From NCBI GenBank assembly GCA_913055745.1, contig CAJXJZ010000004.1:1-64000 (forward strand): a DNA stretch of 64,000 nt, read 5' to 3'. The notes beneath the pieces were generated by a model that was not told where the DNA came from, made no database searches, and saw only the letters and a list, made by a program, of their open reading frames with translations. Origin of the DNA: an uncultured bacterium. Its GTDB lineage: Bacteria > Hydrothermota > Hydrothermia > UBA1063 > CAJXJZ01. Below are positions 1 through 64,000 of the stretch, piece after piece (position 1 is the stretch's first letter; every line of letters starts with the position of its first letter). The position numbers were made by a program, and so were the translations under genes.

Positions 1-323
1 ATCCTCTGCCCTACTACCTCGGCTCCCATCCCATCTGTGTTTGGTAAGATGACTATAAATTCATCTCCACCATACCGTATAGGTACATCAACATCTCTTA
101 TAGAATTCAAAATCACCCTTGCAAATTCAGCAAGGACTCTGTCTCCCTTTAAATGTCCATAAGTATCATTTATTTCTTTAAAATTATCCAGGTCCAAAAT
201 CAAAATAGAAAAGGTCCCTCCATACCTTTTACATCTTTTAATCTCCCTATCTGCGGCAATGTGTAAGAAACGGCGATTATACACGCCTGTTAAATCATCT
301 TTGTAAAAATGTTCATTCTGCAT
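1..323 (-). CDS. GGDEF-domain diguanylate cyclase (C-terminus runs off the window)
   Basis: Reverse translation reads MQNEHFYKDDLTGVYNRRFLHIAADREIKRCKRYGG..DLDNFKEINDTYGHLKGD..RYGGDEFIVILP; GGDEF motif intact. Confidence 0.9.
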   Translation of the reverse strand, partial: MQNEHFYKDDLTGVYNRRFLHIAADREIKRCKRYGGTFSILILDLDNFKEINDTYGHLKGDRVLAEFARVILNSIRDVDVPIRYGGDEFIVILPNTDGMGAEVVGQR

Positions 324-331
324 AATCTAAA

Positions 332-359
332 ATTTTAACCATAAAAGACGTTCAGTCAA
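332..359 (-). promoter_or_regulatory. sigma70-like promoter for GGDEF gene: TTGACT-N16-TAAAAT, 8 nt before ATG
   Basis: Reverse strand: TTGACT (354-359), 16 nt spacer, TAAAAT (332-337), then 8 nt to ATG (321-323); no SD. Confidence 0.55.
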
Positions 360-409
360 CAAGTAGATATAATTTTTAAAAATTTACTCTATGCCTTATA
401 ATAGTTAGC

Positions 410-724
410 ATGCAAATACTATACATGCTTTTGACACAAAATAAAGCTAACGGAGGAGGGACACTATTTGGTCTTTTGGTACCTCTTCTTGTAATTTTCG
501 GGGTATTCTACATATTCATAATTATTCCGCAACAAAGGGCAGAAAAGAAAAGGCAGGCAATGCTCGCATCCATAGAAAAGGGTGATAAGGTAATCACAAT
601 AGGCGGTATAATCGGAACAGTAAACAAGGTTGATGAAAAATTCGTGATTCTCAAGGTCTCTCAAGACACTAACATTAAATTTGATAGGTCAGCAATAAAA
701 GGGATCTTGGAGAAGAGCAAGTAA
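410..724 (+). CDS. yajC: Preprotein translocase subunit YajC
   Basis: Single N-terminal TM then PQQRAEKKRQAMLASIEKGDKVITIGGIIGTV; classic YajC layout. Confidence 0.92.
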   Translation: MQILYMLLTQNKANGGGTLFGLLVPLLVIFGVFYIFIIIPQQRAEKKRQAMLASIEKGDKVITIGGIIGTVNKVDEKFVILKVSQDTNIKFDRSAIKGILEKSK

Positions 725-725
725 A

Positions 726-1250
726 ATGTCAGTATTAGATATTCGCATAATAGGCGACCCTGTTTTAAGACAGAAAAGTAAAGAGATAGACATAGTGGAC
801 GAAAAATTACTAAAACTTGCAAGCGATATGATAGAAACCATGCATAATGCTAATGGATTAGGTCTTGCAGCTAATCAAGTAGGTATACCATTGAGACTAA
901 TTGTCCTTAATTTAAAGGATATCGGCGTTGGGAAAAAAGATATAGTTCTTATAAATCCAGAAGTGGTGTACAGTGAAGGTTCAAGCATAGAAGAGGAAGG
1001 TTGCCTCTCTATACCAGGGCTTTATACAGAATTGGAAAGACCGTACTATGTTGAGGTTGAAGCTCAAGAATTAAAGTTACCAAAAGGCAAACTTAGGAAT
1101 GTAAGAATCAAGGGGGAAGACCTTTATGCAAGAGCCCTGCTTCATGAGATAGATCATATAAATGGAATCCTATTTGTTGACAGGCTTGATGATATAAAAA
1201 GAAGGATAGTTTTAGCAAAGTGGAAGAGAGAGCATCCTGAATACTCCTAA
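726..1250 (+). CDS. def: Peptide deformylase
   Basis: GLGLAANQVG, EEGCLSIPG and HEIDH motifs. Confidence 0.97.
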   Translation: MSVLDIRIIGDPVLRQKSKEIDIVDEKLLKLASDMIETMHNANGLGLAANQVGIPLRLIVLNLKDIGVGKKDIVLINPEVVYSEGSSIEEEGCLSIPGLYTELERPYYVEVEAQELKLPKGKLRNVRIKGEDLYARALLHEIDHINGILFVDRLDDIKRRIVLAKWKREHPEYS

Positions 1251-2185
1251 TGCGGTGGCTGTATTTTGGAACAGGACTTTTGTCAGCTCGATTTCTTGAG
1301 AAACTGATAGAAAGAAGACAAGCGCCCACACTAGTAGTAACAGGAACTTCCAAAAAGTCAGGAAGAGGAAGGCAATTAAGACATACCCCCGTGTTTATGG
1401 TAGCACATAAAATGGGGATTCCAATCATTGAAACAGCATCACTTAATGATACCATTATAATAAAAAAAATTCAGATGAAAACGCCACATTTTTTTGTTGT
1501 TTTTGATTTCGGACAAATAATACCTAAGGAACTGCTTTCTATACCCAAAATTGCACCCCTAAATGTTCATCCATCTCTCTTGCCAAAGTATAGGGGGGCG
1601 GCCCCAATTATACGAGCCATGATGAATGGGGAAAGGTATACAGGCATCTCTATCATTAAAATGAACGATAAAATAGATGCGGGTGATATTGTATTGCAAG
1701 AGAAAATAGATATACCTTTTGACATTACAAGAGGGGAACTTGAAGAGACTATTCTTGAAAAGGCTTGCCATCTTTTAGAAAGGTCTTTTGATGGATTAAA
1801 AAATGGTACAATTTCTCCTTATCCTCAAAAGGGAGAAGCCTCTTATGCAAAAAAACTTACAAAGAACGAACTTTGGATTAACTGGAATGAAGATGCACGT
1901 GTAATAAAAAATAAAATCCATGCACTATCTCCTATACCAGGTGCAAGAAGTATTTTCAAAGAAAAAATTGTACAGTTCTTAAAAGCCAAACTGCCGGATA
2001 ATTTAGGTTTCACATTAGAACCGGGAAAAATTTATGCCAAGAGTAAACATTTATTTATTGGTACAAAGACTGCTCCCGTTGAAATACTTGTACTAAAACC
2101 GGCAGGGAAAAGAGAGATGACACAGATTGAATTTATAAATGGGTATAGACCAGATGGCCTCTATTTTACTTCACATATATTTTGA
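1250..2185 (+). CDS. fmt: Methionyl-tRNA formyltransferase
   Basis: NVHPSLLPKYRGAAPI and KMNDKIDAGDI motifs; adjacent to def. Confidence 0.95.
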   Translation: MRWLYFGTGLLSARFLEKLIERRQAPTLVVTGTSKKSGRGRQLRHTPVFMVAHKMGIPIIETASLNDTIIIKKIQMKTPHFFVVFDFGQIIPKELLSIPKIAPLNVHPSLLPKYRGAAPIIRAMMNGERYTGISIIKMNDKIDAGDIVLQEKIDIPFDITRGELEETILEKACHLLERSFDGLKNGTISPYPQKGEASYAKKLTKNELWINWNEDARVIKNKIHALSPIPGARSIFKEKIVQFLKAKLPDNLGFTLEPGKIYAKSKHLFIGTKTAPVEILVLKPAGKREMTQIEFINGYRPDGLYFTSHIF

Positions 2186-2220
2186 CTTATAATTAACATG
2201 TACAACCTTAAGGAGGAGAC

Positions 2221-3363
2221 ATGAAGGTACTGGAATATAAAGCAAAAAAACTCTTAAAGGAATTTGGACTACCCATAAAAGAGGGAAAGATAGCTAAAAC
2301 ACCTGAGGATGCAAAGAAGATATGTGAAGAGTTGGGCAACAAGTGTGTGGTAAAGGCACAGGTTCCAGTTGGAGGAAGGGGAAAAGCAGGCGGCATTAAA
2401 ATAGCAAATTCACCTGAAGAAGCGCTACAAAAAGCAAAAGAAATACTTGGTATGGAAATAAAGGGTATAAAGGTCAAAAAGGTATATGTTGTAGAAGTAT
2501 CCCATTTTACAAAAGAGATCTATGCTGGAATATTTCTTGATAGAGCCAGTGAGAGGCCTGTTCTTATGGTCTCTAAGGAAGGTGGTGTTGAGATAGAAGA
2601 GGTTGCAAAAACAAATCCAGATGCCATAATAAAACTATACATAGACCCTATTTACGGCCTTATGCCCTACATGGCACGAGAGGTAGCATTTAAACTCGGT
2701 TTAGACAATAAAGAATCCCTAAAAGTATCCAACACGCTTTATAAAATGTATAATGCATTCGTGGGACTTAATGCCCAATTAGTAGAAATCAACCCACTTG
2801 TAATAGAGACCGACGGAAACGTACTTGCCCTTGACGCAAAGGTTATCCTGGACGATAATGCCATTTTTAAAAAGCCAGAACTTGCAGAATACAGGGACCC
2901 AGATTATGAGGACCCCTACGAAATGAAAGCCAAGGAAAAGGGATTATCCTTCGTAAAATTGGATGGGAATATAGGATGTGCTGTAAATGGGGCTGGACTT
3001 GCTATGGCTACAATGGATATAATCAAGAAATATGGTGGAGAACCTGCGAACTTTCTTGATGTAGGCGGTAGTTCTAACCCTGAGAAGATGAAGAATGCTA
3101 TGGAAATAATACTTTCAGATAAAAATGTAAAATCAGTATATATCAATATTTTTGGTGGCATTACAAGATGCGACGACATAGCCAAGGGACTAATTAGAGC
3201 ATTTAAAGAACTTAAAATCAATGTACCAGTGGTGGTTAGATTAACTGGGACAAACGAAGAAATAGGAAAAAGGATGCTAAAAGAATCTGGGCTTATGGTA
3301 CACACCGCCAATACCATGAGAGAAGGCGCCGAACTTGCTATCAAATTGGCAAGGGAAGGATAA
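2221..3363 (+). CDS. sucC: Succinyl-CoA ligase (ADP/GDP-forming) beta subunit
   Basis: ATP-grasp N-terminus, KAQVPVGGRGKAGGIK, EINPLV, NIFGGITRCD. Confidence 0.95.
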   Translation: MKVLEYKAKKLLKEFGLPIKEGKIAKTPEDAKKICEELGNKCVVKAQVPVGGRGKAGGIKIANSPEEALQKAKEILGMEIKGIKVKKVYVVEVSHFTKEIYAGIFLDRASERPVLMVSKEGGVEIEEVAKTNPDAIIKLYIDPIYGLMPYMAREVAFKLGLDNKESLKVSNTLYKMYNAFVGLNAQLVEINPLVIETDGNVLALDAKVILDDNAIFKKPELAEYRDPDYEDPYEMKAKEKGLSFVKLDGNIGCAVNGAGLAMATMDIIKKYGGEPANFLDVGGSSNPEKMKNAMEIILSDKNVKSVYINIFGGITRCDDIAKGLIRAFKELKINVPVVVRLTGTNEEIGKRMLKESGLMVHTANTMREGAELAIKLAREG

Positions 3364-3364
3364 C

Positions 3365-3571
3365 ATGAAGAAGGGAGAAAAAATTGTTATAGCGGGCATA
3401 TTGGGATTTGCATCTGGTGTCATACTGGGTACTATATTTACCCCATGGAGCGGCGAGGAGGTACAGAAGAAAATTGGAATCAGGAAACGAACAGTGGAAG
3501 AAAAACTCAAAAAACTGGAAAACAAAGTAGAGAAACTGGAAGAAACGATAAAAAAGGGTGAAAAGTCTTGA
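3365..3571 (+). CDS. YtxH-domain-like small membrane protein
   Basis: KIVIAGILGFASGVILGTIFTPWSGEE followed by coiled coil; ORF track starts at 3335, but ATG at 3365 just after sucC gives the YtxH-like N-terminus. Confidence 0.7.
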   Translation: MKKGEKIVIAGILGFASGVILGTIFTPWSGEEVQKKIGIRKRTVEEKLKKLENKVEKLEETIKKGEKS

Positions 3572-4431
3572 TTCCTTTCTTTAAGAAAAAAAAGCAGTTT
3601 CCCTCTGGTAAAGACAAAAAAGAGGTAAAGGAAGAGTTATTTGTAAAGTGCGAGAAATGTGGGGCACTTTATTACAAGAAACAACTTGAACAGGAATTAT
3701 GGGTTTGTCCAGAATGTGGATATCACTTCAGGATTACTGCTAAAAAATATGTTGAATATATCCTTGATGATGGAAAGTTTGAAGAAAGGATAGGAGAGAA
3801 CCTGTATGCAAATGACCCACTAAACTTTCCTGGATACGCAAAAAAATTAGAGGGATACTATAATAAATTAAAACTCAATGATGCAGCATTATGTGGTACA
3901 GGATATATAAATGGTATAAAGGTCGTACTTTTTGTGACAGACTTCAAGTTTCTTGGCGGTAGTATGGGATCAGTTTACGGGGAGATATTCCTGCGTGGTA
4001 CAAGAAAGGCTATTTCAGAAAAGATACCATTTATCTCCCTCACGACTTCTGGAGGTGGAGCGCGGATGCATGAGGGTATATTCTCTCTTATGCAAATGGC
4101 TAAAACTACAGTAGGAGTGGTTGAATTAAATGAAGCAAACATCCCTTACATATCAGTTGTAGCACATCCTACAATGGGTGGTGTCATGGCGTCATTTGCT
4201 TCACTTGGAGATATTATACTCGCAGAAAAAGGAGCACTCTTAGGATTTGCGGGGCCAAGGGTCATTGAGCAAACAATAAGACAAAAACTGCCAGAAGGGT
4301 TTCAGACAGCAGAGTTTCTCCTTGAAAAAGGTTTTATAGATGAAGTAATCTCAAGAAAACAGTTGAAGGATAGGTTAACCTTTTATTTAAAGCACCTTGG
4401 AGGACAAAATGGCAGAAGTAAGACTAATTAA
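3568..4431 (+). CDS. accD: Acetyl-CoA carboxylase carboxyltransferase subunit beta
   Basis: N-terminal zinc finger CEKCGALYYKKQLEQELWVCPECGYHFRI; TSGGGARMHEG. Confidence 0.96.
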   Translation: MIPFFKKKKQFPSGKDKKEVKEELFVKCEKCGALYYKKQLEQELWVCPECGYHFRITAKKYVEYILDDGKFEERIGENLYANDPLNFPGYAKKLEGYYNKLKLNDAALCGTGYINGIKVVLFVTDFKFLGGSMGSVYGEIFLRGTRKAISEKIPFISLTTSGGGARMHEGIFSLMQMAKTTVGVVELNEANIPYISVVAHPTMGGVMASFASLGDIILAEKGALLGFAGPRVIEQTIRQKLPEGFQTAEFLLEKGFIDEVISRKQLKDRLTFYLKHLGGQNGRSKTN

Positions 4432-5494
4432 GGTCACAAAGGTATATGAAAAGGGTGTTATTGGTGTAAAAGATGCCACTTTTACAGTTAAAGATGGAGA
4501 GTTTTGTGTTATACTTGGCCCATCAGGTTGTGGTAAGACTACAACTTTAAGGCTTATTGCAGGGCTTGAAACCATCACAAGTGGGGATATATTCATAGGG
4601 GATAGAAAAGTTAACAATGTTCCACCAAAGGACCGCGATATTGCCATGGTATTTCAGAACTATGCCCTTTACCCACACATGAATGTTTACGACAATATGG
4701 CATTTGGCCTCAGGATGAGAAAAGTGCCCAAACATGAAATACATACGAGGGTCCAAAAGGCTGCAAAGATGTTAGGTATTGAAAAATTACTTAATAGAAA
4801 ACCTAAGGAACTATCTGGGGGACAAAGACAGAGAGTCGCACTTGGAAGAGCTATTGTGAGACAACCCAAGGTATTCCTCTTTGATGAGCCTCTTTCAAAT
4901 CTTGATGCAAAAATGCGTGTTAAAATGAGGGCTGAACTTGCAAGATTGCATAAAGAACTTCATGCTACATCAATATATGTTACACATGATCAAGTGGAAG
5001 CCATGACACTTGCCGATCAAATAGTGCTTATAAATAATGGTGAAATACAGCAAATAGACACCCCTCTTGGTATGTATCACAAGCCAGCGAACAAGTTTGT
5101 TGCTGGATTTATAGGCTCTCCACCTATGAACTTTTTTGAAGGCGAAATCATAGAGGAATCTGGTAAAACATATTTTAAATCTCAAGATTTTAAGGCCTTA
5201 CTGCCTGAAGGAAAAGCAAAATTATTGAAATTAAGGACTACAGAGAAGGTTATCCTTGGCATAAGACCTGAAGATATGAAGGTACAAGGTGTAGGTGAAA
5301 TAGTTGCTACGGTAGATTTCCATGAAACACTTGGAAATGAAATCTTACTCTACCTATCTACAGACAATTTCAAATTTATTCTTAGGATGGAACCAATGGA
5401 GCCTCCTGCCAATGGTGATAAGGTGGCTGTTAAACTGAACCTTGAGAAAATACATATTTTTGACATTGAAAGTGGTAAAAATCTTACAATTTGA
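4409..5494 (+). CDS. MalK/UgpC/MsmX-type ABC transporter ATPase
   Basis: Walker A GPSGCGKTTTLR, LSGGQRQR, FDEPLSNLDAKMR, C-terminal TOBE-like region (LGIRPEDM); start adjusted from 4397 (TTG) to ATG. Confidence 0.93.
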   Translation: MAEVRLIKVTKVYEKGVIGVKDATFTVKDGEFCVILGPSGCGKTTTLRLIAGLETITSGDIFIGDRKVNNVPPKDRDIAMVFQNYALYPHMNVYDNMAFGLRMRKVPKHEIHTRVQKAAKMLGIEKLLNRKPKELSGGQRQRVALGRAIVRQPKVFLFDEPLSNLDAKMRVKMRAELARLHKELHATSIYVTHDQVEAMTLADQIVLINNGEIQQIDTPLGMYHKPANKFVAGFIGSPPMNFFEGEIIEESGKTYFKSQDFKALLPEGKAKLLKLRTTEKVILGIRPEDMKVQGVGEIVATVDFHETLGNEILLYLSTDNFKFILRMEPMEPPANGDKVAVKLNLEKIHIFDIESGKNLTI

Positions 5495-6675
5495 TAGGTT
5501 TTCTCAAAAGATTTTGGACAAAATTAAATGAAGATCGCGTCTTTATAAAGGCTAGCGCATTAAGTTATACATTTGTTCTATCTCTAATCCCACTACTTTC
5601 TGTTATATTTTCTTTCTATTCCAGATTTGGGCAGTTTAAAGAACTTGAGAAGAATATAAACACACTACTCTTAAAACTCTTTATGCCTCAATATGTTATT
5701 AGAATTCAATCCCTTTTGGATAGCCTCGTACAAAAATCAAGTTCCATGGGTATCATTGGAATTGCTGGACTCGTGCTATTTTCCATACTTTTGCTTGAGA
5801 CTGTTGACAACACTATGCATGAGATATGGCGTGTAAAAAGACGTGGGTCAAGGTATGTAAAATACATTTCATACTGGGCATTTATTACGCTTTCCCCACT
5901 ATTTATCGCCCTCTCTCTCTACCTCTCCGCCAGGGTGCGTCAAAGCGCAGTGGGGCATCAACTTTTCACAAACTTTCTCGTTGCAAGTTTTCTACAATTA
6001 GTTCTACCATGGCTACTCACGAGTACAGCGTTTTTTATCCTTTATTACATATTACCAAGTTTTCCCTTCTCTGTGAAAAATGCTGCCCTGACAGCTGCAA
6101 TATCAGGTTTCTTCTGGGAACTTTCTAAATACCTTTTTGACTACTATATAAAGCACTTTAGCCTCGTTCCTTATATATATGGGGCAATTGGCGTTCTTCC
6201 TATGTTTTTAATCTGGATATATTTTTCATGGCTAATTGCCCTTATAGGAGCAGAACTCATGCATATCCTTGAAGGATTTGATACGAATGTCAATGAGGAT
6301 GCCGCTTCCCTTGCCGTGATGATTACTCTATTTCACCACTATGTAAGAGAAGGTGCCGTCTCATTGGAAACACTCATAAAAGAAACGGAATTAAAAAAAA
6401 CCTTGATCGTGCATATTCTCACAAAACTCTATGACATGGGACTTATCACTTTCATTGAGAGCAAAAAAATGGTTATACCAACAGTAAGCCCAAAAAAAAT
6501 AACACTCCGGGAACTACTTTTAAAACTTGGAATGCTTAAGTTTCAGGAACCCCATACAGAAAAACTCACAAAGATATTAAAACCCATAATAAAAGTAATC
6601 AATAATTATCAAATAAACAGTAAAATATCGGAGGTTCTTCAATATGGAGAGGGAACCACTAATAATAGCGCTTAA
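5491..6675 (+). CDS. YihY/BrkB family inner-membrane protein
   Basis: Multi-TM, ASALSYTFVLSLIPLLSVIFS, YGAIGVLPMFLIWIYFSWLIALIGAEL. Confidence 0.9.
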   Translation: MIGFLKRFWTKLNEDRVFIKASALSYTFVLSLIPLLSVIFSFYSRFGQFKELEKNINTLLLKLFMPQYVIRIQSLLDSLVQKSSSMGIIGIAGLVLFSILLLETVDNTMHEIWRVKRRGSRYVKYISYWAFITLSPLFIALSLYLSARVRQSAVGHQLFTNFLVASFLQLVLPWLLTSTAFFILYYILPSFPFSVKNAALTAAISGFFWELSKYLFDYYIKHFSLVPYIYGAIGVLPMFLIWIYFSWLIALIGAELMHILEGFDTNVNEDAASLAVMITLFHHYVREGAVSLETLIKETELKKTLIVHILTKLYDMGLITFIESKKMVIPTVSPKKITLRELLLKLGMLKFQEPHTEKLTKILKPIIKVINNYQINSKISEVLQYGEGTTNNSA

Positions 6676-7330
6676 TTTTACGGAAAGAGACAAAGCACTT
6701 TATACAGTGGATATGCTAAGGCCATTTGTAAAAAGATTTAAAATAGGATTACCACTTTTTGTAAAATACGGTTATTCAATCATTAAAGATATACAAAAAT
6801 ACGACACGAATATATTTCTTGATTTAAAATTACACGACATACCATCAGTTGTATCACAGACTATTGAAAATATTAATGATTTAGATATTGAATTTCTAAC
6901 AATCCATTTGCAAGGAGGGAAAGACCTCGCCAAAGCAGCAATGAAATCAACATCCACGATAAAACTTCTTGGTGTAACCATACTCACAAGCATAAAAGAG
7001 AGTGAATTTAAATCAATTTATGGCATCTCTCTTAATGAAAGTGTCATTAAACTCGCAAGTGTTGCAGCCTATACAGGACTTTATGGCGTGGTATGCTCAG
7101 GGCTTGAGAGCCAGGAAATAAAGAAACATTTCCCAAAACTCAAGACCATTGTCCCTGGCATAAGGCTTAAAGATAACAAAGACGATCAAAATCGCGTCCT
7201 TTCTCCCTGTGATGCATTGAAAAGAAAGGCAGACTTTTTAGTTGTGGGAAGAGATATAACGCACTATGAAAACATAACTGAACGAATAAAACTTTACCTT
7301 GAAGAAATCAAGCAATGTGGTTATATCTAA
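6644..7330 (+). CDS. pyrF: Orotidine 5'-phosphate decarboxylase
   Basis: FLDLKLHDIPSVV, PGIRL, FLVVGRDIT. Confidence 0.93.
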   Translation: MEREPLIIALNFTERDKALYTVDMLRPFVKRFKIGLPLFVKYGYSIIKDIQKYDTNIFLDLKLHDIPSVVSQTIENINDLDIEFLTIHLQGGKDLAKAAMKSTSTIKLLGVTILTSIKESEFKSIYGISLNESVIKLASVAAYTGLYGVVCSGLESQEIKKHFPKLKTIVPGIRLKDNKDDQNRVLSPCDALKRKADFLVVGRDITHYENITERIKLYLEEIKQCGYI

Positions 7331-8397
7331 TTATATCACTATATAACGGCATTACAGGGCATGCTTTATCATTTTATTATCCGTATTTTAATAATAATAC
7401 TTTTCATTCTGTTGTTTTAAAAGATGACTTATTTTATAATACAATTTTTCGCCCAGATACCATATCTGGCGAATGGACAATAAGCGACACAGCCCTTATT
7501 ACAAAAGTGCCTATACTTGCTGCAAGTTCTTTAAAACAAAAGGACTCTGCAAGTTTCATATCCATTGATTTTATAACACCAGTTTTTGATACATTTAATA
7601 GAGTATTTTTAAGTCTAAATGCAAATAATAAGGAAACTTCCTATAAAGCACTTTCTGCAATAGGGTATGTAAGGGGCATACACAACAAACGAGTATTAAC
7701 ACTATTCTTTAAAACAACAGATAAAAGTTATGCAAATTTCACAACATTAAGGATGAAACAATTCAATATGAAAAGTGAAACGCTCTGGAAAAACAAATTA
7801 AGATTTTCTAAAAATGACTTTATATTTAAAAGTGGAATCTTTAAAATAGGACTATTCCATTGGAATATGCACGATACCTACTATGGAATAACCAGTGGTA
7901 TAAAAAATACTTATGTATCTTTTAACATGCATTTACCAATCAATGTACAAAAGCCATTTTATACACTTCTTGTAAAAGCCCCTCCACTCTATATATCATT
8001 AAAAAAAGACCTCAAGTATGCCCTACAAAGCGAAAATTCACTTTTAGAAAAAAGGGAAATCGTAGGTATAAGAACAAAACATCTAAGTGCTAACCTCTGG
8101 GGTATAGAGGCTCCTGACACACTATATGGATTCTCATTTATGACCCATTTATCAACACTAATAAGTGGTGGATTTAATGCCATTTCCACTAAAAACGCGC
8201 ATCATGCATCAATGATACTATGCTCTTCACATTCATTCTATAATAACGAACTTCAATACACATTAAGGATACATTTTCATGATATGAGATACATCTATTA
8301 TAGTGTCGAAATCCTGTTATTTAAGAACCTCGTCATAAGGAAGTTTAAACTTGAAAATGGCGATTTTATAGGAATCTTCATAAGACTTGTTAACTAA
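7315..8397 (+). CDS. Hypothetical secreted or outer-membrane protein
   Basis: Signal-like N-terminus and alternating polar/aromatic beta-rich sequence; no recognised family. Confidence 0.6.
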   Translation: MWLYLIISLYNGITGHALSFYYPYFNNNTFHSVVLKDDLFYNTIFRPDTISGEWTISDTALITKVPILAASSLKQKDSASFISIDFITPVFDTFNRVFLSLNANNKETSYKALSAIGYVRGIHNKRVLTLFFKTTDKSYANFTTLRMKQFNMKSETLWKNKLRFSKNDFIFKSGIFKIGLFHWNMHDTYYGITSGIKNTYVSFNMHLPINVQKPFYTLLVKAPPLYISLKKDLKYALQSENSLLEKREIVGIRTKHLSANLWGIEAPDTLYGFSFMTHLSTLISGGFNAISTKNAHHASMILCSSHSFYNNELQYTLRIHFHDMRYIYYSVEILLFKNLVIRKFKLENGDFIGIFIRLVN

Positions 8398-8398
8398 C

Positions 8399-8427
8399 TT
8401 GACAGTTTATAGGTGTTGCTTTATAAA
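8399..8427 (+). promoter_or_regulatory. sigma70-like promoter TTGACA-N17-TATAAA for the Flp pilin gene
   Basis: TTGACA 8399-8404, 17 nt spacer, TATAAA 8422-8427; SD AGGAGGTGAG precedes ATG 8454. Confidence 0.75.
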
Positions 8428-8453
8428 TTAAATAGAGCAGAGGAGGTGAGATA

Positions 8454-8657
8454 ATGAGAAGTAAAGGGAAGTTTAAGATATTAAACAAATTTTTTATTGA
8501 TGAGGAGGGAGCAACCGCAGTAGAATATGCAATGATAGTAGGCCTGATTGCCCTTGTGTCTTTTATTGCATTTCAGAGATTGGGGTTTGAAGTAAGAAGA
8601 ATTATAGAGGACATGGTTATGTTCATGCATGCGTATATAAAACCAAGTAACGTATAA
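8454..8657 (+). CDS. Flp/Fap-type (type IVb) pilin
   Basis: DEEGATAVEYAMIVGLIALVSFIAF: Flp prepilin signature. Confidence 0.9.
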   Translation: MRSKGKFKILNKFFIDEEGATAVEYAMIVGLIALVSFIAFQRLGFEVRRIIEDMVMFMHAYIKPSNV

Positions 8658-8678
8658 AACACACAAAAGGAGGTCGTT

Positions 8679-10565
8679 ATGCTACTATATATGGTAGTGG
8701 TGTCTTTTGTTTTCATGAGTGAGAATTTTGAAAGTGGTAATATACCCAATAATTGGTCCATATATGACCACGGTGTACAGGGAGCTACCTGGTTTGCAGC
8801 ATCAACAGGGACAGAGTGGTTAGAGCCTGAAAACCACGGTAGTTACTATGCACTTCTTGATTATGGGGTAGACTCACTTGCCAATGATACCTTAGTAAGT
8901 CCTTCTGTGGATCTCACAACAGAGCATACATCCCTATATCTTACATACTCCATGGCATTTATGGGTGACCCATCCACCTGTGATACAGGCATGGCTATTA
9001 TTCGTTATTATAGTCAAGGTTCATGGGGCACATGGACCACTCTAATGGTTTATGGCGGAGATATAATTCAAAATACAGAAACCCTTGATATATATAATGC
9101 ATCTTTTGGTGCAGATAGCCTTCAAGTAGGTTTTGTATATGCTACCGACACCACAAGTGGTGGTGGGTACTTTGCAGTAGATAATATAGAAATTACAGGT
9201 GGTGTACCTTCATCCAATGATGTAGAAGTAATTGATATTTTGTCCCCAAAAGGTTATATAGGCGACTCTACTTCACCTGTAAATATTCTTGTAACCAATA
9301 ACTCAGATTCGTCTCTTTCTGGCGTTCCACTTCAAGTTGTAATAACAGATACTGTAACAGGAACAGAGGTGTATAATGACAATACAACATTTAATATTCA
9401 GCCTGGAGAGACTTTAAGTGTTGCACTTTCTGATTTTACGCCCACTTCTGACACATCATTTTATAATGTTCTGGCATATACAAGCCTTTCAGGTGATTCA
9501 ACACCCCAAAATGACACAGCCTATGCCTTTGCTTACTCATACCCTATTTTTGGCAGTGTAATGGCAAAATGGGAAATACCGAGTACAGATTCTGGATGGT
9601 GGGGGGCTGATTATAACAGAGGTATTTTATATATCTTAGACGCAGCAACAGGGGAGGTTAAAGGCTTTAACCCAAGAACAGGTAATTTCTATCATGTTAC
9701 AACACTTGACACTGTATTTGACAACAATAGAATAATATTCTGGGACCTTGCCTATGATTATGAAGCAGGAAACTGGTGGGTAACTGCTTTTAAGCAGGGA
9801 GGATCACCCAATTACTCCTATGTATTAAAGTACGATTCATTATGGCATTTTATTACAGGCAGAGCAGTACCATCTGGTAGTGATAGTAGCACGATAGGTA
9901 TACCCGCTTCAATAGACGACAAGCCCTTTGCTTCAAATATACTCTATACTGCAAGCTTTCCACAATATAACACTCAACCTTACACCCTTATAGAAAATGA
10001 CTTTGACAATCTTGATTCCATCACATTCATAGATAATGTAAAAGTTGTACAAATGGCCGGTGTACCTGCCACACTTGGCCTAATCAGTGATACGCTATTT
10101 TTAATGCAATCCGCTGGCTGCAATGTGATAAATCTTGTGTCTGTACAGCGAATTGATACATCCACTACATACACCATCCTTGCACAAGATTCTCTTAGTG
10201 AAGTTCCAACAGGAGGTGATATTGAATACCGTTATGGGCAGGACCCCAACCATTGGATTGTTGCATATCTTACCATTGAAGGTCATGCCATTTATAAGGT
10301 ATCCATGGGTATGAGATGGGACAAGGTGAATATAAGTGAAAAACACAATTATAGATCTCATATACCAGCAACATACTTTGTGCACAAGGGGATACTTCCT
10401 GCATCACTTTATTCAAATCTTAAGGGTAAAAACATAAGAATTTATTCTCCAAATGGAAGGATGCTGTTTGAGGGGACATTGAAAAGTCCCATACTGCCAT
10501 TAAAAAAGAGTGGCATTTTCTTCATAAACGCAGGCACATTGCATTTAAAACTCTTAAACAGATGA
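8679..10565 (+). CDS. Secreted multidomain protein with T9SS-like C-terminal region
   Basis: N-terminal jellyroll-like segment (FESGNIPNNWSIYDHG...YYALLDYG), Ig-like middle, C-term KNIRIYSPNGRMLFEGTLKSPILPLKKSGIFFINAGTLHLKLLNR; SD AAAGGAGG. Confidence 0.75.
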   Translation: MLLYMVVVSFVFMSENFESGNIPNNWSIYDHGVQGATWFAASTGTEWLEPENHGSYYALLDYGVDSLANDTLVSPSVDLTTEHTSLYLTYSMAFMGDPSTCDTGMAIIRYYSQGSWGTWTTLMVYGGDIIQNTETLDIYNASFGADSLQVGFVYATDTTSGGGYFAVDNIEITGGVPSSNDVEVIDILSPKGYIGDSTSPVNILVTNNSDSSLSGVPLQVVITDTVTGTEVYNDNTTFNIQPGETLSVALSDFTPTSDTSFYNVLAYTSLSGDSTPQNDTAYAFAYSYPIFGSVMAKWEIPSTDSGWWGADYNRGILYILDAATGEVKGFNPRTGNFYHVTTLDTVFDNNRIIFWDLAYDYEAGNWWVTAFKQGGSPNYSYVLKYDSLWHFITGRAVPSGSDSSTIGIPASIDDKPFASNILYTASFPQYNTQPYTLIENDFDNLDSITFIDNVKVVQMAGVPATLGLISDTLFLMQSAGCNVINLVSVQRIDTSTTYTILAQDSLSEVPTGGDIEYRYGQDPNHWIVAYLTIEGHAIYKVSMGMRWDKVNISEKHNYRSHIPATYFVHKGILPASLYSNLKGKNIRIYSPNGRMLFEGTLKSPILPLKKSGIFFINAGTLHLKLLNR

Positions 10566-10577
10566 TACTTATAAAGA

Positions 10578-10602
10578 GGGGGCATATGCCCCCTTCTTTT
10601 TT
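10578..10602 (+). terminator. Intrinsic terminator GGGGGCATATGCCCCC + T-rich tail
   Basis: Perfect palindrome 10578-10593 followed by TTCTTTTTT. Confidence 0.8.
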
Positions 10603-10616
10603 AAGGGGTTGAGCAT

Positions 10617-11156
10617 ATGCATAAGGAAGAGAATGACAATGTAAAAATAGAGGAAAATGAGATGGATTTGGACGATAATAAAAGGTTCCTTGGTTATTAT
10701 GAGAAGTTAAGAGAGGGCATTAGAAAGAAGTTAAATAAAGTAGAAAAGAAACTTGGGAAAAAGGGTGTTGATATAATTCTCCTTGCACCAGACTTATTCA
10801 TTCTACTTACTAGACTTATACGTGATGTAAGGGTAGATATGAAAAAGAAAATAACTCTTGGTGCAGTCATAGCCTACTGGATACTTCCTGCCGACTTACT
10901 TCCTGAGGTGATTGTAGGTCCAGTTGGCTATTTAGACGATATCCTTATTACATTGTATGTATTGGATGCACTTTTTACAGACACTGACCTTGAAGTACTC
11001 CTTGATAATTGGCCCGGTGACCCAGAGGTTATGAAAAACATAAATCTATATGCTCAAAAGGTTAAGAATTTGCTTAGGGCCGTAGGTGGCAACCTTGAAG
11101 AAAAAGCCACCCAATTAGCAGACAGCATACTTAAAGGTGGAAGAAAGGAAGAATAA
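10617..11156 (+). CDS. DUF1232 (YkvA-like) protein
   Basis: AVIAYWILPADLLPEVIVGPVGYLDDILITLYVLDALF. Confidence 0.88.
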   Translation: MHKEENDNVKIEENEMDLDDNKRFLGYYEKLREGIRKKLNKVEKKLGKKGVDIILLAPDLFILLTRLIRDVRVDMKKKITLGAVIAYWILPADLLPEVIVGPVGYLDDILITLYVLDALFTDTDLEVLLDNWPGDPEVMKNINLYAQKVKNLLRAVGGNLEEKATQLADSILKGGRKEE

Positions 11157-11913
11157 AGGACCTTTAGTCTTACTTACGGACTTTGGATATTCCCATTATG
11201 TAGGTATATTGAAAGGTGTTATTTTATCGTACAATCCTGACGCTCTAATAGTTGACTTAACCCATAGTATTACGCCATTCAAGGTTGTAGAAGCATCCTA
11301 TATCTTATATACTTCATACAAATACTTCCCTAAAGGGAGCATCTTCCTGGCAGTTGTTGACCCAGGGGTAGGGACAGAAAGGGATATCCTCATTACAGAG
11401 TATAAAGATTACATATTTATTGCCCCTGACAATGGACTATTAAGTCCTTTTTTAGATGAAGGAAAAAACTTTAAGTTTACATCTTTTGATAGATTAGGAG
11501 AGATTTCAAATACCTTCCATGGAAGGGACGTGTTTGCACCTATTGCTGCACTTATCTCAACCGGCGAATCCCCTAAGGACATAGGAACAGTTAAGAAAAA
11601 TCCTGTGAAAATAGAATGGTGGAGACCTGAGAAAATAGACCAAAACACATACCAGGGCATAATCCTATTTATAGACAGATTCAACAACGCTATAACTAAC
11701 ATTCCATGTGATTACATAAATAAAATAAACGAGTTTAGGATAAAGGGTATTGTTATAAAAGATAAATTTCCCTCATTTGGGCATGCTCCCTACGATACCC
11801 CATTTATCTACTGTGGTTCTTCAAAATTTATAGAAATAGGATTAAGAGAGGAAGGATTCGCAAAAAAATATGATATTACCCCCCTTTCACCTCTTCTCTG
11901 TTTTATAAAATAA
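11137..11913 (+). CDS. SAM hydroxide adenosyltransferase / DUF62 family
   Basis: LLTDFGYSHYVGILKGVI, AVVDPGVGTERDI, APDNGLLSP, FHGRDVFAP. Confidence 0.93.
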   Translation: MEERKNKGPLVLLTDFGYSHYVGILKGVILSYNPDALIVDLTHSITPFKVVEASYILYTSYKYFPKGSIFLAVVDPGVGTERDILITEYKDYIFIAPDNGLLSPFLDEGKNFKFTSFDRLGEISNTFHGRDVFAPIAALISTGESPKDIGTVKKNPVKIEWWRPEKIDQNTYQGIILFIDRFNNAITNIPCDYINKINEFRIKGIVIKDKFPSFGHAPYDTPFIYCGSSKFIEIGLREEGFAKKYDITPLSPLLCFIK

Positions 11914-11917
11914 TCCC

Positions 11918-12505
11918 TTATCTTAGCCTTGCAGTTATGCCTTTTACGAGTTCTTCTGCGACTTGAGAGAACATTATATCCATCTCATCCTGAAGTGTTG
12001 GTTGCCATGCACCCCAGAGATATAGGTACCACTTTGAATGTCTTCTCCCGCTTACAGGTATATCTATTATCCCTTTCGTAGTTTTTATTATGCCATGTCC
12101 CTCGATATCTGATTGAAACACATATTCGTATCTTATTCCATTGGGTTGCTCACCTATATCATCTATTCTATAAGTCAGTGTGAATTTATCCACAACAAAT
12201 TTTAAAACAATGGGCGAGGTATCATCAAGTTTCCAGTTTTCCACTGAATCAAGTTCTGCTCTTAAACTACGGGTAAAGAGAGAATCAAATGCTGTTCCAA
12301 AGAAGCTCTTAAAACCAGGATGTGTACCCAAAATAGAAAGAGAGACCTTACCAGAATCAGGGTTTAGATATGCGCCTTCAAAGTGTATTACCATGGGTTT
12401 TGAAGCAGTTATCTTAACATATGGCTTATGCGTATACCTAAATGTAGCACCGCTGCAAGAAAGAAGAGGTAATAATAAAAGCACCAAATATTTTTTTAAC
12501 TTCAT
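11918..12505 (-). CDS. Predicted lipoprotein, unknown function
   Basis: MKLKKYLVLLLLPLLSCSG lipobox. Confidence 0.75.
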   Translation of the reverse strand: MKLKKYLVLLLLPLLSCSGATFRYTHKPYVKITASKPMVIHFEGAYLNPDSGKVSLSILGTHPGFKSFFGTAFDSLFTRSLRAELDSVENWKLDDTSPIVLKFVVDKFTLTYRIDDIGEQPNGIRYEYVFQSDIEGHGIIKTTKGIIDIPVSGRRHSKWYLYLWGAWQPTLQDEMDIMFSQVAEELVKGITARLR

Positions 12506-12514
12506 AACATTATA

Positions 12515-12543
12515 TTTTTACACTATCCTTCCTGAACTGTCAA
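12515..12543 (-). promoter_or_regulatory. sigma70-like promoter TTGACA-N17-TAAAAA, 9 nt before ATG
   Basis: Reverse strand TTGACA (12538-12543), TAAAAA (12515-12520); ATG at 12503-12505. Confidence 0.5.
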
Positions 12544-12554
12544 CCCGCTAAAAA

Positions 12555-13319
12555 TTACCCTTTATAATAGGTTTGATGCTCAAGCAATTGTTCTTCTGGG
12601 ACATCCCTTACCACCTTGGCAGGAACGCCCATTACAATCTTGCGGGGTGGCACATCACGGGTTACAACTGAGCCTGCAGCGACCAGTGCATCTTCACCAA
12701 CAACAATGCCAGGCAAAAATGTCGCATTTGCTCCTATGCGCGCGCCCTTTTTCACATGCACCCCTCTATGATACTTAAACCTCTCTTCTGTCCTTCCAAG
12801 GAAGTTGTCATTTGTAAAGGTCACCTCTGGGGCAATAAAGCAGTAGTCCTCTACTACTGATATGGCAGTGATATATGCCTCTGTCTCCAATTTGCAATAC
12901 TTCCCTATTTTTACACGGTTTTCAACAGTAACACCACGACCGACCACAGTAAACTCCCCTATTTCTACATCCTCTCTTACACTCGCCAGGTCTGCAACAA
13001 ATACGCCCTCATTTATCCTTGCACCACGATAAATAACTACCAGGCTACCAACTCTAACGCCATCCTTTATTTCAAGTGGTGGTAACTCCTTCTCCTGTGT
13101 AGTAGCAGAGATCTTTGATTTTATAGGCATTCTTCCCAAGACTGTATTATCCTCTATTTTAACACTGTTTCCAATAACTGTACCTTTTTTTATTACAACA
13201 TTGTGACCAAGATATACATTGTCACCTATCACAACATCATCTTCTATAATTACATTACACCCAGTTACAAGGCCCTTACCTATTTTAGCCCTTTTGCTTA
13301 TAACATTATTGCAATTCAA
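12555..13319 (-). CDS. Left-handed beta-helix (hexapeptide) acetyltransferase, WlbB-like
   Basis: Repeated [IV]-G-x(4) hexapeptides; AAGSVVTRDVPPRKIVMGVPAKVVRD. Confidence 0.9.
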   Translation of the reverse strand: MNCNNVISKRAKIGKGLVTGCNVIIEDDVVIGDNVYLGHNVVIKKGTVIGNSVKIEDNTVLGRMPIKSKISATTQEKELPPLEIKDGVRVGSLVVIYRGARINEGVFVADLASVREDVEIGEFTVVGRGVTVENRVKIGKYCKLETEAYITAISVVEDYCFIAPEVTFTNDNFLGRTEERFKYHRGVHVKKGARIGANATFLPGIVVGEDALVAAGSVVTRDVPPRKIVMGVPAKVVRDVPEEQLLEHQTYYKG

Positions 13320-14319
13320 TGCTTACACCCCCATTTTTCATTGATTTTTCTGCATTTTCAAGTATTTTTGTTATCTCTACTGCCAATTCACCTGAGGATA
13401 TGGGCTCTTTACCTGTTTTTATACATTCAATAAAATCCTTCTGCTCCTGCTTTAATGGCTCAGCATTCTCTATCCTTGGCGAAAATATATCACCATATCT
13501 CACAGCGACATTGGGAGAATACGGGAAAAGAGAGGTATAAAGGTCCCAATTTACTCCCTTGTTGTAAACCTTTATTTTCTCATCCTGAGCCATATCATCA
13601 AACACCACCATCTTTTCTGATCCTACAAGTTTCATGAGCCTGACCTTATGTGGATCAAGCCATGAAACATGTATATGTGCCATAAATCCACTTTCAAACT
13701 CAATATCTAAGAATGCCACATCCTCTATATCCTTGTCTTTCTGTATAAAGGCCTTTCCAAAACCTCTTACCCTCTTTGGTTTATCTTTTTTCAAAAGATA
13801 CAGAACAATGGATATGTCATGTGGAGCAAGACTCCACATAACATTTTCAACCCTTCTAATCTTACCTAAGTTGAGCCTCTGAAAATACGCATAATATGGC
13901 GTTCCCAACTCACCACTGTCTAAAAGTTCCTTTATCTTTGCTAAGGCAGGATGATACAAAAGCAAATGCCCAACCAGTAGTGGAACATTGTGTGCCTTTG
14001 CCATCTCATGAACCTTTATGGCCTCCTCTGTTTTTAGTGCTAAGGGCTTTTCAACGAGCACTGGTTTCTTGTGCGATATCACATCCATTGCTATCTCTAC
14101 ATGTGTTTTTGCAGGTGTTGCAATAATTACACCATCAACCTCTCCGAGAAAATCCCTGTAGTTTTTACTTGTTTTCGCCTTGGGCACATGTTTTTTAGCA
14201 CGACTTAGCATATCCTCTGATAGATCAGAGACATAGATCTGTTCTACCTCACTGTTTGATGCAAGGGCCCTTAAATGATTGAATCCCCATCCACCACTTC
14301 CAATAAGGAGTATCTTCAT
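13306..14319 (-). CDS. Gfo/Idh/MocA-family oxidoreductase
   Basis: GSGGWGFNHLRAL, VLVEKPLALKTEEA. Confidence 0.93.
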   Translation of the reverse strand: MKILLIGSGGWGFNHLRALASNSEVEQIYVSDLSEDMLSRAKKHVPKAKTSKNYRDFLGEVDGVIIATPAKTHVEIAMDVISHKKPVLVEKPLALKTEEAIKVHEMAKAHNVPLLVGHLLLYHPALAKIKELLDSGELGTPYYAYFQRLNLGKIRRVENVMWSLAPHDISIVLYLLKKDKPKRVRGFGKAFIQKDKDIEDVAFLDIEFESGFMAHIHVSWLDPHKVRLMKLVGSEKMVVFDDMAQDEKIKVYNKGVNWDLYTSLFPYSPNVAVRYGDIFSPRIENAEPLKQEQKDFIECIKTGKEPISSGELAVEITKILENAEKSMKNGGVSIELQ

Positions 14320-15233
14320 TTTTTATCTCCCTTAGGCAAAAGTCCAGCCTTTTTTAACACCTCATCAAACCAACTACGATATATTTTAAATACCTCACCA
14401 GGCCTTTTATTTGAAGCAACATATAGGGCATACTTGTCTTTTTTGCCAACAGTTATCTCTATGGTATCATCTTGCTGGGTTATAAATACAACCCTTTTAT
14501 TTGAATCTTTTAAACCTGTTTCATTAGAGGGTTTGTTGTCAGCAAAACCAAAGGCAGTTAAAACCCTTGCACGATTGATTGTTGCCTTTATCACACTTGT
14601 ATCCTTTACAGGATTTGATATAAATGTATCCCCTGATACTTTTACGCTAAATGTATCCTTGTCGTTTATGAGAGTGAAGGACTTTATATCTTTTAACTTA
14701 AGGTCAACTATCTTTTTATTTCTATAGTTATCCGTGTTTGTTGATATTTCATAAGGCGCGAGGCCAAAGAGGGTATAGACCTTTTTTGTCTTTGGAAAAA
14801 CGAAATAAAATGAACTATAAACAGGCCCTCTTTTTCCTATTATTAATGTTTTTGTTTTTCCATCTTTTGTTGTAATAAAAAGGCGAGTAGAAGAGGTATC
14901 ATTTATGCCATAGTCAGCCTTATTCTTCATATTGTAGCCTGCAATCTGGTATGTTGCCTGGAGCATTTTCCCTGCAAGTTGATTTATCCTGTCATTATTG
15001 GCTGGTAATACCCTTCCTTTTAGATTGACAACCCAATTATTACCCCTTCTGGCTAACATAACGGTATCAGTATCCCTTATCATCTTTATTCCTGTAATTT
15101 CTGTTGAATCTGCAATGTTTAATAGTTTATATCTTTTTATATAGCCTGTGCTTTTTTGATGTATCTTTAAATATATACCGAATATAATGAAAAGAACTAA
15201 AATCCCAAGTCTTACTGTCCATTTTCTATTCAT
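14316..15233 (-). CDS. DUF4340-domain protein
   Basis: N-terminal TM; LFITTKDGKTKTLIIGKRGPVYSSFYF..K; position after GldG matches the known arrangement. Confidence 0.8.
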   Translation of the reverse strand: MNRKWTVRLGILVLFIIFGIYLKIHQKSTGYIKRYKLLNIADSTEITGIKMIRDTDTVMLARRGNNWVVNLKGRVLPANNDRINQLAGKMLQATYQIAGYNMKNKADYGINDTSSTRLFITTKDGKTKTLIIGKRGPVYSSFYFVFPKTKKVYTLFGLAPYEISTNTDNYRNKKIVDLKLKDIKSFTLINDKDTFSVKVSGDTFISNPVKDTSVIKATINRARVLTAFGFADNKPSNETGLKDSNKRVVFITQQDDTIEITVGKKDKYALYVASNKRPGEVFKIYRSWFDEVLKKAGLLPKGDKK

Positions 15234-16710
15234 TTTTATCCTCCTTTATCAAAGAGAGTCTTTTTCTCCTCCTTATATTATAGGCAACACCAAAGATTAT
15301 AATAAGAAGTGGCACACCTATGATGTTAATGTACTTTATAAGGAGCCTCCCTTGGTCTGAAACAGGCTTTATGGGCCTTAAAAGTCCCTGTTTTACCCGG
15401 ATTTCACTAAGTCCACCACCAAGTGCATAAAAGTCAACTAAATTAGCGAGAAAAACGAGATTGGATGCATAAACATCAATGTACCTATCCTCTACAAATG
15501 CATCATTGCCAATTACAGTAACTCTGAAGTGTTTGCCATCTGTAAGTTTTCCGTCAATACTCACTCCCATGAGGAATTTTTTAAACGCGTTTTCATCCTT
15601 GGGTACCGTTATATAATCAGGGCTTAAAAACATACCCACGGTATCCTCCCATGCATACTGCGATGTTGTAACAAGGGGTGTAAACTTCATATGCCCATTA
15701 TTAAATGTATCTATACTGCTTGCCCACGGCAACATAAGCATTTTTATCCCTTTAAGGGGTTTCACATTTTTATTTATATTCTCTGGCAATATCCTGAGCC
15801 ACGGATAATATGGCCTTTCCACAACGAAAAACTGTGTTTTAAATGGAGCAAGTTCACATGAGCGGTCCATAATAACATTTTTACTTATAACAAAACCATA
15901 CTTTTTAAATGGAGTAAACCTATCATCAGGATACATGCTACCAAAGAGAGATCTTTCAGGTATTTTTATCCTTGAAGCCATCAAAATAACAGGAACATCC
16001 TCTTCAATATATTTTTTTAGCATAGAAATTGTTGTATCTTTGTAAGAGCCAATATCACCGGCAATAACCAGGTCCACAGGTGTAAATTGCGTATCAGGGA
16101 CTATTACAACATCATAGGTCTTATTAAGTGTCTTTATTAGATTTGAATACCTTTCCCTTACTTTTATAGAGGATGGAAACAAAAGACCTATTTTTATGTT
16201 TTTACCTTGTTCAAGTCTAACAAGCCTGTACGTGAGTTCATACTCAAGGTCCCGAGCCCTCTTAACAAAGGGAATTACCTCTTTTTTGTCTTTATAGGAT
16301 AAAACTATACCAAAGTAACCTTTTATTACCTTTAATTGGTCCTTTTCATATACATTCATTTGAACAGGAGCAACACCACTCGCTGATGCCTCCATCTCAA
16401 TTTGCTTAGATTTTGAAGGGTCAAGCACCTCTATCTTTATTTTTCCTCCACTCGCCTGTCTGTATTCTTCCAATATGTCCATAACACGCTGTTTAATGGG
16501 TAAAAGTTCAGAAGGGAGTTTTGAAGATACATACACCCTCACCCTAACAATATCATCCAACTCATGAAGATACTTTTTTGTGGTCTCTGATAATGTGTAA
16601 GCCTTACTTTCTGTGAGGTCAATCCTGGTATAAAAAATAGATGCGACAAAGTTAATAACAAACACAAGAACTATAAAATACAAAAGATCTAAGATATTTA
16701 CTCTTTTCAT
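15226..16710 (-). CDS. GldG-family ABC-transporter-associated protein
   Basis: RIDLTESKAYTLSETTKKYLHELDD, VDLVIAGD, C-terminal TM with RRRKR. Confidence 0.9.
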   Translation of the reverse strand: MKRVNILDLLYFIVLVFVINFVASIFYTRIDLTESKAYTLSETTKKYLHELDDIVRVRVYVSSKLPSELLPIKQRVMDILEEYRQASGGKIKIEVLDPSKSKQIEMEASASGVAPVQMNVYEKDQLKVIKGYFGIVLSYKDKKEVIPFVKRARDLEYELTYRLVRLEQGKNIKIGLLFPSSIKVRERYSNLIKTLNKTYDVVIVPDTQFTPVDLVIAGDIGSYKDTTISMLKKYIEEDVPVILMASRIKIPERSLFGSMYPDDRFTPFKKYGFVISKNVIMDRSCELAPFKTQFFVVERPYYPWLRILPENINKNVKPLKGIKMLMLPWASSIDTFNNGHMKFTPLVTTSQYAWEDTVGMFLSPDYITVPKDENAFKKFLMGVSIDGKLTDGKHFRVTVIGNDAFVEDRYIDVYASNLVFLANLVDFYALGGGLSEIRVKQGLLRPIKPVSDQGRLLIKYINIIGVPLLIIIFGVAYNIRRRKRLSLIKEDKNE

Positions 16711-16712
16711 GG

Positions 16713-17420
16713 TTATCTCCTTTTTTCAAGAACATAATAGGTAGCATAAAGGAAGATAAATATTACGGAAAGATAATAAACAACATCCCTTGTATCTATA
16801 ACTCCACGGACCATGGCATCAAAGTGGCTGCCCAATGACATGTATGAGAGGAATGAGGCTATAGCATTTGAAAGGCCTAAGGTAAAAAGGGGCTGACCTA
16901 AAAAGTAGAGCACAAAGGAAAATATCACGCCTAAAATAAAACTTATTACCTGGTTCTTTGAAAGCGAAGAGGCAAAAATACCTATTGCCACATAGGATGC
17001 GCCTAAAAGTAATGCACCAATGTAGCCACTTACTATTTCACCTATATCAGGAGACCCTATGATAAAAAGGGTAATAGGCACGCTGAGTGTAAATGCAAGG
17101 GTTATGGTCAAAAGTAAAAACGCGGCAAGGAACTTGTCAAACACAATCTTAGAAGTAGAAGTGGGGTAGGTTAAAAGTATTTCAATAGTTTTTGTCTTTT
17201 GCTCTTCTGCAAAACTTCTCATGGTTATAGCAGGAACAAAAATAATGAAAAACCACGGCAAAAGCGTGAAAAAGAACCTCATAGAAGCCTCACCAACCAC
17301 AAAAAAACCTCTAAAGTATAAAAACAATAAAAGGCCTGAAAATACTATCATAAAAATGTAAGCCATGGGTGAATATAAGGAAAGATTTAAATCCCTAATT
17401 GCTGTTTTATACCTCTTCAT
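16713..17420 (-). CDS. GldF-type ABC transporter permease
   Basis: Six-TM permease; RSFAEEQKTKTIEILLTYPTS. Confidence 0.9.
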   Translation of the reverse strand: MKRYKTAIRDLNLSLYSPMAYIFMIVFSGLLLFLYFRGFFVVGEASMRFFFTLLPWFFIIFVPAITMRSFAEEQKTKTIEILLTYPTSTSKIVFDKFLAAFLLLTITLAFTLSVPITLFIIGSPDIGEIVSGYIGALLLGASYVAIGIFASSLSKNQVISFILGVIFSFVLYFLGQPLFTLGLSNAIASFLSYMSLGSHFDAMVRGVIDTRDVVYYLSVIFIFLYATYYVLEKRR

Positions 17421-18349
17421 GCCACATCCTCCTTTGTGAGTTTAAGGAAGATATCCTCAAGTGATACACGTTCTCTCCACATTTCCAATAACACTGTCTT
17501 ATTTTCACTTGCAATATTAAAAATCCGCTCTCTTAGATCACCCTTTTCATCATGTGTCACTATAAATTCAACCTCATTATCTCTTTCCTTGACTTCCACT
17601 ATATCAATGCCCGATGCCTTTAATACTTGTTCAAAATTTTTATCCTTCACCACTATATGAACTATAACTTCACCCTTTGCCATCTTCTCAAGTTCATCAG
17701 GAGTTCCTTGCGCAACAATTTTACCTTTATTTATAATCACTATCTTATCGCTTATATGCTGAGCCTCCTGCATGATATGGGTTGAGAGAATTACTGTCTT
17801 TTCCTTAGAAAGTTCTTTTATAAGTTCCCTCATTGAAACGATTTGGGATGGGTCTAATCCAGAAGTGGGTTCATCCAGGATTAAAACCTCAGGGTCATGA
17901 ATCAGGGCATGGGCAAGGCCTACTCTCTGTCTATATCCCTTTGAGAGTTCACCAATGGGCCTTGTCAATACATCCTCTATACCTGTTTTATCAACAACAT
18001 CCCAAAGTCTCTTTTTAAACTCATGTTTTGATACAAACCGCATTGCGGCACCGTATTCTAAATACTCATAAGGGGTCATATCCTCATACAAAGGGTTGTC
18101 TTCAGGAAGATACCCTATCTTACGCTTTGCCAGCTCAGGATATCTCACTACATCCATACCTCCAACCTCAACCTTCCCCTCATCTGGTAAAAAATAACCT
18201 GTGATCATCCGCATGGTAGTGGTTTTACCTGCCCCATTAGGACCTAAAAAACCCACTATTTCACCTGGTTTTACGAAGAGGGATACATTACGGACTGCAA
18301 CGATGTCTCCAAACCTCTTTGTAACCTGCGTAAGTTGAATCATAGACAC
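17417..18349 (-). CDS. GldA-type ABC transporter ATPase
   Basis: Walker A GPNGAGKTTTMR, LSKGYRQRVGLA, LILDEPTSGLDP. Confidence 0.94.
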   Translation of the reverse strand: MSMIQLTQVTKRFGDIVAVRNVSLFVKPGEIVGFLGPNGAGKTTTMRMITGYFLPDEGKVEVGGMDVVRYPELAKRKIGYLPEDNPLYEDMTPYEYLEYGAAMRFVSKHEFKKRLWDVVDKTGIEDVLTRPIGELSKGYRQRVGLAHALIHDPEVLILDEPTSGLDPSQIVSMRELIKELSKEKTVILSTHIMQEAQHISDKIVIINKGKIVAQGTPDELEKMAKGEVIVHIVVKDKNFEQVLKASGIDIVEVKERDNEVEFIVTHDEKGDLRERIFNIASENKTVLLEMWRERVSLEDIFLKLTKEDVA

Positions 18350-18370
18350 ACCTCCTGTGTAGGCATTTAT

Positions 18371-18399
18371 ATTTTATAACAATACTCTCGTTTTGTTAA
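18371..18399 (-). promoter_or_regulatory. sigma70-like promoter TTAACA-N17-TAAAAT for gldA operon
   Basis: Reverse strand hexamers at 18394-18399 and 18371-18376; SD CAGGAGG before ATG. Confidence 0.6.
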
Positions 18400-18403
18400 A
18401 GGA

Positions 18404-19186
18404 CTATGCTATGGAACTCTTCAATATTTTAATGTAATCTTCTACACTTAGGTCCTCTGCCCTCTTGTCAAGATAACGCTCATCCTGGGGCCCTATAGAC
18501 TTAAAAAGCGTATTTTTAAGTTTCTTCCTCCTTGATGAAAACGCTATTTTCACTATTTGTTCAAATTCCTTAAAATGCTCATCTATTTCCCCAACCTTAT
18601 CCTTTTTGCATATTTTAACAAAGGAAGAGGTTACTTTGGGCTCAGGATAAAAAGAACCGGGCCTTATATCAAACAGAATACTGACATCAAAAAATGCCTG
18701 TGTCAAAACCGAAAGGGCGGCATACTCCTTTGTTGAAGGCAAAGATACTAACCTTTTTGCCACCTCTTTTTGCATCATAAAATAGGCGCATTCAAGTTTT
18801 GAATGTTCTTTGATTATCTTTCTAAGTATCAATCCTGTAATGTGATATGGAATATTTCCCACTATTTTTACCCTTTCCATTCCATAAAGGTTACTAAAAT
18901 CATTAAAATTGAACGCTAAAAAGTCTCCTAAGACACAAATTCTATCATGAAAGTGCATATTAACAGCACCTTGAACTAATTTCTTTCTCAACATATCGTC
19001 CTTTTCAAAAACAATTAACCTTGCGCCCTTTATTAGCATGGGGAATGTAATAGCACCCTCACCCCCACCGATTTCCACAAGCAATTCATTGTCTTTAATG
19101 TCTAAACTATTTATAATTTTATTTATAATGTTTTTATCCTTTAAAAAGACCTGGCTGAGTTTTACATGCCTTTTCCTCTTGCTCAT
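18404..19186 (-). CDS. rsmA: 16S rRNA (adenine1518/1519-N6) dimethyltransferase
   Basis: QVFLKDKNIINKI, VEIGGGEGAIT, VGNIPYHITG. Confidence 0.95.
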   Translation of the reverse strand: MSKRKRHVKLSQVFLKDKNIINKIINSLDIKDNELLVEIGGGEGAITFPMLIKGARLIVFEKDDMLRKKLVQGAVNMHFHDRICVLGDFLAFNFNDFSNLYGMERVKIVGNIPYHITGLILRKIIKEHSKLECAYFMMQKEVAKRLVSLPSTKEYAALSVLTQAFFDVSILFDIRPGSFYPEPKVTSSFVKICKKDKVGEIDEHFKEFEQIVKIAFSSRRKKLKNTLFKSIGPQDERYLDKRAEDLSVEDYIKILKSSIA

Positions 19187-20700
19187 TTAAGGTAAACCTT
19201 CCTTCTTTGTGTTATGCAGTTATGCGCTCTATCACACGCTCTAAACACCACAGTATACCTTGCATCTGGCAGAGTATGATGTAATGCAGCAACCTTCCTC
19301 TCAAAATCATAATACACAGGGTACCACCTGTTATTTAAATATAAGGACATGGAATCTGGCTCTACACCCGAAAGGTCATCATCAACATAAAAGGCAATAC
19401 TATCAGTGCCTCCTATATATCTTACATATGGTGAGGTTGTATCGCCTTCTAAGACAAAGGCGCCGAGTTTCAATGTCCTTGTTACATATTTTCTGCCTCC
19501 TCTACTCAATCTATATACCTGTTTTGTAGTGTCCCGAGATTTTAGATAAACATAACCTGTCATGGAAGGAAACTCAGGGTATAAAAAAAGTGAATCTCCA
19601 CTTACTCTATAAAATATGCCCTTGAGATAGGGTAAATACCTCGTATTTATCTGGGTATAAATCCTGCTATTACCAATTATAAGCAAGGTATCCTTATCAA
19701 AACGTACAAACCTGTACCCTTTCTCTTTGGCTTTTTCATTAACATACATGCCATAGTCAGAAAAACTGTACAAAATCCCATCATATGTTCTATAAAATAC
19801 ATGATGACGCTTAACTTTTTTTGAAAAAATAAGGCTGTATTTTGCAGTATCACCGTAGAATGAAACAAGTACAAGTTTCATACTTCCATGCTTTTTTAAT
19901 TTATACTCCCTTGTGCTTTTTTTCACTAAATAAGGGCGTATGCTATCAAAATTCGTTCTAATAAATCCTTTAAAATAACCTTCCCGTGGTTTGTATAAAA
20001 GGCCTTCGTTTCTTTGTTTGAGATAGCTGAGCGTGTCAATAGAAAGTTCAAATAATGTATCTTTTCCCTGTAAAATCTGCATCTTTCTTACATGTCGCGC
20101 AAGAAAAAACAGTTTGAATCGCTTAGCAAAAGGAAGATAAACGCTTTTAGTTTTTATATGCCTTACTTCATAATTCCCTGATGGTGTTTCCATAATAACA
20201 CCATCCAATGCAGGTTGCAGTGGTATTTTCTCTTTTAAAGGAAATATGGGCATAAGCCACCCTATTCTCTTTTCAAAATGTAAATGAGGATAACCTACTC
20301 CACTCTCTCCCGAATATCCCAAGACTTCACCTTTTTTTACATGAATTACACTATCTTTAAAATAAATATCCTGCCTATACCTTCTTGTACCCTCCTGTGC
20401 TTTGAACACTGTATCCTCAATCGGCTTTATGAACCTATCAAGATGAGCATAAACATAGATGCAACTATCAGGTGTCATAAGGTAAATTGCATTGCCATAA
20501 CCATAATAACTCCTCTTTACTCTCACTATTTGCCCACTATCTATGGCATATACCGGAACTCCAATCCTGCCGTGAGTAGAAAAATCAATGCCCATATGAT
20601 AACGAAGCGGTCTTGCCTCGCCAAAATCACTGGTAATAGTAATATTACCTGTATGGATGGGCAATAGGGACACAAGAAAGAATAGAATACGGAAAATCAT
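19183..20700 (-). CDS. Secreted M23-family metallopeptidase with Ig-like C-terminal region
   Basis: YHMGIDFS, GYPHLHFEKR. Confidence 0.9.
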   Translation of the reverse strand: MIFRILFFLVSLLPIHTGNITITSDFGEARPLRYHMGIDFSTHGRIGVPVYAIDSGQIVRVKRSYYGYGNAIYLMTPDSCIYVYAHLDRFIKPIEDTVFKAQEGTRRYRQDIYFKDSVIHVKKGEVLGYSGESGVGYPHLHFEKRIGWLMPIFPLKEKIPLQPALDGVIMETPSGNYEVRHIKTKSVYLPFAKRFKLFFLARHVRKMQILQGKDTLFELSIDTLSYLKQRNEGLLYKPREGYFKGFIRTNFDSIRPYLVKKSTREYKLKKHGSMKLVLVSFYGDTAKYSLIFSKKVKRHHVFYRTYDGILYSFSDYGMYVNEKAKEKGYRFVRFDKDTLLIIGNSRIYTQINTRYLPYLKGIFYRVSGDSLFLYPEFPSMTGYVYLKSRDTTKQVYRLSRGGRKYVTRTLKLGAFVLEGDTTSPYVRYIGGTDSIAFYVDDDLSGVEPDSMSLYLNNRWYPVYYDFERKVAALHHTLPDARYTVVFRACDRAHNCITQRRKVYLK

Positions 20701-20713
20701 TTACGAATAAATG

Positions 20714-22018
20714 CTAAGTATCGGAGGCATCACGAAGTTTTTTTGTAAGCATTTCTAAAAACTCTCTATTATTCATAGAGAGTTTTATGTTTTGAAGTAT
20801 AAATTCCATAGCAGCGACTGGGTCCATCTCAGAGAGGGTTTTTCTCAAAACCCATACTCTGTTGAGGACGTCAGAAGGTAGCAAAAGTTCTTCTCTTCTT
20901 GTGCCAGACTTATTGAGGTCAATAGCAGGAAAGATTCTTCTGTCTGCCAAGCGCCTGTCAAGAACAATCTCACAGTTCCCTGTTCCTTTAAATTCCTCAA
21001 ATATAACCTCATCCATCTTTGATCCAGTTTCAATCAAAGCGGTTGCAATAATTGTAAGAGATCCTCCTTCGACAATATTCCTTGCAGCGCCAAAAAACTT
21101 TTTGGGCTTCACAAGTGCTGTAGAATCAATACCTCCTGTGAGGGTTCTCCCACTATGAGGCGTTATGGTGTTATAGGCCCTTGCAAGTCTCGTGATAGAA
21201 TCAAGAAGTATTACAACATCCTTCCCTAATTCTGCAAGCCTCTTGGCCCTCTCAAGAACAACCTCTGCAACCTCGGTATGTCTTTCAGCGTAAAGGTCAA
21301 ATGTGGAACTTATAACATCTGCGTCTATCTGCCTTTTGAAGTCTGTTACCTCTTCAGGCCTCTCATCTATTAAAAGTACTATGAGTACAACATCAGGATG
21401 ATTCTGCCGAATGGCATTTGCTATATTCTGTAAAAGAACGGTTTTGCCAGCCCGAGGAGGTGATACAATAAGTGCCCTCTGTCCTTTTCCTATTGGAGCA
21501 AACAGATCCACTATACGAAGGGAATAGTCCTCCCCTCTTACCATATCTAAATCAAACTTCTCTTCTGGATAATATGGGGTGAGTTGTTCAAAAACCTGTG
21601 TGCGACTTTCCTTCATCTCCATCCAAGGCCGTCCATTTACAAGTTCCCCCTTAACAAGGGCATAACTCTGTTCGCCTTTCGTCTTCAATGGCCTTGCAAA
21701 GCCCTGAATAAAATCTCCCATTCTAAGACCCAGTTTCTTTATCTGTGATTGGGATACATAAACATCTTCCGAACTTGCCATGTAATTGTATTCTTTTTTG
21801 CGAATAAATCCATACCCATCGCTCTTTATGTCCAAAACACCTTCTACATACTTTAATCCCTCTCTCTCTGCATAACTTTCCACTATTTTCAGGGCAAGGT
21901 CTTTCTTTTTTAAGCTAGAGGCATTGGGAATTTCAAGTTGTTTAGCAATTTCATAGAGTTCAACAACCTTTTTATTCATTATGTCCTGTATGTTTATATC
22001 CACACTGTTTACATCCAT
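20714..22018 (-). CDS. rho: Transcription termination factor Rho
   Basis: GQRALIVSPPRAGKTVLLQ, LIDERPEEVTDFKR, LDSITRLARAYN. Confidence 0.98.
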   Translation of the reverse strand: MDVNSVDINIQDIMNKKVVELYEIAKQLEIPNASSLKKKDLALKIVESYAEREGLKYVEGVLDIKSDGYGFIRKKEYNYMASSEDVYVSQSQIKKLGLRMGDFIQGFARPLKTKGEQSYALVKGELVNGRPWMEMKESRTQVFEQLTPYYPEEKFDLDMVRGEDYSLRIVDLFAPIGKGQRALIVSPPRAGKTVLLQNIANAIRQNHPDVVLIVLLIDERPEEVTDFKRQIDADVISSTFDLYAERHTEVAEVVLERAKRLAELGKDVVILLDSITRLARAYNTITPHSGRTLTGGIDSTALVKPKKFFGAARNIVEGGSLTIIATALIETGSKMDEVIFEEFKGTGNCEIVLDRRLADRRIFPAIDLNKSGTRREELLLPSDVLNRVWVLRKTLSEMDPVAAMEFILQNIKLSMNNREFLEMLTKKLRDASDT

Positions 22019-22028
22019 AACAGCCCTC

Positions 22029-22703
22029 CTACATCATCTTTGTATCATTTATAAAAAGTTCAAATTTTGCGTTAAGGAACCTTGCAGATTTTGATGCAAT
22101 CAACATTCTCTGTAAAAATATTCTAAAATAATCCACCACTGGAGCAATTTTTGTATCCACCTCTATCTTGTATCTCACAATTTTTTTTGTTGCATCAACC
22201 TCAATAAAAGACTTCGTCGCTGAATAATTTACCCTATCGTGTATATCCTTCTGAAGATTGTCTAAATTGACGGTTCCCTTTCTCACCCTTGATCTATGAA
22301 CATCTGCTTTATCTGCCAAGATTAGCGCTGCCGAAAGTACGGACACAGGATAACCATCTTCCTCATGGTGATTGCCTATTGCCATCATAACATCTGCCAC
22401 TTCATCAAGGTCAAATCCCTCTTCTTCAAGTATATTGCCGGCCAAAACAGCCCCTACTTGTGCGTGATGCTCCCTATTTATTAAGTTTCCTATATCATGC
22501 AAAAATCCTGCTATCTTTCCAAGTTCAACGATGCGACTGTCATATCCAAGTTCACGGAGTATATATCCTGTATTTTTGGACACCCATGTGGCATGCCTTA
22601 TCCCATGCTCAGTATATCCAAGGCCTGCAAGTTGTTCATCCGCCTTTCTTATAAAGAGTTCTACCTTAGGGTTTTCCCTTAAGTCTTCCAACGTTTTTTT
22701 CAT
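22029..22703 (-). CDS. HD-domain phosphohydrolase
   Basis: HGIRHATWV, AGFLHDIGNL, GNHHEEDG, ADKADVHRSRV. Confidence 0.88.
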   Translation of the reverse strand: MKKTLEDLRENPKVELFIRKADEQLAGLGYTEHGIRHATWVSKNTGYILRELGYDSRIVELGKIAGFLHDIGNLINREHHAQVGAVLAGNILEEEGFDLDEVADVMMAIGNHHEEDGYPVSVLSAALILADKADVHRSRVRKGTVNLDNLQKDIHDRVNYSATKSFIEVDATKKIVRYKIEVDTKIAPVVDYFRIFLQRMLIASKSARFLNAKFELFINDTKMM

Positions 22704-22711
22704 ATTACCTC

Positions 22712-23440
22712 CTATACAAACAGTTTTCCCTTTTCTATCTGTGTACCTACAACAACATGCATGGCACCATTTTCAAGGGCCTTCTCTATATCACTTATTT
22801 TTTTAAATCCTCCACCTACAATGACAGGGATATTGACATATTCTGAAGTTAGTTTTATGGCCTCAAAAGGCACATGAAAATCTGCACCAGACCCTGCTTC
22901 AAGATAAATAAGATCAAAACCAAATAGCTCTCCCACCTTGGCGTGGGCAGCAACAAGATCGGGTTTATCCCTTGGAATAGGTTTTGTATTTGACATAAAT
23001 TCTACAGATGTAATTTTTCCACCATCAATCAATATATAACCCGTTGCTATGGCTTCAATGCCACTTTCTGTTATAAAAGGTACCATTTTTAGTTGCTCTT
23101 CTATTAAAAATTGTGGATTCCTTCCAGAGAGTAAAGACATATAAAGCATTGCGTCTGCATACCTTGAAAGTTGCGCATGATCAGATGGGAACATTACAAC
23201 AGGCAAGTCTGTATGCTCTTTTATTGCTTTAACATAATCATCAATACCAAAGGTCATCTGAAAACTCGTGCCTATAAAATAGCCTTTGATAAAATCATTT
23301 TTATTGAGTTTCTCCATCTTTTTTATTGCTTCCTCCTTAGGGGTCCTATCTGGGTCAAAAAGTACTATTACACCACTTTTACCTTTTCTAAATAAATTCT
23401 CGTAAACACTCTTTTGCTGCATAAAGTCCTTTCTTTCCAA
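22712..23440 (-). CDS. Geranylgeranylglyceryl phosphate synthase (GGGPS/PcrB family)
   Basis: VIVLFDPDRTP, LLSGRNPQFLI, YLEAGSGADFHV, PVIVGGGFKK; start may be the internal Met at 23422. Confidence 0.9.
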   Translation of the reverse strand: MERKDFMQQKSVYENLFRKGKSGVIVLFDPDRTPKEEAIKKMEKLNKNDFIKGYFIGTSFQMTFGIDDYVKAIKEHTDLPVVMFPSDHAQLSRYADAMLYMSLLSGRNPQFLIEEQLKMVPFITESGIEAIATGYILIDGGKITSVEFMSNTKPIPRDKPDLVAAHAKVGELFGFDLIYLEAGSGADFHVPFEAIKLTSEYVNIPVIVGGGFKKISDIEKALENGAMHVVVGTQIEKGKLFV

Positions 23441-24608
23441 ACTTAAATAAAAACGCAGGGTCTTTTCTTAATATTCTAAATAGCATACTCATTGGTTTAA
23501 GAGGAGGAGTTATCTCAATATGACCAATAGCATCTTTTAAAGAATACATAAAACTCTCAAGTTCCTTCTTTTCTAAAGCATTATAAAATATCTTGGCACA
23601 AAGTGTTATCATATAATCAGAAAAAATCCATTTCTTTAACTTTTTTTCATATAACCTAAGTGCTTTTCTTGAATAATCTCCCATCTTTTTAGCAAAACTC
23701 GCCACTTCACTTGCCGCGATACCAGATATATATGCATTGGCGATTCCCCCACCTGTAAGAGGGTCTGCAAGTCTTGCAGCATCTCCAAGTATTAAGACAT
23801 TATTGTCGTATATTTTCCTTTTATGAAACTTTGTAGGGACAACGCCATAAGTCTCACCTAATATTTTATAGGTACTGCAGTGTTTTTTCAAGAAGTTCTT
23901 TAAATAGGTGTCAAGTCCATCCCTGGTTCCAGGGATACCTACTCCAACATTGGCAAACCCACCACCTTTGGGGAAAATCCAGGCATACCCATTGGGTGCT
24001 ATAGCATCTCCTATACCAAAATATAGATAATTATCTTTGATTTCATCACAGTATGCATAAACCTGCACTGTGAAGTAGTCATCCTCTTTGTCATAAGGGG
24101 TAAAAAGACCCAAAGACTTTGAAACAGATGATGCAGGGCCATCTGCACCTATAAGAAGAGGCGCAGATAAAACAATATCTTCACCATGAGACCTTAAATA
24201 GACTTTAACCAAGCCTTTTTCCCTTTCTGCCTTTATAAATTTGGTATTTATCAGTATATCGCTACCTGCCTTTATGGCAAGTTCTGCAAGGTATCTATCA
24301 AATATCTTTCGCTCAAGGATTGCCCCTCCAGGCTCATTTAGAGTAATCTCTATTATCTTTTTACCATTATAGGTAAGTATTCCCCCATATACATACCTGG
24401 CAACAAAATTCCTTGAGTGGCCTTTATCTTTTATTAGTTTTAAAAACTCCGATGATACACCTTCTGCACATAAAATAGTATGACCTATCTCCCTTTGTTT
24501 TTCAACGAGTAAAACGCGAAGACCGCTGCGGGAAGCGTGAAAGGCAAAAGAACTTCCCGCAGGGCCTGCACCTATTACAATAGCATCATATTTATTCTTT
24601 AAACTCAT
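23388..24608 (-). CDS. Geranylgeranyl reductase-family FAD oxidoreductase
   Basis: AIVIGAGPAGSSFAFHASRSGLRVLLVEK, FPKGGGFANVGVG, LILGDAARLADPLTGGGI. Confidence 0.93.
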   Translation of the reverse strand: MSLKNKYDAIVIGAGPAGSSFAFHASRSGLRVLLVEKQREIGHTILCAEGVSSEFLKLIKDKGHSRNFVARYVYGGILTYNGKKIIEITLNEPGGAILERKIFDRYLAELAIKAGSDILINTKFIKAEREKGLVKVYLRSHGEDIVLSAPLLIGADGPASSVSKSLGLFTPYDKEDDYFTVQVYAYCDEIKDNYLYFGIGDAIAPNGYAWIFPKGGGFANVGVGIPGTRDGLDTYLKNFLKKHCSTYKILGETYGVVPTKFHKRKIYDNNVLILGDAARLADPLTGGGIANAYISGIAASEVASFAKKMGDYSRKALRLYEKKLKKWIFSDYMITLCAKIFYNALEKKELESFMYSLKDAIGHIEITPPLKPMSMLFRILRKDPAFLFKFGKKGLYAAKECLREFI

Positions 24609-25579
24609 CTATAAATGATTCTGTACATTGCCTGCTTACCTTCCAAACGCCCTTCTAAGATATACACCCCTCTGTGAGGTAGAGTTAACATATCTCTTAT
24701 ACCTTTTAAAATGCAACTACCATCAATACCATAAAGTCTTGCACCTTTTATGCCATTTAAAACGACACGAGGAGAGTGGGTGATAATTACCCTTTGTATG
24801 CTATTTGCAGGATAAAAACTTCTATGTTCTTTTATATCCTCTGCACTGAGCAATCTTATGGTATGGTAATGCCATCCAGTTTCTCCATAGCCCTGTGTGG
24901 TATCCACACTAACCGTACTGTCGTATATCATTCCCAATTGAGGCACAAATTCCTCATACTCAAAGCCCCATGTTATAAGAACTATACCACTGGATAAATT
25001 TATTTGTACACGTGACTTGCGACGGATCTCAAATGCATTGTATGTGTCCGCGGGTACAGTAAAACTTCCTTGAGATACTACATAGGCAGTGTCATGGGAT
25101 ATAATCATTGTATCATCAATATTATCCTGATCCATATCACCTATGGAATATGTGCCACCTACGCCCATATCCCATTCATCACCTACATTTAGCGGTGTTA
25201 TATACATTTTATAGGCTGTATCAACAATGTTCACACCCCCATAACTCTTATGCACTTTTAACCATACTTCATTCCCATTTTCATATAGTGTATCAATCGA
25301 AATTGAATCACTATCACCTTGCGTTTGCTGTATATAAGAGTACCTCTCATAAGCATCATGTCCATTGAGTGTAAAAAAGGATGATATGGCAACGCTATCG
25401 TATGTGATGGTATCAACTGTAACCTGCCATGATGGATAACTAAAGGTAGAATCCTTACTCATCCCTTCATATATCCACTTTGACATGGTAGTTAGCCCTA
25501 CATAATCTCCTGCCGCACCTGCAAAAAGCGGCGCTACTATTATACCAAGCAATACACTTATACGAACAAAACGTCTCAT
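24605..25579 (-). CDS. Secreted protein with short T9SS-like C-terminus
   Basis: Signal peptide; C-term KGARLYGIDGSCILKGIRDMLTLPHRGVYILEGRLEGKQAMYRIIYR. Confidence 0.7.
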   Translation of the reverse strand: MRRFVRISVLLGIIVAPLFAGAAGDYVGLTTMSKWIYEGMSKDSTFSYPSWQVTVDTITYDSVAISSFFTLNGHDAYERYSYIQQTQGDSDSISIDTLYENGNEVWLKVHKSYGGVNIVDTAYKMYITPLNVGDEWDMGVGGTYSIGDMDQDNIDDTMIISHDTAYVVSQGSFTVPADTYNAFEIRRKSRVQINLSSGIVLITWGFEYEEFVPQLGMIYDSTVSVDTTQGYGETGWHYHTIRLLSAEDIKEHRSFYPANSIQRVIITHSPRVVLNGIKGARLYGIDGSCILKGIRDMLTLPHRGVYILEGRLEGKQAMYRIIYR

Positions 25580-25604
25580 AAAAACCTCCTTTTTGTCATC
25601 TTAT

Positions 25605-25633
25605 ATAATAACAAGACCTTACAGCATAGTCAA
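25605..25633 (-). promoter_or_regulatory. sigma70-like promoter TTGACT-N17-TATTAT
   Basis: Reverse strand TTGACT (25628-25633), TATTAT (25605-25610); SD AAAGGAGG before ATG 25579. Confidence 0.65.
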
Positions 25634-25634
25634 G

Positions 25635-26615
25635 TTAAATCCGGTCTAAATAATCTTCAAGACGCTGCATGTCATCTGGGAGTTCTGCCTCAAAACTAAC
25701 CCTTCTTCCAAGACCAGGATGGAAAAAGGTGAGTTTTGCTGCATGTAATGCCTGCCTATCAATAATATTCAATATATCTACAATATGCGACTTGTATTTT
25801 GGGGGGACAATGTGTAGTATTTTTCTTGGCTCCCGTCCTGAATATGTATCATCCCCGATTATTGGATATCCCATATGCTCCATATGTACCCTTATCTGAT
25901 GCGTTCTCCCTGTTTCAAGTTTTATCTCAAGTTTTGTAGCAAGGTCTCCATACCTTTTAATCACCTTAAAATGTGTAATGGCATTGCGGGAATGGAAAAA
26001 AGTCACAGCCATCTTCGTCCTTTCAACAGGATGTCTTCCAATGGGCGCATCCACTATACCTTCATCTACAGGAACATTACCCCACACAAAGGCCATATAG
26101 GTTCTTTTGGCGGTTTTATCCTCCAACTGCCTGCTAATACTTAACAGTGCCCTCTCTGATTTTGCCACAACAATAAGTCCTGTTGTATCCTTATCAAGTC
26201 TATGAACAATACCAGGCCTTTGTTTTTGCTCACTGGTCGGTAATTTCTTGTATCTTGCCAATAAAATGTTTACAAGAGTACCCGCTAAATTGCCCTTTGC
26301 AGGGTGCACAACAAGGCCTTTTGGTTTGTCTATTACAATAACATCCTCATCCTCATAAACAACAGAAAGGGGCAGGTCCTGCGCAATAAGTTTAATAGGT
26401 TCATAGATGGCAAATTCAGCGTAAATATGGTCCCCTTCCTTAACCTTATACCCCGGCTTTGACCTTTTGCCATTAACAAGAACCCCTCCTTCCTTGATTA
26501 ATTTTTCTGTACGGGAACGGGAAAGCCCTATTCCTCCAGTTAAAAGATATACATCAAGACGGGTATTCTCCATTTTTTTAGAAACTACCCTCTCAAAAAT
26601 CTTCTTCTTCATCAC
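25635..26615 (-). CDS. RluA/RluD-family pseudouridine synthase
   Basis: S4 domain, RPGIVHRLDKDTTGLIVVAKS, TGRTHQIRVHM. Confidence 0.96.
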   Translation of the reverse strand: MMKKKIFERVVSKKMENTRLDVYLLTGGIGLSRSRTEKLIKEGGVLVNGKRSKPGYKVKEGDHIYAEFAIYEPIKLIAQDLPLSVVYEDEDVIVIDKPKGLVVHPAKGNLAGTLVNILLARYKKLPTSEQKQRPGIVHRLDKDTTGLIVVAKSERALLSISRQLEDKTAKRTYMAFVWGNVPVDEGIVDAPIGRHPVERTKMAVTFFHSRNAITHFKVIKRYGDLATKLEIKLETGRTHQIRVHMEHMGYPIIGDDTYSGREPRKILHIVPPKYKSHIVDILNIIDRQALHAAKLTFFHPGLGRRVSFEAELPDDMQRLEDYLDRI

Positions 26616-27588
26616 CCTGCAATGGGATTGGATTAAAAAACCTTATATTATCCAGACTCCTTATTGCATCTGTCCACGCATTTTTATGCTTTTGAGCCTC
26701 TTTTAACTTATCAAATACACTCCACATCCTCGCATCAATAAGATCTGCATAATGTAATACAAGGGCTTCAGGTGTCATAGGCACAACAGGAGAGCCCCAC
26801 TCCAGTTTTCCATGATGTGAGAGGATCATATGTAAAATGCCAAGTTCGGTAACCTTAGGAATGGTCCCGCCCGGAAGCGACCTTAGATTATCTATTTTGG
26901 ATTTAACCATATTATAGCCCAATGCTATATGCCCAAGCAACCTACCCTCATATGTTCGCTCACGAGGAAATACCTTATATTCAAAGACCTTCCCCACATC
27001 GTGTAAAAGCGCACCTGTAATTAAAAGGTCTCTATTTATGTCTTCATACTCCCTTGAAAGTACTTCGCATATATTGGCGACCTTTAATGTGTGCTCTAAG
27101 AGACCTCCAACATAGTTTTGATGATAAAATAAAGCAGCGGGTGCCTTTTTAAACCTTTCTGCAAAATCCTTATCATCTACAAAGATATACTTAAGCAGGG
27201 TGGACATATGCTTATCTTTTACCTTCTTTATAAATGTTAGCATCTCGTTCCACATCTTTTCAATATCCCTTTCTGTTCGAGGAAGATAATCATATATATC
27301 CTCATCACCCATCTCAGAAAATCCAGAAGATTCAAGCACAATCCTTCTTTCTCCATTATATGTCCCAAGCGTGCCCTTTATCCTGTATATGCTACCAATA
27401 TTAAGGTCATTATCAACGGATTCAGCATCATCGAAAACAATACCCTTTATTATACCCGATGCATCACCCAATTCCATCTCAAGACGAAGTCCCTGCGTTC
27501 TTTGAGACTTTTTAAGGTCCTTTCTTAAAAGTAAAACCTTAAGTTCCACTTCCTGATTGTCTTTTAAGCCTAAAATATCTTTGATCAT
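26593..27588 (-). CDS. YhaM-like OB-fold + HD-domain 3'-5' exoribonuclease
   Basis: HQNYVGGLLEHTLKVA, LLHDVGKVFEY, HMILSHHGKLEWGSPVVPMTPEALVLHYADLIDA. Confidence 0.9.
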   Translation of the reverse strand: MIKDILGLKDNQEVELKVLLLRKDLKKSQRTQGLRLEMELGDASGIIKGIVFDDAESVDNDLNIGSIYRIKGTLGTYNGERRIVLESSGFSEMGDEDIYDYLPRTERDIEKMWNEMLTFIKKVKDKHMSTLLKYIFVDDKDFAERFKKAPAALFYHQNYVGGLLEHTLKVANICEVLSREYEDINRDLLITGALLHDVGKVFEYKVFPRERTYEGRLLGHIALGYNMVKSKIDNLRSLPGGTIPKVTELGILHMILSHHGKLEWGSPVVPMTPEALVLHYADLIDARMWSVFDKLKEAQKHKNAWTDAIRSLDNIRFFNPIPLQGDEEEDF

Positions 27589-28436
27589 CCTGCTATTACC
27601 TCCACCAAAGGAATCTTCAAATCAGAAGGGGTAAAATACTCCTCTTCTATTTTTAATCTTGCCGGGTCAACAGGAACCCTTTTCAAGACCTCACGCCTTA
27701 ATACCCTTACCCTTTCCGAAAGCATTCCTCCTGCATCTCCCTTTACCCTTATGATCATAACTCCAAAGAAATGCTCCTTTAAGAAGTTAGATATTTCGTC
27801 AATCCGCTCTCTGCCATCTTTTCTTAGTTTATAAGAATTCTTTAAAAAAATAGAATCAGCAACCATTTTGAGAATAAACTTATCCTTAATCTTTCCCTTA
27901 ATGCCAGGAACCTTAATATCACCTCCTATGATCCTCCTTTTGCGTCCGTATCTATCTATGTAGTTGAGTACAGAAGAGTAGGTTGCACCAGGTGTGAGAT
28001 ACTCATCAGCATACCTACCATCCCACTTCACTGTCTTAGGTGGAATCCCCTTACCTTGAAACTGTTTTACAACCTCGCCCCTCGGACCAAAAATTGTAAG
28101 ACTCCACGCTTTAACCCCATATTTTTTAGGTGGCATAGGCACTTTTACAATAACAACTGAACTCGCCATACTCTTTGATACAGGAACCCTCAAATACAGA
28201 GGCCTAAATTTAATAGAGTTTTTATAATACAAATCGCTTAGATTAGAAATCTGAATACTTAATCTCCTCTCCAATATACCTGTTAATGAATCCAATGGGA
28301 AAAATGGTGAAGGTAAAAGTATGCCACCTGGCTTTTTATAGTCCTCTATCTTGTACATGGCTTTTTCTTGAACCACCTCTTTTTTATTAATTCCATTTCC
28401 TTGTGCAAAGGTTATAAAAACCATCAGTTTCCACAT
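27585..28436 (-). CDS. Periplasmic FlgD-like Ig + degenerate OmpA-like C-terminal protein
   Basis: ORF track begins at 28484; start moved to MWKLMVFITFAQG because of SD AAAGGAGG. FlgD-like VVKQFQGKGIPPKTVKWDGRYADEYLTPGATYSS, C-term helix/strand region reminiscent of OmpA. Confidence 0.65.
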   Translation of the reverse strand: MWKLMVFITFAQGNGINKKEVVQEKAMYKIEDYKKPGGILLPSPFFPLDSLTGILERRLSIQISNLSDLYYKNSIKFRPLYLRVPVSKSMASSVVIVKVPMPPKKYGVKAWSLTIFGPRGEVVKQFQGKGIPPKTVKWDGRYADEYLTPGATYSSVLNYIDRYGRKRRIIGGDIKVPGIKGKIKDKFILKMVADSIFLKNSYKLRKDGRERIDEISNFLKEHFFGVMIIRVKGDAGGMLSERVRVLRREVLKRVPVDPARLKIEEEYFTPSDLKIPLVEVIAG

Positions 28437-28447
28437 ACTCACCTCCT

Positions 28448-29458
28448 TTAAAGTAATTGGTAAACGACGGTTAAAATACCCCAATCATCGTCTTTTGAAG
28501 AGGGCTCAAAGACCCACATGCGGAGTGCTTCTATCGCCGCCCTATCTAACTCAGGATAGCCTGTAGACCGTAAAATAAGGATATTGGGCTTAACCCTTCC
28601 ATCCTTAGATACCCAGAATTTAAGGACGCATGTTCCCTCTTCCCCTTCACGGAGCGCAGAACGCGGATAAAAGGGTGAGACCTTCTTTAGAACCTTCCTA
28701 TTTTTAATAGAACCACTGAGACTTATCAATGGTTTGTTGCTTTTTTTGGATACCTCACCTTTATTTAGACTTATTGCGGGCTTTTTTCGCACAACACTAC
28801 CTATGGCTGGTCCTTCCTTCTCAAGATCTTTTAAAGAATTTTTATCTGAACTTACAAGTTTAATTTTACCACCACCATTAAATCCTTCACCCAATTGAGC
28901 ACCCGAACCAAGTTTAGACACATCGCTCTTATCAAGACTTATACCACCAGATACGGGTTTTTCCTTAAGTATCTCCTCTGTGCTTTTGCCTTTACCTGAA
29001 AAGGCGAGCACCACATCAGCACCCTCAATATCAGCATTACCCGATGTAGATGAAAGATCTATTTGCGCATTTTCTATATTCTCACTGATACCACTCTTTT
29101 CAAGAGAAATGGTTGGGCCTTCAACACTGGGCTCCTCTATATTTTTTTCAATGCTTATTTTTTGCTGCCCTGGTCCTTCTACCTTTAATCCTGCCCCCCT
29201 CCCTGACGCAATAAGATTTTGGATACCCTTTGCTATTTCAGTCTTATGTTGTTTCTCCGCCTGTTTCTGAGCAATCATTTTTAGAACCTTTGGATTAACT
29301 CGTGGGCCAACCTTCTCTTCAAGCAGTTCAATAGATCTGAGTTCTGCCAACGCCTCTTTTTTCCTTTCAGCGTATTTGTTTGAATAAATGAGCAATGCTA
29401 TATGAAAAATCATTGAAAAGACTAAGGCAATTATTAATGTCTTACTCTCTTTACTCAT
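28448..29458 (-). CDS. TonB-family energy transducer
   Basis: N-terminal TM, C-term KVSPFYPRSALREGEEGTCVLKFWVSKDGRVKPNILILRSTGYPELDRAAIEALRMWVFEP. Confidence 0.92.
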   Translation of the reverse strand: MSKESKTLIIALVFSMIFHIALLIYSNKYAERKKEALAELRSIELLEEKVGPRVNPKVLKMIAQKQAEKQHKTEIAKGIQNLIASGRGAGLKVEGPGQQKISIEKNIEEPSVEGPTISLEKSGISENIENAQIDLSSTSGNADIEGADVVLAFSGKGKSTEEILKEKPVSGGISLDKSDVSKLGSGAQLGEGFNGGGKIKLVSSDKNSLKDLEKEGPAIGSVVRKKPAISLNKGEVSKKSNKPLISLSGSIKNRKVLKKVSPFYPRSALREGEEGTCVLKFWVSKDGRVKPNILILRSTGYPELDRAAIEALRMWVFEPSSKDDDWGILTVVYQLL

Positions 29459-29865
29459 TATTTACCTTTCTTTTTAATCACTGAAAATGCCACCCTCTTA
29501 GCCCCACTCTTTTTGACAGAATCAAGAACCTCTAAAATACGCCCAAAGTCAAGTTCACTATCAGCCCTTATTATTACCAATTTATAATAAGGTGCTGTTG
29601 TATCAGCCTCCTCCATCCTTTTTACAGCACCCACAAGAGTATCAAGTGATGCCGGCTTGTCATTTAGATACAAAGAGCCATCTTTTTTAATAGATATGGA
29701 TATATTATCCTCAAGATCTGCCTCTACAACATGGGCGCGAGGAAGGTGCACCTTCGTACTCGTCTTTGTCATAAGGGTTGGAGATGTAGCAATAAGAATC
29801 AAAAGGACAAGCAATGATACTCCTGCCATAGGAAAGAGTTTTTCTCCTATATCAATCTCGCTCAT
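29458..29865 (-). CDS. ExbD/TolR-family protein (copy 2)
   Basis: Single TM; ISIKKDGSLYLNDKPASLDTL, VIIRADSELDFGRILEVLDSVKKSGAKRVAFSV. Confidence 0.9.
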   Translation of the reverse strand: MSEIDIGEKLFPMAGVSLLVLLILIATSPTLMTKTSTKVHLPRAHVVEADLEDNISISIKKDGSLYLNDKPASLDTLVGAVKRMEEADTTAPYYKLVIIRADSELDFGRILEVLDSVKKSGAKRVAFSVIKKKGK

Positions 29866-30296
29866 ACCTTCTTTTTTCTCCTTCTCTTCAGGATAAGGAC
29901 GCTTTTTGCCCCCAACTGTTTTGAAAGGTCAATTATATGAATAACCTTATTATAAACCACCACTGAATCAGCACTCACTACGACCCTCCCTGTTGTACTC
30001 CTTTTAAGAAGGAGAGGTAAGAGTTTTTTAAGAGAATCTAAACTGACACGCTCTTCATTTAGATAGAGATTATCATATTTATCTATGTAAATGACAACCT
30101 TTGTCTGTTCCTTCTTAATCTTCACCGTCTTTTTTGCCCTGCCTGCTGCAGCACGTTGGACAAAAATACCGGACTCCATTATAAAAGGTATGGACAGAAC
30201 AAACATAATAAGCAGGGATAAGGTTATATCCACCATCGGAGCGAGATTTACTTTGGCTATTCCTCCACGCCTTTTTTTCTTTTTCTTATTCCTCAT
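29862..30296 (-). CDS. ExbD/TolR-family protein (copy 1)
   Basis: VNLAPMVDITLSLLIMFVLS; YIDKYDNLYLNEERVSLDSL; VVSADSVVVYNKVIHIIDLSKQLGAKSVLI. Confidence 0.93.
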   Translation of the reverse strand: MRNKKKKKRRGGIAKVNLAPMVDITLSLLIMFVLSIPFIMESGIFVQRAAAGRAKKTVKIKKEQTKVVIYIDKYDNLYLNEERVSLDSLKKLLPLLLKRSTTGRVVVSADSVVVYNKVIHIIDLSKQLGAKSVLILKRRRKKKV

Positions 30297-30931
30297 TTTT
30301 TAAGCATTCTATTGAAAAGGATTTTTCGGTATGAAACCAATTTATTAGCAAAAGCATCAAGAGAATCCTCCATATCTTCTGCCCTTTTTGCATAATAGTT
30401 ATAAAAAATAAGGGCAGGGATGGCAATTATAAGACCAAATTGCGTGGTAAGGAGTGCCTCTGCTATGCCTCCTCCCACAACCTCTGGCCCACCAGAGCCT
30501 GTAACTGCAATATTATGAAATGCTGTGATAAGACCAACAACAGTACCATATAGTCCAAGAAGCGGTGCTATTGCCACAACAGTAGCAATCCCTGTAAGAA
30601 ACTTCTTTGATTTAGCAACCTCTTCCTGTACCTGTGATGAAAGAACTTCTCTAAGTTCATCTTCCTCGGCATCAAGATTATCTACAGCAACCCTCAAAAC
30701 CCTGTGTAAAGGTGTATTCTTTGAATAGGCAATCCTTTCCAGTTTTTTTCTGTCACCATCACGTAGGTGTTTTTCTATCTCCTTTATAAACTTAAAATAG
30801 TCATACCTATTCTTCAAAAAATACACACCCCTTTCTATAATCAGAGCAAGACCGATTATGGAAGTTATAAATAGAAGTTGCATCGTATAACTCTGCATTA
30901 TTATTTGTGCAATGGATTTGCCCATGATCAT
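30293..30931 (-). CDS. ExbB/TolQ/MotA-family proton channel
   Basis: ATVVAIAPLLGLYGTVVGLITAFHNIA, GIAEALLTTQFGLIIAIPALIFYN. Confidence 0.95.
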   Translation of the reverse strand: MIMGKSIAQIIMQSYTMQLLFITSIIGLALIIERGVYFLKNRYDYFKFIKEIEKHLRDGDRKKLERIAYSKNTPLHRVLRVAVDNLDAEEDELREVLSSQVQEEVAKSKKFLTGIATVVAIAPLLGLYGTVVGLITAFHNIAVTGSGGPEVVGGGIAEALLTTQFGLIIAIPALIFYNYYAKRAEDMEDSLDAFANKLVSYRKILFNRMLKK

Positions 30932-33513
30932 TGTTTTACCTCCTTAATTTTACTTTCAGCAAATTTCTTAATATCAGCATCCGGTGCTATTTCATAAATA
31001 TATTGATAAATGGCAAGCGCCTCATCATTTTTCCCTTCATCCTCATACATCTTAGCAGCCTTTTTTAATGCATCCACAGCACCATAAACATCGCCCGAAG
31101 AATATAGTGCTATACCTAAATCTTTCAAGGCTTTCTCCTTATTCTTTGTGTTGGGATACTTCTCTAAGAGTTCTTTAAATACACGAGCGGCAGACTTATA
31201 TCGCTTATTTTGTAATAATGCAACGCCCAATCCAAAGTACGCATCTTGTACATGTTCACCATCAGGGAAGAAATCAATATATTTCTTATAAGCAGAAGAT
31301 GCATTATCCCAGTCCTTCACCATAGCAAAAAGTTGGCCTGCGTATATAAGGCTCTTTGGTGCTTTTTCGCTCTTTGGATAATCCATAGCAACCCTCATAA
31401 AGTAATCGGCAGCCTTTTTATATTTCTTCTCTTCATAATACCTAACACCTAAATCATATATAGCCTCAGCCGCATATTCACTGGTTGGAAATGCCTTTTC
31501 AAATTTTTCAAGCGCATTAGTATCCTCCTGGCTCTCATAGTAGAAGGCTTGTGACATACCTGTTTGTGCAGCACTCTTAAGTTCATCATCAGGATACAGT
31601 GTAAGGAATTTGTGATACTCTTCAATGGCCTTTGCAAACTCCTTCATGTTAAAGAAATTTTGTGCTTTGAGCAGCTGTGCCCTCGGGGCGCGCTTCCCAT
31701 CAGGGAAGCTCTTTATAAGCCAATCTATATAAGTATTTGATTTGATATACTTCGCTGCTTTGCTATAGGTCTCTGCAAGTTTATATGCCGCCTCCTCTGC
31801 TATGGGAGAGGAACCAAATCTCCGCAGCAAATTCTCCCATGTCTCAACAGCATCACCATACATCTTCATCGCGTAAAGAGTAAGACCCTTATAATACAAA
31901 GCATACGGAGTAAGCCAATTGAGATTTGGAAATGTATTACTAATCGCTGAAAACTCCCTGAAAGCAGACTTATAATCTCCTTTGTTGAAATAAACAACAG
32001 CAAGTCCCATATGCGACTGAATCGTAAAGAGTGTATCTGCATATACATTGGAAACCTCTTTTAGAACTTCCTCTGCGTTATCGTACCTTTCTTCAGCAAT
32101 ATATGTCCATCCAAGAGAAGATTTTGCATTACCAATAAGCAAACGGCTTCTTCCCTTATATTTTGCAATAATGGATAAATATACCTTTTCTGCCTCCTCA
32201 TATCTGCCTGTCATATAGAGCGCCTCTGCCCTTAAAAGATTAGCCCACCCTGCCCATATATCATTGCTCTTTGAAAGTTCTGTAGTAAAAATAGTACTCA
32301 CAGTTACCAACTTGTCAGGTTTCTTTTCTTTAAGAAGCGAGGCAAAATAAAAGGCAATGGCTGGGAGTCTTAGTGACGATACTGTATTGTTTTCAACAAT
32401 GTCTTTGAATTCTAATTCTGATAGTGCATACCTATTTGTTTCAAAATAAACAGCGCCAGCAAAATACGGACCCATTCCACCTAAGATGCCTCCAGGCAGC
32501 ATAGACTTAAGTTGCAGGACAGCAAGTTTAAGGTTTTGTGTATCCCTTGAAAGATAATAACACTCTGCAATCCTAAAAAAGGATAAAACCTGCAAATCAT
32601 GCGTTAAAACTTGAGTACGCGCCTTTTCAAAATATTTGATGGCATCTTTGAACTTTTCCTCCCGCATTTTTGCATTACCCACAAAGTACGCAGAAAGGGA
32701 AGCATACTCAAAGGAAGATTTCTGTGCAAGAGGTAAAAGGTTCTTTATAGCCTCATCATACTTACCCAACTTGTAATAAGACACACCTACTAAATACTTA
32801 ACATAATCAAATAAACTGTGCCCTGGAAAATCATTTAAAAATTCTTCTCCCTTCGTAATTACACCTTGATAATCCTCATAGATAAAAAGTGCCTCAACAA
32901 TCCCGTATTTAATCGCGCCTTCAAGTTGGGTATTTTGGAAACTATCAAGCATGGAACGATATAAATATATGGCCTCTTTGGGCCTCCCTGTGAACGCATA
33001 GGCCCTTCCCTCAAAAAGTTTGCCCCAAGGCAATGATGTATGTTTAAAGAACTTAATAGACTCAAGATAATTACCCTTAATATATTGCAAAAGCCCTCTA
33101 AGAAAATAATCTCTACTTGAGTTTTTGTAATCAGGGAATTTTTCAAGTTTTTCAATGTACTTGAGTGCCTTATCTGTAAATCCATTTACCAAAAGATAAA
33201 CGCTGAGGTTATAGTAAAGTTCTGGTTCAAGATAGGTTCCATTTACATCCTTTAAAAGTTTTTTACTCTCTTTAACGAACCTGTCTTTATATCCTGCATT
33301 GTATAAAAGTTCTCCAAGAAGGAACTTAGATTCCAGCCTATAAGGCGAATTAGAAAACTTCCCTATATCACCTTTTAGAACATTTAATGCATCCTCATAC
33401 TTACCTTCTTTTAATAAGTGTTCTATATAAAGGTATCTATCCCTTAAGGTGAATTCTTCTTTTTTTGTTGAATTAGCACTTATAAGGATAGTAAATAATA
33501 GGAACATCTTCAT
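30928..33513 (-). CDS. Large periplasmic TPR-repeat protein
   Basis: Signal peptide; many TPR-like repeats (e.g. YDLGVRYYEEKKYKKAADYFMRVAMDYPKSEKAPKSLIYAGQLF). Confidence 0.9.
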   Translation of the reverse strand: MKMFLLFTILISANSTKKEEFTLRDRYLYIEHLLKEGKYEDALNVLKGDIGKFSNSPYRLESKFLLGELLYNAGYKDRFVKESKKLLKDVNGTYLEPELYYNLSVYLLVNGFTDKALKYIEKLEKFPDYKNSSRDYFLRGLLQYIKGNYLESIKFFKHTSLPWGKLFEGRAYAFTGRPKEAIYLYRSMLDSFQNTQLEGAIKYGIVEALFIYEDYQGVITKGEEFLNDFPGHSLFDYVKYLVGVSYYKLGKYDEAIKNLLPLAQKSSFEYASLSAYFVGNAKMREEKFKDAIKYFEKARTQVLTHDLQVLSFFRIAECYYLSRDTQNLKLAVLQLKSMLPGGILGGMGPYFAGAVYFETNRYALSELEFKDIVENNTVSSLRLPAIAFYFASLLKEKKPDKLVTVSTIFTTELSKSNDIWAGWANLLRAEALYMTGRYEEAEKVYLSIIAKYKGRSRLLIGNAKSSLGWTYIAEERYDNAEEVLKEVSNVYADTLFTIQSHMGLAVVYFNKGDYKSAFREFSAISNTFPNLNWLTPYALYYKGLTLYAMKMYGDAVETWENLLRRFGSSPIAEEAAYKLAETYSKAAKYIKSNTYIDWLIKSFPDGKRAPRAQLLKAQNFFNMKEFAKAIEEYHKFLTLYPDDELKSAAQTGMSQAFYYESQEDTNALEKFEKAFPTSEYAAEAIYDLGVRYYEEKKYKKAADYFMRVAMDYPKSEKAPKSLIYAGQLFAMVKDWDNASSAYKKYIDFFPDGEHVQDAYFGLGVALLQNKRYKSAARVFKELLEKYPNTKNKEKALKDLGIALYSSGDVYGAVDALKKAAKMYEDEGKNDEALAIYQYIYEIAPDADIKKFAESKIKEVKQ

Positions 33514-34694
33514 AATGCCAACCTTATCTTTACAAGTTTGCCCGATTTTACATATTCGTTGCCATACTCATCTATAACATAGAGTTCATACCTATAAGTC
33601 CCGTCCGGTACAATCGTTCCATTTTTATCCCTTGCATCCCATAAAAGTACGAGTGGCGGTGTATTCTTCCCCTCAAATTTCCTGACAAATTCCCCACCAC
33701 TGGTTTTAATAAGTAGTTTCCACTCTCTTACTCCATAGGGGATATTGATATGTAGTCTTATCTTTGCAACTGCATTTTCCTCTGTTATATTCAAAACAGA
33801 AGGTTCTGATATAGCATAAATCCTATATCCACCGAAATTAACGGTGAACGACAGCCTATGTATGTCATGGAACAGGGATATACCACGAGGTATTGAATAA
33901 GAGTAATCAATCTTAGCAGTGTAATTTTTATAATCCTTAGAAAAACCTACTCCCCCTGTCATCTCCCTTGAATTTATTCCACCTCTTACACTAAATATGT
34001 CAAGAACCTGGCCTTCTGCACCCAAAAAGGTTTGAAAACCGTAGAATGTAGAATAGAGTAAGTCAAAAGACATATGAAAAAATCTGGCAGGACTTACCAC
34101 CCACCCTGTTATAAACTCCAACGGCGCCCTCTCTTTCTCTCCAGTATAAGACAAAGATAAAGGAATAATATTTTTTATGCCTAATCCCCCACGAAAATAC
34201 TTATTGATAATAAAATAACTTCCCACATCACACCCAAAGCCTGCTGCCATATCCTCTCGTATTCTTGAATAAAGGAACTTTAATTTCAATCCGAGCGCAA
34301 TCCTTGAACTTAGCCTCCTACCTAAAGACGCTCCGCCACCATACTGAACAAACCAGTAAGTACCCGTATGATTATTGTATTCATTCCTCCCCTCAAATCC
34401 TTGCGTCTTTAATCCTGCGAGAAAGATACTGTAGTTTAGATTGTGCTGCACGACCTTTGAAAAAACAAGAGAAGTAAAGGTCTCATCAAAAGGAAGTGGC
34501 GTGTAAGTGGCAGAAAAACCATTTTCCTTTAAGAATCCCAATGATGCAGGATTGTATGCCCCAGAGAGGACATCTCCTGATATGCCGTAATATGCAGAAC
34601 CCATAGAAAATGCTCGTGCACCATATCCATAATCAAGTAAATATCCTACACTGCCCCCTAAATTTATAAAAATTATTAATAATATATTCACCAT
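33510..34694 (-). CDS. PorV/PorQ-like outer-membrane protein with C-terminal FlgD-like domain
   Basis: GYGARAFSMGSAYYGISGDVLSGAYNPASLGFL; C-term VLLWDARDKNGTIVPDGTYRYELYVIDEYGNEY. Confidence 0.82.
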   Translation of the reverse strand: MVNILLIIFINLGGSVGYLLDYGYGARAFSMGSAYYGISGDVLSGAYNPASLGFLKENGFSATYTPLPFDETFTSLVFSKVVQHNLNYSIFLAGLKTQGFEGRNEYNNHTGTYWFVQYGGGASLGRRLSSRIALGLKLKFLYSRIREDMAAGFGCDVGSYFIINKYFRGGLGIKNIIPLSLSYTGEKERAPLEFITGWVVSPARFFHMSFDLLYSTFYGFQTFLGAEGQVLDIFSVRGGINSREMTGGVGFSKDYKNYTAKIDYSYSIPRGISLFHDIHRLSFTVNFGGYRIYAISEPSVLNITEENAVAKIRLHINIPYGVREWKLLIKTSGGEFVRKFEGKNTPPLVLLWDARDKNGTIVPDGTYRYELYVIDEYGNEYVKSGKLVKIRLAL

Positions 34695-35656
34695 TCCACA
34701 CCTACCCGTTTATAGAGTTTTTTTAAAACATATGGACCTTTGAAAACCCTTAATACCAGGATATACATTCCAGATGCCACTTTCTTTCCATTGTTATTTG
34801 TTCCGTCCCATTGTATTCTGTTCCATTTACCCGGCACTCCTCCATTTTCGCCAGGTGTTATCCTCTTCAAAAATACCGTGTTTCCAAAAGGATCCATTAT
34901 TCTAATTTCAAGATCTGTAAATGACGATGGAAGTAGATACTCAATATTGGCTCTATCATAGCCATGCCCTATAGGAGATGGATAGAAAAACAAACTATCC
35001 CCAAAGACCCGTTGAGTATCAACCTCTGATGGATTTACAATAATCCTTGTGGTATCGGCAATTATACGACCTTTGTCATCCTTAAAATATCCTTCTACAA
35101 AAACCGTATCTCCTATATACGGATGGAAGAGTGCTTGGGCAATACCATTAATATCTGTATTGCTCATAGAAGGCGATATTCCTCCACTACCTTTTACAAC
35201 ATTAAAATATATGTGCCTGCCTGCAACCAATGAATCAGGTGAATACGAATAGAGCCTGGCATAAACAGAATCCTCCTCATCGGAGTTTATACTCATTTTG
35301 GCTGGATACACAGATATGTAAAAATAAATAGTAGTATCAATTACCCATATTCGGATGGAATCAAAAGCTGTATCCCCCTCATAAATACCAAATAGGTATA
35401 TATCTGTATAACCTGGGTTATGTGCTCTAAATACTGTCTGAGCGCTTCCCGATGTATCGGTGTATAAGGCTGTATCACTTATTGCTACAATATCCGTATC
35501 AAGAGGCAATATTTTAATCTTTACACTATCTAAGGGATAGTTAGACGAATCTGTTGCTGTTATAGAAGCGGTGTCCACATCACCCTGAAAAAGTGTATCG
35601 TTATAGTTTATTTGTAACTTGGGCGTTATTGTTAGCAATACTAACAAAAGCATCAT
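34688..35656 (-). CDS. Secreted Ig-like protein with FlgD-like C-terminus
   Basis: Bacterial Ig-like repeats; IRIMDPFGNTVFLKR...KWNRIQWDGTNNNGKKVASGMYILVLRVFKG. Confidence 0.8.
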   Translation of the reverse strand: MMLLLVLLTITPKLQINYNDTLFQGDVDTASITATDSSNYPLDSVKIKILPLDTDIVAISDTALYTDTSGSAQTVFRAHNPGYTDIYLFGIYEGDTAFDSIRIWVIDTTIYFYISVYPAKMSINSDEEDSVYARLYSYSPDSLVAGRHIYFNVVKGSGGISPSMSNTDINGIAQALFHPYIGDTVFVEGYFKDDKGRIIADTTRIIVNPSEVDTQRVFGDSLFFYPSPIGHGYDRANIEYLLPSSFTDLEIRIMDPFGNTVFLKRITPGENGGVPGKWNRIQWDGTNNNGKKVASGMYILVLRVFKGPYVLKKLYKRVGVEW

Positions 35657-35693
35657 TTATAGCCTCCATTTAAAGTTAAACCATTAGGATATA

Positions 35694-35722
35694 ATTATAA
35701 TCCTGGATATGGAACCCGTCAA
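35694..35722 (-). promoter_or_regulatory. sigma70-like promoter TTGACG-N17-TATAAT for the Exb/TonB operon
   Basis: Reverse strand TTGACG (35717-35722), TATAAT (35694-35699). Confidence 0.75.
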
Positions 35723-35723
35723 A

Positions 35724-36710
35724 TTATATATGAAACTCAACTATATCCCTATCTTTTAGAACATAATTTATCTCTACTCTTTGGCCTGGGAACTTGGAAG
35801 ATCCCCACACCCTTGCGAACTTTAGATTCTCTGCAAAATCCTTATGAATGCGTGCTGCTGCATCCCGAATTGTATCACCTTTTTTTAATATAAGGGGGTC
35901 TTCCATTGATGGTTTCTTACCTGGCTCTTTTGTATATACTCTAATAATACCGAGGTATTCAAAGAGTTTCTTTTTTAGAGCACTTAGGTTTTCCATAATA
36001 GATATGCCCAAAAGCGGAAATCTACCCTTAATTATCTCTTCTTTCAGGAAGTTAAAGACTTCTCCATTTTCATCAAGATCCTTTTTAGTGGCAATAACAA
36101 TCGCCCTCTTCTTTACAGGACCAAAAAGCTCATCTCCACTAAGTCCTTCCCCTATCAGTATAATATTTTTACTCTTTAAAAGTTCTAAAAGGTCATCGAA
36201 TAAAAATACGGAATCTCCATTATCAAGGGCAAGCACAATGAGAATAAGGTCTGCTCCTCGTATGATATCAATCTGCCAATAAACAAAATGGTCTTTTGTA
36301 ATAGGTGGTAAATCTACTATCTGTATCTTTATATCTTCATAAGGCATCATGCCAACTTCTGGCACCTGTGTGGTAAATGGATACTCTGCAATGGCAACTT
36401 CTTTACCCGTAAGAGACTTAAGAAGAGAGGATTTTCCTGTGTTTGGTGGACCCAAAAGTACAATCTGTCCTGCACCTTCTTTCTTAACATAGAATCCTCT
36501 CCGACTCTTCCCAGACTTCTTCTCCTCTTCAAGTTCTTTTTTAAGTCGTGATAGTTTGGCTTTTATATCCGCCTGTAATTTGTCGGTGCCCTTGTGCTTA
36601 GGCAAATATGCCCACATCTTTTTGAGGGCAGCAATCTTCTCCTCTATGGTCCTTGCCTTTCTGTACTCTTCTTCTGCTGCAAGATACTGTGGTGTAAGGT
36701 TTGCCGGCAT
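35724..36710 (-). CDS. Obg/DRG-like GTPase with TGS domain
   Basis: VLLGPPNTGKSSLLKSLTG, QIVDLPPI, ATKKDLD, C-term TGS region. Confidence 0.9.
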   Translation of the reverse strand: MPANLTPQYLAAEEEYRKARTIEEKIAALKKMWAYLPKHKGTDKLQADIKAKLSRLKKELEEEKKSGKSRRGFYVKKEGAGQIVLLGPPNTGKSSLLKSLTGKEVAIAEYPFTTQVPEVGMMPYEDIKIQIVDLPPITKDHFVYWQIDIIRGADLILIVLALDNGDSVFLFDDLLELLKSKNIILIGEGLSGDELFGPVKKRAIVIATKKDLDENGEVFNFLKEEIIKGRFPLLGISIMENLSALKKKLFEYLGIIRVYTKEPGKKPSMEDPLILKKGDTIRDAAARIHKDFAENLKFARVWGSSKFPGQRVEINYVLKDRDIVEFHI

Positions 36711-36711
36711 A

Positions 36712-37971
36712 CTAAATCAATCTATCTTCCTTTCCTTTGGAAATCTTATATATTTTAAGGCCAATATAATCTTCTATCTTATTTAGATACCTTTTCACTC
36801 CATCTGAAAATTCATCCCTTGTTTTTGCCGCTTTTATACCGTAAAAATTCCCAAATGTCTCATAGAGGGGTGTGGCCTTTTCAAGGAAATAGGTGGTAGG
36901 AGAAAGCGTTTCATATATTTTCCCATCCAAGTTATAAGATATTGCCGCTTTTACCTCTTTAAATCCATCAAGAACATCAAGTTTCGTCATAACAGGGTGT
37001 GTAACCCCATTTATCCAGATAGCATACCTTAAAAGCGGTAAATCAAGCCATCCAACTCTTCTCTTTCTTCCAGTAGTAGCACCATACTCATTACCGACAC
37101 GCCTAAGGGTTTCTCCAATATCATCATCAAGTTCAGTGGGAAAGGGTCCCTTGCCAACACGGGTTAGATAAGACTTGAAAACCCCATAAACCCTTCTTAC
37201 ATGAAATGGACCCAAACCTGCCGAAGAAAGCACGCCCCCCGCTATGGTGTGGGATGAGGTCACATAGGGATAGGTGCCATAAAAAATATCCAACAAAGTG
37301 CCCTGCGCACCTTCCATGAGCACAGCCCCACCTTTCTCTATCTCATCCTTTAACATTAAAGAAACATCACCGAGTGCGTCCTCAAAGGTCCACTTGTATT
37401 TTTCAAACCATGCAAATATCTCATCTTTATTCAATTTAGGCTCATTAAAATGCTCAAGTAACATATTATTAAAATCAATTTGCCTATTTAGAGCATTTTC
37501 AAAATGTCTTTTATCAAGAATGTCTCCGGCTCTTACTGCAAAACGGGCATACACATCTCTATAGCAGGGTGCTATTCCCCTTTTAGTACTACCTACACCA
37601 CCCTCCTGTTCAAATAAACCATCTTCCTTTTTGTGAAATGGAAACACTATTGGTGTTCTTAAATCAATAAAATACCGACCTTTTACCTCTATCCCTTCTT
37701 GTTCAAGAAACTCTATCTCACGGGCAAGCACCTCAGGATCCAAAGCAACACCGGGTGCAATAGCCACTTTTGTATTATTGTGAAGAATACCCGTTGGAAG
37801 AAGGTGTAATACGTTTTTTTTGCCCCTAACATACACTGTATGTCCTGCATTGGCACCACCTTGAAACCTCACTATAAGGGAATACTTCCTTGAAAGGTAG
37901 TGCACTATTCGCCCCTTACCTTCATCGCCCCATTGCAATCCAAGTACAACATCTACATAGCCCTTTTTCAT
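36712..37971 (-). CDS. purA: Adenylosuccinate synthase
   Basis: GLQWGDEGKGRIVHYL, FQGGANAGHTVYV, TTGRKRRVGWLDL. Confidence 0.97.
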   Translation of the reverse strand: MKKGYVDVVLGLQWGDEGKGRIVHYLSRKYSLIVRFQGGANAGHTVYVRGKKNVLHLLPTGILHNNTKVAIAPGVALDPEVLAREIEFLEQEGIEVKGRYFIDLRTPIVFPFHKKEDGLFEQEGGVGSTKRGIAPCYRDVYARFAVRAGDILDKRHFENALNRQIDFNNMLLEHFNEPKLNKDEIFAWFEKYKWTFEDALGDVSLMLKDEIEKGGAVLMEGAQGTLLDIFYGTYPYVTSSHTIAGGVLSSAGLGPFHVRRVYGVFKSYLTRVGKGPFPTELDDDIGETLRRVGNEYGATTGRKRRVGWLDLPLLRYAIWINGVTHPVMTKLDVLDGFKEVKAAISYNLDGKIYETLSPTTYFLEKATPLYETFGNFYGIKAAKTRDEFSDGVKRYLNKIEDYIGLKIYKISKGKEDRLI

Positions 37972-37980
37972 AACCTGTTT

Positions 37981-38008
37981 ATTATACAGTGGTAAAATCG
38001 CAACGCAA
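37981..38008 (-). promoter_or_regulatory. promoter TTGCGT-N16-TATAAT, 9 nt before purA ATG
   Basis: Reverse strand hexamers 38003-38008 and 37981-37986. Confidence 0.5.
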
Positions 38009-38034
38009 AACCCCCTCTCTCATACAAACAATGT

Positions 38035-38063
38035 TTGACCGACTTTTACTAAACTCTTAAAAT
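38035..38063 (+). promoter_or_regulatory. sigma70-like promoter TTGACC-N17-TAAAAT for rplY operon
   Basis: TTGACC 38035-38040, TAAAAT 38058-38063; SD AAGGAGG before ATG 38101. Confidence 0.65.
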
Positions 38064-38100
38064 ATTACAACTTAAAGAATTGAGAAGGAGGTAAGATTTT

Positions 38101-38724
38101 ATGGAATATGTCTTAACAGGTAAAAAAAGAGAAAAAAAGGGGAAGGAATACGCTAAAAAACTGCGTAAAGAAGGTTGGATTCCTGCTGTTATATATGGTA
38201 AGGGTGAGGAAAATCTTCATCTTATGATAAATGCCCACGATTTTGAAACCTTTTTTAGAGCATCTCAGGGTGAAAATGTTATTATTTCCCTTAAAGTGGA
38301 AGGAGCGGATGATAAAAGGGTTATAGTAAAGGAAATTCAACGAGACCCTGTATACGGCAAACTCCAGCATGTTGATTTTCAAATCATCCATAAAGGAGAA
38401 AAGATAGTAGCCAATGTACCTATAGTCCTTATAGGAACACCAAAGGGCGTAAAAGAAGGTGGGGTTCTTGAACATAATATCAAAGAGGTAGAGATAAGGG
38501 CAATACCATCCAAATTACCACCTCATATAGAACTCAATATAGAAAATCTTGGTATTGGTGAGATGATAAAGGTTGGTGATATAAAATTAGAGGGGATTGA
38601 GATACTTGAAGACCCTGAAGAGATCGTATGCGTGGTACTCCACAGAAGAAAGGAAGAAGAAAAGCCCGCTGCTGAAGAAGGAGAAACAGAAGAAGAACAG
38701 GAAGAAGGTGGCACGACCGAATAA
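38101..38724 (+). CDS. rplY: Ribosomal protein bL25 (CTC form)
   Basis: LRKEGWIPAVIYGKGEENL, VDFQIIHKGEKI; acidic C-terminal tail. Confidence 0.95.
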   Translation: MEYVLTGKKREKKGKEYAKKLRKEGWIPAVIYGKGEENLHLMINAHDFETFFRASQGENVIISLKVEGADDKRVIVKEIQRDPVYGKLQHVDFQIIHKGEKIVANVPIVLIGTPKGVKEGGVLEHNIKEVEIRAIPSKLPPHIELNIENLGIGEMIKVGDIKLEGIEILEDPEEIVCVVLHRRKEEEKPAAEEGETEEEQEEGGTTE

Positions 38725-39295
38725 ATACCTTTTAGTGGGATTGGGAAACCCCTATCCCACTTATTTTCATACATACCATAATATCGGCTTTCTCTTTTTA
38801 GACTTTTTTGCCCAAAAGAACAAATTGAGATTTATTCCAGGAAAGGGAAGGTATTTCTTTTCACAAACCAATAATCTATATCTATTAAAACCCGCAACAT
38901 ATATGAACCTATCTGGTGAAGGCGTATTGGATTTTTTGGAGAAAGAGGCATACATTATGCCAGAACATATTATTGTCATTCACGATGATATGGACATGCC
39001 TAAGTATTCTGTTAAATTAAAACTTGGAGGCTCAAGTGGTGGGCACAAAGGTATTGAATCTATAATATACCATCTTGAAACAGAAGAGTTTTGGAGACTT
39101 AAGATAGGCATCTCAAAACCATCTGATATGCCGCCAAAGGACTATGTCTTATCTGTTATACCAGAGGTAGAACAAAAGAGATATTTGCTACTTTTTGAAG
39201 ATATGAGTTATATACTTCAGAATATAGGTGTGAAGGATATGCAAATTATTCAGCAGGAAATAAACACAATAAGGAAAAAATATGTTGTTCTTTAA
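38708..39295 (+). CDS. pth: Peptidyl-tRNA hydrolase
   Basis: YLLVGLGNPYPTYFHTYHNIGF, KPATYMNLSGEGV, IHDDMDMP, GGSSGGHKGIES; start adjusted to in-frame GTG. Confidence 0.95.
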   Translation: MARPNKYLLVGLGNPYPTYFHTYHNIGFLFLDFFAQKNKLRFIPGKGRYFFSQTNNLYLLKPATYMNLSGEGVLDFLEKEAYIMPEHIIVIHDDMDMPKYSVKLKLGGSSGGHKGIESIIYHLETEEFWRLKIGISKPSDMPPKDYVLSVIPEVEQKRYLLLFEDMSYILQNIGVKDMQIIQQEINTIRKKYVVL

Positions 39296-39536
39296 GAGGG
39301 AAACAGAGACAAATACACAATTTATTGGTCCTGTATATGAAAACGAGTATAAAAAACTTATAAAGAAAGACAAAATAAGGGCACTCTCATATCTGAGAAG
39401 AGCAGCACTTCTCCTTTTTCCATTGAAACCCGAACTCTGGGATACATACATAGCACAAAAACGTGAGGTATTCCATAGTAGAAGGTCTAAAAAGAACATA
39501 ATGATGGACTTGAGAAACGAGATGGAGGATCTATAA
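39282..39536 (+). CDS. Small conserved-context protein of unknown function
   Basis: Complete 84-aa ORF overlapping pth by 14 bp and abutting the next gene. Confidence 0.6.
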   Translation: MLFFKRETETNTQFIGPVYENEYKKLIKKDKIRALSYLRRAALLLFPLKPELWDTYIAQKREVFHSRRSKKNIMMDLRNEMEDL

Positions 39537-40604
39537 ATGTATAAAAAGAGAATAGAGAGCCTTCAAAGGCTAATGGAAGAGAGGAAATTAGATGCTTATT
39601 TTACAATGCATCCTGAGAATATATATTACCTCTCAGGGTATAGGGGAGATTCAGGGTACCTCCTTATAACACTACATGATGCTTATCTTTATACTTACCC
39701 TCTTTTCAGAATGGAAGCAGAAGAACAGACAACAGACGATGTAAAGGTCAAGATAATAAAGGATGTATCTTTTACTGATATGCTCAAAGAGGATGTAAAA
39801 AGTATGTACAATGTTGGAATAGAAAAAAATCATGTTTTACTTTCTTTTTATTCTACTATATCTTGTGCCCTCTCTGATAAGATAAAACCTGTTGAAAGTC
39901 TTGTAGAACAATTAAGGACCCAAAAGGACCAAAGGGAACTTGAGTTTATGAAAAAGGCACAGAGCATTACTGATGAGGTTTTTAAGCATGTATTGGGCCT
40001 AAAACTCACTGATATGACAGAACTTGAACTTGCAGGAGAGATGGAATTTTATATGAAAAAACAGGGGGCAGAAGGCTTCTCTTTTAGCACCATAGTGGCA
40101 ACAGGTGAGCATTCTGCCATTCCACATGCCAGACCTCGTAATGTAAAAATAAAAAATGGCACGAACCTTCTTCTGGATTTTGGTGTTTATTACAACGGTT
40201 ATGCATCTGATATGACAAGAACCATATTTGTCGGAAAGGCAGATGAGGAGTTTAAAAAGGTTTATAACATTGTTTTAAAGGCACAAACAGAAGCAGAAAA
40301 GGGTGTAAAAGAGGGTAAAAAGGCAAAGGAGATTGACGGCATTGCCAGAAAAATCATAGAAGATGAGGGATATGGAGAATACTTTATACATAGTCTTGGT
40401 CATGGGGTTGGAATAGATGTCCACGAATTTCCTGGCGTAAGTCCCAAACAAGAGGCTGAACTTTTGGAGAATATGGTTATAACCATTGAGCCTGGCATAT
40501 ACCTTAAAGGCAAATTCGGGGTCAGGATAGAAGATATGGGTATCGTTAAAAAAGATGGCTTTTTGGTACTTCCTAAAAGCCCAAAGGAACTTATTGAAAT
40601 TTAA
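39537..40604 (+). CDS. Xaa-Pro aminopeptidase (M24 family)
   Basis: LLDFGVYYNGYASDMTRTIFVG, HSLGHGVGIDVHEFP, ITIEPGIYL. Confidence 0.95.
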   Translation: MYKKRIESLQRLMEERKLDAYFTMHPENIYYLSGYRGDSGYLLITLHDAYLYTYPLFRMEAEEQTTDDVKVKIIKDVSFTDMLKEDVKSMYNVGIEKNHVLLSFYSTISCALSDKIKPVESLVEQLRTQKDQRELEFMKKAQSITDEVFKHVLGLKLTDMTELELAGEMEFYMKKQGAEGFSFSTIVATGEHSAIPHARPRNVKIKNGTNLLLDFGVYYNGYASDMTRTIFVGKADEEFKKVYNIVLKAQTEAEKGVKEGKKAKEIDGIARKIIEDEGYGEYFIHSLGHGVGIDVHEFPGVSPKQEAELLENMVITIEPGIYLKGKFGVRIEDMGIVKKDGFLVLPKSPKELIEI

Positions 40605-40616
40605 AGGAGGTGTATT

Positions 40617-41168
40617 ATGCCTGATGTAAGAAAAGGGATGGCAATACGTTATAATGGTGAAATATACTTTATTGTAGATTTCTCGCATACACACATGGGA
40701 AGGGGTGGAGCGACCCTCAGGCTAAAACTAAAAAATGCTACAACAGGCCTTACAAAGGATGTGAGTTTTAAGGATGATTCTGAAATAGAAGAGGTACACA
40801 TAGAGAAGAGGCCTGCAACCTTCTCATATATTGAAGGTGAAAACTATCACTTCTTAGACTCAGAAACCTATGAAGATATTCTCTTTAAAAAGAACCAGAT
40901 AGAGGATATCTTAGGTTATATTAAAGAGGGTATGGAGGTAATGATTATCTATGCCGAGGGTATACCAATAAATGTTGAACCTCCAACATTTGTCGTACTT
41001 GAAGTGGTTGAAACAGACCCTGGCATCAAGGGAGATACCGCATCAGGTGGGTCAAAACCAGCAAAATTGGAAACAGGAAAGGTTATTCAGGTTCCTTTGT
41101 TTGTGCAGATAGGAGACAAAATCAAGATTGATACAAGGTCGGACAAGTATATTGAAAGGGTAAAATGA
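40617..41168 (+). CDS. efp: Elongation factor P
   Basis: [42 protein letters not shown]. Confidence 0.97.
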
Positions 41169-41169
41169 T

Positions 41170-41640
41170 ATGAATCTTAAAAAGATAAGAGAACTTGTTA
41201 AAATTGGAAAAGACAATGGGGTGGATGAAATAGAATACAGAACCCTGTTTTCCCGCATAAGAATAGTGTTTAAACATGCCCCTCTGACCATTGACAGACA
41301 TAAATATATAGCAACTTCGCCTATATCAGAAGAGAATAGCACACCTGCGGCTAAACCACAGGAAAGTGATACAAAGACATCTGACACACAGAAAAAATAC
41401 CATGAAATACGTTCTCCCATCGTTGGAACATTTTATAGAGCGCCATCACCTGGTGCGCCTCCGTTTGTAAAAAAAGGAGATAGGGTAAAAAAAGGTCAAG
41501 TTCTCTGCATAGTAGAAGCGATGAAGGTTATGAACGAAATAGAGTCGGATACCGATGGCACAATAGTAGATATACTCGTTGAAAATGGGGAACCTGTGGA
41601 ATACAACCAGGTATTGTTCAAAATAGACACATCTTCATAA
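41170..41640 (+). CDS. accB: Biotin carboxyl carrier protein of acetyl-CoA carboxylase
   Basis: [36 protein letters not shown]. Confidence 0.96.
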
Positions 41641-41643
41641 GTT

Positions 41644-42603
41644 GTGAACATAACCACAGGCAAACTCCTTGAGGGTTTGCCTTTTTATGTCCACCCACTT
41701 TTTCTATCTCTTTTAGAAACAAATTATGAAACCTATCTCGTAGGTGGCATACCAAGGGATATCTTATTAAATAGAAAACCGTTGGATATAGATTTAGCAG
41801 TTAGAGTAAACCTCCATCCTATAGAAAAACTTATAGAATCAATTTACAAAATACATAAAAAGACAGAGACTCCATTCCTTACAGTAAACTATATTTTAGA
41901 GAATAACGGGATAATAAACATCGCCCACCTTAGAAAGGAGAGATATCTTAGTCCTGCACAACTCCCCATCACAGAGGCTACATACAGCATTGAAGAAGAT
42001 GCAAAAAGGCGTGATTTTACTATCAATAGTATCTATATTGACATACATAAAAGAAGGTTTATTGATCCGCTAAATGGCATACAAGACCTTAAAAAAAGGT
42101 TGCTACGCATCACATATAAGGGAAGTTTTAGAGATGACCCCACAAGGATTTTCAGAGGCATAAGATACAAAACAAGGCTGAATCTTACTTATACAGAAGA
42201 TACTTTAAGGGAGATAAAAACAGGAAAAGGATACATAAAACTACTCACAAAACAGAGGATAATCAATGAACTTAAAAAAATAGCCGAAGAGCGCAAAAGG
42301 CTCAAGATGATAGAAGAACTTTCAAGATTCTCCATTCTCAATATGAATATAGAAAACCAAATCACAAGAACACTTAGAAGATTGGACCGTGTACTTCCAT
42401 ACATTAAAACATCCTGGGTCTTTTTATTCTATCCTTTTTTCAAAGATGAAATGCTCAATTTTCCTCTTACTCGCAAGGAAAAACAGGCAATTTATTTAAT
42501 AATGGATAGACCCATGAAAAAATCTGCCATAAAAGGACTTAAAATGCAGTATCCATTTATAGAAGATTATTTGCAGGTGCTAAAAGATGGGCGTAAAATT
42601 TAA
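41644..42603 (+). CDS. tRNA nucleotidyltransferase / poly(A) polymerase family
   Basis: YLVGGIPRDILLNRKPLDIDLAV, KRRDFTINSIYID, DPTRIFRGIRY. Confidence 0.93.
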   Translation: MNITTGKLLEGLPFYVHPLFLSLLETNYETYLVGGIPRDILLNRKPLDIDLAVRVNLHPIEKLIESIYKIHKKTETPFLTVNYILENNGIINIAHLRKERYLSPAQLPITEATYSIEEDAKRRDFTINSIYIDIHKRRFIDPLNGIQDLKKRLLRITYKGSFRDDPTRIFRGIRYKTRLNLTYTEDTLREIKTGKGYIKLLTKQRIINELKKIAEERKRLKMIEELSRFSILNMNIENQITRTLRRLDRVLPYIKTSWVFLFYPFFKDEMLNFPLTRKEKQAIYLIMDRPMKKSAIKGLKMQYPFIEDYLQVLKDGRKI

Positions 42604-42606
42604 AAG

Positions 42607-43776
42607 ATGAAAAGGGTTAAAGTCAAGGGACCTATATCAAGGTATGCAAGGCATCCGTGGGTATTCTCAGGAAATATCTTTGATGCTGATGGAGATAGGG
42701 GTGATAATGTTGAGGTTTATACACGCAAGGGAGAGTTTCTTGGAAGTGCGCTTTACAACCCCTCATCTTCCATTACCCTCAGGTTCTATTCTCGTAAAAA
42801 AGAGCCACTCGGATACGATGAGATTAAAGATCGCATCTTTATAGCAAGGGAAAAACGATTGAAAATGTTTGGAGAGGAACAAGAGGCCTACAGAATGGTA
42901 TATGGAGAAAGCGATAACCTCCCGGGTCTTGTGATTGATAAATATAAATCTGGTTTTGTTGTACAGTTTTCTTCCTTTGGGATGTACAAGCGGAAAAAAC
43001 TTGTCCAAAATGCATTATTTGACCTATTTAATCCTGAATTTATCTATGAAAAGTCTAACACACATGCAGCAAGAGCAGAAGGTATACCCACCGAACAATC
43101 CCTGCTCTTAGGTGAAATACCAGAGGAACTTGTGGTTAAGATAAATGACCTCTTTTTTAAGGTTGATATTGAAAATGGGCAGAAAACAGGACTATACCTT
43201 GATCAGAAGAAAAACTGGAAAATACTGGAAAAATATGCGAATGAAAAGGATATATTAGAACTTTTCTCCTATCAAGGTGGCTTTACTATGCATCTTTTAA
43301 GGGGAAGGGCAAAGAGGGTGTATGTTGTAGATATAGGAGAATATGCCATAGATATTTTAAAAGAAAACCTAAAACTCAATGGATTTAAAGATAAACGCAT
43401 AGTGCCCTTCCATGAAGATGTCTTCAGATTCCTTGATGAGTTCTCCTCCTCTCAGATAAAGTTTGATTTAATAATCATAGACCCACCATCTTTTGCAAGG
43501 TCTTCAAAAACTAAAGAAAATGGGCTTAGAGCCTATTACAACCTTATAGATATGTCACTTAAATACCTAAGGCCAGGTGGGATGATGGCAATATTTTCTT
43601 GCTCAACCTACATAAAAAGAAACGACCTTTTAAATGTAATACAAACAGTGTTTAACGCAAATTTAAGGGTATTCAGGGTGATAGAAGAGTTTACGCAGGA
43701 TGATGATCACCCCTACCTTATTTCATTTCCTGAAAGTAGGTATTTAAATGGTTTTTTAATGGAGGAATGGCTATGA
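42607..43776 (+). CDS. RlmI-like class I SAM-dependent rRNA methyltransferase (PUA + MTase)
   Basis: RHPWVFSGNIF, GDNLPGLVIDKY, LELFSYQGGFTMHLL, IIIDPPSFARS. Confidence 0.94.
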   Translation: MKRVKVKGPISRYARHPWVFSGNIFDADGDRGDNVEVYTRKGEFLGSALYNPSSSITLRFYSRKKEPLGYDEIKDRIFIAREKRLKMFGEEQEAYRMVYGESDNLPGLVIDKYKSGFVVQFSSFGMYKRKKLVQNALFDLFNPEFIYEKSNTHAARAEGIPTEQSLLLGEIPEELVVKINDLFFKVDIENGQKTGLYLDQKKNWKILEKYANEKDILELFSYQGGFTMHLLRGRAKRVYVVDIGEYAIDILKENLKLNGFKDKRIVPFHEDVFRFLDEFSSSQIKFDLIIIDPPSFARSSKTKENGLRAYYNLIDMSLKYLRPGGMMAIFSCSTYIKRNDLLNVIQTVFNANLRVFRVIEEFTQDDDHPYLISFPESRYLNGFLMEEWL

Positions 43777-44690
43777 GAAAAATCATGCTTGTATTCCCAG
43801 GCCAAGGCTCTCAATATGTAGGTATGATGAAGGATATTCTAAGTGAGAGTTATGAAGCTCTCGAAATTGTAAAAGAGGCAGAAGAGATTACCGGAAAACC
43901 TTTAAGATACATTATGGAAAATGGACCAAAAGAAAAATTAAATGACACAAGATTCACTCAACTTGCCATTTTTATACACTCTTATGTGGTATTCAAACTG
44001 GTAAGCGAGCAATATCATATAAACTTCCACGCAGTAGCAGGTCATAGCCTTGGAGAACTTACTGCTCTATGTGCTGTGGATGTCTATGACTTTAAAACAG
44101 GTATTTTTATTGTCAACAAGAGGGCTGAACTTATGTCCATGGCCAAAAATGGAGGGATGACAGCAGTTATTGGACTTGAAAAGGAACAAATAAACGAGGT
44201 ACTTAAAGACTACATGGGGGAATTGGTCATTGCAAATTATAACGAACCAAAACAGATAGTTATTTCTGGAAGTTTGTGGGCACTTGAAAAGGCAGAGAAA
44301 AAACTTAAAGAAAAAGGCGCAAGAAAGGTTATAAGACTCAATGTCTCAGGTGCATTCCATTCTAAATTCATGTTTGATGCTCAAAGAGAATTTGCAGAGT
44401 TTTTGAAAAACTTTCATTTCAACGACCCGCATGTCCCTGTTATACCAAATATTGAGGCAAAAGGAGTATATTTTGGTGAGAGACTGAAAGAAGATCTTAT
44501 AAAACAACTAACAGGTCCTGTAAAATGGGTAGATACTATAAATTACGCAGCAAGCACCATGCATATAGATACATTTATAGAAATGGGGCCTAAAAGGGTT
44601 CTATCAGGGCTTATCAAGAGGATAAGAAGGGATGTGAATGTGCTCAATGTGGATACATGGGAAGACATTGAAAGCCTAAAACTTCCATGA
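43767..44690 (+). CDS. fabD: Malonyl-CoA-ACP transacylase
   Basis: MLVFPGQGSQYVGMM, AGHSLGELTALCA, SGAFHSKFM. Confidence 0.96.
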   Translation: MAMRKIMLVFPGQGSQYVGMMKDILSESYEALEIVKEAEEITGKPLRYIMENGPKEKLNDTRFTQLAIFIHSYVVFKLVSEQYHINFHAVAGHSLGELTALCAVDVYDFKTGIFIVNKRAELMSMAKNGGMTAVIGLEKEQINEVLKDYMGELVIANYNEPKQIVISGSLWALEKAEKKLKEKGARKVIRLNVSGAFHSKFMFDAQREFAEFLKNFHFNDPHVPVIPNIEAKGVYFGERLKEDLIKQLTGPVKWVDTINYAASTMHIDTFIEMGPKRVLSGLIKRIRRDVNVLNVDTWEDIESLKLP

Positions 44691-45217
44691 AGGTATTAAA
44701 ACACGAGGTTTTGTACAGGGGTAAAATATTTGACCTTATAAGGGATACCTTAGAACATGAAGGTCATATATTCACAAGGGAGTATGTAAACTACAAGGCA
44801 TCTGTATGCATTATTCCTTTTGATGGCGAAAATGTCTATTTTGTCAAACAATACAGGCATCCTACAGGCAAAGAATTACTTGAACTCCCGGCAGGTAAAT
44901 TGGAAGAAAAAGAAGACCCAAAGGAGTGTGCTCAAAGAGAACTTCAAGAAGAGGTGGGTTTTATTCCACAGAAACTCACTCTCCTTTCTAAGTTTTATAC
45001 AGTAGCAGGATATTCAAAGGAACTTATGTACCTTTATCTTGCAGAAGACCTCAAAGCATCAAAACTACCAGAAGACAAAGATGAATTTCTGACCCCTATA
45101 AAAATGCACATCAATGATGCTCTTTCTCTATTAAAAGAGGGCAAAATAGAGGATGCTAAAACCATTATTGGTCTTTTTTATCTATTCACATTCAGGCTAT
45201 CTATCAGACTCACTTGA
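44687..45217 (+). CDS. NUDIX hydrolase (ADP-ribose pyrophosphatase-like)
   Basis: Nudix box GKLEEKEDPKECAQRELQEEVGF. Confidence 0.94.
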   Translation: MKVLKHEVLYRGKIFDLIRDTLEHEGHIFTREYVNYKASVCIIPFDGENVYFVKQYRHPTGKELLELPAGKLEEKEDPKECAQRELQEEVGFIPQKLTLLSKFYTVAGYSKELMYLYLAEDLKASKLPEDKDEFLTPIKMHINDALSLLKEGKIEDAKTIIGLFYLFTFRLSIRLT

Positions 45218-46445
45218 CCTTGAATTTTCCAAAATCGGGTATATCAACCCCAATACCGCTACATCCTGGGAACTTGGAAGGATTCCATTTCTTTCTGTGC
45301 AAGAGATTTCTATGATTTTAACCATGCGAAAGGAAAAGCCCTTTACCTCAACAGATGACCTTGCGAGAAGGATTGGGCTTTTGCCTTTTGAAGCGGACTT
45401 TTTAAGGGATGTCTTATACTTTGGTAAAAAATACAACTTGTGGTTTTACATATCCTATGATACAACCTTACACTATATAACAAACTACCTTTTTGATGGC
45501 AAGCCCATCTTTTCCATATGGGAACATCATAAAAAAACATACTTTATGAACGCTGTTAGAACCAGATATATAACCCTGATGCAGGGATATATTTCGCCCA
45601 TCTTCAAAGGTGCGCTCCTTGACAATAACTACTATGTTCCAAGAAGAGACGGTATAAAAAGGGATACATCTTATAACTTCCTCCTTATATCAAGATACCT
45701 TACCTTCTTATATGCCCCAAAATACATGTACTTAAGGTCAACATTCAAAGGTATGGTGTTAGAGACTGTTTCAGACAGTACAAAAAGGCATATAAATGGT
45801 GTTTTATACGGTATTGAGAGAAGGCCTTTGTCTTTAAAGATTGGCATAAAGGATAAATATCCTGTTTTTTATACATCTTTGGAGCATACCTCTTCCTATG
45901 CAAGAACTTTTTATGATATTTACTCTAAATACACTGACCACAGGATTTATGGGGCACACCTTTTTATGAGAACCAAAATCTTTAAAAACTTAAGTCTTAA
46001 AACATACGGTTCATACAGACATTCATACTCCTCTTCTTTGCGTTTTTCCCTTATATCACAGTACAAATTTCCCAGGTATCATACATATCTTAACCTTGGT
46101 ATTAAGAAACTCTACACAAGTTGCGCCAGGGTCTATCTGAGCATGGGTATGTGGGGTAAAAATTATATGTATTTTTCCATTGCAAAGGATATTGGAACAC
46201 GTTCCTATATGTTGAGATATGCAATAGGATTATACAATCTTTCCTTGGAATATATGCTCTCATCCAACGATGCAGACTACATATTCCTTGATGAAACTGA
46301 GGGTACATATTTCATGGGCAGGACAAAGGAAAAACTCCGCCTACGATATCGCGTGCGGCTCAAAAACTATACTGTTAAGATAGAATATGAAAAAGGGGAA
46401 AAGGACTACTTGAGGGTATGCGCACAGGGGAGGATATATCATTGA
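45153..46445 (+). CDS. ComEA-like helix-hairpin-helix domain fused to a predicted outer-membrane beta-barrel
   Basis: Signal-like MLKPLLVFFIYSHSGYLS, HhH region NPNTATSWELGRIPFLSVQEISMILTMRKEKPFTSTDDLARRIGL, then long beta-rich aromatic sequence. Confidence 0.7.
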   Translation: MLKPLLVFFIYSHSGYLSDSLDLEFSKIGYINPNTATSWELGRIPFLSVQEISMILTMRKEKPFTSTDDLARRIGLLPFEADFLRDVLYFGKKYNLWFYISYDTTLHYITNYLFDGKPIFSIWEHHKKTYFMNAVRTRYITLMQGYISPIFKGALLDNNYYVPRRDGIKRDTSYNFLLISRYLTFLYAPKYMYLRSTFKGMVLETVSDSTKRHINGVLYGIERRPLSLKIGIKDKYPVFYTSLEHTSSYARTFYDIYSKYTDHRIYGAHLFMRTKIFKNLSLKTYGSYRHSYSSSLRFSLISQYKFPRYHTYLNLGIKKLYTSCARVYLSMGMWGKNYMYFSIAKDIGTRSYMLRYAIGLYNLSLEYMLSSNDADYIFLDETEGTYFMGRTKEKLRLRYRVRLKNYTVKIEYEKGEKDYLRVCAQGRIYH

Positions 46446-47170
46446 AACTCCTAAAAACCCTCTTTATTCCAATAAGAGCAATTCCATTTATGGAATCATC
46501 TATCATCTTTCAAGGCATATCAGAAAAAATAGGACCTGTGTCTTTACTTGTCAAGGGATACAAAAGACCCTCTTCCAAACTTAGGGGCGAGATAGATATT
46601 TTAAGTGTCTCCCATGTATTATTTTATCCAAAGAGCACAAGAGAAGTGCATACTGTAAGAGAGGCCAAGATGATAGAAAACTACCCCAACATCTACAAAA
46701 ACTATAACACATTACAAGAATGCCTGAAAATCGGTAAAATCTTACTACATACTACACCGAGAGTAAGTGCCTCCTCTTTCTTTCAACTATATAGAGGCCT
46801 TCTTAAAGAAGTAAACCGTATAGATGGGGTATGCAAAAGATCCCTTTATTTTGGTATGCTTGTTAAACTCTTACATTTACATGGAGTTTTCCCTAAATTA
46901 GACGAATGTGTAAGATGCAAAAGCAAAAAGGTAGCATACATAAGTTTAAAAGCGAGAGGACCACTATGCCCTAAGTGCGCAAAGGCCTATGATGATACCC
47001 TGCCCTACACTCCCAAAATGGCACAGGAACTCTTTTTCTTACTTTCAAGGGATTTTTCCGAAATATCTCGCTTTAAACCAAGTAGCAATACAGAAGATTT
47101 AATCAGACAAATGACAGAAATACACATAACCATGGATGATGAGAATGAAGTGGAAAAAGGTAGTTTTTGA
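46418..47170 (+). CDS. recO: DNA repair protein RecO
   Basis: OB-fold N-terminus (VSLLVKGYKRPSSKLRGEIDILS) and zinc motif CVRCKSKKVAYISLKARGPLCPKC. Confidence 0.85.
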   Translation: MRTGEDISLKLLKTLFIPIRAIPFMESSIIFQGISEKIGPVSLLVKGYKRPSSKLRGEIDILSVSHVLFYPKSTREVHTVREAKMIENYPNIYKNYNTLQECLKIGKILLHTTPRVSASSFFQLYRGLLKEVNRIDGVCKRSLYFGMLVKLLHLHGVFPKLDECVRCKSKKVAYISLKARGPLCPKCAKAYDDTLPYTPKMAQELFFLLSRDFSEISRFKPSSNTEDLIRQMTEIHITMDDENEVEKGSF

Positions 47171-48056
47171 GATAGGTAAAATCGCTCTAACTATCATTTT
47201 ATTATATCTTCTTTTAAGAAAACTTAATTTTGCAGAACTTAAACATACCTTCCTCCATGTCAGGATACCATTTTTCATAATAGGCGCACTAATGTACCTT
47301 TTCGGCATTTTCATATCAAGTTTTAGATGGAACCTATTTTTAAAACACCTTGGGTTTAAATACAAAACATCAACGCTCTTTTCCTTTTATCTTAGGTCCC
47401 TTTTTCTTGCGAACTTCCTCCCCTCAGGTGGGTTAGATGTTGCACGAGTGGTATTTTTAGGCAAGGATAAAATAAAAGAAAAAATCTCATCAACCTTTAT
47501 GGACAGGGTATTTGGTTTCTTAGCCATAAATATCTATGTGTTCCTGGGGCTTTTATACAGTTTAAAAGATACAGGAAGGTATGCATCCTTGATAGTAATT
47601 CTTCTTTTCTTACAGATTGCATTCTTTTTTGTGCTCTTTTGTAAAAAAACCGCATTTTTATTTAAGTTTTTAACACATCTTCCCATGGGAGACAAACTAT
47701 ACAACATATATGAGATACTACACTCTTTTAGAAAAAAAACTATCATCATAAAGGCTATTTTATATTCATTTTTAATACAACTTTCTTATTCCATGGATGT
47801 ATATTTTATTGTGCTTTCAGTAAGGAAGAACATAGGGCTTATAAGAAGCGCACTGTTTGTACCTTTTATAAACTTTATAATAATGATACCCGTAACCATA
47901 TCAGGGTTTGGTATAAGAGAGGGAGGCTTTGTTTTTCTCTTTAAGAACTATATAGGGAAGGAAGCAGCAATAGCCTCATCCCTTTTATACTATTTCTCTG
48001 TCTTTATAGTGAGTATAATAGGAGGCTTGCTTTTATTGAGATTTAAAACTAAATGA
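47136..48056 (+). CDS. Lysylphosphatidylglycerol synthase TM-family (UPF0104) membrane protein
   Basis: Multi-TM; SSFRWNLFLKHLG, FLANFLPSGGLDVARVVFL; start may be a few codons internal. Confidence 0.85.
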   Translation: MMRMKWKKVVFEIGKIALTIILLYLLLRKLNFAELKHTFLHVRIPFFIIGALMYLFGIFISSFRWNLFLKHLGFKYKTSTLFSFYLRSLFLANFLPSGGLDVARVVFLGKDKIKEKISSTFMDRVFGFLAINIYVFLGLLYSLKDTGRYASLIVILLFLQIAFFFVLFCKKTAFLFKFLTHLPMGDKLYNIYEILHSFRKKTIIIKAILYSFLIQLSYSMDVYFIVLSVRKNIGLIRSALFVPFINFIIMIPVTISGFGIREGGFVFLFKNYIGKEAAIASSLLYYFSVFIVSIIGGLLLLRFKTK

Positions 48057-50503
48057 TGCTTTTTTATGCAATGTTATTTGCTATTACTATTGAAAACCCC
48101 AGAATAATTCATGACACATTAAGCGCGCATTCTAAAAAGAATGAACAAACAGAGAGTAATTTCACGCTCTTGGGACAAAAGACCTTTGCTGCAAGTGGCA
48201 CAGGAGAAAATGCCGATATATTCCAATCAACAAACATCACCATAAAAGGCAAAGCAAAGAATGGGTGGCAGGTAGATGGTCATCTTTTTGATAATGATAT
48301 AAAACCACAGAACGATATATACACAGTGTCCCTCTCTGATGTCAATACCGCATACCTTATAGTACACAGAAAAAAAGACTCTATAGTCTTAGGTAGGTTC
48401 AATTTCTTAGGCAAAGGCATTGATGGCGCACTTTTAAAATATAACTTTGGGCATTTTACCTTCAAGGGCGCAGGGGGCAAGACAAGAGGGCTTCCTGGCG
48501 TATTTGATACAACCTTAACACCCCCCTACAATCTTCCCATACCCATAACATTAAAAGATGTAGATTACTTTACCATTGTAGATGGCACCTTCAGGGTCTT
48601 TGCAAATGGCGTAGCATTAAAAAAAGAGGAATATTCAGTAGATTATGAAAGACGCATCCTTAAACTACATCTTAAGGATAACCCACCATATATCCATCTT
48701 CGGGCAGAGTTTGAATACCATTCAGTCATGGATAATCCCTTTATACATTCTACCATGTTCGCATATAAGAACAAAAATATACAAGGTGAGGTCTCATGGT
48801 ATTCAGAGGAACTTCCAACAAAACCCATGTATGATGAACAAGGTGGCATCTACCTTCAAAATGGCGGCGGAGATTACGAAAAAAAAGACAGTGTATTTTG
48901 CTATGTAGGCGATGGGAAAGGGCATTATAGGGTATTTTTCAGGCAGGATACCTTGGATGGAAGTTATATATATGACGAGCGTGGATTTTATGTGTTTGTA
49001 GGAAAGGGTAAGGGAAACTATTCACCAATAGTAATAAAAGACCCACCGATGCTAAAGGATGTAAAACACGCGAGCATCAAATTGGGAAGACGCATCTATA
49101 CAAAACTTTCCTATATGCAAACAGAGAATAAAACAACATTGGAAAATGGCACAAGCAAGGAACTAAGTGTGGGCTTATCTTTTGAAAGATTCAATATGGA
49201 AGCAGGTATGAGAGACATAAAAGGGAACCCTATCTACATAAATAGTTATTACGATCCAACAAAAAACCTTTATATGGACAAACCTGCTAATGAGAAATTT
49301 TTACATGTCGGAATAAGAAACACCAAGTGTTTTCTTGATTATGCCCTTTCATACACAACAGGGCCAAACTGGTATTTAACATCCAGATTATACAATCTTT
49401 ATCTAAAATCTCAAGGAGATACGGCATTAAATAATGCCATTTTAACATATAAAAACAAAAACAGCAGTGTTTCATTGTTCAAAACACAAAGTAGTGTCAT
49501 AGGGCTCAATGCAGTGCTTGATATGTTTAAAAATACCCATGTAAATGGCATGCTTTTTGAAGATTCTTTAAAACACAGACACCATATTTTAACCCTTATC
49601 CATGAAAACACAACAAAAGATGGAAAGATAACATTGAGATTTTCAAACCCTGACCAATACCTTCTCTTTGACATATCCTCCTCTCTGTTTTTAAATAGAT
49701 CCAGCCTTACATTATCCATGAAGAGGACATTGGATTTTGAAACAGTATTTATCACGCGATACATAAAAACAGATTATGGCAGTTTTGAATACGATAGCAC
49801 TTTATCCAAAATGCTCCCTTCGGCGTTTGGAAACTATACAAGAATAATAACAAAAAATCAGGGTGATGATATAGATTATGTAAATACTTACTCAGCAAGA
49901 GGTTACATACATAGAAAAACATGGAATATGGGTATCTATCTCTCACACGAAATACAGGGAGAAAATATAAAAAACAATATAAACCTCAACATAACCCATA
50001 ATATGTTAAACAAAACCCTTCTTTCTGTAAATTATGAAACATTTAATTACAATATACAGGACAAAAGTCAAACAAATGGCATACAAGAGGCATTAAAGAT
50101 GTCTTTATTTAGAGAGAGGGCTATAAGCCCCTCTGTATTTTACGATTTCTGGAAAGACCCTTTAAGTGGTATAGAAAAACAGAGAACAGGTATAGGCATA
50201 AATATAAAAAATAAAAAACTCAGGTTTCAAAGTGAACTATCTAAGGAGAAGAACAGCCTGATAAAAGGAAGATACTTTACATTAAAGGGCAATATGACCT
50301 TTGATATATTAAAAACCGAGATATCCCTCCTCTTTGGATATACATCGGCAGAGACCCAATACATAGGACTTGAAAAATATCTTGGTGTATCCCTAAAAAG
50401 AATATTCCCATTTGGCGAAATAAAGAACCTGTTCAGTGCTGACGCATATATCTCTTCCCAAAAAGAGGTGAGATGGAGGGCAACAAGTACCCTTTTGTTC
50501 TAA
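48053..50503 (+). CDS. Large predicted outer-membrane protein, unknown family
   Basis: Signal-like N-terminus; 816 aa, beta-rich, C-terminal aromatic residue (STLLF). Confidence 0.65.
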   Translation: MMLFYAMLFAITIENPRIIHDTLSAHSKKNEQTESNFTLLGQKTFAASGTGENADIFQSTNITIKGKAKNGWQVDGHLFDNDIKPQNDIYTVSLSDVNTAYLIVHRKKDSIVLGRFNFLGKGIDGALLKYNFGHFTFKGAGGKTRGLPGVFDTTLTPPYNLPIPITLKDVDYFTIVDGTFRVFANGVALKKEEYSVDYERRILKLHLKDNPPYIHLRAEFEYHSVMDNPFIHSTMFAYKNKNIQGEVSWYSEELPTKPMYDEQGGIYLQNGGGDYEKKDSVFCYVGDGKGHYRVFFRQDTLDGSYIYDERGFYVFVGKGKGNYSPIVIKDPPMLKDVKHASIKLGRRIYTKLSYMQTENKTTLENGTSKELSVGLSFERFNMEAGMRDIKGNPIYINSYYDPTKNLYMDKPANEKFLHVGIRNTKCFLDYALSYTTGPNWYLTSRLYNLYLKSQGDTALNNAILTYKNKNSSVSLFKTQSSVIGLNAVLDMFKNTHVNGMLFEDSLKHRHHILTLIHENTTKDGKITLRFSNPDQYLLFDISSSLFLNRSSLTLSMKRTLDFETVFITRYIKTDYGSFEYDSTLSKMLPSAFGNYTRIITKNQGDDIDYVNTYSARGYIHRKTWNMGIYLSHEIQGENIKNNINLNITHNMLNKTLLSVNYETFNYNIQDKSQTNGIQEALKMSLFRERAISPSVFYDFWKDPLSGIEKQRTGIGINIKNKKLRFQSELSKEKNSLIKGRYFTLKGNMTFDILKTEISLLFGYTSAETQYIGLEKYLGVSLKRIFPFGEIKNLFSADAYISSQKEVRWRATSTLLF

Positions 50504-51231
50504 GTCATACCTCCATCTATCACAATTACCTGACCTGTTATATACGATGCCTTATCTGAAACAAGAAAGGATACAAGATTTGCAACATCCTCTGGCCTAC
50601 CAAACCGTTTAAGTGGAATCCTGGCAAGATAGTCGTTTTTTATCTTATCTGGCAATTTATTGGTCATATCCGTTTCAATAAAACCCGGTGCAATAGCAAG
50701 AACCCTTATGCCTCTTGCGCCTACTTCCTTTGCAAGGGATTTCGTAAACCCAATTATGCCCGCCTTTGATGCCGCATAGTTTGTCTGACCAGCATTTCCT
50801 GTTATACCAACAACCGATGACATATTAATAATAACACCCTTTCTCTTTTTAAGCATAAAGGGAAGCACCAATGATGTCATCTTAAAGACGCCCAATAGGT
50901 TTACCTCAATAACCTTCCTATAATCCTCCTCTTTCATTCTCATAAACAGGGTGTCCTTTGTTATGCCAGCATTATTCACAAGAACAGATACCTCTTCTAT
51001 GTTTTCCTTTAAAAACTCCTTAAAGGATGCAACATCCTCCTCTTTTGCCACATCCATGGGAAAATACAGTGCCTTCTTGCCGGTTTGCTCTTCAATCTCT
51101 TCCTTAGATGTTTTCAACATCTCCTCATTCCTTGCCAAAAGCAACACATTATAACCATCCTTTGCAAGGTAAAGTGCTATCTTTTTCCCAATACCCCTTG
51201 ATGCACCTGTTATAATAGCAACATTTTCCAT
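50500..51231 (-). CDS. fabG: 3-oxoacyl-ACP reductase
   Basis: TGASRGIGKKIAL, VNNAGITKDTLFMRM, YAASKAGIIGFTKSLAKE. Confidence 0.96.
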   Translation of the reverse strand: MENVAIITGASRGIGKKIALYLAKDGYNVLLLARNEEMLKTSKEEIEEQTGKKALYFPMDVAKEEDVASFKEFLKENIEEVSVLVNNAGITKDTLFMRMKEEDYRKVIEVNLLGVFKMTSLVLPFMLKKRKGVIINMSSVVGITGNAGQTNYAASKAGIIGFTKSLAKEVGARGIRVLAIAPGFIETDMTNKLPDKIKNDYLARIPLKRFGRPEDVANLVSFLVSDKASYITGQVIVIDGGMT

Positions 51232-51256
51232 GCTCCTCTCCTTTTTGTTTGTATAT

Positions 51257-51284
51257 ATTATAAAAGAACCCCATCAAAGAACAA
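51257..51284 (-). promoter_or_regulatory. promoter TTGTTC-N16-TATAAT for fabG
   Basis: Reverse strand hexamers 51279-51284 and 51257-51262; SD AAAGGAGAGG. Confidence 0.5.
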
Positions 51285-51380
51285 ACCCTTTTGATTATTC
51301 AGATCTTCGACATACAGAGTATAAAATAAAAGCGATGTAAATCTTTAACCCTTTGTAGGTCAACATTACAATAATAAATA

Positions 51381-51409
51381 TTGACAATCGGGATACAACG
51401 GAGTATAAT
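51381..51409 (+). promoter_or_regulatory. Perfect consensus sigma70 promoter TTGACA-N17-TATAAT
   Basis: TTGACA 51381-51386, exactly 17 nt, TATAAT 51404-51409; SD AAAAGGAGG before ATG 51447. Confidence 0.85.
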
Positions 51410-51446
51410 TTAGATATTGATTAGGGGATGAAAAAAGGAGGTCTTT

Positions 51447-53693
51447 ATGCGATATTTTATAATTATATGCTCGTTGGTGGCTTTTACGACAGTGAGGCTT
51501 AATGCTGCCCGTTTTTTATTTGACTATACAAAGGACGAGACAGCAGGCAATGCCGACTGGATTATAGACAGCCAATATCCTTACCCTCAACCATCAAACC
51601 CAACATCTCCAACAGATTGGGATAGAGCCCTATCATCATGGGGGTATGCTCTCTATACAATGGGTCATGAGGTCGTAACACTGCCTCCTGACAGTGCAAT
51701 ATCCTATGGCACAAATCATGACTTAGATCTTTCAAACTTTGATGTGTTCGTCATGGTTGAGCCACAAAACCCGTTATCTCAAAGTGAGGTACAGGCAATT
51801 GTGAACTTTGTACAAAATGGTGGTGGATTTTTGATGGTTTCAGACCACAATGGGTCAGATAGAAATAACAATAATTGGGACTCTCCAAGGGTTTTGAATG
51901 ATGCATTTGAGGATGTCTTTGGGGTGCATTTTGATACAACTGGAGAGTCCAACAATTCTATAAGTGACACATTGACAAATGTGAGCACTGACCCTAATGA
52001 TTCTATAATACAGGGAGCTGTTGGAACAGTTGATACCTTTGGATACTGGGGTGGCGATGTATGTGTCCTAAGGACAAGTATAAATTCATCTCTTAAAGGA
52101 CATATATGGAAAAATGGCGTAGCGCAGGATACAACCGATGTTATTGTTTTTACAGGAACTTATGGGAATGGGAAAATAGGAGGTTTTGGGGACTCTTCGC
52201 CATGTGACGATGGAACAGGAGACCCATCAGATAACCTCCATAGTAACTGGTATGATTATCAAGACTCAACCCTTATTCTTAATTTGTGCCTCTGGCTTGC
52301 GCATACACAAACACCTAATACTCCACCATCCATAGACACTGTGATACAGACACCTTCTGTGGTAATGGACACCGATACAGTGAATATAAAGGCTTGTATA
52401 ACAGATGACCATGCCGTAAACACAGATTCTCTATACTATGCTATAAACAGTGGCACATATACAGCAATACCTCATTATGTAAGGAGTAATGACACATCAT
52501 ATTTCAAGATAGACCCACAGAACTATGATGATACTGTTTTTTATTATGTGATTGCCATAGATGATTCGGGTGCAAGGACGGTATCAGATACCTTCTCTTA
52601 TACTGTTAAAAATCATAGGGCAAACAATCCTCCACAAATAGATAATTTATGGCATGAACCTGCCTCACCCACTGATACAGACACTGCAATAGTATATGCC
52701 ATTATAACAGACGACCATGCAATAAGCACAGACTCTTTGTATGTATCTTTAAACAATGGCTCATATTCGCCTTACTATCATGACACCATGTATAATGATA
52801 CCTTCAAATATACCATAGGAACATATTCAGAAGGCACTAATGTATCTTATTATGTCGTTGCCATAGATGATTCGGGCGCAAGGACGGTATCAGATACCCT
52901 ATCCTATACGGTTCAAAGTTCGCATAATCAACTTGATGCTGGCGTTGTAATCAATGAGATCATGTACAACCCCTCTACATCATGGGGCGACGATGCGTAT
53001 TTTGAATACACTGAGGTATGGAATGCCACGCCTGATACCATAGATATGACAGGATGGTATTTAATGGACAATACACGAAATAAGGTAGCACATGTGCCAG
53101 ATGGAACAAAGGTGCCACCGTATTATTTTGTTGTATTTGCAAGAAATGTAGATTCTCTTTTATCAAAAACAGAATATCAGCCCTATCTAACAAACGGCAA
53201 TGAGATTCTTATAAATATCGCAGATAGCGTTTATCTGTCAAATGGTGGAGAATGGGTAAAACTCGTTGATAACAACGGCAATACGGTAGATAGCGTATCA
53301 TACGATGATTCTTCACCCTGGCCTACTGCACCTGACGGCAATGGGCCTTCACTTGAATTAAAAGATCCAAACATAGATAACAATGACCCATCTAATTGGG
53401 CAGCATCAGGCTCTACAAAGACGGCTGATTATGGAACGCCAGGTGATACGAACTCCGTATATGTTGCAACATATGTAAAAGAGCATTCAAGAAGAAAAAA
53501 GGCATTTAAAAACAGGGTTATTATTATGAATATGAAGGCATTCTCTCAAAGATATATGGAAAATGCAAAGTATGATGTTTATGACATAAAGGGACAGAGA
53601 ATAAAAAATAAAGCATTATTAAGAAAGGGAGCATATTTTGTTGTGCCTTTGAACAATAAAACATCCATAATGAGGTTTCTCATAATGAATTGA
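51447..53693 (+). CDS. Secreted protein: GATase-like N-terminal domain, two repeated Ig-like modules, lamin-tail domain, T9SS-like C-terminus
   Basis: FDVFVMVEPQNPLSQSEVQAIVNFVQNGGGFLMVSDHNGSD; duplicated ..YVxAIDDSGARTVSDTxSYTV; VVINEIMYNPSTSWGDDAYFEYTEVWN; C-term AKYDVYDIKGQRIKNKALLRKGAYFVVPL. Confidence 0.82.
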   Translation: MRYFIIICSLVAFTTVRLNAARFLFDYTKDETAGNADWIIDSQYPYPQPSNPTSPTDWDRALSSWGYALYTMGHEVVTLPPDSAISYGTNHDLDLSNFDVFVMVEPQNPLSQSEVQAIVNFVQNGGGFLMVSDHNGSDRNNNNWDSPRVLNDAFEDVFGVHFDTTGESNNSISDTLTNVSTDPNDSIIQGAVGTVDTFGYWGGDVCVLRTSINSSLKGHIWKNGVAQDTTDVIVFTGTYGNGKIGGFGDSSPCDDGTGDPSDNLHSNWYDYQDSTLILNLCLWLAHTQTPNTPPSIDTVIQTPSVVMDTDTVNIKACITDDHAVNTDSLYYAINSGTYTAIPHYVRSNDTSYFKIDPQNYDDTVFYYVIAIDDSGARTVSDTFSYTVKNHRANNPPQIDNLWHEPASPTDTDTAIVYAIITDDHAISTDSLYVSLNNGSYSPYYHDTMYNDTFKYTIGTYSEGTNVSYYVVAIDDSGARTVSDTLSYTVQSSHNQLDAGVVINEIMYNPSTSWGDDAYFEYTEVWNATPDTIDMTGWYLMDNTRNKVAHVPDGTKVPPYYFVVFARNVDSLLSKTEYQPYLTNGNEILINIADSVYLSNGGEWVKLVDNNGNTVDSVSYDDSSPWPTAPDGNGPSLELKDPNIDNNDPSNWAASGSTKTADYGTPGDTNSVYVATYVKEHSRRKKAFKNRVIIMNMKAFSQRYMENAKYDVYDIKGQRIKNKALLRKGAYFVVPLNNKTSIMRFLIMN

Positions 53694-53717
53694 AAGACGC
53701 CACTTTTAGCGTATAAT
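53690..53717 (+). promoter_or_regulatory. promoter TTGAAA-N16-TATAAT, 8 nt before trmFO ATG
   Basis: TTGAAA 53690-53695 (contains upstream TGA stop), TATAAT 53712-53717, ATG 53726; no SD. Confidence 0.6.
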
Positions 53718-53725
53718 AAGACCCT

Positions 53726-55030
53726 ATGCAAAGGGTTTTTATCATAGGTGGTGGTCTTGCTGGCTCTGAGGCGGCACTCCAACTTGCAGAAAGGGGCATA
53801 AAGGTCTCGCTGTACGAACAGAGGCCTGTTTATAAGACACCTGTTCATAAAACCGGTAATTTTGCAGAACTCGTTTGTAGCAATTCGTTAAAATCCACAG
53901 AAGATACCAATGCCCATGGCCTTTTAAAAAAAGAACTTTCAATACTTGGGTCTATTCTACTTGATATTGCTGAGAAAAATCGTATATCTTACGGTAAATC
54001 ATTGGTCGTTGACAGAGAGGGCTTTTCAAGGGATATAACCTTAAACATCAATATGCACCCTATGATTGATGTTATAAGGGAAAGAATAGATGATATACCT
54101 CGAGATGTGCCTCTTTTAATATCTTCAGGTCCTCTTACAGATGGCAAACTTGCGCAGAACATAAAAGAACTCGTAGGCTCGGATTTTTTGCATTTTTATG
54201 ATGCTATATCTCCAATTGTTGATGCAGATTCGCTAAATATGGATATTTTATATTTCAAAGATAGGCACAATATAGACAATGATGCATATCTTAATGCACC
54301 TATGACCGAAAAGGAGTATGAGCGTTTTTACAAGTTCATTGTTAATGCAGAATCATTTAAAGGACATGAATTTGATAAAGTTCCGTATTTTGAAGGGTGT
54401 CTTCCTATTGAGGAGATGGCTAAAAGGGGATATCTCACACTTGTATATGGTCCTCTTTCTCCAAAAGGCCTTGAACATCCAGAGACAGGTAAAAGGCCCT
54501 TTGCCGTCGTGCAACTTAGAGCAGAAAACAAAGAAAAAACCATGTACTCACTTGTTGGTTTCCAAACAAGATTGAAAAGAAAGGAACAGGAAAAACTTAT
54601 AAGACTTATACCAGGGCTCTCTGATGCGAAGATATTAAGATATGGGCAGATACATAGAAATACCTTCATAAACGCACCTTCGGTTCTTACGCGTTTTTTA
54701 AATCTTAAAAAACACCCAAATATCTTTTTTGCAGGTCAACTATCAGGCACAGAGGGGTATGTAGAGGCGATAATGGGAGGCCTTATCTCGGCAATCAATA
54801 TATATAGACTCTTAAAAGGGAAGGATCTCATACCTGTACCTGAAAATACAATGAGTGGTGCACTTTTATCGTATATTTCTAATAGCAATCTTAAATCTTT
54901 TCAACCCATGAATGCAAATATGGGGCTTTTATCCAACATACCGAAGGGTATAAAAGGCATGAAAAGACGCATCTATAAAAAAGAACGCGCCATAAAGGAG
55001 ATTACTGAGTGGAAGAACAGGGTATTATAA
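53726..55030 (+). CDS. trmFO: Folate/FAD-dependent tRNA (m5U54) methyltransferase
   Basis: VFIIGGGLAGSEAALQLAERG, ELVCSNSLKS, FFAGQLSGTEGYVEAIMGGL. Confidence 0.96.
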   Translation: MQRVFIIGGGLAGSEAALQLAERGIKVSLYEQRPVYKTPVHKTGNFAELVCSNSLKSTEDTNAHGLLKKELSILGSILLDIAEKNRISYGKSLVVDREGFSRDITLNINMHPMIDVIRERIDDIPRDVPLLISSGPLTDGKLAQNIKELVGSDFLHFYDAISPIVDADSLNMDILYFKDRHNIDNDAYLNAPMTEKEYERFYKFIVNAESFKGHEFDKVPYFEGCLPIEEMAKRGYLTLVYGPLSPKGLEHPETGKRPFAVVQLRAENKEKTMYSLVGFQTRLKRKEQEKLIRLIPGLSDAKILRYGQIHRNTFINAPSVLTRFLNLKKHPNIFFAGQLSGTEGYVEAIMGGLISAINIYRLLKGKDLIPVPENTMSGALLSYISNSNLKSFQPMNANMGLLSNIPKGIKGMKRRIYKKERAIKEITEWKNRVL

Positions 55031-55887
55031 AGGATTTTCTTACATACCTTGAGAGAGAGCGTAATTATTCAAAGAACACGATTTTGGCATACGAAAGAGA
55101 CCTTAAGCAGTTTTCAGAGTTTTGTTCTCATACCCTTGGGAAAAATGATCTACTCAAGGTTCAAAGGGAAGATATACGGCATTTTGTGGAGTATCTTTTA
55201 AGGTACAGTGTAAAACCAAGAAGTGTTGGAAGGAAACTATCTACAATAAGGAGTTTTTATAGATATTGTATAAATAATGGTTTTTTGGATAGGTTCCCTC
55301 CAGAAGGTATAAAAAACCCAAAGACACCTCGCAAACTACCTGATGTATTGTCTATTAAACAGATAAATAAAATATTGGATGATTGGACGCCAAAAAATAT
55401 CCAGGATGTAAGAAATAAACTCATTGTGGAACTTTTTTACGCTACAGGGGTAAGGGTTTCAGAACTATGTGATATAACCTTAGATGATATTGATTTTAAT
55501 GAAAGAACCATCAGGATTCTTGGTAAAGGGAAAAAGGAAAGGATTGTTCTTTTCGGCAAAAAGACCCTTGAAAATATTAAAAAATACTTAAGTACGAGAA
55601 AAGACAATACAAAATACCTGTTTATTTCAAATAGAAAGAAGAAACTATCAAGGCGAGAGGTATGGTACATCATAAATACTACATTTGAAAAAATTGCACT
55701 TAAGTTTGGTGTGCATCCTCACACATTAAGACACTCATTTGCTACACATCTTTTAGAGCGAGGCGCTGATATAAGGGTTATACAGGAACTTTTGGGCCAC
55801 TCCTCTATAAGCACGACCAGTATCTATACCAATACATCCTTCAAAGAGATTATGAAAAAATACAAAAACACACATCCAAGGGCATAG
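55009..55887 (+). CDS. XerC/XerD-type tyrosine recombinase
   Basis: YATGVRVSELCDI, HPHTLRHSFATHLLERGADIRVIQELLGHSSISTTSIYTN; next to trmFO. Confidence 0.94.
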   Translation: MEEQGIIKDFLTYLERERNYSKNTILAYERDLKQFSEFCSHTLGKNDLLKVQREDIRHFVEYLLRYSVKPRSVGRKLSTIRSFYRYCINNGFLDRFPPEGIKNPKTPRKLPDVLSIKQINKILDDWTPKNIQDVRNKLIVELFYATGVRVSELCDITLDDIDFNERTIRILGKGKKERIVLFGKKTLENIKKYLSTRKDNTKYLFISNRKKKLSRREVWYIINTTFEKIALKFGVHPHTLRHSFATHLLERGADIRVIQELLGHSSISTTSIYTNTSFKEIMKKYKNTHPRA

Positions 55888-55888
55888 T

Positions 55889-56878
55889 ATGGCAAAAAAG
55901 AAACGCATTATAAGGATTGGTGGATTTTTGATAAGCGGTATATTTCTTTTTCTTACATTAAAGGAAATTAATTTTCATAAAGTGTGGGAAACGTTAAAAA
56001 ATCTTAATCTATATTTTACATTCTGGGGGGTTGTGTTATTTCTTCTTGCCAATGTAATTCGTGGTTATAGATGGAAACTCATGTTAAAGCCTGTAAAGGA
56101 TGTATCCGCTCTATCATGTATAGCAGCCGTGTTTATGGACATTTTAGGTAACAATATCCTACCTGCCAGGCTTGGAGACCTATGGCGTTCAGTTGCCGTG
56201 AAACATAAAGAAAACCTGCCTATTACAACAGCACTCAGTTCACTTGTAGTGGAAAGGATATTGGATGGCCTGGTCATACTACTTGGTGCTTTTGCAGGAC
56301 GCTGGATTTTTACGAAAGTCCCTTCATCTATGAAACAGGCTATCATGTATCTTACTATGGGGTTATTGGCAATAATACTGATATTTTCAATTATTTATGC
56401 GATACATGAGCATAGATATAAAAACTCTAATTCTAAGATAGCCCTGCAGGTTAAAAAGGTGGTATCTGCATTGAGGTTTTTGGGTAATGTGCGCAATACA
56501 GTTTTTATTGTGCTACTTTCTATACTTTCATGGACTGTTGAGTTTTACAGTTATTTCTATTTTTTAAGGGCAATAGGTTATCACGGTCATATGTCTCTTG
56601 CCCTATTTGTAATGGTTGCAGTTAATATCGGCGTCTCAATCCCATCAGGACCTGGATTTTTTGGTGTATTTGAATACTCAACACTACTTGCATTCTATGC
56701 CTATTCCCTGCCAAAGGAATTGGGACTCACCTACGCTTTTATAACCCATGCTCTAAGATATATCTTTGGAAGTCTTGTAGGCTTTATATTGGGTTCAAGA
56801 TGGTATCTTTTCCCATCAAAGGAGGAAGAAGAAGAGATAGAGGAACTAAACCTAAAAGAAAACGGGGATATAAATTAA
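55889..56878 (+). CDS. Lysylphosphatidylglycerol synthase TM-family (UPF0104) membrane protein, second copy
   Basis: NVIRGYRWKLMLKPV, GNNILPARLGDLWRSVAVKHK, SIPSGPGFFGVFEYSTLL. Confidence 0.9.
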   Translation: MAKKKRIIRIGGFLISGIFLFLTLKEINFHKVWETLKNLNLYFTFWGVVLFLLANVIRGYRWKLMLKPVKDVSALSCIAAVFMDILGNNILPARLGDLWRSVAVKHKENLPITTALSSLVVERILDGLVILLGAFAGRWIFTKVPSSMKQAIMYLTMGLLAIILIFSIIYAIHEHRYKNSNSKIALQVKKVVSALRFLGNVRNTVFIVLLSILSWTVEFYSYFYFLRAIGYHGHMSLALFVMVAVNIGVSIPSGPGFFGVFEYSTLLAFYAYSLPKELGLTYAFITHALRYIFGSLVGFILGSRWYLFPSKEEEEEIEELNLKENGDIN

Positions 56879-58062
56879 GTCTTATACCTACCAAGCAAAC
56901 CTATGTACAATTGCTCCATTCTATCTACAATACGCTTCCACGAATAATTGTTTTTTACATGTTCCTGCCCTTTTCTTACGAGTTCTCCGGCCATTTCTGG
57001 GTTTTCCAATAATAACATTATCTTTTCAGCAAGTTCCTCATGGTCTCCGGGGTTAAATAAAAGGCCTGTTTTTTTATCCTTTATTACATCAGGTATTCCA
57101 CCAAGATTTGAGGCCACAACAGGTAATCCATAGGAAAGTGCTTCTATTGTCACAACACCTAAGGTCTCTGTCTGCCCTATTTTATCCCTCTTGGAAGGCA
57201 AGACAAACACTGAGGCGTTTAAATACTCCCTTTTGAGTTCTTCCCCTGTTTTATAACCTGTTAAGGTAACAGGTATGCCAAGTTCATCAGAAAGCGTTAC
57301 TATCTCTTCCTTCAAAGGCCCATCTCCAACTATCCGAAGTTCTACATCAGGGTGCATCTTCTTAATAATTTTAAACGCCCGAAGTAGTACATCAATGCCT
57401 TTTACCTCAATAAGCCTACCCACAAATAGAATGGTCTTTTTGTTTTTCTTTTTAAAGGGATACATCGTAGCATCAGCATGGGGATTTCCAAAGGGCACTA
57501 TTTCAATGGGCACTTCTAAGCCAATATCTTCTGCAACGCGTTTTGTATATGAGGAATTTACCGTTATAAGGTCCGCCTTGTTCATCATGTATATGAACGT
57601 CTTTTTTAAGGGAGCAGGAAGTTTCTTCAAAAAGTTCAATTCACCTCCATGGATATAAAGGAGCATAGGTACCTTCCATCTACGCTTCATCGGAAGACCA
57701 AATACGATATGTGGAACAGGCCAATGAACATGGATAATATCGTGCTTTGGTTTAAATATAAGGGCATTTATAAGACCTGATAAGATATACGGCAAAACAA
57801 GGAGTTTGTATTTTATACCTTGCTTTAACCTTTCAGGAACAGCCATGTCATGCGTAAGATCTTCAATACCTTTTGGTGCATATCTAAATCTATAGACCAA
57901 AACCCCATTCATAACCTGGGTTTCAAGACCCTTGTATGAAGAGGTGAAGACAGAAACATCATGCCCTTTCTTTAAAAAATTTGTAAGGAGTTTAACAATC
58001 CATGGGGAGACAACATCATGTTCATTTCTGGGATAAGCAGTCATTATATGAAGAATTTTCAT
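56875..58062 (-). CDS. GT4-family glycosyltransferase
   Basis: ILFVGRLIEVKGIDVLLRAF, RIVGDGPLKEE, ETLGVVTIEALSYGLPVVASNLGGIPDVI. Confidence 0.95.
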   Translation of the reverse strand: MKILHIMTAYPRNEHDVVSPWIVKLLTNFLKKGHDVSVFTSSYKGLETQVMNGVLVYRFRYAPKGIEDLTHDMAVPERLKQGIKYKLLVLPYILSGLINALIFKPKHDIIHVHWPVPHIVFGLPMKRRWKVPMLLYIHGGELNFLKKLPAPLKKTFIYMMNKADLITVNSSYTKRVAEDIGLEVPIEIVPFGNPHADATMYPFKKKNKKTILFVGRLIEVKGIDVLLRAFKIIKKMHPDVELRIVGDGPLKEEIVTLSDELGIPVTLTGYKTGEELKREYLNASVFVLPSKRDKIGQTETLGVVTIEALSYGLPVVASNLGGIPDVIKDKKTGLLFNPGDHEELAEKIMLLLENPEMAGELVRKGQEHVKNNYSWKRIVDRMEQLYIGLLGRYKT

Positions 58063-58075
58063 TCTAATATATTAA

Positions 58076-59227
58076 TTATTTGAGTTTTTCCTCCTTGCCA
58101 AACGCCCTATATGGGTCAAACTCCTTGAAAATAATCTTAAGTTCTTCCTCTTCTTTATTTTCTTTAAAGTATTGTGCAAGATAATAGGCAAGCCCAGGTG
58201 CAAGCATAAAGCCCTGCCCACACATCCCAGAGGCAATAAAAAGGTTCTTTATCTTCTTACTGAAACCTACAAGGGGATTGCCATCAGGTGTCATGGGATA
58301 CATACCTGCCCATGTCCTTCTCACCCTTATATTGACAAGTCTTGGAACAAGGCTTACCATCCTCCTTGTGGCAATGGGTAAGAAACTTGAAGTTTCGCTT
58401 ACATCAAATCCAAGGCGAGGCCTTTTGGGTGTAAGACAGAATATTATCTGACCTGTTTTGTGCTGATAAAAGTAAAAGTTTGCAGAATCCTCTGTTTTTC
58501 TTATATCAACAAGCATGGGGTCTAAAAAATGCTTTACAGGTTCTGTTATACCAGCCTCATGAACATCGGGCATAACAGGTATTTCTTCACCTAAAAGGCT
58601 TTGTACCTTATTTGCCCATCCGCCTGATGCATTGATAACTATATCGCCCTTCAGGGTCTGTTTATTGGTTTTTACCTCTTTAATACTACCGTCTGATACA
58701 TTAAAACCAACAACCTCTGTATCAAACAAAAATACAACTTTGTTTTTCTTCGCCTCCCTATAAAAACTATTTATGGTAAGAAGAGGTGAGGCAGAACCGT
58801 CTTTTGGTGAAAAGGTACCTCCCCTCAGATTATACTGATTTAATGATGGAATCTTCTCTAATAAGGCATCCCTTTCAAGATAATCTATCTCAAGGCCTAC
58901 AGACTGTTGAAATTTTACGAGTTCTCTAAGTTCTTTTTCAGTATCTTTGTCATAGGCAAGGAAGGAGTATCCTCCTCTGTACCACTCTATATTGTGCTTT
59001 TTTTGCCAGTTTTCAAAGATCTCCAGACTTTTCTTCCCTACTATAATCTTTGCTGGATTGGAATGTGTTGCCCTTATCCCTCCTATGGCTGCCTTATTTG
59101 AACCCTGTCCAACACTTTTTTTCTTTTCTATAACAAGAACTGTAGCACCTGTGAGAGAAAGATAATAGGCAAGTGGCACACCTACACTACCTGCCCCTAT
59201 TATAACAAAATCATACCTATTCATCAT
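58076..59227 (-). CDS. DAO/sarcosine oxidase beta-like FAD oxidoreductase
   Basis: DFVIIGAGSVGVPLAYYLSLTGATVLVIEK, WAGMYPMTPDGNPLVG, GMCGQGFMLAPGLAYYLA. Confidence 0.9.
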   Translation of the reverse strand: MMNRYDFVIIGAGSVGVPLAYYLSLTGATVLVIEKKKSVGQGSNKAAIGGIRATHSNPAKIIVGKKSLEIFENWQKKHNIEWYRGGYSFLAYDKDTEKELRELVKFQQSVGLEIDYLERDALLEKIPSLNQYNLRGGTFSPKDGSASPLLTINSFYREAKKNKVVFLFDTEVVGFNVSDGSIKEVKTNKQTLKGDIVINASGGWANKVQSLLGEEIPVMPDVHEAGITEPVKHFLDPMLVDIRKTEDSANFYFYQHKTGQIIFCLTPKRPRLGFDVSETSSFLPIATRRMVSLVPRLVNIRVRRTWAGMYPMTPDGNPLVGFSKKIKNLFIASGMCGQGFMLAPGLAYYLAQYFKENKEEEELKIIFKEFDPYRAFGKEEKLK

Positions 59228-61286
59228 TTTTCTCCTTTAAGTTGGAAAGTTTTGAAACAGGGACTTCAATGTATAAAGGCCTTTTTGTAAACTCTTCAAA
59301 ATCCTCTATGCCTTCTTCTCTAAAAATCCTCTTTATAAGACTCGTGCATGTTTTTCCTCCACATGCACCCATTCCTGCACGTGTAAGGGCCTTAATCTCA
59401 TTCATATCACGCACACCCTCTCTTATGAGTTTTCTTATCTCACCAGCCGTTACCCTTTCACACCTACAGACTATGGCATCGTCGGGTATAATATCCATCT
59501 CCTCCTCTATCTTCTTAGGTTCATAAGGCTCTCTTATCCTGATACCTGCAATCTTTTCAGCAATGTCTCTATCTGCCTTTAACTTCACTATCCTTGTTCC
59601 TTTGGATACGGTCCTATTTCTGATATACACGACTTCTGCCTTACCTAAGAGGTGGCCTTCTCTATCTGTAACATCTACCATATCTCCGACCTTAAAGTAT
59701 AAAGAGGGCTCAAATTCAAAAGGAACAGAGACAATAGGTTCCCCTTTTCTCCAGTCAACAAGCGTTATTGCAAGGCCTGGGCATTTTGCCACACAGATTT
59801 CACACCCTATACATCCTGTTACATACTCTGGAACATTTGTTATAGGCTCTCCTATCTTTATTGCATCCTTGGGACATACAACCTCACATGGATTACATGG
59901 TATCTCCTGAACGCAATTTATCACAGGATAAACACCCTTCTTTTCCTCAGGCACTTTTACTTCATGAATCTTTTTGCCAGGCCTTGACCCAAGTATCTTC
60001 TGCGTCTTGTAAAATTCCTCAGGGATTTCGCCTTCATACAAACCAAGTTCTTTAAGGATTTCAAGCCCCCTTATCCTTCCTGAGAAAATCGCACTTGATG
60101 CCTCTGCAATCTCTTCTGCATCCCCTGCAACATAAACCTTCATACCAAACTGTTTTGCCTTTTCAGCAAACTCATTTATCGGTTCAAGTCCAACAGCAAC
60201 AAGTAGGGTATCACACTCTATCACCTTCTCTGTGCCTTTTATGGGCCGAAATTTATCATCAACTTTCGCTATAATGACCCTTTCCACATGTTCCTTTCCC
60301 TCTGCCTTCAAAACCGTATGTGAAGTATATACAGGAACACCCAATTTAAGGAGTTTCTCTTTGTGAACAAGATACCCGCCAACCTCTGGCATAATCTCAC
60401 ATAAACCTACAACATCTATATTTGCCTGAAGGGCATGATATGCGGCAATGAGTCCAACATTTCCACCACCAATTACAAAAATTTTCTCAGAAGGCCGAAC
60501 GTGGTCGCGATTTATAAGCGTCTGAAGTGCACCTGCACCATAGACACCAGGTAAGGTATTACCCTCAAAGGCAAGGAACTTCTCCCTTGCACCTGAAGCA
60601 ACCAAAAGAATGTCGGGTTTTACGAGCACATACTCCTTTCCATCCTTTAAAATGCCAACTTTCTTATCACTGAAAACCCATACTACAGTAGAGCCAAGCC
60701 ATATATCTATGGATTCTTGTTCCCTTACATCCTTCTCCATTATCTCTGCAATTTCTGTACCACGCGTTCCAGCATAACACGCATCTACTGAACCGAAGAA
60801 CTTGTGTGTTTGAAGTATTAATTTTCCACCCAGTTTGTGTTTGTCATCAACAATAAGTGTCTTTACATGCCTTTTTGCAAGTTCCTTTGCCGCAGCAAGA
60901 CCTGCAGGTCCACCTCCAACGATTAGCACCGTATATTCATATTCTTTCAACTGTCCAAATGTTGGCATTTTGTCAAAGTCAGGAAGATCTGGAAGACCTT
61001 CCAAACTGTAAATCTTCATATTTGGCTCAAGTAAGGTCATACAGGATTTTACTGTTTTACCATTGGCTATAACCTTACACTGATCGCACTGTCCATTGGC
61101 ACAAAAAAGCCCTTGAGGAGAATGGTCCTTATAATGATGACCAAAAACCTTTATACCATTAGCAAACAATGCGGCCGCTATGGTATCTCCCCTTTTACCG
61201 TATAACTTTTCTCCATTGAAATAGAAGGGTATATCTTCCCTCTCTTCTATTTTTAAAATAGGATGCTTAAGAATGCGAAATTCCAT
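59217..61286 (-). CDS. Sarcosine oxidase alpha/HcnB-like FAD oxidoreductase with N-terminal 2Fe-2S, internal 2x4Fe-4S and C-terminal BFD-like 2Fe-2S domains
   Basis: GLFCANGQCDQCKVIANGKTVKSC; TVLIVGGGPAGLAAAKELAKR; CVQEIPCNPCEVVCPKDAIK...CIGCEICVAKCPG; CRCERVTAGEIRKLI...MGACGGKTC. Confidence 0.9.
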   Translation of the reverse strand: MEFRILKHPILKIEEREDIPFYFNGEKLYGKRGDTIAAALFANGIKVFGHHYKDHSPQGLFCANGQCDQCKVIANGKTVKSCMTLLEPNMKIYSLEGLPDLPDFDKMPTFGQLKEYEYTVLIVGGGPAGLAAAKELAKRHVKTLIVDDKHKLGGKLILQTHKFFGSVDACYAGTRGTEIAEIMEKDVREQESIDIWLGSTVVWVFSDKKVGILKDGKEYVLVKPDILLVASGAREKFLAFEGNTLPGVYGAGALQTLINRDHVRPSEKIFVIGGGNVGLIAAYHALQANIDVVGLCEIMPEVGGYLVHKEKLLKLGVPVYTSHTVLKAEGKEHVERVIIAKVDDKFRPIKGTEKVIECDTLLVAVGLEPINEFAEKAKQFGMKVYVAGDAEEIAEASSAIFSGRIRGLEILKELGLYEGEIPEEFYKTQKILGSRPGKKIHEVKVPEEKKGVYPVINCVQEIPCNPCEVVCPKDAIKIGEPITNVPEYVTGCIGCEICVAKCPGLAITLVDWRKGEPIVSVPFEFEPSLYFKVGDMVDVTDREGHLLGKAEVVYIRNRTVSKGTRIVKLKADRDIAEKIAGIRIREPYEPKKIEEEMDIIPDDAIVCRCERVTAGEIRKLIREGVRDMNEIKALTRAGMGACGGKTCTSLIKRIFREEGIEDFEEFTKRPLYIEVPVSKLSNLKEKNDE

Positions 61287-61295
61287 AATCTCTCC

Positions 61296-62600
61296 TTATT
61301 TTTCTGCTGACTCTTCCAACACATGTTCTTCAAATATAGGCTTAATGTTTTCATCTTCAAGTTCCCTTAAAACCTTTTCATAAATTTCAGGATGCGTTGG
61401 AATCCATACGCCTTTAAGGCCTATTTCACCCTTTAGGATAAGGTCTGCTGCTATAGCGGCAGGGAGAGAAACAGTTTTTGCTACGGCAGATTCCTTACCT
61501 ACTTCGCCTTCCAAAATCAAATGCACAATATGGGATTTTCTTATGCCATCTTTTTGTAGTATTATTCGGTGCTTTAGGACTATAAGGTCCTTCTCCCCTT
61601 CTTTGTACGATAGTTTTTCCTTGAGAAGTCTAACAAAATTTTCAAATATGCTACAGTCCTTGCAAAATAGTTTCCTATCCTCAAAAAGCCCTAACCATTT
61701 TAATTTTTCTAAGATCTCTTTCGGTATTGGCTCTTTAAGTTCTGCCATCTTATAACTCATAAGTTCTTTAAATGTCTCAACCTTTTCTGGCACTTTTACA
61801 TCTTCTTCTGTAAGATGTAGTTTTTTAAGGTATGATAGGGTCTCATTCCAACCAGGGTATCTAAATGTGCCTCTTATCAGTGTTTTTACCTCAGGTATAT
61901 GATACTTTTCTATGTAAACAAGTGAATCCCTATTGGGATAAACCTCAAGTTCACCAATGCCCTTTACTTGTTCCCACCATCTATGGCCAAACAGTTCATC
62001 CTTTGAAACCTCCACTATATGGCCGTCTTTTAGGTACCTTGCGCTATTATTTGTAGCCCTCAAAACTCCTTCTGGGCTCCATGAGAACTTGTATCTAAGT
62101 GGATTATTGGAATACTCTGGTGCTGGAAGGGCACCGCAATAAGAGTAAAATTCCACAACCTGCTCCCCTTTCTTATGCGCCCTATCTATTATATACTGTG
62201 CTGTCATGTGGTCTATACCCGGGTCAAGCCCTATTTCATTCAAAAGTATTATACCTTTTTCCTTTGCAACCTCATCCAATGCCGCCATCTCATTTTTAAC
62301 ATAGGATGTAGTTACAAGAGGCTTCGCATATTCTACACAGAGTTTAGCCACCTCTATATGATAGGTATAAGGGAGAAAACTCAAAACAATATCGGCATCC
62401 TTTATTAGTTTCTTGAGGCCTTCTATATCATGTGCCTCCCAAACTACACCTTCTGTTCTATCATGTGTCCTTATGATTTCATCAATATGTCTTCTGGTTT
62501 TTGAAGCCACTTTTACAGAGTAATTAGTCTTCTCTGCAAAATACCTTATCATGGGTTTTGTTGTCATCCCGGCGCCAAGTACCAGGACTTTCTTTTTCAT
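61296..62600 (-). CDS. Saccharopine dehydrogenase (LYS9-like)
   Basis: VLVLGAGMTTKPMIRYFAEK, NEIGLDPGIDHMTAQYIID, YRYPGW-like GTFRYPGWNETL. Confidence 0.93.
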   Translation of the reverse strand: MKKKVLVLGAGMTTKPMIRYFAEKTNYSVKVASKTRRHIDEIIRTHDRTEGVVWEAHDIEGLKKLIKDADIVLSFLPYTYHIEVAKLCVEYAKPLVTTSYVKNEMAALDEVAKEKGIILLNEIGLDPGIDHMTAQYIIDRAHKKGEQVVEFYSYCGALPAPEYSNNPLRYKFSWSPEGVLRATNNSARYLKDGHIVEVSKDELFGHRWWEQVKGIGELEVYPNRDSLVYIEKYHIPEVKTLIRGTFRYPGWNETLSYLKKLHLTEEDVKVPEKVETFKELMSYKMAELKEPIPKEILEKLKWLGLFEDRKLFCKDCSIFENFVRLLKEKLSYKEGEKDLIVLKHRIILQKDGIRKSHIVHLILEGEVGKESAVAKTVSLPAAIAADLILKGEIGLKGVWIPTHPEIYEKVLRELEDENIKPIFEEHVLEESAEK

Positions 62601-62618
62601 TTTATTTGCCTCCTAAGT

Positions 62619-63917
62619 CTATAGATATTTTTCAAGGTATTTAAAGTTTGGTGTAAGTTCACCGTTCAATGCAATGACAGCGTTTTTTATCTCTAAGGGA
62701 AGGTTCAACCGCCCAAAACTTGTACTGTAATTTGCCCTGACTATATATGGTACAAAGGGCTTAAGTCTATGACTGAAAAATACAGAGGCATCATATGGAA
62801 GTTCTGCAGGTAGATTATCTACTGCCATAACCACTATTCCCCTCCCTATAACGCCATCCTTTATACTATCTGTAAAAGGGTCATAAACGAAACACGGCTC
62901 ATCTGGCATAGTTGCCTTCACAGTAAACTCCACAGAACCTTCTATATCACATGTAATATCACCTATAACCTTTAATTTTGGATTATCGTATTTATCAAAG
63001 AGTTCTTTTACATGACTTTTTGTAACCAGTCTTGGGTATTTTTCTTCCCAATAAGTGGCGTTAAATAATATGCTTAAAAAAGGCAAATGCTTAGGCATGT
63101 TTGATATGTAATGCTCTGGATGCGTGTAATAATCCTCCCTTGAATACACCTCTCCAAAAACATTACGAACCCTTTCTTCAGGGCGAAAAACAACCATAAA
63201 TATCCTGTTGCTCTTTTTTTCCTTTATTGCCTCTTTGATACTCCTTGCATCAATCTCCTCATACGGGAACAACTTTATAATATCCTGAACGCCCTTTGAG
63301 ACATTCCCTCTTCCCATAATACCCACTATCATAGGAGAGATCTCCTCTGGCAATCCTTCCTCTGCAATTTGCTCCCCAATATCTTTTAGATGAATCTCAG
63401 CCTTATCCATTCGCCCATATTCAAAAGACCTTTTTATACGCACGAAAGGTGTTTTTATACCTTCTTTTAGCAACCTCTGCCCATAAGCCCACAAGGTATC
63501 AATTGCACCTGCAAGACCCGCATGATAACCAAAGAAAATCAGCCTCTTTCCTTCTTCATCTCTAATAAGTTCATAGTCTATCAGAGTATCTTTAAGTTCC
63601 AACATCTTCTTGAGCATTGGCATATTATATTTCTGCCCCTTTATTGTATGAGAAAAGAATACATATACCTTTTTCTCTTCAAAATAATTTATTGGGATTT
63701 CCTTAACGCCAAATATGTAATTTGCATCCTTTAGATTGTCTACTACGACAGCGCCATTTTTCACATATTCTTCTTCAGAGAAAATCCTCTGCTCTGATGG
63801 TTCTATTAGCGTGTGTATCCTGTGCCTTTTCCTTAGTTCATAAACATCATGTGGCACAATAGGAACCCTTCTTTCCCATCTGTTTTTTGTCTCTCTTCTA
63901 ATACCTAAAACTCTCAT
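62619..63917 (-). CDS. Lysine-ketoglutarate reductase-like (AlaDH/PNT N-terminal) protein
   Basis: VLGIRRETKNRWERRVPIVPHDVYEL; VFFSHTIKGQKYNMPMLKKMLE; start moved from 63965 to MRVLGIRRE. Confidence 0.88.
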   Translation of the reverse strand: MRVLGIRRETKNRWERRVPIVPHDVYELRKRHRIHTLIEPSEQRIFSEEEYVKNGAVVVDNLKDANYIFGVKEIPINYFEEKKVYVFFSHTIKGQKYNMPMLKKMLELKDTLIDYELIRDEEGKRLIFFGYHAGLAGAIDTLWAYGQRLLKEGIKTPFVRIKRSFEYGRMDKAEIHLKDIGEQIAEEGLPEEISPMIVGIMGRGNVSKGVQDIIKLFPYEEIDARSIKEAIKEKKSNRIFMVVFRPEERVRNVFGEVYSREDYYTHPEHYISNMPKHLPFLSILFNATYWEEKYPRLVTKSHVKELFDKYDNPKLKVIGDITCDIEGSVEFTVKATMPDEPCFVYDPFTDSIKDGVIGRGIVVMAVDNLPAELPYDASVFFSHRLKPFVPYIVRANYSTSFGRLNLPLEIKNAVIALNGELTPNFKYLEKYL

Positions 63918-63924
63918 TACTATA

Positions 63925-63930
63925 ATTATA
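63925..63930 (-). promoter_or_regulatory. -10 box TATAAT 7 nt before ATG of lysine-ketoglutarate reductase gene
   Basis: Reverse strand TATAAT then TATAGTA then ATG (63915-63917); weak -35. Confidence 0.4.
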
Positions 63931-63937
63931 ACACAGT

Positions 63938-63966
63938 TTGTAAGTTTTAAAAACAGGTAGTACAAT
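63938..63966 (+). promoter_or_regulatory. promoter TTGTAA-N17-TACAAT, 7 nt before a possible ATG
   Basis: TTGTAA 63938-63943, TACAAT 63961-63966, ATG 63974. Confidence 0.4.
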
Positions 63967-63973
63967 ATATGAT

Positions 63974-64000
63974 ATGACAGGCGAACAAAAGATAGAAGAG
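63974..64000 (+). CDS. Possible start of next gene (MTGEQKIEE...), truncated by the window
   Basis: Open frame from ATG to window end, with promoter-like sequence upstream. Confidence 0.3.

Follow-up and report, generated by a model that had tools for sequence, protein, structure and literature searches.

A bacterium of the phylum WOR-3, now Caldifarciminota in NCBI taxonomy, carries a GGGP synthase (GGGPS) gene that overlaps a gene for an archaeal-type geranylgeranyl reductase (GGR). We consider it likely, at about two chances in three, that the pair belongs to an archaeal-type ether-lipid pathway encoded across the genome. The lipid divide leaves open whether any bacterium alive today has a membrane of mixed archaeal and bacterial type; among published cases, the strongest candidates are the Black Sea Cloacimonetes, which seemed to have no source of sn-glycerol-1-phosphate (G1P). 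In genomes of this WOR-3 genus, a predicted G1P-making enzyme is present, along with a predicted saturating reductase in the GGGPS operon. WOR-3 also has a cultured isolate, sy37 (PMC12285271), so that a mixed membrane becomes directly testable if this isolate or a closer strain carries the genes.

The two genes lie in the window, that is, the whole 64 kb stretch of DNA that was analysed (positions 1 to 64000, contig C4). Its genome (G000; 1.79 Mb in 63 contigs, 95.4% complete, 0.8% contamination) was searched family by family. The pair and its neighbours are as follows.

24605..25579, minus strand: predicted secreted protein of 324 aa, no family assigned; first gene of a tight run, overlapping the GGR gene by 4 bp
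23388..24608, minus strand: predicted archaeal-type geranylgeranyl reductase (FAD); PF22578, TIGR02032; nearest solved chain 3oz2
22712..23440, minus strand: predicted GGGP synthase of group II (bacterial IIb type); PF01884, NF003198, TIGR01769; fold match 4jej
22029..22703, minus strand: HD-domain protein, conserved in the operon; PF01966
20714..22018, minus strand: transcription termination factor Rho, an operon neighbour outside the pathway; PF00006, PF07497, PF07498

The tight run is ordered secreted protein, GGR, GGGPS, HD protein, rho, M23 peptidase and rsmA, and its genes overlap or are separated by 13 bp at most. GGR and GGGPS overlap by 53 bp, or by 35 bp if GGGPS starts at an ATG; gaps of 8, 10 and 13 bp then precede the HD, rho and M23 genes, and rsmA follows with an overlap of 4 bp. 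The original prediction had described a GGGPS and GGR pair in one operon with rho, an HD protein, an M23 peptidase and rsmA, and both the pair, as two intact overlapping reading frames with strong Pfam and NCBIfam matches, and the operon are borne out. The secreted-protein gene has no match in Pfam or NCBIfam, and ARAGORN finds no tRNA genes across the window. The HD protein may have a role with lipid phosphates or nucleotides.

The GGGPS reading frame encodes 242 aa from the listed TTG. The true start is probably the ATG at 23422, which gives 236 aa, because AAAGGA lies just upstream of it. The protein matches PF01884 (9e-35) and three GGGPS models of NCBIfam, namely NF003198 (6e-70), TIGR01769 (3.5e-44) and TIGR01768, the last being the only one passed above its cut-off. 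For GGR, an intact frame of 406 aa, the matches are to PF22578 (4e-17) and, above cut-off, to TIGR02032 (4e-64). As family assignments, the matches of both predicted enzymes are far beyond chance.

The group to which the GGGPS belongs was assigned from profiles and fold, the GGGPS tree having been built without group I and PcrB rows. A profile built from ten relatives and scored against solved GGGPS enzymes gave 283 bits for FjGGGPS, 213 for MtGGGPS, 191 for TaGGGPS and 179 for TvGGGPS, all of group II, whereas the group I enzyme AfGGGPS received only 40. An AlphaFold model (mean pLDDT 88.6) was used for a fold search, in which the top match was 4jej, the GGGPS of Flavobacterium johnsoniae (44% identity, E 1.7e-24), and ranks 1 to 27 were group II throughout. 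The catalytic residues are kept as Y135, Y179 and E181 (Y134, Y178 and E180 in MtGGGPS; PMC9385802), as is the group II threonine (T233). At the proposed group II limiter position, assigned by reading the alignment with the enzymes of PMC9385802, the window GGGPS has Leu91, compared with V86 in the Mt and I90 in the Fj enzyme. By profile, family models and modelled fold, the enzyme is thus assigned to group II and not to group I; transfer of a C20 chain to G1P is its predicted activity. A family search finds one GGGPS gene in the genome.

The original prediction had offered a PcrB-type enzyme as the alternative and had proposed that the grouping and the chain-length residues of the GGGPS be checked. 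Such an enzyme would make a mono-ether heptaprenylglyceryl phosphate, then dephosphorylated and acetylated as in Bacillales, and no membrane diether would result. PcrB is a G1P-binding member of the same superfamily, and the sequence alone is compatible with a long-chain preference. However, the PcrB structures rank below all group II entries and MoeO5 in the fold search, at 15–21% identity and E 8e-12 or worse, compared with 44% for FjGGGPS, and the NCBIfam matches, listed up to an E-value of 10, include no PcrB-specific model. A single trans-prenyl synthase turned up in the genome; it is of short-chain type, no long-chain synthase is among the matches, and a DGGGPS candidate is present and co-occurs with GGGPS. 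We rejected the heptaprenyl identity, which profile, family models and fold together make very improbable.

The reductase is of archaeal type by sequence. Archaeal GGRs share an active-site Cys, a YxWxFP-x7-8-GxG motif and a GGG motif, and the last is replaced by REG or GEG in a bacterial GGR and in photosynthetic GGRs (PMC6309074). The window GGR has all three archaeal motifs: C47, YAWIFP-x8-GVG at 208 (YAWIFPKGGGFANVGVG), and GGG within DPLTGGG at 282. Its nearest solved chain, 3oz2 (181 bits), is a digeranylgeranylglycerophospholipid reductase, and DGGGP or a related diether is its predicted substrate.

DGGGPS, CarS and G1P dehydrogenase (G1PDH) are all absent from the 64 kb window, as originally noted. 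The proposed genome search for them recovered candidates for a UbiA-type DGGGPS and for G1PDH, but not CarS, for which the genome has no PF01864 match. CarS was found above cut-off in one relative, which itself lacks GGGPS. The genome has three UbiA genes. The one on contig C27 (L016:8696-9526) scores 111 bits against MjDGGGPS and at most 31 against other solved UbiA enzymes, carries the Asp-rich motifs NDIVDVEID and DWADIEGD, and is matched by the NCBIfam DGGGPS models below their cut-offs; in sequence it resembles DGGGPS more than it does other UbiA enzymes. It is not co-located with GGGPS. The two other UbiA genes were rejected as DGGGPS on score. A gene on contig C3 (L018:7007-9163) encodes a 718-aa membrane protein with an internal UbiA prenyltransferase domain, and related fused reading frames of about 670–720 aa also occur in relatives.

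The G1PDH candidate lies on contig C21 (L019:525-1574). It scores 273 bits against NF002022, below the cut-off of 413, and 76 against glycerol dehydrogenase. Among solved chains, its best is 3ce9 (188 bits), labelled by the depositors as a glycerol dehydrogenase; M. jannaschii G1PDH scores 162 bits, and most glycerol dehydrogenases reach 65 at most. The metal-site His and Asp motifs are present (GCGD, HLISHALD, HGIQVG). By these comparisons, the enzyme resembles G1PDH more than it does glycerol dehydrogenase. A nucleotidyltransferase gene (L019:1556-2266), distantly related to inositol-1-phosphate cytidylyltransferase, overlaps it, and the encoded enzyme might make a CDP-activated glycerol compound.

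From gene presence, family assignment, active-site residues, operon structure and co-occurrence, we infer activities, an order of steps, a chain length, a stereochemistry and a membrane role as follows. G1PDH would convert dihydroxyacetone phosphate to G1P, to which the window GGGPS would join a prenyl chain, most likely C20. The UbiA-family DGGGPS would add a second chain, CdsA, which is encoded on contig C36, would substitute for CarS, and bacterial head-group enzymes would complete the lipid. The GGR encoded beside GGGPS would saturate the chains. Against this reading stand the missing CarS and several NCBIfam scores below curated equivalog cut-offs, as well as a C20 donor that is not assured and a related family, f2, without G1PDH.

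The doubt over the donor comes from chain supply. The MEP route is represented by ispG (contig C17, L017), recognised by eye, and one trans-prenyl synthase (PF00348) was found in the genome. Its nearest solved chains are a GGPP synthase (248 bits) and an FPP synthase (239 bits). It passes the FPP synthase model NF045485, and FTLIH precedes DDLPALD, which places Phe at position −5 of the first Asp motif. With an aromatic residue at −5 and a pass of the FPP model in the sole synthase, a C20 donor is therefore not assured. The same pathway enzymes could instead use a C15 (farnesyl) or mixed donor and yield short or mixed-chain isoprenoid ethers: the aromatic residue is as in farnesyl synthases, and small residues at this position are tied to type II GGPP synthases (PMC9385802). 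We regard this as unlikely, since the best-matching solved chain is that of a GGPP synthase, GGPP is the substrate of the GGGPS and DGGGPS groups characterised to date, and a second synthase may lie in the roughly 5% of the genome that the assembly lacks.

The arrangement of the genes is shared with relatives. Across 30 GGGPS loci of relatives, a high-scoring GGR adjoins GGGPS in 14 (families f1, f2, f7 and f11), and the overlap of the two genes is kept in the genus and in f2, f7 and f11. The HD gene is retained between GGGPS and rho in f1, f2, f3, f7 and f11. Linkage of rho to GGGPS holds in most relatives, the exceptions being family f9 and the more distant genome G040. GGR, GGGPS, HD and rho thus form a conserved operon in the class.

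Some loci depart from this pattern. In family f3, the GGGPS copies L052 and L053 (genomes G014 and G039) have 31–33% identity, a very long branch, no SGRN motif and no good DGGGPS partner, and are still beside HD and rho; their function has perhaps changed. In family f6 (L037, L043, L045), the flavoprotein beside GGGPS is distantly GGR-like and has neither YxWxFP nor GGG, which may mean that this family has exchanged its partner reductase. A GGGPS from a sequence titled Thermotogota bacterium (L067, JAADDJ010000039.1) is identical to that of the WOR-3 relative G025, and the title is probably a misassignment.

The pathway genes also occur together across genomes. In 29 genomes, each at least 90% complete, GGGPS and DGGGPS are both present in 20 and both absent in 7, with GGGPS alone in 2 and DGGGPS alone in none (agreement in 27 of 29; p 2e-5, ignoring shared descent). 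G1PDH is found in 15 of the 22 genomes with GGGPS and in none of the 7 without (p 0.002, again ignoring shared descent). In family f2, of the same order, GGGPS, DGGGPS and GGR are retained and G1PDH is absent, as in the published Cloacimonetes.

Two further explanations were weighed. In one, the genes have no membrane role: GGR would act on another isoprenoid and DGGGPS on another acceptor, and G1PDH with the nucleotidyltransferase would make a CDP-glycerol-like precursor of a glycoconjugate. The UbiA and GGR families span a wide range of functions, and the nucleotidyltransferase overlaps or abuts G1PDH in G000, in G001 and in families f8 and f11. It is, however, away from G1PDH in the congeners G002 and G003 and in families f6, f7 and f9; G1PDH is found solely in GGGPS genomes, and GGR sits within the GGGPS operon, all of which makes such a role quite unlikely. 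In the other, the enzymes would run in reverse and degrade archaeal lipids from the surroundings, a direction suggested by Coleman et al. 2019 (PMC6431249) for lineages without G1PDH. Here G1PDH is present, synthesis is the better fit for an operon that also encodes a reductase, and in E. coli the enzymes of Cloacimonetes work in the forward direction (PMC7852524); we give reversal hardly any weight.

The genes appear to belong to the host. Archaeal contamination was rejected as GC matches, the neighbours are bacterial, and the operon is conserved in congeners and across families; the other pathway genes lie on bacterial-looking contigs. The tree, whose deep forks are poorly resolved and whose archaeal row (Mt) sits on a long branch, groups the window GGGPS with its own genus at 100/100 among bacterial sequences, and recent transfer of the gene is not supported. 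Contamination or recent import is unlikely because GGGPS, DGGGPS and G1PDH co-occur in the class and the operon is conserved.

The ether lipid would share the membrane with ordinary fatty-acid phospholipids. PlsY and fatty-acid genes are present in the genome, with fabH recognised by eye on L020, and the window itself holds four genes of bacterial fatty-acid synthesis, each above the cut-off of its model.

3568..4431, plus strand: accD (TIGR00515)
41170..41640, plus strand: accB, biotin carboxyl carrier (TIGR00531)
43767..44690, plus strand: fabD (TIGR00128)
50500..51231, minus strand: fabG (TIGR01830)

We tentatively propose, at somewhat less than even odds, that the lineage builds heterochiral mixed membranes, in which saturated archaeol-type G1P lipids, made with its own lineage-inherited G1PDH, stand beside G3P fatty-acid lipids. 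PlsY and PlsC accept G1P and G3P alike (PMC13400652), and therefore fatty-acyl lipids built on G1P might also arise in a bacterium that has G1PDH.

Among solved enzymes, the F. johnsoniae GGGPS of group IIb (4jej; Peterhoff et al. 2014, cited through PMC9385802) is closest by both sequence and fold. It shares the catalytic residues and about 44% identity in the structural alignment, and differs at the proposed limiter, where the window enzyme has Leu for Ile. PcrB of Bacillus subtilis, a group Ib heptaprenylglyceryl phosphate synthase, has the G1P-binding TIM barrel of the same superfamily and differs in group and in partner enzymes, with about 20% identity and a weak fold score. The archaeal reductase 3oz2 and the window GGR share the Cys, YxWxFP-x8-GxG and GGG motifs; unlike 3oz2, the window GGR, whose substrate is a predicted one, has a bacterial host and is encoded in an operon with GGGPS.

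The nearest published system is that of the Cloacimonetes (Villanueva et al. 2020, PMC7852524), which have the GGGPS and DGGGPS pathway and GGR without CarS or G1PDH. Their homologues made GGGP in vitro and unsaturated PG-archaeol in E. coli, and bacterial CdsA was reported to be able to replace CarS (PMC7852524). The WOR-3 genome resembles them in having GGGPS, DGGGPS and GGR, without CarS, beside a bacterial fatty-acid lipid pathway. It differs in its phylum, in the presence of G1PDH, in one trans-prenyl synthase found rather than two, and in the linkage of GGGPS, which is to GGR, HD and rho here and to DGGGPS in Cloacimonetes.

A study of 181 WOR-3 genomes (PMC12542636) and the paper on the first WOR-3 isolate, sy37, contain no discussion or analysis of ether lipids in their text, and we found no report in the open-licence literature of a WOR-3 bacterium with its own G1PDH and a GGR–GGGPS operon. 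Coleman et al. included WOR-3 in their survey; in the available part of their text, Firmicutes, Actinobacteria and Fibrobacteres are the only groups named whose genomes combine G1PDH, GGGPS and DGGGPS. The Fibrobacteres, also of the FCB group, have this set of three archaeal genes in common with the WOR-3 genome; they are a different phylum, and the same part of that text describes no GGR operon for them. The potential for archaeal lipids in the FCB group was already published, and the idea of archaeal-type ether lipids in an FCB-like bacterium, raised by the original prediction, gains support here at the level of genes, in a set that G1PDH and the GGR operon make more complete.
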